This document shows, piece by piece, positions 1 to 22,912 of a stretch of 22,912 nt of DNA. The notes under the pieces are model-generated. The model was not told the DNA's origin, did no database searches, and was given only the letters and a program-made list of their open reading frames with translations. A program made the position numbers and the translations under genes. Source of the DNA: a virus; IMG/VR virus record IMGVR_UViG_3300046524_000426, positions 1-22,912 of that record, one strand, 5' to 3'. The number at the start of each line of letters is the position of its first letter. Position 1 is the first letter of the stretch.

Positions 1-1907
1 CTTGCTGGTGGTATGGGATTCGCTCCGGGCAAGACCGGCTGCTCGGCACACTCGCGGTATTTACGGAGGCCGGACGCGTGCCCGATCAAGGCGAAATGGA
101 GATCCTTGGCCTGTGCGTCCACACGGTCAGCATCGCGGTTGAACGACTTCACATCGAACGCAAGGCACGCGCAAGCGAGGACCAGCTTGAATATCAGTCG
201 AATTACGACACCCTGACGGGACTTGCCAACCGTAATTTGCTTTGCGACAGGACAAGTCAGACGATGGCGCGGGCCGTGAGCCGGGGCGAACAGGCCTGGC
301 TTGTCTGTATCGATCTCGACCGCTTCGCCCTGGTTAACGAAACGCTGGGCCACGAAGCCGGCGACCTGGTCTTGCAAGAGACAGCGGCCCGCTTGAGGAT
401 GGCACTGGGGCCGAATGACACGGCCGCGCGCACCGGTGGCGATGAATTTGTGCTGGTGCTCGCCGATACACCCGACGAGCACGCTGCGATCAATACAGTC
501 CAGCGCATCATGGCCGCCCTGGGCGATCCGATCAAGGTTGGCGAGCACGAGCATTTCCTGAGCTGCACGTCCGGGTTATCGGTATTTCCGGCTGACGGCG
601 ACACGGCGAACGCCTTGATCAAGAATGCGCACATTGCAATGCAGCGCGCCAAGGAAGCGGGTGGTGGCGAGTTGCAGTTCTATACGGCGTCGATGAAAGC
701 GCGCGCGATGGAACGCCTGCGGATCGAGGGCGACCTGCGGCATGCCGTCCAGCGGGACGAATTGCTGTTGCATTACCAGCCACAAGTCGACGTGCGCACC
801 GGTCGGATTGTTGGCGTGGAAGCCCTGCTGCGGTGGGCACATCCCGAACTCGGCATGATGTCGCCCGACCGGTTCATTGACCTGGCGGAACAAAGCGGGC
901 TGATCGTCCCGATTGGCACGTGGGTATTGCGGACCGCGTGCACGGACGCCAAGCGTTGGCATGATGCCGGTTGGGAAGGCCTGCGCGTGGGCGTCAATCT
1001 GTCGGGCAAGCAGTTCTATCAGCCGGATCTGATCGAGGTTGTGACAGGGGTCCTGGCGGAATCAGGGCTCGCGGCACGCTACCTGGACATCGAGCTGACG
1101 GAAGGCCTGGTCATGACCGACATCGACCATGCACTCGCCACCATGAATACGCTCAAGGGGCTCGGCGTACAGCTATCGCTGGACGACTTCGGCACCGGCT
1201 ACTCCAGCCTGTCGTACCTGAAGCGCTTCCCGATCGATGTGCTGAAGATCGACAAGTCGTTCGTCAGGGACATTACCACCGATCCGGACGCGGCGGCGAT
1301 CGCGCGGTCCATCATTTCGCTTGCCCAAAGCCTGCAATTGCAAGTCATCGCAGAAGGCGTGGAAACCCAGGAGCAGCTGAGCTATCTGACGACCTACCGT
1401 TGCGACCAGATCCAGGGTTACTATTTCAGCCGTCCGGTACCGGCTGCGGCATTCGAGCAGTTGCTGAGCGAGGAGCGGGCGCTGCCTGTGGCGTGTCCTG
1501 ACGAACAGGTGCGGACGTTGCTGCTCGTTGATGACGACCCTGGCGTCAGCGCGGCATTGCGCCGGCTTCTGCGCCGCCAGGGCTATCGGGTACTGTACGC
1601 GGCAAGCGGAGATGAAGGTTTGAGCCTGCTTGCCTTGAACGACGTCCAGGTCGTCGTCTCCGACCAGCGCATGCCCGGCATGACGGGCATCGAATTCCTG
1701 TCGCGCGTCAAGCAGATTCACCCGCAGATCATCCGGATCATGTTGTCGGGCTACACGGCGGTCGACGCGATCATCGAAGCGACCAATAGCGGCGCCGTAT
1801 TCCGGTTCCACACGAAGCCGTGGGACGACGATGCCTTGTGCGCAAGTATCGCCGACGCATTCCGTTATCACTGGTTGATGCGCAATGCGGAAATTGCGCA
1901 GACGTGA
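1..1907 (+). CDS. GAF-GGDEF-EAL-REC cyclic-di-GMP regulator (5' end cut by window edge)
   Basis: The reading frame is open from the first bases, so the start lies upstream; ATG-like codons near 78 are internal. The first ~45 residues (CWWYGI.. to IAVER) look like the end of a GAF sensor domain. A GGDEF diguanylate cyclase domain follows, with an intact GGDEF signature at 435-449; the inhibitory RxxD site is degenerate (GPND). The EAL phosphodiesterase domain has EALLRW (from 819), ELTE, DDFGTGYSS, KIDKSF and AEGVET, so its active site looks complete. A C-terminal receiver domain carries the acidic DDD cluster (~1530), the phospho-acceptor Asp at 1662-1664 in SDQRMPGM, and the conserved TKPW lysine. 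The protein should make and/or degrade c-di-GMP under GAF and phosphorelay control. A receiver at the C-terminus rather than the N-terminus is less usual. This is chromosomal flank, not prophage. Confidence 0.93.
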   Translation, partial: CWWYGIRSGQDRLLGTLAVFTEAGRVPDQGEMEILGLCVHTVSIAVERLHIERKARASEDQLEYQSNYDTLTGLANRNLLCDRTSQTMARAVSRGEQAWLVCIDLDRFALVNETLGHEAGDLVLQETAARLRMALGPNDTAARTGGDEFVLVLADTPDEHAAINTVQRIMAALGDPIKVGEHEHFLSCTSGLSVFPADGDTANALIKNAHIAMQRAKEAGGGELQFYTASMKARAMERLRIEGDLRHAVQRDELLLHYQPQVDVRTGRIVGVEALLRWAHPELGMMSPDRFIDLAEQSGLIVPIGTWVLRTACTDAKRWHDAGWEGLRVGVNLSGKQFYQPDLIEVVTGVLAESGLAARYLDIELTEGLVMTDIDHALATMNTLKGLGVQLSLDDFGTGYSSLSYLKRFPIDVLKIDKSFVRDITTDPDAAAIARSIISLAQSLQLQVIAEGVETQEQLSYLTTYRCDQIQGYYFSRPVPAAAFEQLLSEERALPVACPDEQVRTLLLVDDDPGVSAALRRLLRRQGYRVLYAASGDEGLSLLALNDVQVVVSDQRMPGMTGIEFLSRVKQIHPQIIRIMLSGYTAVDAIIEATNSGAVFRFHTKPWDDDALCASIADAFRYHWLMRNAEIAQT

Positions 1908-1944
1908 GCGGCTAGTATCGCCGCCCGCATGCGCAATCGCACAA

Positions 1945-1985
1945 AACAAAAGCCCCACCGGCTTGCGCCGGCGGGGCTTTTATTT
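1945..1985. terminator. Bidirectional rho-independent terminator
   Basis: An 11-bp GC-rich stem (1952-1962 with 1967-1977, TTGC loop) is flanked by A-rich sequence on the left and TTTTATTT on the right. Read on the + strand the stem has one A-C mismatch. Read on the - strand the same pair becomes a G-U wobble, so the hairpin is unbroken and ends in CTTTTGTTTTG. It therefore suits the - strand (ssrA) best, while also closing the c-di-GMP regulator gene. It is probably also the final terminator of the prophage's leftward transcription. Confidence 0.85.
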
Positions 1986-1991
1986 GAATAC

Positions 1992-2016
1992 TGGTGGAGG
2001 CGGAGGGAATCGAACC
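1992..2016 (-). other. ssrA: Prophage attachment site: 3'-terminal fragment of tmRNA gene (ssrA)
   Basis: Read on the - strand, this is the 3' half of a T-arm loop (GGTTCGATTCCC), an acceptor strand CGCCTCC, discriminator A and CCA, directly followed by the terminator at 1952-1977. The acceptor strand predicts a GGAGGCG or GGGGGCG partner, as in beta-proteobacterial tmRNA. The sequence 5' of GG does not restore the T stem: GAGGG is needed and GCAGG is found. No tRNA body follows, so this is only the 3' end left at one prophage boundary; the intact gene should lie at the other end. A long-variable-arm tRNA is the alternative, but the discriminator and acceptor favour tmRNA. Confidence 0.72.
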
Positions 2017-2080
2017 TGCGGAATTTGAGCATACATGCGGGTTCCAGCATGTATGTTGGCAAAAACTTGTCATTCCGCAG
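2016..2080. repeat. Nested inverted repeats abutting the attachment core
   Basis: Two perfect 9-bp inverted repeats are nested. The outer arms are CTGCGGAAT (2016-2024) and ATTCCGCAG (2072-2080). The inner arms are CATACATGC (2030-2038) and GCATGTATG (2047-2055), with an 8-nt loop. The outer left arm touches the ssrA remnant. There is no U-tract in either direction, so this is unlikely to be a terminator. The position suits an attP arm where integrase or excisionase binds. Confidence 0.7.
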
Positions 2081-2138
2081 TTGGCCCTCAACCGAAAACA
2101 CCTTCGAGACGCCTAGGCCGCGCAGAAGTATCCGTAGA

Positions 2139-2486
2139 TCACGTGCCTGCGGTCGGCGTTTTTCCTTCCAGCAAGAACAGGTGTACAAGGCTGGACTTGT
2201 TCAGCGGCGTTTCCATATATTGTAGATAAAGCGGAGCGCCATGAGGACGGAAGCCGATGTGCAGGGGCTCACTGTTTCCACTGATGGTTTGTTGCGAGTT
2301 GATCACGACATTGACCGTGCCGTCTGCGTCCGGCGCGACGCTCACTACGTTACCGTCGCCGACGGACCCGAAGGAGATACGAAGGGTCATGGGAGCCTTC
2401 TCCGGAGCTTTAATATGTACGGTGTCGGTACGTGCCGCCATGAATACCGTTGAATAGATTACTTCTTTTTCATTAATGTGAACCAT
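2139..2486 (-). CDS. Orphan protein at prophage end, possibly DUF6864-like
   Basis: This is a 115-residue protein beginning MVHINEKEV. An in-frame ATG at 2528 would add 14 residues; 2486 is preferred because a weak AAGAG ribosome-binding site precedes it. The predicted character is beta-strand rich with no signal peptide or membrane segment. The layout (xxGTV-like start, alternating hydrophobics, a Ser-Gly-Asn-x-Pro-Leu-x-Ile-Gly turn, LYLQY near the end) loosely recalls the DUF6864 family, but I cannot confirm that. The stretch is clearly more AT-rich than the surrounding late genes, and it is the last gene before the attachment site. It reads as a cargo (moron) gene of unknown function acquired from elsewhere. 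Confidence 0.65.
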   Translation of the reverse strand: MVHINEKEVIYSTVFMAARTDTVHIKAPEKAPMTLRISFGSVGDGNVVSVAPDADGTVNVVINSQQTISGNSEPLHIGFRPHGAPLYLQYMETPLNKSSLVHLFLLEGKTPTAGT

Positions 2487-2552
2487 AGTGCTCTTTCGTA
2501 AGGTCAACGCAAGATCGCGCTTACGCATTCTACTGAAGGTTACGATCAGTCG

Positions 2553-2858
2553 TTATCTGTCTTGCATCGGTACTACCTGGATCGACCACTCCTGCACGTA
2601 CGCCGGCCCGTCGTCGCCCTGCGGCCTCTCCTCGCCCCTGAACAGCATGCCGCCCGTGTGCATCGCGACGAGGCGGGCTTCGTAAAGGTCGGGCAGCAGG
2701 CCAGCCCCGACTTGGGAGTCGTGCCGCCTGACCTGAAGGACATAGGTCGACCGCACCGCGGCGAGCGTGAGCGCGCCTTCTACGGCCGGCATCTGGCTGA
2801 TCTCGCGGTTCGACAGGCGCCGCCCATGGTCGCGCAGGCGCTTCACTTTTCCGTACAT
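2553..2858 (-). CDS. LexA-controlled small phage protein of unknown function
   Basis: This 101-residue protein (MYGKVKRL..) starts 14 nt downstream of a near-perfect LexA operator, so it should be induced by DNA damage, when the prophage itself is expected to induce. It is basic at the N-terminus, has a predicted beta-rich middle (ALTLAAVRSTYVLQVRR), and ends in AYVQEWSIQVV. There is no signal peptide, transmembrane segment or known catalytic motif. No strong Shine-Dalgarno sequence precedes the ATG, which makes the start less certain. The open frame continues upstream, but those codons are Arg/Ala-rich shadow sequence and lie across the operator. It is located between the lysis cassette and the attachment site. 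Confidence 0.7.
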   Translation of the reverse strand: MYGKVKRLRDHGRRLSNREISQMPAVEGALTLAAVRSTYVLQVRRHDSQVGAGLLPDLYEARLVAMHTGGMLFRGEERPQGDDGPAYVQEWSIQVVPMQDR

Positions 2859-2872
2859 GCTGATGTTGAAAA

Positions 2873-2892
2873 TACTGTATGAGTGTACAGTA
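2873..2892 (-). promoter_or_regulatory. LexA (SOS) operator with overlapping -10
   Basis: TACTGTATGAGTGTACAGTA matches the CTGT-N8-ACAG LexA consensus perfectly and extends it with TA on both sides. On the - strand a TATACT hexamer (complement of 2889-2894) overlaps the operator, so bound LexA would block the promoter of the 101-residue gene. The same operator lies ~43 bp upstream of a + strand -10 element and might affect that promoter too. Confidence 0.88.
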
Positions 2893-2934
2893 TAACGGGT
2901 GAGCAGTCGCAACCCGCCGGCGGCGTGCCCGTCG

Positions 2935-2946
2935 TATGATCGGCGA
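2935..2946 (+). promoter_or_regulatory. Putative -10 for a leaderless transcript
   Basis: TATGAT (2935-2940) is followed six bases later by the ATG of the + strand ORF at 2947. Transcription would begin at or next to that ATG, giving a leaderless mRNA. No convincing -35 is visible at the expected spacing. The call rests on position and the near-consensus hexamer only. Confidence 0.4.
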
Positions 2947-3165
2947 ATGGAACTGGGCCGCCCGAATACCGAAGTTGCCGCCGCTGTCGACCACGCGCTG
3001 ACCATGGACGACGTGCGCGCCGCAGCCGCCTTCCTGGCCGACCACGGCGCGGGCTTCGCTCTCATCTGCCGGGTGTTGGCTGAACCGGCGCGGCGCCGCC
3101 GGGCAGCGACGACAACGGCGCCGGCCACACCTGGTGCACGTACCCACCTTCCGTCGTCTGCATGA
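2947..3165 (+). CDS. Small divergent ORF next to LexA box, unknown
   Basis: This is a 72-residue ORF (MELGRPNTEV..) transcribed away from the SOS gene and against the late operon. The first ~50 residues look protein-like: an acidic-basic helix (TMDDVRAAAAFLADHG) and then GFALICRVLAEPARRRR. The last 20 residues are low-complexity Ala/Thr/Pro. There is no Shine-Dalgarno sequence; a -10 directly upstream suggests leaderless translation. Its 3' part overlaps, antisense, the 47-residue gene at 3062-3205. In this GC-rich DNA it could be a spurious frame; the organised start region and divergent arrangement are the case for it. Confidence 0.45.
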   Translation: MELGRPNTEVAAAVDHALTMDDVRAAAAFLADHGAGFALICRVLAEPARRRRAATTTAPATPGARTHLPSSA

Positions 3166-3205
3166 CGAGCTGCTGCTCGGTCGGCGTGATGACGTGGAAG
3201 TCCAT
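3062..3205 (-). CDS. Tiny protein coupled to the holin gene
   Basis: This 47-residue ORF begins at the ATG in a TAATG junction, sharing one base with the holin stop codon, so re-initiation is likely. The N-terminal half (MDFHVITPTEQQLVMQTTEG) looks like folded protein; the C-terminal half is Pro/Gly/Ala-rich. There is no membrane segment or lipobox, so it does not look like a spanin. The function is unknown; the position suggests the last gene of the lysis cassette. Its 3' end overlaps the antisense ORF at 2947-3165. Confidence 0.55.
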   Translation of the reverse strand: MDFHVITPTEQQLVMQTTEGGYVHQVWPAPLSSLPGGAAPVQPTPGR

Positions 3206-3732
3206 TACACGCCTGCCATCTTGCTGATCGTCTCGTCCTTCTCGCGCGAGCTGCGCGAGCTGCCGAATTCGAAGGCAAAATAATCCTTCAGACAGGACCC
3301 CAGAATGCCGGCAATGGTGGACAGGATGCCGACCGCTTCGCCCGGCATCTGGCCCTTGAACTGAACCAGCACGTAGAGGCAGGCGATCAGCCCCACCACG
3401 ACGGCCATCACGGCCATGTCGGCGCGGTAGTTGTGGCCGGCATTCATCTTGCGTACTTCGGTGTCGTGCGCGCGCGCGTCGACACGGTCGGCCAGATAGG
3501 CCTTCTCGAGATCGACCTGCTGGGCGCCGACAGCCTGGCGGAACTCCAGCACCTTGTTCGGATCGGCCTGGATGGCCGCCAGTGCGGCCTCACCGGTGTC
3601 AGCGCCGGTAACGGTCTTGGCGATGTCGACCACCTTGCCGGCGACGTCCGCCGCCTTATCGCTGCCGGTGAGAAGCTTGACCAGGGACGGCGCGAACTGC
3701 GCAAGCGCCATAGCAATCGTAATCGGGTCCAT
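3205..3732 (-). CDS. Holin, 3TM (gene-transfer-agent holin) type
   Basis: This 175-residue protein begins MDPITIAMALAQF with an N-terminal hydrophobic/amphipathic helix (residues ~4-21). A long charged helical region follows, then two strong membrane segments (~105-124 and ~131-148) and a charged Ser/Arg/Lys tail. Length and layout match the 3TM holin superfamily first described for gene transfer agents (GTA_holin_3TM). It would permeabilise the inner membrane at the end of the lytic cycle and release the signal-less lysozyme encoded just upstream. It is coupled to the lysozyme gene by a TGATG overlap. Confidence 0.85.
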   Translation of the reverse strand: MDPITIAMALAQFAPSLVKLLTGSDKAADVAGKVVDIAKTVTGADTGEAALAAIQADPNKVLEFRQAVGAQQVDLEKAYLADRVDARAHDTEVRKMNAGHNYRADMAVMAVVVGLIACLYVLVQFKGQMPGEAVGILSTIAGILGSCLKDYFAFEFGSSRSSREKDETISKMAGV

Positions 3733-4154
3733 CAGAATTCTCCTTTGCGCATGAGTTCGGCCAGACGTTTGGCGCGGTCACCGACCTGCTTGGCCCACTT
3801 CGAATTCAGCATCTCGGCGGCGGCGGCCTCGTACCGGCCGGCGCGCGCGTGGTCCAGCATGTTCACGAATTGCTGGAGGCGCTTGATGCCCAGGTTGAAG
3901 CACATGTTGGCCAGCACGTTCTGGCGCGCCTCCGACAGTTGTCGCCACCACGGGATAAAGCGGTCGAGATCCTTTTCCGCCAGATCGATATCGTTCTTGA
4001 GCATCAGCGCTATTTCGTCATCGAAGAAAGGACGGTCGGTCAGGTTGCGGCCGACGCCGCCCGTCAGCTTGCCGACGGTGTCGATGTAGACCAGCGCGCG
4101 CCGGCCCTCATCGACGGTGAGTTGAGAAGCGAGTTTTTCACGGTTCATGGTCAA
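3732..4154 (-). CDS. Endolysin, T4-type lysozyme (glycoside hydrolase family 24)
   Basis: This 140-residue muramidase hydrolyses the MurNAc-GlcNAc bond of peptidoglycan. The T4 lysozyme catalytic triad is present with exact spacing: Glu16, Asp25 and Thr31 (E-x8-D-x5-T), in VDEGRRALVYIDTVGKLT. Family hallmarks follow: GVGRNLTDRP, then ARQNVLANMCFNLG in the second lobe. There is no signal peptide or SAR anchor, so export depends on the holin. The ATG at 4154 overlaps the upstream stop codon (ATGA); an in-frame ATG two codons later is an alternative. Confidence 0.93.
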   Translation of the reverse strand: MTMNREKLASQLTVDEGRRALVYIDTVGKLTGGVGRNLTDRPFFDDEIALMLKNDIDLAEKDLDRFIPWWRQLSEARQNVLANMCFNLGIKRLQQFVNMLDHARAGRYEAAAAEMLNSKWAKQVGDRAKRLAELMRKGEF

Positions 4155-4399
4155 GCCTTCAGGTGAGAAAGAACCCAGGTCAGGCCGCTGCCGATCGAGC
4201 CGGCAGCGCCGCCGATCAGCATCAGCGTGCGCCAGCCGCCGCGGGCTTCCGCCAGCTGCGCGAGCACCTTGTCCAGCTTTTCGTTCTGCAGGGTGTTGGT
4301 AGCGCGCAGGTCGGACACGGCTACCTTCAAATACGAGACTTCGACCTGCAGGGCGGCCAGGGCGATGGCGTTTTGTTGTTCAGTCATGGATGTGGTCAT
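4151..4399 (-). CDS. XhlA-like coiled-coil membrane protein (holin-associated)
   Basis: This is an 82-residue protein. Residues ~13-52 form a heptad-rich amphipathic helix (LQVEVSYLKVAVSDL..). A conserved-looking EARGGWRTL turn leads into one C-terminal membrane segment (~57-78, LMLIGGAAGSIGSGLTWVL) and a short tail. This layout resembles XhlA/haemolysin-type phage proteins that assist holins, and similar small membrane proteins at the head of phage lysis cassettes. A second in-frame ATG (MTEQQNAI) is possible. It sits between the tailspike and lysozyme genes and overlaps the latter by ATGA. The role in lysis is inferred from context. Confidence 0.75.
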   Translation of the reverse strand: MTTSMTEQQNAIALAALQVEVSYLKVAVSDLRATNTLQNEKLDKVLAQLAEARGGWRTLMLIGGAAGSIGSGLTWVLSHLKA

Positions 4400-4408
4400 T
4401 GGTTGGCC

Positions 4409-6685
4409 TCACGCGGTCTTCACGATCACGACGGCGCGGCCGTCGGCCTCGATCGCAATGACCTTGCCGACGGCGCGCATGTAGTTCGCCAGCGTCATGT
4501 CCGCTTCGTTCATGGGCACGCCCTTGATGCCGTCGCCGTCCTGCACCGGCACGATGTACTGGCCCGGCGTCGCACCCATGACGTTGACGGGCACGCGGCC
4601 GGCGAACGCGATGCGGTCGACCTTCGCGCGCTCCGCCTCGTAATCGGTGTCGAACTTCTCGTTCGCCTTCTGCCACGCTTCCATCGCCGCCGCGTGGTCT
4701 TTGCGTGCCTGCTCGACCTGGGCCTTGTACGCTGCGCGGTCAGCCGCTTCCTGTTCCTGCACGGCATGCCAGTTGGCGAACGCCTGCTCGAAGTTCTCCG
4801 TGCGCGTGGCATCGACGTCTGGGATACCCAGTTCCTCCGGCGGCATCGGCGGGCGGCCAGCGGTCACGCCTGCGTAATCCGGCTCGACATACACGGGCTG
4901 CTCAGGACGCGCGCCCAGATCGAGCGACCACGTGTCCCCGCCGACGTACGACGGGTTGGTCGACTTGATCGCGAAGGTCAGCGAATCGGCCCAGCGGTCA
5001 GTGATTTCGGCGCTGGAATTGATGCCGATGATCTGGCCCTTGGCGATGACACCGCAGCCGTCGGCCTTGCGCATGTACTCGGCATAGTCGGCGCCTCCAG
5101 TGTTGACGGTGCCGGCCACGTTGATCGAGCGGCCATTCCCCGAGTTCATCGCCAGGGTGAGCGCGGCGGCCGCGCCATTGAGCGTGCCGCTCGTGGCGTG
5201 CTGGAAGTAGCCGATCACGCTGCCGGCGCCACGAAGCGTAAGAATCACCGCTCCCTGAACGGTGCCGGCCTTGTCGATGATGTGGTTCGCGCCGGACGAC
5301 GCGCCGATGAAGCAGTTGCCGGTCGTGTCCATCCCGAAGCCACTCACGCCGCTTGGCGTGTTCACGCCCCACTGCGTCGCCGTGTAGCGCGTGGACCAGC
5401 CAAACCGGTTTTCCACCTTCCCGACCGGATCCTCGATGACGTAGTTCTTCGCGCCGGCATCCGATACCGACGCGGTGCAGTTGTCATTGTGGTTCGCGAT
5501 CGCGTGGAACAGCTGGTACGTGTTGTCGACGCTCTGCGTCTCGATCTGCGCCTGGAACAGCTCCAGGTAGTTGTGACCGATCTTCTCGCCCACGACGTTC
5601 GGGCCCAGCGTGATGCCGACGCCGACCTGCGCGCCGGCCGCACCGCTGGAGCTCTGCAGCAGGTTTGCAAAGTACGAGTTTGCACCGCCCTTGTTCACCT
5701 TAATGGGGCGGTTCGACAGGATGTTATTCCGGTGGAAGCGGCAGATCTGCAGACCCTGCGTGGTGGTTTCGGTAATGCCGTTGGCGAAGGCGAAGCCAGC
5801 ATCTCCGATGGTGTTATTGTCGATCGTGTGCGCGTATGCACCTGGTACGAACGCGCTGGTGACCGGATCGATGTCGGTCAGCAGGATCCCAATGCCGTTG
5901 TTGTTCGAGCCCGACAGCAGGTAGCAGTCGTGGATGTGCGCGCGGCCGGCATAGGCCCTGATCGGGACCTGCGAGGCCGTCGACGGGCGGAAGATGATGT
6001 TCGACACCTCGCACTGCTGGTGGGCGATGCGGATCATGTCGAACGTGGCCAGGTCGGGCGCGGTGATGTACGTGCCGTACCGTGAGGCGCCGCGAATGCG
6101 CATGCCCTTGCCGGTGGTGACGATGGGCTGCGAGATCCGATAGTTCCCCGGCGGCAGGATCACCTCGCCGGCAAACGTCGTGAAGCAGGCCATGGCGTTC
6201 TGCAGCGCCGTGGTGACGTCGGTGGGCACCCCGTTGCGCACGTTCGCGATTTGGGTCGAGGTCATGAAGTCGAAGGCGCTCACGGAATCGCGCCCGCGAT
6301 CGAGCAGGGTGCGCACCTGGGCGCCAGCACCCGAGGCATTGAAGCCGACGAGATTCGCGCCGGTCGCCGCGGCCAGCTGCGGCTGAATGTTCAGCAGCCC
6401 GGCCGGGTCGGTGCTGTAGTTGTCGACCGGGTAGCCGCTGACCTGCTGGCCCGCGGCGGTCTTCAGGTCGACCTTGTAGGAGCCGTCCCAGAAGATCGCG
6501 GCTTCGCCTTTCGCGTCCAGCGTGATCGGCCACTGGTGCGGGACCGTGCCGGCTGCGTCCTGATACACGGCTTTCGGCGTCGTCGTGCCGGCGGCATAGG
6601 TGTACAGCTTGCACCCGGCCGCCGGCGTGCCGTCGTTGTTGTAGTAGCGCTGCCGGCCTTCCGGCATGAGGGTGGTGGTGGGCAT
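4409..6685 (-). CDS. Tailspike: virion-binding N-terminus, beta-helix, Peptidase_G2-like C-terminus
   Basis: This 758-residue protein should be the receptor-binding and probably glycan-degrading spike. Residues ~10-90 form the small beta module common at the head-binding end of phage tail fibres (NDGTPAAGCKLYTY.. WDGSYKVDL..). A linker with SAFDFMTSTQIANVRNG leads into a pectin-lyase-type parallel beta-helix (~150-500; EVILPPGNYRIS is a typical first rung). From ~528, GADYAEYM opens a Peptidase_G2-like domain, an autoproteolytic intramolecular chaperone of trimeric spikes. It is interrupted by a long charged coiled coil (~625-690) and resumes at VDRIAFAGRVPVNVMGA to the end. Two neighbouring structural genes (6695-7018 and 7039-7821) may form its attachment site. 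Start: AAGGA seven bases before the ATG. Substrate unknown. Confidence 0.87.
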   Translation of the reverse strand: MPTTTLMPEGRQRYYNNDGTPAAGCKLYTYAAGTTTPKAVYQDAAGTVPHQWPITLDAKGEAAIFWDGSYKVDLKTAAGQQVSGYPVDNYSTDPAGLLNIQPQLAAATGANLVGFNASGAGAQVRTLLDRGRDSVSAFDFMTSTQIANVRNGVPTDVTTALQNAMACFTTFAGEVILPPGNYRISQPIVTTGKGMRIRGASRYGTYITAPDLATFDMIRIAHQQCEVSNIIFRPSTASQVPIRAYAGRAHIHDCYLLSGSNNNGIGILLTDIDPVTSAFVPGAYAHTIDNNTIGDAGFAFANGITETTTQGLQICRFHRNNILSNRPIKVNKGGANSYFANLLQSSSGAAGAQVGVGITLGPNVVGEKIGHNYLELFQAQIETQSVDNTYQLFHAIANHNDNCTASVSDAGAKNYVIEDPVGKVENRFGWSTRYTATQWGVNTPSGVSGFGMDTTGNCFIGASSGANHIIDKAGTVQGAVILTLRGAGSVIGYFQHATSGTLNGAAAALTLAMNSGNGRSINVAGTVNTGGADYAEYMRKADGCGVIAKGQIIGINSSAEITDRWADSLTFAIKSTNPSYVGGDTWSLDLGARPEQPVYVEPDYAGVTAGRPPMPPEELGIPDVDATRTENFEQAFANWHAVQEQEAADRAAYKAQVEQARKDHAAAMEAWQKANEKFDTDYEAERAKVDRIAFAGRVPVNVMGATPGQYIVPVQDGDGIKGVPMNEADMTLANYMRAVGKVIAIEADGRAVVIVKTA

Positions 6686-6694
6686 TGGTCGTCC

Positions 6695-7018
6695 TTATAC
6701 GATTTCGAGTGCGGTGTACGTGAAGATCAAGCCGGCCCCCAGGGCCTGCACTTTTCCGCCCGGGTTCACGCCCTTGTTGACCAGCTCGGGGCACGTATAG
6801 GTTTCGCCGGCCGCGATCGAACGCGCGGAAATGTGCGTGATAACCGTCGTGCCGTCGGGTGCCACGATTGCCACCGTGCCCGCGATAGGGGCGGCTGTCG
6901 TGTTGATGAGTGACGCCGATTTGATGATGCGTCGCGTCAGTGCCGGGACGACCGTACCCTGGTCGGCCAGGGCCGCGCCGAGCGTCGCGCCGTCGTAGAT
7001 GTAGGGGTTGACTGCCAT
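6695..7018 (-). CDS. Small beta-rich phage structural protein
   Basis: This is a 107-residue protein, MAVNPYIYDGATLG.., with no signal peptide or membrane helix. The pattern of short beta strands and Gly/Ala/Thr turns (TVAIVAPDGTTVITHISARSIAAGETYTC) suggests a single beta-sandwich. It is preceded by a good AAAGGA ribosome-binding site and lies between the fibre-like protein and the tailspike, so it is probably a virion component near the tail tip. I do not recognise a named family. Confidence 0.72.
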   Translation of the reverse strand: MAVNPYIYDGATLGAALADQGTVVPALTRRIIKSASLINTTAAPIAGTVAIVAPDGTTVITHISARSIAAGETYTCPELVNKGVNPGGKVQALGAGLIFTYTALEIV

Positions 7019-7038
7019 GGTGGTCCTTTCAGGTTTTG

Positions 7039-7821
7039 TTATGCGGTGGTGCTGTCGGTGATCAGTCCCAGCGATGCCAGCGCGGTGAGCGCCGAGGCCA
7101 GCCCGGCGTTGGCACCGCGCGATCCCGTAACGGTCGGCTTCGCTACCGGCGTCGCGGCAAAGAAGCCGATTCCCGTGCCGTTGACGGAGATCCGCGTCGT
7201 GTTCGTCGCGCGCAGGGAAATCGTGGACGCGGCAACGGTGAGCGGGACGTAGCCGGCCGCCGCCCGGTCATAGGCCAGCACACCGGTCGTGCCCGCTCCG
7301 AAAGCCGCGCCGTCCGAGTCGAACTCGAGCCCGGCCGCGCCGTTGTTGGAGACGACAAACCGGTACGTGGGTGATCCCGTGCCAGCGCTGAGAGTCGTAA
7401 ACCTGCCGCTGTTGCGCGCGGTTGCGCCGATGGACGTGCCGTTGATCGTGCCGCCGGTGATAGCCACGGAATTCGCGTTCTGCTTGGCCATCGTGCCCAG
7501 CGAGCCGAACGCGGCCGAATAGTCCGGGATCAGGGCAATTTCCTTTCGGATGTCGTCCAAGGCGCTGCGGTCGATGGGCTGCGTCCACGTAAGCGCCGCT
7601 GCGACGTCCTGCGACCGCGTGTCGGATGCGGCAGCCGCGTCGATGCCGAAGGCGAATAGCGCGCCCAGATCGTCCGACGACATCCCGGTAGCGCCGCCGA
7701 TCCGGGCCAGCACGGCGGTCAGCGCACGCGAAAATTCCGGCGTCATCAGCACCGATCCGTCGGGTTGCACATTGCCGATCGCCACTCGCGCCGGAAACAA
7801 ACTCAGGGTGTTCTTGCTCAT
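7039..7821 (-). CDS. Fibre-like phage tail protein
   Basis: This is a 260-residue protein. The N-terminal ~100 residues are predicted helical with acidic patches. The middle carries the fibre-type motif NSVAITGGTINGTSIG followed by GRFTTLSA, typical of trimeric beta-prism or beta-helix repeats of phage tail fibres. The C-terminus (TGSRGANAGLASALTALASLGLITD) is a short helical tail often seen on such proteins. Its ATG overlaps the stop of the gp10-like gene (ATGA). The likely role is a head, neck or tail fibre, or an adaptor between the hub and the tailspike. No enzymatic motif is visible. Confidence 0.72.
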   Translation of the reverse strand: MSKNTLSLFPARVAIGNVQPDGSVLMTPEFSRALTAVLARIGGATGMSSDDLGALFAFGIDAAAASDTRSQDVAAALTWTQPIDRSALDDIRKEIALIPDYSAAFGSLGTMAKQNANSVAITGGTINGTSIGATARNSGRFTTLSAGTGSPTYRFVVSNNGAAGLEFDSDGAAFGAGTTGVLAYDRAAAGYVPLTVAASTISLRATNTTRISVNGTGIGFFAATPVAKPTVTGSRGANAGLASALTALASLGLITDSTTA

Positions 7822-9248
7822 CGCATCAGGCCCTCCGCGTCCACCGCGGCGCCGAGGATGACGCGCTTCACCGGATCGGAAATCGAGATCTCGAATACGC
7901 GATCGCGGCTGCTGCCCAGGCGGCGGAGGCGTGCGCGTGCCTTGAACTCGGCGATACGGCCCATCGACATCGTGCGCAACGTGCTCCAGGTGTGCCCGCC
8001 GTCGTCCGACCAGCGAACCATCATCAGCGGGTCGCTACCCTGGCCGGTGAGCAGGCCGACGCCCGCTTCGATGTCGACCTGCAGGCCGTGGTAGCGGATG
8101 CGCCGGTAATCGCCGTCGGCCACATGGGGCGCCGAGCGCAGCGCGAGCAGCGGTTTGCCGTCGTCGTCGTAGCAGTCGAGATCGAGCGCGTACAGGTTGC
8201 CGTTCTCCCAGTCGCCGACCACGTGCTGGCCGCCCCAGAACATGTGGCAGTTGGCACGGTGCCGGTTCAGCTGGCCGTCGCTCGGGTCCAGCCATGCGCG
8301 TTCGTGCCAGAGCTGGGCCTTCACGCCGTAGACCCATGTCGCGTTCGCGCTGGGGAAGCTGAGCTGGTAGAACGTCTCCCCCTCCTGGGTATAGGCGAAG
8401 GCCCGGGCGTCCGAGATGTCGCCGTAGCTCTGGATCGCGCGCTCGATGCCGTCGTGCGACACGCGCACGGGTGAATAGCCGTTCAGCCGCCAGACGGTGC
8501 CCTGTCCGGTTTTGTCTTCGCCCAGCCAGAACACGCTGTTGTCCAGGTCGGCCACGGAGTGGGGCGCGCAGCAGCCCTGCTCGATGAGCGCGTTGCCGTC
8601 GCGCGCGTACGGAAAGTCGGCTTCGCCGGTGTAGCTCCACACCTCTGTCACGGTGCGTTTGAACAGCAGCAGCTGGCCGTGGTTGACGATGTGCGAGACG
8701 ATCGGCTCCGCGTTGCTATCTGCCGCGGCGAAGTCGAGCGCGTCGAACGTCACCGAGCCGTCGGCCGCCGATATGTAGAACTGGAACGTGCCCGGCCGGT
8801 CCAGGATGAAGGCGTTGTTGGCGTAGTCGACGCGCCGCGCGCCGTAGAACGCCTCGTCATCGATGCGCACCAGCGCGTTCGTACCCAAGTTCAGCTGGTA
8901 GCCGTTCGGGCCCGTCCCGAGCAGGGCGGTGTTGCCGTTGTCCTTGATCGAGACGGGGGCGTCGAGTGCGTCGATCGTGCCCACCAGGGTTGGCGTGAAG
9001 TCGGCGGCCACGCGGTAGACGTTGGCGCCCGCCACGGCGATAGCGTCGCCGACCGACGGGCGGTACAGCGCGCGGATGCCGCCGCCGATGAGCGTCACCA
9101 GCCGGCGCAGGCCGGGCGTGCCGAACAGCGCGCGCACGGACTTGGCGTTACCAGACTCGCCCAGCACCGGATACAGATTGATGCAGCGCTGGGCGTCAAG
9201 GTTCAGCGAGCGCGACTGGTACGCGCCGCCCACGAATGGAATCTGCAT
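7818..9248 (-). CDS. P22 gp10-like packaged-DNA stabilisation protein (tail hub)
   Basis: This 476-residue protein is close to the length of P22 gp10 (472). The N-terminus MQIPFVGGAYQSRSLNLDAQRCINLYP is the hallmark of this family, followed by repeated beta-propeller-like strands. The C-terminus includes WSDDGGHTWS, GRIAEFKARARLRRLGSSRDRVFEISISDPV. gp10 forms the hub of the tail machine, closing the portal channel after packaging and connecting to needle and spikes. The gene follows a terminator-like hairpin by only ~13 bases and has no clear Shine-Dalgarno sequence, so it may depend on read-through or an unusual initiation. Its 3' end overlaps the next gene by ATGA. Confidence 0.88.
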   Translation of the reverse strand: MQIPFVGGAYQSRSLNLDAQRCINLYPVLGESGNAKSVRALFGTPGLRRLVTLIGGGIRALYRPSVGDAIAVAGANVYRVAADFTPTLVGTIDALDAPVSIKDNGNTALLGTGPNGYQLNLGTNALVRIDDEAFYGARRVDYANNAFILDRPGTFQFYISAADGSVTFDALDFAAADSNAEPIVSHIVNHGQLLLFKRTVTEVWSYTGEADFPYARDGNALIEQGCCAPHSVADLDNSVFWLGEDKTGQGTVWRLNGYSPVRVSHDGIERAIQSYGDISDARAFAYTQEGETFYQLSFPSANATWVYGVKAQLWHERAWLDPSDGQLNRHRANCHMFWGGQHVVGDWENGNLYALDLDCYDDDGKPLLALRSAPHVADGDYRRIRYHGLQVDIEAGVGLLTGQGSDPLMMVRWSDDGGHTWSTLRTMSMGRIAEFKARARLRRLGSSRDRVFEISISDPVKRVILGAAVDAEGLMR

Positions 9249-9260
9249 AGGGTTTGGTCG

Positions 9261-9284
9261 TAAAAAAGCCCGCGAGTGCGGGCT
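9261..9284 (-). terminator. Rho-independent terminator after the ejection genes
   Basis: On the - strand, AGCCCGC-ACTC-GCGGGCT (9267-9284) forms a perfect 7-bp stem followed by TTTTTTA. It lies between the last ejection gene and the gp10-like gene, in the middle of the late block. Full termination here would silence tail, spike and lysis genes, so leakiness or antitermination is implied. Confidence 0.75.
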
Positions 9285-9286
9285 GG

Positions 9287-9295
9287 TGGTATGCT
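9287..9295 (+). promoter_or_regulatory. Extended -10 promoter of antisense small gene
   Basis: TGGTATGCT is a TGn-TATGCT extended -10, which can work without a -35. The predicted start of transcription (~9302) lies just before the AGGAGG at 9309-9314 that serves the TTG start at 9319. The promoter faces into the ejection-protein gene, opposite to the late operon. Confidence 0.5.
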
Positions 9296-9318
9296 GCGAA
9301 AATTAGTCAGGAGGAAAC

Positions 9319-9447
9319 TTGAGTACTTACGTCACCTTCAAGCTTTGGAAGCTGGCCATGTTCTTCATCGGCTCGATAATTTACGGGTTCGTCAGCGCTC
9401 GGAAGCGACGGCGGAGTTCAGCGCAGCGCCCCTCAGGAGGGGGTTAG
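9319..9447 (+). CDS. Small membrane protein antisense to the ejection genes (candidate exclusion protein)
   Basis: This 42-residue ORF has a TTG start placed four bases after a full AGGAGG ribosome-binding site (9309-9314). The peptide (MSTYVTFKLWKLAMFF..) has one transmembrane segment (~residues 12-27, LAMFFIGSIIYGFVSA) and then a strongly basic tail (RKRRRSS), implying N-out/C-in topology by the positive-inside rule. It has its own extended -10 promoter and is convergent with, and overlaps by 56 bp, the gene at 9392-10840. In P22 the superinfection-exclusion gene sieA lies in the same relative place and opposite orientation. The sequence is far shorter than SieA, so only position and membrane character support that role. 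A frame starting at the ATG at 9291 is less likely because it lacks a ribosome-binding site. Confidence 0.6.
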   Translation: MSTYVTFKLWKLAMFFIGSIIYGFVSARKRRRSSAQRPSGGG

Positions 9448-10840
9448 CCAGCCCCCCTTCGAGCGCCGGCGCTGCACCGCCCGCGACTGCGGCCGCAGGT
9501 CCGTTCACCATCCGCGCTACCAGGGACTTGAATGCGGCGCTCCGGTCGGCGAGGAATGCCACCATCGCAGCAGGATTTTTCGCAAGCGTGGTGAGGCCCA
9601 GCGGATTCTTGTTCAGCTCCATCAGCGCGCGGCGTTCGGACACCTTGAGGGTCGTGATCAGCTTCGCTTCCTCGGCGTTCAAGCCGGCCACTTCCGGTAC
9701 TGCGTTCGAGATTTCTTCCTTCAGGCCGCGTGCGAGACCTTTCTGCGCCTCCGTCTCTGCTCCCCCCAACTGCCCGTATTTTTTCGCCAGCGTCCGGTAG
9801 GTTCCCTGCTTCAACTCCTGCGCGGCCTGGACGGGCAAATCGGCGCCTGAATAAAGCGGATGCGCCAGGAAGTCGTCGCCAACGCGATCGATAGCGGCCA
9901 AGTCCGCCGTCGGGCTGACCTGGTTGCCGAAGGCCGTCTTCACGTCCGCCAGACGCTGCAGCACGCTCGACTTCGGAATGGTCGCAGTCGAGTTAGCGAT
10001 CTTGTCTGATACCTGAATATTCAGGTCGTCGATCAAGCCACGCAGTTTCTCGACGCCGGCCTTGGTCGGGTTGATGCCGTAGTCGAGCAACGTCCGTACG
10101 GCGACACCCGCATCGCCGTTGGCCAGCTGCTTGAGCGTCGGCTTGATCGCGCTCTGCATCAGGCTTTCTGCCCCGCCGCGCGCGAGCTGCTCAAGCTTAT
10201 TGCCGATGGCGCCGCCGACTTTTGATATCCCGGGCAAAGCAGCTCCAACCACACCGCCCGCCGCCGCATCCTCCGGATTGATCAGCGCCGTCGACGCCGC
10301 GCCCGTGGTTGCGCCGCCGGTGGCGCGCATCGCCAGATCGGCCAGCCGCGACGTCGAGCTGCCCGTGCGCATGCCGCCGGTGGCGACCGAGTTCGCCAGC
10401 GTTTGTAGGGTCGAGCCCGACATGCCAGCGCGGGCCGCCAGCGGCGCGGCAGCGCGCACGCCACCGGCCAGCACGCTACCCATGCCGGCCGTGCCGGCTA
10501 CCTCGCCGCCGAGCTTGCCCGCCTTGTACGCGAGAGAGTCCGGGTCGGAGCCCACCAGATAGGTCAGGCCCGAGTCGATGTCGGCGCGCCGCTTCCGGTT
10601 CGATTCGAGGGAGACGCCTTTCCCGTCCAAGGCGTCGCTGATCATGTCGACCGGGGCCAGGATTGTGGCGCCGATCGACCCCGCGCCGCGCAGTGCGCCG
10701 GCGGCCAGGTTGACGGCACCCTTGCCGATTGACGCCAAAATGCCCGGATCTTCCTGTTCATCAGCATGCACGGGCTTTGCAGTGCTCAGGTCAAAGCCGG
10801 TCGACTGGACAGGCTTCGCGGTTGCGAGATCGAAAGGCAT
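9392..10840 (-). CDS. Internal ejection protein with FDLxTAKPV repeats (P22 gp20/gp16 type)
   Basis: This is a 482-residue protein. The N-terminus carries two copies of FDL(A/S)TAKPV within the first 24 residues, a short motif found in ejection-type proteins of several podoviruses. Glycine- and alanine-rich, membrane-compatible stretches follow (INLAAGAL.., VAGTAGMGSVLAGGVRAAAPLAARAG; TGGATTGAAS; AAGGVVGAALPG). The second half is helical and charged. Such proteins are packed inside the capsid and form the conduit across the envelope during DNA ejection. The length resembles P22 gp20 (471). TGATG coupling to the preceding gene and the position after two other ejection genes support the role. 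The last 56 bp overlap a + strand membrane-protein ORF. Confidence 0.8.
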   Translation of the reverse strand: MPFDLATAKPVQSTGFDLSTAKPVHADEQEDPGILASIGKGAVNLAAGALRGAGSIGATILAPVDMISDALDGKGVSLESNRKRRADIDSGLTYLVGSDPDSLAYKAGKLGGEVAGTAGMGSVLAGGVRAAAPLAARAGMSGSTLQTLANSVATGGMRTGSSTSRLADLAMRATGGATTGAASTALINPEDAAAGGVVGAALPGISKVGGAIGNKLEQLARGGAESLMQSAIKPTLKQLANGDAGVAVRTLLDYGINPTKAGVEKLRGLIDDLNIQVSDKIANSTATIPKSSVLQRLADVKTAFGNQVSPTADLAAIDRVGDDFLAHPLYSGADLPVQAAQELKQGTYRTLAKKYGQLGGAETEAQKGLARGLKEEISNAVPEVAGLNAEEAKLITTLKVSERRALMELNKNPLGLTTLAKNPAAMVAFLADRSAAFKSLVARMVNGPAAAVAGGAAPALEGGLANPLLRGAALNSAVASER

Positions 10841-12315
10841 CAGTGCACATCCTCATGTTGTTTGCCATCTGGACTGACGTAGGCGCGGTTGCCGTTGGCG
10901 TCCATCATCAACGTCCAGCCCTTGGCGTTCTTGGTCGGTGCCGCCGGAGGCGTGGCGCTCTTCTCTTTCTTGTAGTTCGGCAGCGTACTGTCCGGCAGGC
11001 CGGCTGCGCGGCGCTGCTCCATCAGGTTGTCCGCTTGGGCGCCCATCACCATCCGGTAGTGCTGGATCGCACCCTTGAGCTGCGCTGGCGAGCTGGCCGT
11101 GCTGAACGTTTTTGCAGCTTCCTCGCGCTCGGTCATCGAACCGCCGCCGGCAACGATCGCTTTCACGACCTCCTGGCCGACGATGTTCTTGATGGCGTCG
11201 AAGTTGGTCGGCGCGGGGTTGCCGGTCGCTGTCAGGTACTTGTTTTTGGCCTTGTTGATGAGCTGCGTACTGCCGTTGCCGAGCGCGTCGACCAGCTCGC
11301 CCAGTTGATCCAGGTGATCGTTGGCGGTCGACACCGAACGCAGCGCGTTGCCCAGTGAGCCGGACGCGAAGTCCGCGGCCGCCTTCTTCTTCGCCGCGAC
11401 GGTCGTGTAATCGTAGTCCGGGTTGATTTCCATGACCCGTGCTAGCACCCGTTGGTTCTTCGGATTCATCATGGCTAGGCCAGTCGGAGGCGGGAGCTGC
11501 CCCGACGCGATTGCCTTCGCAGTCGTTTCGATATCGCCTCCGACAGTGCCGTCGGGGTTGAGCCCAGCAACAGCATAGTCCTTCTTGCGGTTGGCGACCC
11601 CCTCGGCCGTGATTCGCTGGTTGGTGGCGATATTGTCCGGCGACTGCGTGTTCTTCACGCTGCTCACGGTCTTTACGACGCCCGTGACCGGGTCCACGCT
11701 GATGGTGTCGGTGGTGCCGCCCAGGTTGCGCGTGTCGATCTTCGGCAACTGGTCCTTGGCGCTCAGCGCGGCCCGGTACGCCAGGTCAGCGAGCTGCGCC
11801 ACGTTGTTTGGATTCGCATCGACCTTGGCGATGTCCTGCGCGGCGTGCTCCGGCGTGTACACCCCCTGCTGCTGCAGCCAATTGATGGCAGCCTTGGCGT
11901 TTTCGACCGTCGGATTCGCCTTGACGAAGCCGAAGGCCTGACCCGCCAAATCCAGTTGCTTGCCAGCGGTCTCAATCTTCTTGGCCTGCGCGTCCGCCTG
12001 AGCCTTCTCGGCGTCGGCTTTCACCTTCGTGCGGCTCTGCAACGTGCCTTCCAGCTTATCGGCTTCGTCGAAGTACGCGTTATTGCGCAGGCTGGCGGTT
12101 CGTTGCTCGTCGGTCGTATCGGCGCTCCAACCTTTGGCGAGGTCGCGCAGGCCTCGGCCACGCGCGATTTGCTGCTCCTTCTCTCCATACATCAGGTCCG
12201 CCAGCCGGCTCTGGTTCTGGGCCTGCTGGATCTGCTGGACCTGCATGTACTGCTCGAGCGGGTTGGCCACCTGGATCGGCTTCACGCTCAGGGCGATGTT
12301 CGGATCGATTGCCAT
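10840..12315 (-). CDS. Internal ejection protein (P22 gp16/gp20 type)
   Basis: This is a 491-residue, mostly helical, Gln/Ala-rich protein starting MAIDPNIALSVKPIQVANPL.. The ATG shares one base with the upstream stop (TGATG); an in-frame ATG four codons earlier (MGQLM) has no better ribosome-binding site. The N-terminal QMQVQQIQQAQNQSRLADL stretch and the long K/E/A helix near residues 90-125 are typical of internal virion proteins released with the DNA. The C-terminus (GWTLMMDANGNRAYVSPDGKQ) is a small beta hairpin. No lytic transglycosylase or peptidase motif was found. The role is inferred from organisation and neighbours. Confidence 0.75.
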   Translation of the reverse strand: MAIDPNIALSVKPIQVANPLEQYMQVQQIQQAQNQSRLADLMYGEKEQQIARGRGLRDLAKGWSADTTDEQRTASLRNNAYFDEADKLEGTLQSRTKVKADAEKAQADAQAKKIETAGKQLDLAGQAFGFVKANPTVENAKAAINWLQQQGVYTPEHAAQDIAKVDANPNNVAQLADLAYRAALSAKDQLPKIDTRNLGGTTDTISVDPVTGVVKTVSSVKNTQSPDNIATNQRITAEGVANRKKDYAVAGLNPDGTVGGDIETTAKAIASGQLPPPTGLAMMNPKNQRVLARVMEINPDYDYTTVAAKKKAAADFASGSLGNALRSVSTANDHLDQLGELVDALGNGSTQLINKAKNKYLTATGNPAPTNFDAIKNIVGQEVVKAIVAGGGSMTEREEAAKTFSTASSPAQLKGAIQHYRMVMGAQADNLMEQRRAAGLPDSTLPNYKKEKSATPPAAPTKNAKGWTLMMDANGNRAYVSPDGKQHEDVH

Positions 12316-13028
12316 CAGTTGTCCCATCCATTCTGTGAAATAAACGACCCGAGCGGGTCAGAGCTGCTATTCGCGGTGCTCAGCTGTCGCTGACGCGACA
12401 AGGTGGACAGCAGGTTCTGGTTCTGGTTGTAATTCAGGTACTGGCTCAGGCCGTTGCCGACTGCGTTTGCAGTGCCGACGTACCCGGACGCGCGCGCATT
12501 GCCCGCACTGAGCAGGTTCTGGCTGGTGTTGTTCGACGCGTTCGCGCCGGCGCTGGCGATCGTGCCGTACGCGTTCTGGCCAGCCTGACCGATCTGGTTG
12601 GTGGCGGTCTGCCCGAGGCCCGCGAGCGACGCAAGGCGGTTCCAGGAAGCGCCGTACTCGTTCGATGCCGTGTCCTGGTTGAAACGCGCGAGCGCCTTCA
12701 GGGTCGCGCCGGAATACAGGCCACCTCGTCCCGACGCCGCGCGCTGAATGGCCTTCTCGCCTTCGCTCACGCGGAACTGGTAGCCCGGATCGCTCGGGAG
12801 ATCGACGCCGGACGCCAGTTTCGCGAGCGCGTTCTTCCCGGCGTCGAGCCACGGTTGCTGGTCGGCGCGCTGCCGCGCCAGCAGGTCGAGCTGATCCTGG
12901 CGCGTCTGGTCGTATTCCCGCGCGGTTTCGCTATTCGCCGAGCTGATCGCGCCGGACTGCTTGTTGGCGGCACTGTTTGATGCCACCGCCCCGAGCGCCG
13001 CGCCGCCTACGATTGCTGCTGCTACCAT
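12315..13028 (-). CDS. Small internal ejection protein (P22 gp7 type)
   Basis: This is a 237-residue protein, close in length to P22 gp7 (229). It opens with a glycine-zipper hydrophobic segment (MVAAAIVGGAALGAVASN, residues 1-18) that could insert into the host membrane. Next come a heptad-like Gln/Arg helix, the family-typical PGYQFRVSEGEKAIQRAASGRGG and LARFNQDTASNEYG. An Asn/Gly/Ser-rich C-terminal half follows. It is first of the three ejection genes, with a GGGGGA ribosome-binding site seven bases before the ATG. The role is to help deliver DNA across the cell envelope. Confidence 0.78.
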   Translation of the reverse strand: MVAAAIVGGAALGAVASNSAANKQSGAISSANSETAREYDQTRQDQLDLLARQRADQQPWLDAGKNALAKLASGVDLPSDPGYQFRVSEGEKAIQRAASGRGGLYSGATLKALARFNQDTASNEYGASWNRLASLAGLGQTATNQIGQAGQNAYGTIASAGANASNNTSQNLLSAGNARASGYVGTANAVGNGLSQYLNYNQNQNLLSTLSRQRQLSTANSSSDPLGSFISQNGWDN

Positions 13029-13031
13029 AAT

Positions 13032-13487
13032 TTATTCCCCCAGCCATTTGCTGTAGTAGGTTTCGACGGGCGCAGCTCCGATCCGCTTGAACAGCGCGCT
13101 CGCATCCGCGTGGATCTTCGAACCCATGAACCAGCGCTGAACGCCGCGGCGCCGCAACTCCCCTTCGACGAAGCGAAACATGCGCACGCCGGCGCTGCCC
13201 GCGCGCTTGTCAGTACGTACGTAGAAGATGTCCATCGTGCAGGTCAGGCACGTTTCGTAGTGCAGGCCCGGCGCGATGAAGCCGATGAAGTAGCCGACCA
13301 GCTCGCCTGCGTCGCGCAGCGTGACGAACAGCAGGCCACCGGCGCGCTCGCGCTCGATGTACACGTGGTATTGCGGCTGCAGCGGCACCTTGTCCTGGTT
13401 CAGCGCCAGTTCGCGGTAGTGAAGCGGCAGCAGCGCCTGCAGCTCGGCCAGGCGTTCTTCGAACGATTCGACGTGGCAGGTGATCAT
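13032..13487 (-). CDS. Phage GNAT-family N-acetyltransferase
   Basis: This 151-residue protein has the GNAT fold order: an N-terminal helix-strand part, central strands (GLLFVTLRDAGELVGYFIGFI), the strand CTMDIFYV, and the acetyl-CoA pyrophosphate-binding loop RTDKRAGSAG (residues 91-100). A helix and the C-terminal ALFKRIGAAPVETYYSKWLG follow. It should transfer acetyl from acetyl-CoA to an amine; the substrate is unknown. Its ATG overlaps the stop of the oxygenase gene (ATGA), and both sit among virion genes, so they are expressed late. A virion protein or a host factor could be the target. The family is recurrent in phages of proteobacteria. Confidence 0.85.
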   Translation of the reverse strand: MITCHVESFEERLAELQALLPLHYRELALNQDKVPLQPQYHVYIERERAGGLLFVTLRDAGELVGYFIGFIAPGLHYETCLTCTMDIFYVRTDKRAGSAGVRMFRFVEGELRRRGVQRWFMGSKIHADASALFKRIGAAPVETYYSKWLGE

Positions 13488-14053
13488 CGCGAGGTCCTGA
13501 TGTCGACGATCATGTGGATCCGGTCGTCGGCGCTGTTGTTAATTACCTCGTGCTCCTGGCTGTTGTCGAACCACCAGACTTCACCCGTGCCCATGTAGAC
13601 CTGCTCGTCGCCCGCGCGGAACACGACGCCCGGCTGGCTCTGGAGCACGATGTGGAAGCGGCTGTAGTACTCGGCATGCGCCGGCGTGTCGCTGTGCGGG
13701 TAGATCACGCCGCCCGGGGCGATCTTGTTGATCATGACGCGGCCCAGGCGTTCGCCGCCGACGTAGGCCATCAGGTTCATCACCAGCGGACGCGCTTCGG
13801 GCAGCAGCTTGTAGGCCGGATAGTCGACGTTCTCGTGCTGGTCGTAGGTCGACAGATGCTTCTGCAGCTCCGCCTCGGTCTCGTGCACGGACTTCACCGG
13901 GAAGCGCAGCATGATGGATTCGATCTGCCTGAACGGGCCCTGCGGGTAGTCGCGCAGGTAGGTGTCTTCTTTCCAGAGATCCGGGCGACGCTTGATCGCC
14001 AGCAGCAGGGGCATGATGTCGACGCCGCCGCTGATGCGTTGAAAATTCTGCAT
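13484..14053 (-). CDS. 2-oxoglutarate/Fe(II) oxygenase, aspartyl/asparaginyl beta-hydroxylase type
   Basis: This is a 189-residue double-stranded beta-helix enzyme. The iron-binding triad is visible as His120-x-Asp122 (PHSDTPAH) and His168 (NSQEHEV). Arg178 (DDRIHMIVDIR) is placed to bind 2-oxoglutarate, and Arg132 (YSRFHIVL) is conserved-looking. The pattern fits the Asp/Asn (or Asp/Arg) hydroxylase family, which hydroxylates protein side chains. Lying between the neck adaptor and the ejection genes and coupled to a GNAT gene, it may modify a virion or host protein late in infection. This remains inference. There is no signal peptide. The gene is not essential to any known P22-type virion, so it looks like an accessory insertion. 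Confidence 0.85.
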   Translation of the reverse strand: MQNFQRISGGVDIMPLLLAIKRRPDLWKEDTYLRDYPQGPFRQIESIMLRFPVKSVHETEAELQKHLSTYDQHENVDYPAYKLLPEARPLVMNLMAYVGGERLGRVMINKIAPGGVIYPHSDTPAHAEYYSRFHIVLQSQPGVVFRAGDEQVYMGTGEVWWFDNSQEHEVINNSADDRIHMIVDIRTSR

Positions 14054-14063
14054 GGTGTTGCTC

Positions 14064-15002
14064 CTATTGCATATCAGGTTGGAAGAACACGCCCGTGTTC
14101 TCGCGGTCGTAGCCCTCGGCCTGGCCCAGCGCCAGTGCGGCGCGGCGCTCCAGGTCCTGACGTTCGGTCAGCGGTAGGCCGGCCGTCGGCGCCATGCGGT
14201 GAGCCAGGCCGAGAATCAGCGCTTCGCCCCACTCGATGGCGAAGTCGGGGGTGTCGCTGCCGGTGTTGAAGTCTTCGATGCGGCGCTCGTACCAGAAGCA
14301 CAGCACGTCGGTTGCGTTGTCCGGCGCGGGCCAGACCGACAGCACGCCGTTGCCGAGCTGCGGATCGTAGAAGGCCTGCACGATCTTGCCGCGTGCGCCC
14401 TTGTTGGCCTGCTGGGCGTACTCGGTGCGCGAGATCATCGCGACCGGGGTGTCCTGCAGCGCGGAGGAGCGCCAGAAGGCGCCGTCCGGATCGATGCGCT
14501 GTGGGCGGGTGATCTTCGTGGTGTACGTGAAGACCTGGGCGCCCGCGACGGCCGCGCCCGGCAGCGCCGTGGTGAGCGTCGTCGATGCGCCCGGCGCGCC
14601 ATTGATCGTCGTCCAGAACATCGAGCCGTCGGCCAGCAGCACGCCGATGTTGTCGCCCGCGGTTATTCCCGTGAAGCTCGTGAGTTGAACCGCGCCGGCG
14701 CCGGCCGCCGCGTTGCTGGACAGGGTCGTGCGCACGTGGCTGGCGGTGCAGTGCGTGCCACCGGTGCCCAGCACGTAACGGCAAACGCCCGGCTGCAGGA
14801 AGAGGGTGGCCAGCTGCATGGCCCACAGCTTCGCGCCATCGGCCATCAGGGCCTTCACCCAGGAGTTCAGCCGCAGCGCGTACTGGGCCAGCGTGTCCGC
14901 GTCCAGCGTGTCGCCCAGGGCGATGTCGCCGACCTCCAGCGCCGCAGCGTTGATGATGTCGTCGCGCGAGAGGGAAAACGTGTTCGTTCCGCTCGTGGTC
15001 AT
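14064..15002 (-). CDS. Neck adaptor, P22 gp4-like head-completion protein
   Basis: This is a 312-residue protein. The N-terminal ~75 residues (SRDDIINAAALEVGDIALGDTLDADTLAQYALRLNSWVKALMADG) are the helical bundle typical of adaptor proteins that dock under the portal. A beta-rich insert (~80-165, Gly/Thr/Ala) follows. The C-terminal part, with PQRIDPDGAFWRSS, ISRTEYAQQANKGARG, LSVWPAPDNATDVLCFWYERRIEDF and a final helical LALGQAEGYDREN, is also typical. It is larger than P22 gp4 (166 residues) because of the insert. It should close the head and join the gp10-like hub. It overlaps the preceding gene by ATGA. Confidence 0.85.
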   Translation of the reverse strand: MTTSGTNTFSLSRDDIINAAALEVGDIALGDTLDADTLAQYALRLNSWVKALMADGAKLWAMQLATLFLQPGVCRYVLGTGGTHCTASHVRTTLSSNAAAGAGAVQLTSFTGITAGDNIGVLLADGSMFWTTINGAPGASTTLTTALPGAAVAGAQVFTYTTKITRPQRIDPDGAFWRSSALQDTPVAMISRTEYAQQANKGARGKIVQAFYDPQLGNGVLSVWPAPDNATDVLCFWYERRIEDFNTGSDTPDFAIEWGEALILGLAHRMAPTAGLPLTERQDLERRAALALGQAEGYDRENTGVFFQPDMQ

Positions 15003-15244
15003 AGGTCGTCCGCCGTGATTTCGTTGGGCCCGACGAAGCGTGGTTCAGCGCCTGGCCGAGCGTTCTTGACGTGGTTGCGTTCCGGGCGGGCCTTGACGAA
15101 GTCCTGCGGGTGCCGCGGCTCGTAGTCCTTCGAGCAGACCATCGCGCCGTCCCAGCGCTTGCGCAGCTGGGACAGCTTGAACTGGAAGCCACAGCAGTCG
15201 CAGATGGCGTTCGAATCGCCCAGGATGAACGTATCGCCCGCCAT
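14999..15244 (-). CDS. Small Cys-rich (zinc-binding-like) phage protein
   Basis: This is an 81-residue protein starting MAGDTFILGDSN. A CDCCGF cluster (Cys15, Cys17, Cys18), then KLSQLRKRWDGAMVC (Cys37) and EPRHPQDFV (His45), look like a small zinc site. The spacing resembles a recurrent phage protein with the CGF..KLSQLR..VC..RHPQDF pattern. The open frame continues upstream, but the ATG at 15244 lies two bases after the preceding stop and gives the sensible N-terminus. The function is unknown; the location suggests a minor head or neck component. Confidence 0.75.
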   Translation of the reverse strand: MAGDTFILGDSNAICDCCGFQFKLSQLRKRWDGAMVCSKDYEPRHPQDFVKARPERNHVKNARPGAEPRFVGPNEITADDL

Positions 15245-15246
15245 GG

Positions 15247-15627
15247 TCAGCTCTTCTTCATGTGCAGCACGATCGAGTAGGAGTCGTTCGCGCTCGCGCC
15301 GATGGTGGTGAACAGGATGTCGCCGTTCACGCCCGCGCCGCCGTTGTTGATGAGGCCGCCGACGCTCGTGAAGTCGAAACGCTGCTGGCCCTGGCTCAAC
15401 ACGATTGCCGGCACGTCGGTGGTCGCGTCCCACAGGATTGCGACCTGCATGCCGAAGATGTCGTACTCGATGTGCGTGATCTTCACCGAGCTCGGCGCGC
15501 CGGCCAGCGTCGAGACGTCGACCTTCAGCGCGGCGGTCTCGCCCGTGCCGTCGGAAATGTTCGTGAACTTCATGACCGCGTTGCGCTCGCCGTCCACGAG
15601 AATCTGGCTGGTTACTGCGTCTGCCAT
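15247..15627 (-). CDS. Beta-rich phage structural protein
   Basis: This is a 126-residue protein from MADAVTSQILVDGERNAVMKF to HMKKS. The longer upstream frame is a shadow of the neighbouring gene; the ATG at 15627 has GGAGG five bases before it. The amphipathic beta pattern (VKITHIEYDIFGMQVAILWDAT; RFDFTSVGGL; GDILFTTIG) suggests a beta-sandwich. Similar small proteins follow the capsid genes of many tailed phages and are virion components. No specific role can be assigned. Confidence 0.75.
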   Translation of the reverse strand: MADAVTSQILVDGERNAVMKFTNISDGTGETAALKVDVSTLAGAPSSVKITHIEYDIFGMQVAILWDATTDVPAIVLSQGQQRFDFTSVGGLINNGGAGVNGDILFTTIGASANDSYSIVLHMKKS

Positions 15628-15645
15628 GATGGCCTCCAGGTGGAA

Positions 15646-15659
15646 GGGGCCGAAGCCCC
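15646..15659 (-). other. UUCG tetraloop hairpin between structural genes
   Basis: On the - strand, GGGGC-TTCG-GCCCC forms a very stable 5-bp stem with the C(UUCG)G tetraloop in the 38-bp gap between two structural genes. Only TTCC follows, so it is not a convincing terminator. It may protect mRNA ends or slow the polymerase. Confidence 0.5.
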
Positions 15660-15665
15660 GGTTGA

Positions 15666-16376
15666 TCAGCGTTCGGCGGAAGCGAACATGTAGTCGACGG
15701 TCATGTTCTTGGCGAGCGCCTCGCCGTTCATGATCCCGAACGACGCGGTCAGGGTGGTGTCGGGCAGGTAGGCCGCGCTGGCGTTCAGCGTGCCGAGCTG
15801 CTGGTCGTTGACGAAGTAGGCGATCTCGCTCTTGCCGTCGTATGCCCAGGCCACCGTCACGAAAGTGTCGTTGGCGAGCGTGGCGATCGCCGCGGCGCGG
15901 ATCTGGCCGGTGGTCGCGTTCTTCTGGCACTGCACGTCCAGGGTGGCCACGCCGTCGTCCTTGCTGAAGAACACGCCGTCCGTCACGCCGGCGCCGGCCG
16001 TAGCGCCCATCAGGGTCGTGTCGGTCACGCACAGGCCGATCACCAGGTCGGATTGCGTGGCGTCCGACACCTTGAAGCGGGCCTTGAAGAAGGCGCGCTT
16101 GCCGGCCGTCAGCAGGAACGATTCACCGACCTTCTGCAGCTGGATACTGTCGTTGTCGGCGGCCGAGTTGGTCAGCACCAGCACGCCGCCGTCGAGGTTG
16201 GTCAGCGCGGCCGTGCCGGTACCGATCACCGTCACGGCCCACGCGGCGGCGATGTAGTTGTCGAAATCGTCGAAATAGGTGTGCCATTCGGTCGGGTCGG
16301 GCAAACCGAAGTTGCCGAGCGGCGCAGCCTTCGGCACCGTGGTGATGCCGTTGGTGAAGCGGGAAGGGGAGGGCAT
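15666..16376 (-). CDS. LamG-like (concanavalin-fold) phage head protein
   Basis: This is a 236-residue protein. DDFDNYIAAAWAVTVIGTGTAALTNLDGGVLVLTNS and later FFKARFKVSD, VTVAWAYDGKSEIAYFVNDQQLGTL form the strand order of a jelly-roll lectin (LamG/concanavalin-like) domain. Such proteins occur just downstream of the major capsid gene in several phages and may decorate the head. Sugar binding cannot be shown from sequence. It lies behind the post-capsid terminator, so it should be made in smaller amounts than the capsid protein. Start: AGGA eight bases before the ATG. Confidence 0.75.
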   Translation of the reverse strand: MPSPSRFTNGITTVPKAAPLGNFGLPDPTEWHTYFDDFDNYIAAAWAVTVIGTGTAALTNLDGGVLVLTNSAADNDSIQLQKVGESFLLTAGKRAFFKARFKVSDATQSDLVIGLCVTDTTLMGATAGAGVTDGVFFSKDDGVATLDVQCQKNATTGQIRAAAIATLANDTFVTVAWAYDGKSEIAYFVNDQQLGTLNASAAYLPDTTLTASFGIMNGEALAKNMTVDYMFASAER

Positions 16377-16398
16377 GTGTTTTTCCTAGCGTTCCATG

Positions 16399-16427
16399 AA
16401 AAAGAACGCCCCCGACATGCGGGGGCG
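16399..16427 (-). terminator. Terminator after the major capsid gene
   Basis: On the - strand, CGCCCCCG and CGGGGGCG (16407-16414 with 16420-16427, 5-nt loop) form an 8-bp GC-rich stem. TTCTTTTTC follows. It lies 25 bp after the capsid stop codon, where a leaky terminator would keep capsid transcripts in excess of downstream ones. Confidence 0.8.
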
Positions 16428-16451
16428 CCAGGGTGTTGCGGCGGCCGGTGC

Positions 16452-17363
16452 TTACGCGCCCGGGCTGCCGTACCAGTTGCGGAAGTCGCCGATCTGCAGC
16501 GAGTAGCGCTCCGTGGCCTTCGCCAGGGCGTTCTCGGTGCCGAAGTCGTTGTCCTTCGTGAACTCCAGTTCGCGGCGCTGGAACAGCGTCAGGCCGTCCT
16601 CGACGTCGGTGCGGATGAAGAACGCGTCCGGGTCGGTGAAGAAGTGGTTCACCTTGAAGCCTTCCGGGAACGTGCCCATCGCGCGCAGCGCGTTGATCGC
16701 GTTGTTCGCGGTGTCGTTCTGGTTGATCGACTTCAGGATGCGGGCCGCTTCGAACTCGAGTTGGCGCGGGATGTGCAGCGAGCGCACCTGCAGCGCGATC
16801 TTGTTGCCGCGGTCGTCGGTCGCGCCGTTGGCCTGGATGACGAGGTCTTCCAACGATGCTTCGGACAGGTCGGCAGCCGTGGCCAGCACATTGCTCTGGT
16901 TGCCCGACGTCGACGGGTGCGCAGCCGAAAACAGCGGCTTGGCATCCGGGCCGACCGGATAGTTCGTGTCGAAGCCGCGGTTGAACCAGTTGGCGACGAC
17001 GGTGTTCTTCGTCTCGACCATCGCGCGCTTCAGCGCCTTGGAACGGGCCATCGCCAGCTTCTCGTAGAGGTTGTCCTCGATCGCTTCGCGGGTGATGACG
17101 TAGCCGAGGCCGTACACGACGTGGTAGGCCGTGGCGGTGCCGCCCTGGCTCGTGGTGTCGTAGGCGATGGAGCCGCCCTGCTCCTTGATGGCCGCCAGGC
17201 CGAAGCCGTTGTTCTGGACCATCTCTTCGCGATGTTTGTCGGAAGTCTGGACGGTGACCAGATCGCGCCATTCGTCGCGGTTGTTGTAGGACATGCCGAA
17301 CATGCTGAACACGCCCGGCCAGAGTGCTTTCGGATGGGTACCGGTATTGATGATGCCAGCCAT
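16452..17363 (-). CDS. Major capsid protein (HK97 fold, Mu gpT-like)
   Basis: This is a 303-residue coat protein. GYVITREAIEDNLYEKLAMARSKALKRAMVETKN is the spine-helix region of HK97-fold capsids. PLFSAAHPSTSG, NKIALQVRSLHIPRQLEFEAARILKS and FFTDPDAFFIRTDVEDGLTLFQRRELEF are typical of the P and A domains, particularly of Mu gpT-like coat proteins, whose length (~305) also fits. There is no N-terminal protease-cleaved delta domain; a separate scaffold gene lies upstream. Start: AGGGG eight to nine bases before the ATG. Gene order and the following terminator support the assignment. Confidence 0.88.
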   Translation of the reverse strand: MAGIINTGTHPKALWPGVFSMFGMSYNNRDEWRDLVTVQTSDKHREEMVQNNGFGLAAIKEQGGSIAYDTTSQGGTATAYHVVYGLGYVITREAIEDNLYEKLAMARSKALKRAMVETKNTVVANWFNRGFDTNYPVGPDAKPLFSAAHPSTSGNQSNVLATAADLSEASLEDLVIQANGATDDRGNKIALQVRSLHIPRQLEFEAARILKSINQNDTANNAINALRAMGTFPEGFKVNHFFTDPDAFFIRTDVEDGLTLFQRRELEFTKDNDFGTENALAKATERYSLQIGDFRNWYGSPGA

Positions 17364-17366
17364 GAT

Positions 17367-17945
17367 TTAGACCCCTGCTACTTGGTTGGAATATTGGTGA
17401 CGGTTGATCGTCACCAGCCATTTGCACGACGCGCCAATCGCGTTGTCGTCGCGCGCGACGGGCGACATCAGGTGCAGGTCGAGCGTCGCGGTCGTCGCCT
17501 CGGTGGCGTTGTCGAGCTGCGTGCCGGAGCAGCCAGTGACCGTGCTGCCGGCGCCGACCACGAAGTTGATGTTCAGGCCGATGTCGTTGGCGGTCAGCGG
17601 CGTGCCGGTGGCGCCTTCCTGGATCTCGAAGACCAGGTCCGGGTTGTCGGCCACGTAGACCTCGCGCACGGTGCTGCCGACGCGGTAGCGCAGGCTGTCC
17701 TGCGTGTCGGGCTTTACGCCGACCACGACGCCGACGATCACGTCGCCGGTCGCGGCGCGTGCGACGTCCTGCAGCACGCGGCCGTTGAGGGTCTGGCCGG
17801 TGCCGGCCAGCTTGACGAAGTCGCCGACGAACAACGCGGTTGCGTCGCCGGCGGGGACCGAGTACACGCGGAACGAGCCGTTGTACGCGGCGCCGTTGCG
17901 GTGGGCGACCGGCGTGGCGCCGGCCGGGGTATCAGCATTTGCCAT
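17367..17945 (-). CDS. Probable head decoration/cement protein
   Basis: This is a 192-residue beta-rich protein ending three bases before the capsid ATG. The N-terminus (PAGATPVAHRNGAAYNGSFRVYSVPAGDATALFVGDFVKLAGTG) and GDVIVGVVVGVKPDT resemble capsid-stabilising beta-barrel proteins coded beside major capsid genes. Cys residues (TVTGCSGTQ; ASCKWLV) are few, and there is no signal peptide. The role is inferred from position and fold character; another minor head role is possible. A hairpin precedes the gene (17968-17987), and TGGAG eight bases upstream serves as the ribosome-binding site. Confidence 0.68.
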   Translation of the reverse strand: MANADTPAGATPVAHRNGAAYNGSFRVYSVPAGDATALFVGDFVKLAGTGQTLNGRVLQDVARAATGDVIVGVVVGVKPDTQDSLRYRVGSTVREVYVADNPDLVFEIQEGATGTPLTANDIGLNINFVVGAGSTVTGCSGTQLDNATEATTATLDLHLMSPVARDDNAIGASCKWLVTINRHQYSNQVAGV

Positions 17946-17967
17946 TGGGATGCTCCAGAAAAGGCAA

Positions 17968-17987
17968 GGGCCGCTCGATGGCGGCCC
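17968..17987 (-). other. Intergenic hairpin before decoration-like gene
   Basis: GGGCCGC (17968-17974) pairs with GCGGCCC (17981-17987) around a 6-nt loop, in the 78-bp gap between two head genes. On the - strand it is followed by TTGCCTTTTC, a poor U-tract. It may be a weak terminator or an RNA-processing and stability element that raises expression of the decoration and capsid genes. Confidence 0.45.
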
Positions 17988-18023
17988 AGATGATGGGGAT
18001 CGGCGCGAACGCCGGGTGTGTGT

Positions 18024-18482
18024 TTATCGAGCGCGGGTCTCGATCTGGATGCCGCGGCCTTGATCCGGAATGTAGGCGCCCTCGACTTCTTCGAGCTTGC
18101 CCTTCTTGATGCGCCGGTCGGTTTCTTCGACCTTCGCGGTCTTGGCCCGCTGGTCTTCCTCGTAAAAATCTGCCTTGATTTCCATCAGGTACGCGCGCTG
18201 GCCGGTGGTCTTGTCGACCACGCGCGACACGCGCGCGCCCAGGTCGCGGTTTTCGTTATCGACGTCCACGTCGCCGATCTGCTTGACGGCGTCGTTCATG
18301 ACGAACTCGTAGCCGCCATCCTGGGCGTTCTGCAGTCGGCCGTCGTAATCGTTGATCCAACGGCGCACGTAGCCGGGGCGCCCGGCAACGGTCAGCTTGG
18401 AACGGGCCACGCCCAACGGGACGCGGGTGCTTCTGCCTGATTCTTCACGGGTGGATTCGCGGGGGGCTCGGCTCATGGTCAT
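18024..18482 (-). CDS. Conserved-type phage protein of unknown function, head module
   Basis: This is a 152-residue, basic protein. The frame is open far upstream, but the ATG at 18482 overlaps the scaffold stop (ATGA) and everything before it is shadow sequence. After a Ser/Arg/Glu-rich start, VARSKLTVAGRPGYVRRWINDYDGRLQNAQDGGYEFV looks like a compact folded unit. The C-terminus is highly charged (EEDQRAKTAKVEETDRRIKKGKLEE), probably helical. It lies between scaffold and decoration genes and may be a minor virion or assembly factor. I do not recognise a named family. Confidence 0.72.
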   Translation of the reverse strand: MTMSRAPRESTREESGRSTRVPLGVARSKLTVAGRPGYVRRWINDYDGRLQNAQDGGYEFVMNDAVKQIGDVDVDNENRDLGARVSRVVDKTTGQRAYLMEIKADFYEEDQRAKTAKVEETDRRIKKGKLEEVEGAYIPDQGRGIQIETRAR

Positions 18483-19390
18483 GCTTCCTCGAAGTACTGT
18501 TTCACGTAATCGGCCTTGAACTTGGCCTGGGCTTTCTCGTCGCCGGCGAAGCCGTTCTTCGCCATCCGGTCGCACGCGGCGCGCGCCTCGGCCGGCATGT
18601 CGGCGTACGCCTTGCCGCCGCTGCGGCGGGCCGGCGCGGCGCCTTCCACCGCCTGGGCCGTCTCGCGGCGCGGGTTGGTGAACCTGGTCGGGAACTGTGC
18701 CTTCACCTTCTGCGCAACCAGGTCGAGAAACTCGGCGCCGGTCGCGCGCTCGCCGCCGGCGCGCAGCTTCTGCGCGGCAAACTCGGCGTATTCCGACAGT
18801 TCCGAATCCTTCAGCCACGGGTTGCGGGATTCCCACTCGGTGTAGACCGGGTCGGCGCCGCCGTCGTCTTTTTTCTCGGCGTGCTTGGCGGCCTTCGCGG
18901 CGGCGTCGCGCTGCAGCTTGTCGATCTGCTCGTCTGCCTTCTCGAAAGCGTCGCCGTCGCCGGCGGCCAAGGCTTCCTTGCGCTGCTGCTTCAGGTCCGC
19001 GATCGCGCGGTCGTACGCGCGCTGCTCGGTTTTGCTGAGGTGCTCGGCGAAGTCGCGGGTCGTCTTTTCCAGCTCCGCGATCTTGGCTTCCAGGCGCTTG
19101 TTCTGGGCCTTGACCAGCGGCAGGAGGTTCTCGCCGCGCTCGACGAACTCGCCGGCGTCGCGCCACTTCGCTGGATCGCCCTTGAATTCGTCCTTCGACG
19201 TCCAGCCCATGGCACGAGCACGGGTTTCCAGCTCCTTCTGCGCCGCGTCGTCCGCGTGGCCGTCGGTGCCGGCAGCGCCGGCAGCGCCAGCAGCAGCGTC
19301 CGGGTTGTCGCCGGCAGGCGCACCGCCCGGCTCGTGGCCTTCACCGTCGGCAGGCTTCCGGAACGGGTACTTCTTCCTGAGGTAGAACAT
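18479..19390 (-). CDS. Scaffolding protein
   Basis: This is a 303-residue, highly charged, helical protein. A Gly/Ala/Asp-rich disordered region (~15-50) is followed by RARAMGWTSKDEFKGDPAKWRDAGEFVERGENLLP, a motif typical of podovirus scaffolds. A long coiled coil (~90-170; VKAQNKRLEAKIAELEKTTRD..) comes next. The C-terminal quarter (NPWLKDSELSEYAEFAAQKL; then a basic helix) could contact the coat protein, as in P22 gp8 (also 303 residues). It directs capsid assembly and leaves before maturation. Start: AGGAAG five bases before the ATG. It ends overlapping the next gene by ATGA. Confidence 0.85.
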   Translation of the reverse strand: MFYLRKKYPFRKPADGEGHEPGGAPAGDNPDAAAGAAGAAGTDGHADDAAQKELETRARAMGWTSKDEFKGDPAKWRDAGEFVERGENLLPLVKAQNKRLEAKIAELEKTTRDFAEHLSKTEQRAYDRAIADLKQQRKEALAAGDGDAFEKADEQIDKLQRDAAAKAAKHAEKKDDGGADPVYTEWESRNPWLKDSELSEYAEFAAQKLRAGGERATGAEFLDLVAQKVKAQFPTRFTNPRRETAQAVEGAAPARRSGGKAYADMPAEARAACDRMAKNGFAGDEKAQAKFKADYVKQYFEEA

Positions 19391-19399
19391 GGATCTTCC

Positions 19400-19756
19400 T
19401 TATTCGGTGGGAGTGGAGTGGGGCAGCAGCACCGCGCTGATGTCCTTGTCGTTGGCTAGGCGGTATTCCTGGCCGTCGTCGCCCTTGACGACGTAGCCGG
19501 CGTACTTCGCGAACCAGACGACGTCGCCGAGCTGCGGCACCTGGCCGGACCAGTCCTCGAAGGCGTTGCCGCCGGCGGCGACGAGTCGGCCCTTCACCTG
19601 GGCCATCTTCTCGCGCTCGGTGGTTTTGTCGACGAGCAGCAGGCCGGCCGCCTTGGCGCGCTTCAGGGTCTCGTCGGTTTCCTCGGCCTGCTCGGGCAGG
19701 ATCAGGATTTTGTATTCGACGGGCTGGATCCCGGAGCGGTTGACGGCGGCGTTCAT
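19400..19756 (-). CDS. Phage-encoded GroES-type co-chaperonin
   Basis: This is a 118-residue protein from the ATG at 19756, which overlaps the upstream stop (ATGA); the longer upstream frame is Arg-rich shadow. The Cpn10 order is clear: EYKILILPEQAEETDETLKRA (first strand and mobile loop), AGLLLVD (position of the GroEL-binding Ile-Val-Leu), REKMAQVKGRLVAAGG, LGDVVWFAKYAGYVVKGDDGQEYRLANDKDISAVL. It should cap host GroEL and allow folding of phage head proteins, as T4 gp31 does. Its place between portal and scaffold/capsid genes fits a capsid-folding role. The mobile loop is longer and more charged than in host GroES. Confidence 0.85.
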   Translation of the reverse strand: MNAAVNRSGIQPVEYKILILPEQAEETDETLKRAKAAGLLLVDKTTEREKMAQVKGRLVAAGGNAFEDWSGQVPQLGDVVWFAKYAGYVVKGDDGQEYRLANDKDISAVLLPHSTPTE

Positions 19757-19947
19757 TGCGCACCGCCTTCCGGGCTGCCCGCGCCGTCGGCGCCGGCCTG
19801 CTTCTTGCCGCGCTGTTTCGGTTGCTCCGGTTGCGCGGTGGCCGCGTCGTCGCACAGGGTGCTGATCTCGCGCAGCGCCGCGTTCATGCGGTCCTTGTTC
19901 TGGATCGCCAGCGCGTCGTCGGCCAGCTGCTTGATCTGTTGGTACAT
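19753..19947 (-). CDS. Small hypothetical phage protein
   Basis: This is a 64-residue ORF. The first ~40 residues (MYQQIKQLADDALAIQNKDRMNAALREISTLCDDA) are a single amphipathic helix or helical pair. The tail is Gln/Lys/Gly-rich and disordered. It is coupled at both ends: TGATG with the upstream gene and ATGA with the GroES gene. The function is unknown; it is probably an assembly-module accessory protein. Confidence 0.65.
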   Translation of the reverse strand: MYQQIKQLADDALAIQNKDRMNAALREISTLCDDAATAQPEQPKQRGKKQAGADGAGSPEGGAQ

Positions 19948-20195
19948 CAGTTCACTCCTTCCTTGCGGTAAAAATCTGCGATCGAGTCGTCTTCCAGCGT
20001 GGCGATTTCGTCAGCCATTTGGCAGCGCGCCACCGCCATCAGCGCTTCCGGGCTGGTCGGCGCCAGCGCCCCCTGCGCCCATTTCTCCATCAGCGCCTGG
20101 CGGTAGTCCTTCAGGTACTGGTGGAACCGCTGCGTCAGCGGGTGGTCCTTCCACTGCTGGTATTCCTCCTTGCTCATTCCCGGTGCTGCTGCCAT
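19947..20195 (-). CDS. Small helical phage protein overlapping the portal C-terminus
   Basis: This 82-residue ORF starts 185 bases inside the portal gene in another frame. A GGGAGGA ribosome-binding site lies seven bases before its ATG. The protein (MSKEEYQQWKDHPLTQRFHQYLKDYRQALMEKWAQG..) is rich in aromatic and charged residues and looks globular and helical, unlike the low-complexity portal tail encoded by the same DNA. A second in-frame ATG at residue 7 is possible. It is coupled to the next gene by TGATG. The function is unknown. Confidence 0.75.
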   Translation of the reverse strand: MAAAPGMSKEEYQQWKDHPLTQRFHQYLKDYRQALMEKWAQGALAPTSPEALMAVARCQMADEIATLEDDSIADFYRKEGVN

Positions 20196-22158
20196 CGTTC
20201 ATTCCTCCCTGTGGTTGTTGCGGTTGTAAAGCTGCCTTCGTGCGTTCCAGATGGCTGTCCAGCATGTGCTGGACCTGGGCCATGAGGACCGCGAATTGTT
20301 GTTCGCCGCCGATCGCCTGCGCCTGCGCCAGCTTCAGTGCGGCGGAGGCCTCCAGCTCGGCATTGCGCGCCTGCAGGTTCTCGATCTCGGCCATCATCTT
20401 TTCGGCCTTGGCGTTCACCTCGACTTCCATCGCGGCGAGCTTGCCCTGGACCTCCATGACCTTCGGATCCTGCGGCGGCGCCGGCGGCTCGGTGACGAGC
20501 AGAGCGTCCGGGTTCGGGTCTTTCATCGCCTTCAGGAAGCGTCGCCGCAGCTCGACCTGGTTGATGAAGGGGTCGCCCTTGAACTGCATCAGCGCGTCGG
20601 CGCGCGCCAGCTCCTGGGCGTCCGACACCAGATTCGGGTCGCTGACGGGCGCCACGTCCGTGTCATCGCCCTGATAGTCCTCCAGGTAGATCGGTTCAGA
20701 TTTGTCCTGGAAGCGGTAGTAGTCTTCCGGCTGCAGGTACAGGCGGTTCAGCCGGAACAGCTTCGCGAATTCCTGCTTCAGCGACCGGTGCACGCGCTTG
20801 TAGATCGCGGTGAACGTTTTCAGGCCCTGCTCGATCAGCGCCAGCGTGGTCGTTGCCGTCTGATTGACCTGCTGCTCGCCGGTCAAGATGTCCTTCACCG
20901 ACGAGATATCCTTGCCCGCCTCGATCAGCATGCCCAGCAGCTGGAACAGCACCGGGCTGGGCCCTGGGAACTGCATGTGGTAGATACTGTCCGCGATCTT
21001 GCCTGCCTTGCTGTCGACGGGCTTGAACTCGCCCGGCGTAAAGGACGCCTTGCCGGACTTCAGACCGAGGCCGGTACCGATGAACCCGCCGCCGGTGTTG
21101 GCCAGCGTGCCGGCGTCCAGCAGCTGGTTGAGCACGGTGTTGATTGTTTCGTTGATCGGGTTTAGCAGCAGGCCCAGGCCGACGTCGTACGAGCCGCCGT
21201 CCGGGTTCGGCATGAACGGGTACTTCGTCCAGTAGCTGACCGGCTCGATCTTCGAGACCTCGCCCTTGCTGTTCAGGTAGATGCCGTCCTCGTCGAAGCG
21301 GGCGACGATGCGTGCCACTTCCGACGTTTCCTTGACGACGGTGACGATGTAGGGTTCCTTGTAGCCGTCGTCGTCCAGGTCGTACCAGCAGTGCTGCTCG
21401 ATGAACTCGTGCGGCGCGTCCTCGTCGTTCGTCGCGCCGACCGGCGTGCCCAGCTGTACATCGACGAAGACGTCGCCGCGCACGCGCTCAATAACGTCGT
21501 TCTTGTACAGCGGCAGCCACTGGCTGATGCGGCGCAGGTCCTTGAAGGGAGTGGCGTGGTCGTAGACCACGTACTTTGCCGGGACCATTTCGCTGCGCGG
21601 CCGGCCGAGCGTCGTGTCGAAGTACGTCTTGCGGAACGCACAGCCGACAATCGCCATCTGCAGCAGCAGCTTGTCGGTGTCCTCGTCCCAGTCTTCGATC
21701 TGTTCGAGTAGCTGGTACGACATGTGGTGGCCGATGCGATCAACGCGCGCCTTCTTGGCACCGTCGGGGTCCGGGCCCATGACCATGCCCTTGACGACCT
21801 GCTCGCCCTGGATGATGGCCGGGTAGGCGCGCGCGCTGAACTGGATCGCGCCGGTGGTGATCAGCGGATACTTGACGTTCGCGGCACCGGGCCACGGCCA
21901 GTTCTTTTTCTCCGCGACCTGCATGGCCAGGTCCATAGCGGTCTTCATCATGCGCGTCCAGTCGGCACGGCTGCTGTCGTCGGCGTCGTAGCCGCGCGTG
22001 ACCTCCATGCCGATCTTGCTCACGACTTCCGGCGCCAGTAGCGGCACGATGTTCGGTTTGCCGATGAAGGACCGCAGCAGGTCGGCCGGGTGCTGCTTCG
22101 TCGCTGGTGCGGCGCCGTCGCCCTCGTCGTCTTCAATGTCGAATTGTTCGTATGCCAT
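20011..22158 (-). CDS. Portal protein (P22 gp1-like)
   Basis: This 715-residue protein is near the length of P22 gp1 (725). It forms the dodecameric ring through which DNA is packaged and ejected. Recognisable stretches are NWPWPGAANVKYPLITTGAIQFSARAYPAII (~residues 90-120), the core LLLQMAIVGCAFRKTYFD, PVSYWTKYPFMPNPDGGSYDVGLGLLLNPINETINTVLNQLLDAG, and ILTGEQQVNQTATTTLALIEQGLKTFTAIYKRVHRSLKQEF (stem and wing helices). A C-terminal coiled coil (~580-650) and a Gly/Pro/Ala-rich tail of ~60 residues follow. That tail is translated from DNA also used by an 82-residue ORF. The ATG shares a base with the terminase stop (TGATG). Confidence 0.92.
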   Translation of the reverse strand: MAYEQFDIEDDEGDGAAPATKQHPADLLRSFIGKPNIVPLLAPEVVSKIGMEVTRGYDADDSSRADWTRMMKTAMDLAMQVAEKKNWPWPGAANVKYPLITTGAIQFSARAYPAIIQGEQVVKGMVMGPDPDGAKKARVDRIGHHMSYQLLEQIEDWDEDTDKLLLQMAIVGCAFRKTYFDTTLGRPRSEMVPAKYVVYDHATPFKDLRRISQWLPLYKNDVIERVRGDVFVDVQLGTPVGATNDEDAPHEFIEQHCWYDLDDDGYKEPYIVTVVKETSEVARIVARFDEDGIYLNSKGEVSKIEPVSYWTKYPFMPNPDGGSYDVGLGLLLNPINETINTVLNQLLDAGTLANTGGGFIGTGLGLKSGKASFTPGEFKPVDSKAGKIADSIYHMQFPGPSPVLFQLLGMLIEAGKDISSVKDILTGEQQVNQTATTTLALIEQGLKTFTAIYKRVHRSLKQEFAKLFRLNRLYLQPEDYYRFQDKSEPIYLEDYQGDDTDVAPVSDPNLVSDAQELARADALMQFKGDPFINQVELRRRFLKAMKDPNPDALLVTEPPAPPQDPKVMEVQGKLAAMEVEVNAKAEKMMAEIENLQARNAELEASAALKLAQAQAIGGEQQFAVLMAQVQHMLDSHLERTKAALQPQQPQGGMNDGSSTGNEQGGIPAVEGPPADAAVPPVPEGLPPGADGEMGAGGAGADQPGSADGGGALPNG

Positions 22159-22912
22159 CAGTAGCCGCCAATCGTTGATCTTCCGGTGTAGTCCGGATCC
22201 TCTTCTTCGTCATCGCCCGAGGCCTGCGGCTCCTCGTAGGCCACGCACATCAGGCCGAACGAGTCGGAGCCGTGGCTGGACCAGTCGTGTTCGGGGCCCA
22301 GGCCGATGCCACGCACCTCGTCACGCTTTTCGTGGTAAAAGCCCAGTGCTTCGCGGCCGGCCTCGGTCGTTTCGGCGTTGAACCACATGGACGGAAACAG
22401 CCGGCGTGCGGCCTCGATGCGTGCCTTGGCCGCGCCCTTGCCCTGGTTGGGCACGACGGTGACCGTGTAGCCGGCGCCCTGCAGCGCCGATTCGTAGGAG
22501 ACGTCGAATACCTTGTCCTGAGTCGATCCGTCGTGCGGCAGCCAGATTTGTGCGCGCCTCGGGCTGTATCCGCGCTCGCGCATCCACTCCAGGTGCGTGC
22601 CCAGCGGCTGACCGACGGCCTCGTAGTAGTCCAGCACACGGATTTCCTTGCCGATGAACTGCGACACCCACATCGTGAAGGCGTCCGCGCGCGCGCCGGT
22701 ACCGCCGATGTCGACGAACACCCGCAGCGTCATCAGCGGATCGGCCGCCACGCGGCAGATGCGCCCCTGTGCCTTCGCGGCAGTTAGGCTGGCGGCGTAG
22801 TAGGCGCCCTCGATGACGGTGGCATAGCCGCCTTCCCAAATGTGGTCATACTGGTCGGGGCGGTCGCGCAGGTCGCGCTGTCGTTCGCGCTCCAGCTTGG
22901 CCGGGAATTTCT
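22158..22912 (-). CDS. Terminase large subunit, C-terminal part (cut by window edge)
   Basis: The frame is open to the right edge, so the gene continues outside. A GTG at 22749-22751 is internal, since the codons before it are clearly coding (KLERERQRDLRDRPDQYDHIWEGGYATVIEGAYYAASLTAAKAQGR..). DQYDHIWEGGY is the typical link between ATPase and nuclease domains of TerL. The nuclease domain has the metal-binding VFVDIGGTGARADAF (first Asp), later an EHDWSSHGSDSFGLM segment whose Asp completes the RNase H-like site. The ATPase with Walker motifs lies beyond the window. It cuts concatemeric DNA and drives it into the prohead. Confidence 0.88.
   Translation of the reverse strand, partial: KFPAKLERERQRDLRDRPDQYDHIWEGGYATVIEGAYYAASLTAAKAQGRICRVAADPLMTLRVFVDIGGTGARADAFTMWVSQFIGKEIRVLDYYEAVGQPLGTHLEWMRERGYSPRRAQIWLPHDGSTQDKVFDVSYESALQGAGYTVTVVPNQGKGAAKARIEAARRLFPSMWFNAETTEAGREALGFYHEKRDEVRGIGLGPEHDWSSHGSDSFGLMCVAYEEPQASGDDEEEDPDYTGRSTIGGY

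Follow-up and report, generated by a model that had tools for sequence, protein, structure and literature searches.

The virus contig examined here (IMG/VR record IMGVR_UViG_3300046524_000426, positions 1-22,912, analyzed whole and hereafter called the window, 22.9 kb) carries, opposite its late operon and at the position that sieA holds in P22, a 42-codon gene for a small protein with one hydrophobic segment. On comparative evidence this mini-ORF is a real gene under purifying selection. Related phages keep its control elements and exchange its coding part for unrelated short membrane proteins, and the version carried follows the type of the adjacent ejection gene. Both the exchange and its link to ejection-gene type are new here and absent from the initial annotation of this DNA. 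On balance, and if only just, we favor the reading that the mini-protein would be a single-pass inner-membrane superinfection-exclusion factor of the P22 SieA kind, co-inherited with the ejection protein.

The mini-gene and its setting in the late operon

The window holds, on the minus strand, the late genes of a P22-type short-tailed phage, in the order portal and coat genes, a phrog_598 ejection gene, genes at the positions of P22 20 and 16, and the Hc3/gp10 gene. The contig is a fragment, on which no integrase was found. The feature, studied in the piece 9261-9447, occupies the 9248-9392 gap (hereafter the slot) and beyond, between Hc3 and the last ejection gene.

7818-9248, minus: head closure Hc3 / P22 gp10-type stabilization protein, the next late gene past the slot (phrog_578, E 9e-122)
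9267-9284, minus (read 9284-9267): intrinsic terminator of the late transcript, a 7-pair hairpin followed by a T-run, between the last ejection gene and Hc3 (scan)
9284-9314, plus: 31-nt "socket" from promoter to ribosome-binding site (RBS), common to relatives bearing different coding parts (cargo)
9287-9295, plus: extended −10 element TGGTATGCT (TGRTATGCT or TGGTAAGCT in relatives), predicted +1 at ~9302
9309-9314, plus: Shine-Dalgarno AGGAGG, 4 nt upstream of the TTG, kept in relatives with four cargo types
9319-9447, plus: mini-gene, TTG start, 42 codons, TAG stop at 9445-9447, peptide MSTYVTFKLWKLAMFFIGSIIYGFVSARKRRRSSAQRPSGGG (from the ORF list, relatives, selection, and hydrophobicity and charge)
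9392-10840, minus: last ejection gene (P22 gene 16 position), 482 aa (order after the phrog_598 gene; clustering of its 3′ part tracks cargo type)
10840-12327, minus: second ejection gene (P22 gene 20 position; synteny only, family searches without a match)
12315-13028, minus: DNA ejection protein at a P22 gp7-like position (phrog_598 DNA ejection, E 1.4e-31)

Naming the last ejection gene after P22 gene 16 rests on its position: the protein matched nothing in Pfam or PHROG, phmmer returned no match to P22 gp16, and an AlphaFold model built from 14 sequences had a mean pLDDT of 55, too low for a fold search. Directly upstream of the ejection genes, at 13032-13487, lies a gene for an acetyltransferase-like protein (phrog_1249), and a large plus-strand ORF at the contig end (78-1907), opposite the late genes, belongs to phrog_11823 (unknown function, E 7e-168).

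The initial annotation had described an extended −10, a full AGGAGG, and a TTG-started 42-codon ORF with one membrane segment and a basic tail, and each of these was located again; by hydrophobicity and charge, the single hydrophobic segment spans approximately residues 12-26 and the tail reads KRRRR. Its further description of an ORF that begins beyond a terminator of the opposing strand and runs across the end of the last ejection gene also holds, with the final 56 nt of the mini-gene overlapping the 3′ end of that gene tail to tail. Among ORFs of 20-70 aa in the window, only the mini-gene combines a full AGGAGG with a membrane segment. A scan for a standard −35/−10 pair at the site returned none, and, lacking a −35 box, the promoter would belong to the extended −10 type. 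The 31-nt socket string occurs once in the window and not at all in shuffled sequence, and a degenerate form of it matches 13 stretches of IMG/VR viral contigs. The terminator hairpin is likewise retained in relatives, with differing arm sequences. Since it sits within the late operon ahead of Hc3, late transcription either has to pass through it or has to start again beyond it, which suggests antitermination in this phage.

Conservation and selection on the mini-gene

Relatives (numbered L) were contigs collected via the two neighboring proteins and then searched by tblastn with the mini-protein. Homologues occupy the corresponding site in L003 (83% identical), L012, L008, L016, and L005, with weaker ones in others, and a family profile search added members outside its build set (L030, L058, L059, L006, L072, L082, L032, and L033), all of them antisense across the ejection-gene end. 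The initial annotation had proposed such a tBLASTn comparison as a check on the frame and RBS, and both proved to be conserved: the family comprises ~20 relatives with an identical antisense position and the frame kept. In types A and C of the slot protein (described below), the start codon lies 61-94 nt beyond the ejection stop in every member.

Over codons outside the ejection-gene overlap, pooled pN/pS was 0.43 in frame versus 0.92 and 1.33 in the other frames. Diversity at third codon positions exceeded expectation (p = 0.0019), and translated identity was 0.58 compared with 0.44 in column-shuffled controls, a value as high being reached in 0/5000 shuffles. A TTG start, 42 codons, and high G+C DNA rich in spurious ORFs are what a chance or artefactual ORF would look like, but same-place homologues in ~20 contigs and two Massilia-group genomes, selection on the frame, and a conserved promoter and RBS contradict that reading, which we reject as having next to no probability.

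Searches of INPHARED phages by tblastn with the 42-mer and with a close homologue, and by blastn with the mini-gene region, gave no match. A search across the genus Massilia gave one clear case beyond the prophage L083 of Massilia sp. YIM B02769, in a second Massilia-group genome in which the mini-gene lies on a 5.8 Mb contig and is likewise preceded by a hairpin; the mini-gene is thus present in prophages of two Massilia-group genomes. Conserved opposite-strand genes of < 60 codons form a class that escapes annotation, including in the isolated Rhodoferax phage P26218.

An immI-type slot at the position of sieA

In the P22 record, gene 16 is followed by sieA, orf59a, and mnt on the opposite strand and then by arc and ant on the late strand. 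The same immI order is seen in five relatives (L005, L008, L016, L082, and the Massilia prophage L083), in which the last ejection gene is followed by the antisense mini-gene, an antisense Arc/Mnt-type repressor gene, and late-strand antirepressor genes. The likeness to the sieA position noted in the initial annotation is borne out by these relatives: within an immI-type region, the mini-gene lies antisense, flanked by the last ejection gene and the late gene that follows it. In all five, the ATG of the mini-gene overlaps the stop of the Arc/Mnt-type gene (ATGA-type). This neighbor encodes a ribbon-helix-helix protein (PF03869) in those scanned and is Arc-like by PHROG; in L082 it was identified by phmmer to P22 Mnt and Arc. 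In L012 the overlapping antisense gene upstream of the mini-gene is an HTH repressor gene instead. The overlap with a Mnt-like or HTH repressor gene predicts that the mini-gene would be expressed alongside a gene of the lysogenic state. On the late strand opposite, antirepressor genes (BRO, Rha, or AntA) are present, with small Arc-like genes in most of these relatives. A terminator, a promoter, and the mini-gene are all that the window and its close relatives contain here, and the window thus looks like it holds a reduced immI; a reduced immI in a P22 relative has a parallel in phage L (PMC8022706).

Position does not extend to homology. Judged by sequence, length, and helix number, all of which fail, the mini-protein is not a member of the SieA family: a phmmer search with P22 SieA over every ORF of every locus fetched gave no match at E 0.1, the peptide has one helix rather than three (or more), and the SieA motif FxRYPxEAxxFNK (PMC10883804) is absent from its 42 residues. 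Two other genes were considered as counterparts and rejected, P22 orf59a as a charged, soluble-looking 59-mer and phage L orf62 as a gene of the late strand.

Exchange of cargo together with the last ejection gene

Many relatives whose Hc3 proteins are 77-96% identical share the same terminator, extended −10, and GTCAGGAG RBS, and encode beneath them unrelated short membrane proteins of 26-54 residues.

Type B slot protein: MHYDPIQLGALLAYVINAWLAARRNR
Type C slot proteins: MSDYLIFKIYK... and MSDFIAFKLWK...
Type D slot protein: MPDFLLALIIKPVV...

Types A and C are distantly related. The switch point is the start codon: L065 and L064 agree at 60/60 nt before it and 29/60 after it, and L058 and L060 at 59/60 and 33/60.

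Ejection types were defined from the C-terminal 200 residues of the neighboring ejection protein, clustered across contigs with enough sequence. The five socket/slot types map one to one onto these C-terminal clusters in 29/29 contigs, which are not phylogenetically independent, and type C splits in two on the slot-protein and ejection-protein sides alike. Between type C and type A phages, the N-terminal half of the ejection protein is shared and the C-terminal half is not, which indicates that it is the 3′ part of the ejection gene that goes with the cargo. A linkage of cargo to Hc3 was rejected, since types A, B, and C all occur among contigs whose Hc3 is 94-96% identical. These comparisons are strong evidence that the slot protein and the last ejection gene form a stable pair. 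Because the contigs are not independent and the overlap keeps the genes together, the pairing supports a stable pair and not a physical interaction; it could follow from the physical overlap of the genes alone.

Occurrence with and without an integrase

Integrase genes were found in 8/8 near-complete relatives first examined and in 7/11 further records, or 15/19 of the slot-gene-bearing records searched. A group of relatives (L036-L054) has a related (type-A) ejection gene and lacks the mini-gene. An integrase was present in 0/7 records examined from this group versus 9/11 among those with the mini-gene (Fisher p = 0.002, with no correction for phylogeny).

L014 and two phage genomes encode a type-E protein, related to type D, from an antisense ORF that again runs over the 3′ end of the last ejection gene.

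17751-17909, plus, Rhodoferax phage P26218 (NC_029061): type-E ORF, conserved, unannotated small membrane protein
29111-29269, plus, MW202557 (circular environmental phage genome): type-E ORF, conserved, unannotated small membrane protein

Between these two genomes, type-E pN/pS was 0.30 in frame versus 1.48 and 2.31 in the other frames, and neither ORF has a clear Shine-Dalgarno ahead of it. No integrase was found in either genome, and the isolated phage P26218 is described as lytic (PMC4657236). Because phages that lack an integrase, one of them lytic, carry type E in the slot, a lysogen-only role for the slot genes is not secure.

Proposed function and its alternatives

In the reading that we favor, the small single-pass protein would be placed in the inner membrane of the lysogen or the infected cell, its basic tail probably on the cytoplasmic side (inside) according to the positive-inside rule. 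Expression would run opposite to the late operon, either from the extended −10 promoter of the mini-gene itself or, in relatives, downstream of the Mnt-type repressor gene, and the protein may then act on the ejection proteins that arrive from related phages, so that these fail to form or open the DNA conduit. The standard terminator-promoter-RBS socket would be kept as the coding part is exchanged together with the last ejection gene, each phage thereby bearing a slot version co-inherited with its own ejection protein. Position, membrane character, and the tie to the 3′ part of the ejection gene together make the mini-protein best read as a minimal SieA-like factor, and in P22 the mutations that escape SieA map to the C-terminal regions of gp16 and gp20 (PMC10883804). 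As a counterpoint, searches of PHROGs, Pfam, NCBIfam, and PADLOC and with phmmer linked the mini-protein to neither SieA nor another known exclusion protein. If the proposal is correct, few known superinfection-exclusion proteins would be as small, and the mini-protein would perform, by an independent route, the task of the three-helix SieA.

Three other functions were weighed against exclusion. The initial annotation had offered, as an alternative, that antisense transcription regulates the late operon; the plus-strand transcript would then pair with the 3′ end of the ejection mRNA and the ORF would be incidental. Such a role would suit the 56-nt overlap, the dedicated promoter, and the terminator on the other strand, and P22 immI does contain a genuine antisense RNA, sar, but purifying selection is specific to the reading frame outside the overlap, unrelated coding cargo, each with an RBS and a membrane helix, has been placed beneath one promoter, and the overlap shrinks to approximately zero in type B and to 4 nt in L072. 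The fold of the transcript is no better than that of shuffles (z = +0.8) and Rfam gave no match, findings that together with the frame-specific selection led us to reject a structured antisense RNA; antisense regulation in general is less likely than exclusion, and we consider it very improbable.

The slot protein could instead be membrane active or serve lysogenic conversion without being aimed at ejection, for example as a type I toxin-like or abortive-infection peptide or as a modifier of the host membrane. Its size, single helix, and charged tail recall TisB or Hok in general form, its placement is antisense, and type C has a weak PHROG match to a moron membrane protein (E 0.33, not significant). 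However, no toxin or defense family was matched and no antitoxin RNA is evident, the type of slot protein co-segregates with the ejection gene and not with host or immunity genes, and the position is that of sieA, all of which make this reading unlikely. The same strict co-segregation, and the occurrence in lytic phages, would fit a partner or self-protection protein that either restrains the membrane-active ejection protein of the same phage inside the cell that makes it or assists that protein during entry or assembly. Against such a partner, late transcription would oppose expression of a gene antisense to the late operon, the gene is coupled in relatives to a repressor gene of the lysogenic state, and type-A ejection genes work without a mini-gene in L036-L054; we regard it as rather improbable.

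Several known systems come close to the mini-gene. Like P22 SieA, the slot proteins are membrane proteins encoded antisense directly after the last ejection gene and beside mnt/arc/ant, exist in several dissimilar sequence types, and are missing from some related phages; P22 SieA, in contrast, has 162-164 aa and three helices and its gene stands 23 nt clear of gene 16, whereas the mini-protein has 42 aa and one helix and its gene overlaps the ejection gene. Lambdoid morons are short genes placed among late genes close to a terminator, each with a promoter of its own; the mini-gene differs from them in lying on the opposite strand, in overlapping the end of its neighbor, and in having a coding part that changes while the promoter stays fixed. 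Type I toxins such as Hok, TisB, and Ldr are tiny single-helix proteins with charged ends, from which the mini-protein is set apart by the lack of a Pfam family match or a visible antitoxin RNA and by its co-segregation with the ejection gene. Eight family members searched against Pfam at E 1 hit no toxin family, six slot proteins matched no PADLOC model at E 1, and PHROGs, Pfam, NCBIfam, and PADLOC assigned the slot proteins to no significant family. The small exclusion membrane proteins HK97 gp15 and those of Tuc2009 and TP-J34 act at DNA entry, as proposed for the mini-protein, and escape from HK97 gp15 and TP-J34 maps to tail or tape-measure genes (reviewed in PMC10883804); these proteins belong to long-tailed phages, and the slot proteins matched no Pfam, NCBIfam, or PADLOC family.

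A further step, which we hold to be possible while leaning against it, is that the slot would harbor interchangeable minimal exclusion proteins (26-54 aa), each cognate to its own ejection protein, with the overlap locking the pair, recombination at the socket swapping the unit, and exclusion specificity groups set by the ejection protein. The SieA proteins of P22 and HS1 are 24% identical and show no difference in specificity (PMC10883804), so that matching is not needed in the known system, and the authors of that study found it hard to see how SieA and the ejection proteins go on interacting given the extent to which each varies (PMC10883804). In the present phages, ejection genes and slot proteins come in matched pairs under a single promoter, which makes this question of specificity directly testable.

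Other contents of the slot

Upstream of Hc3 in L017-L020, the terminator is retained, the late gene appears to abut it, and there is no antisense gene, showing that the slot can be empty. In L006, a homing endonuclease-like gene (positions 1062-1727, minus strand; NUMOD/HNH-like by eye) lies antisense between Hc3 and the start of the mini-gene. In L031, an antisense gene at approximately 5435-5791, directly upstream of the mini-gene, encodes a predicted lipoprotein of 118 residues with an LLLLAGC lipobox, a second candidate for an exclusion gene of the slot.
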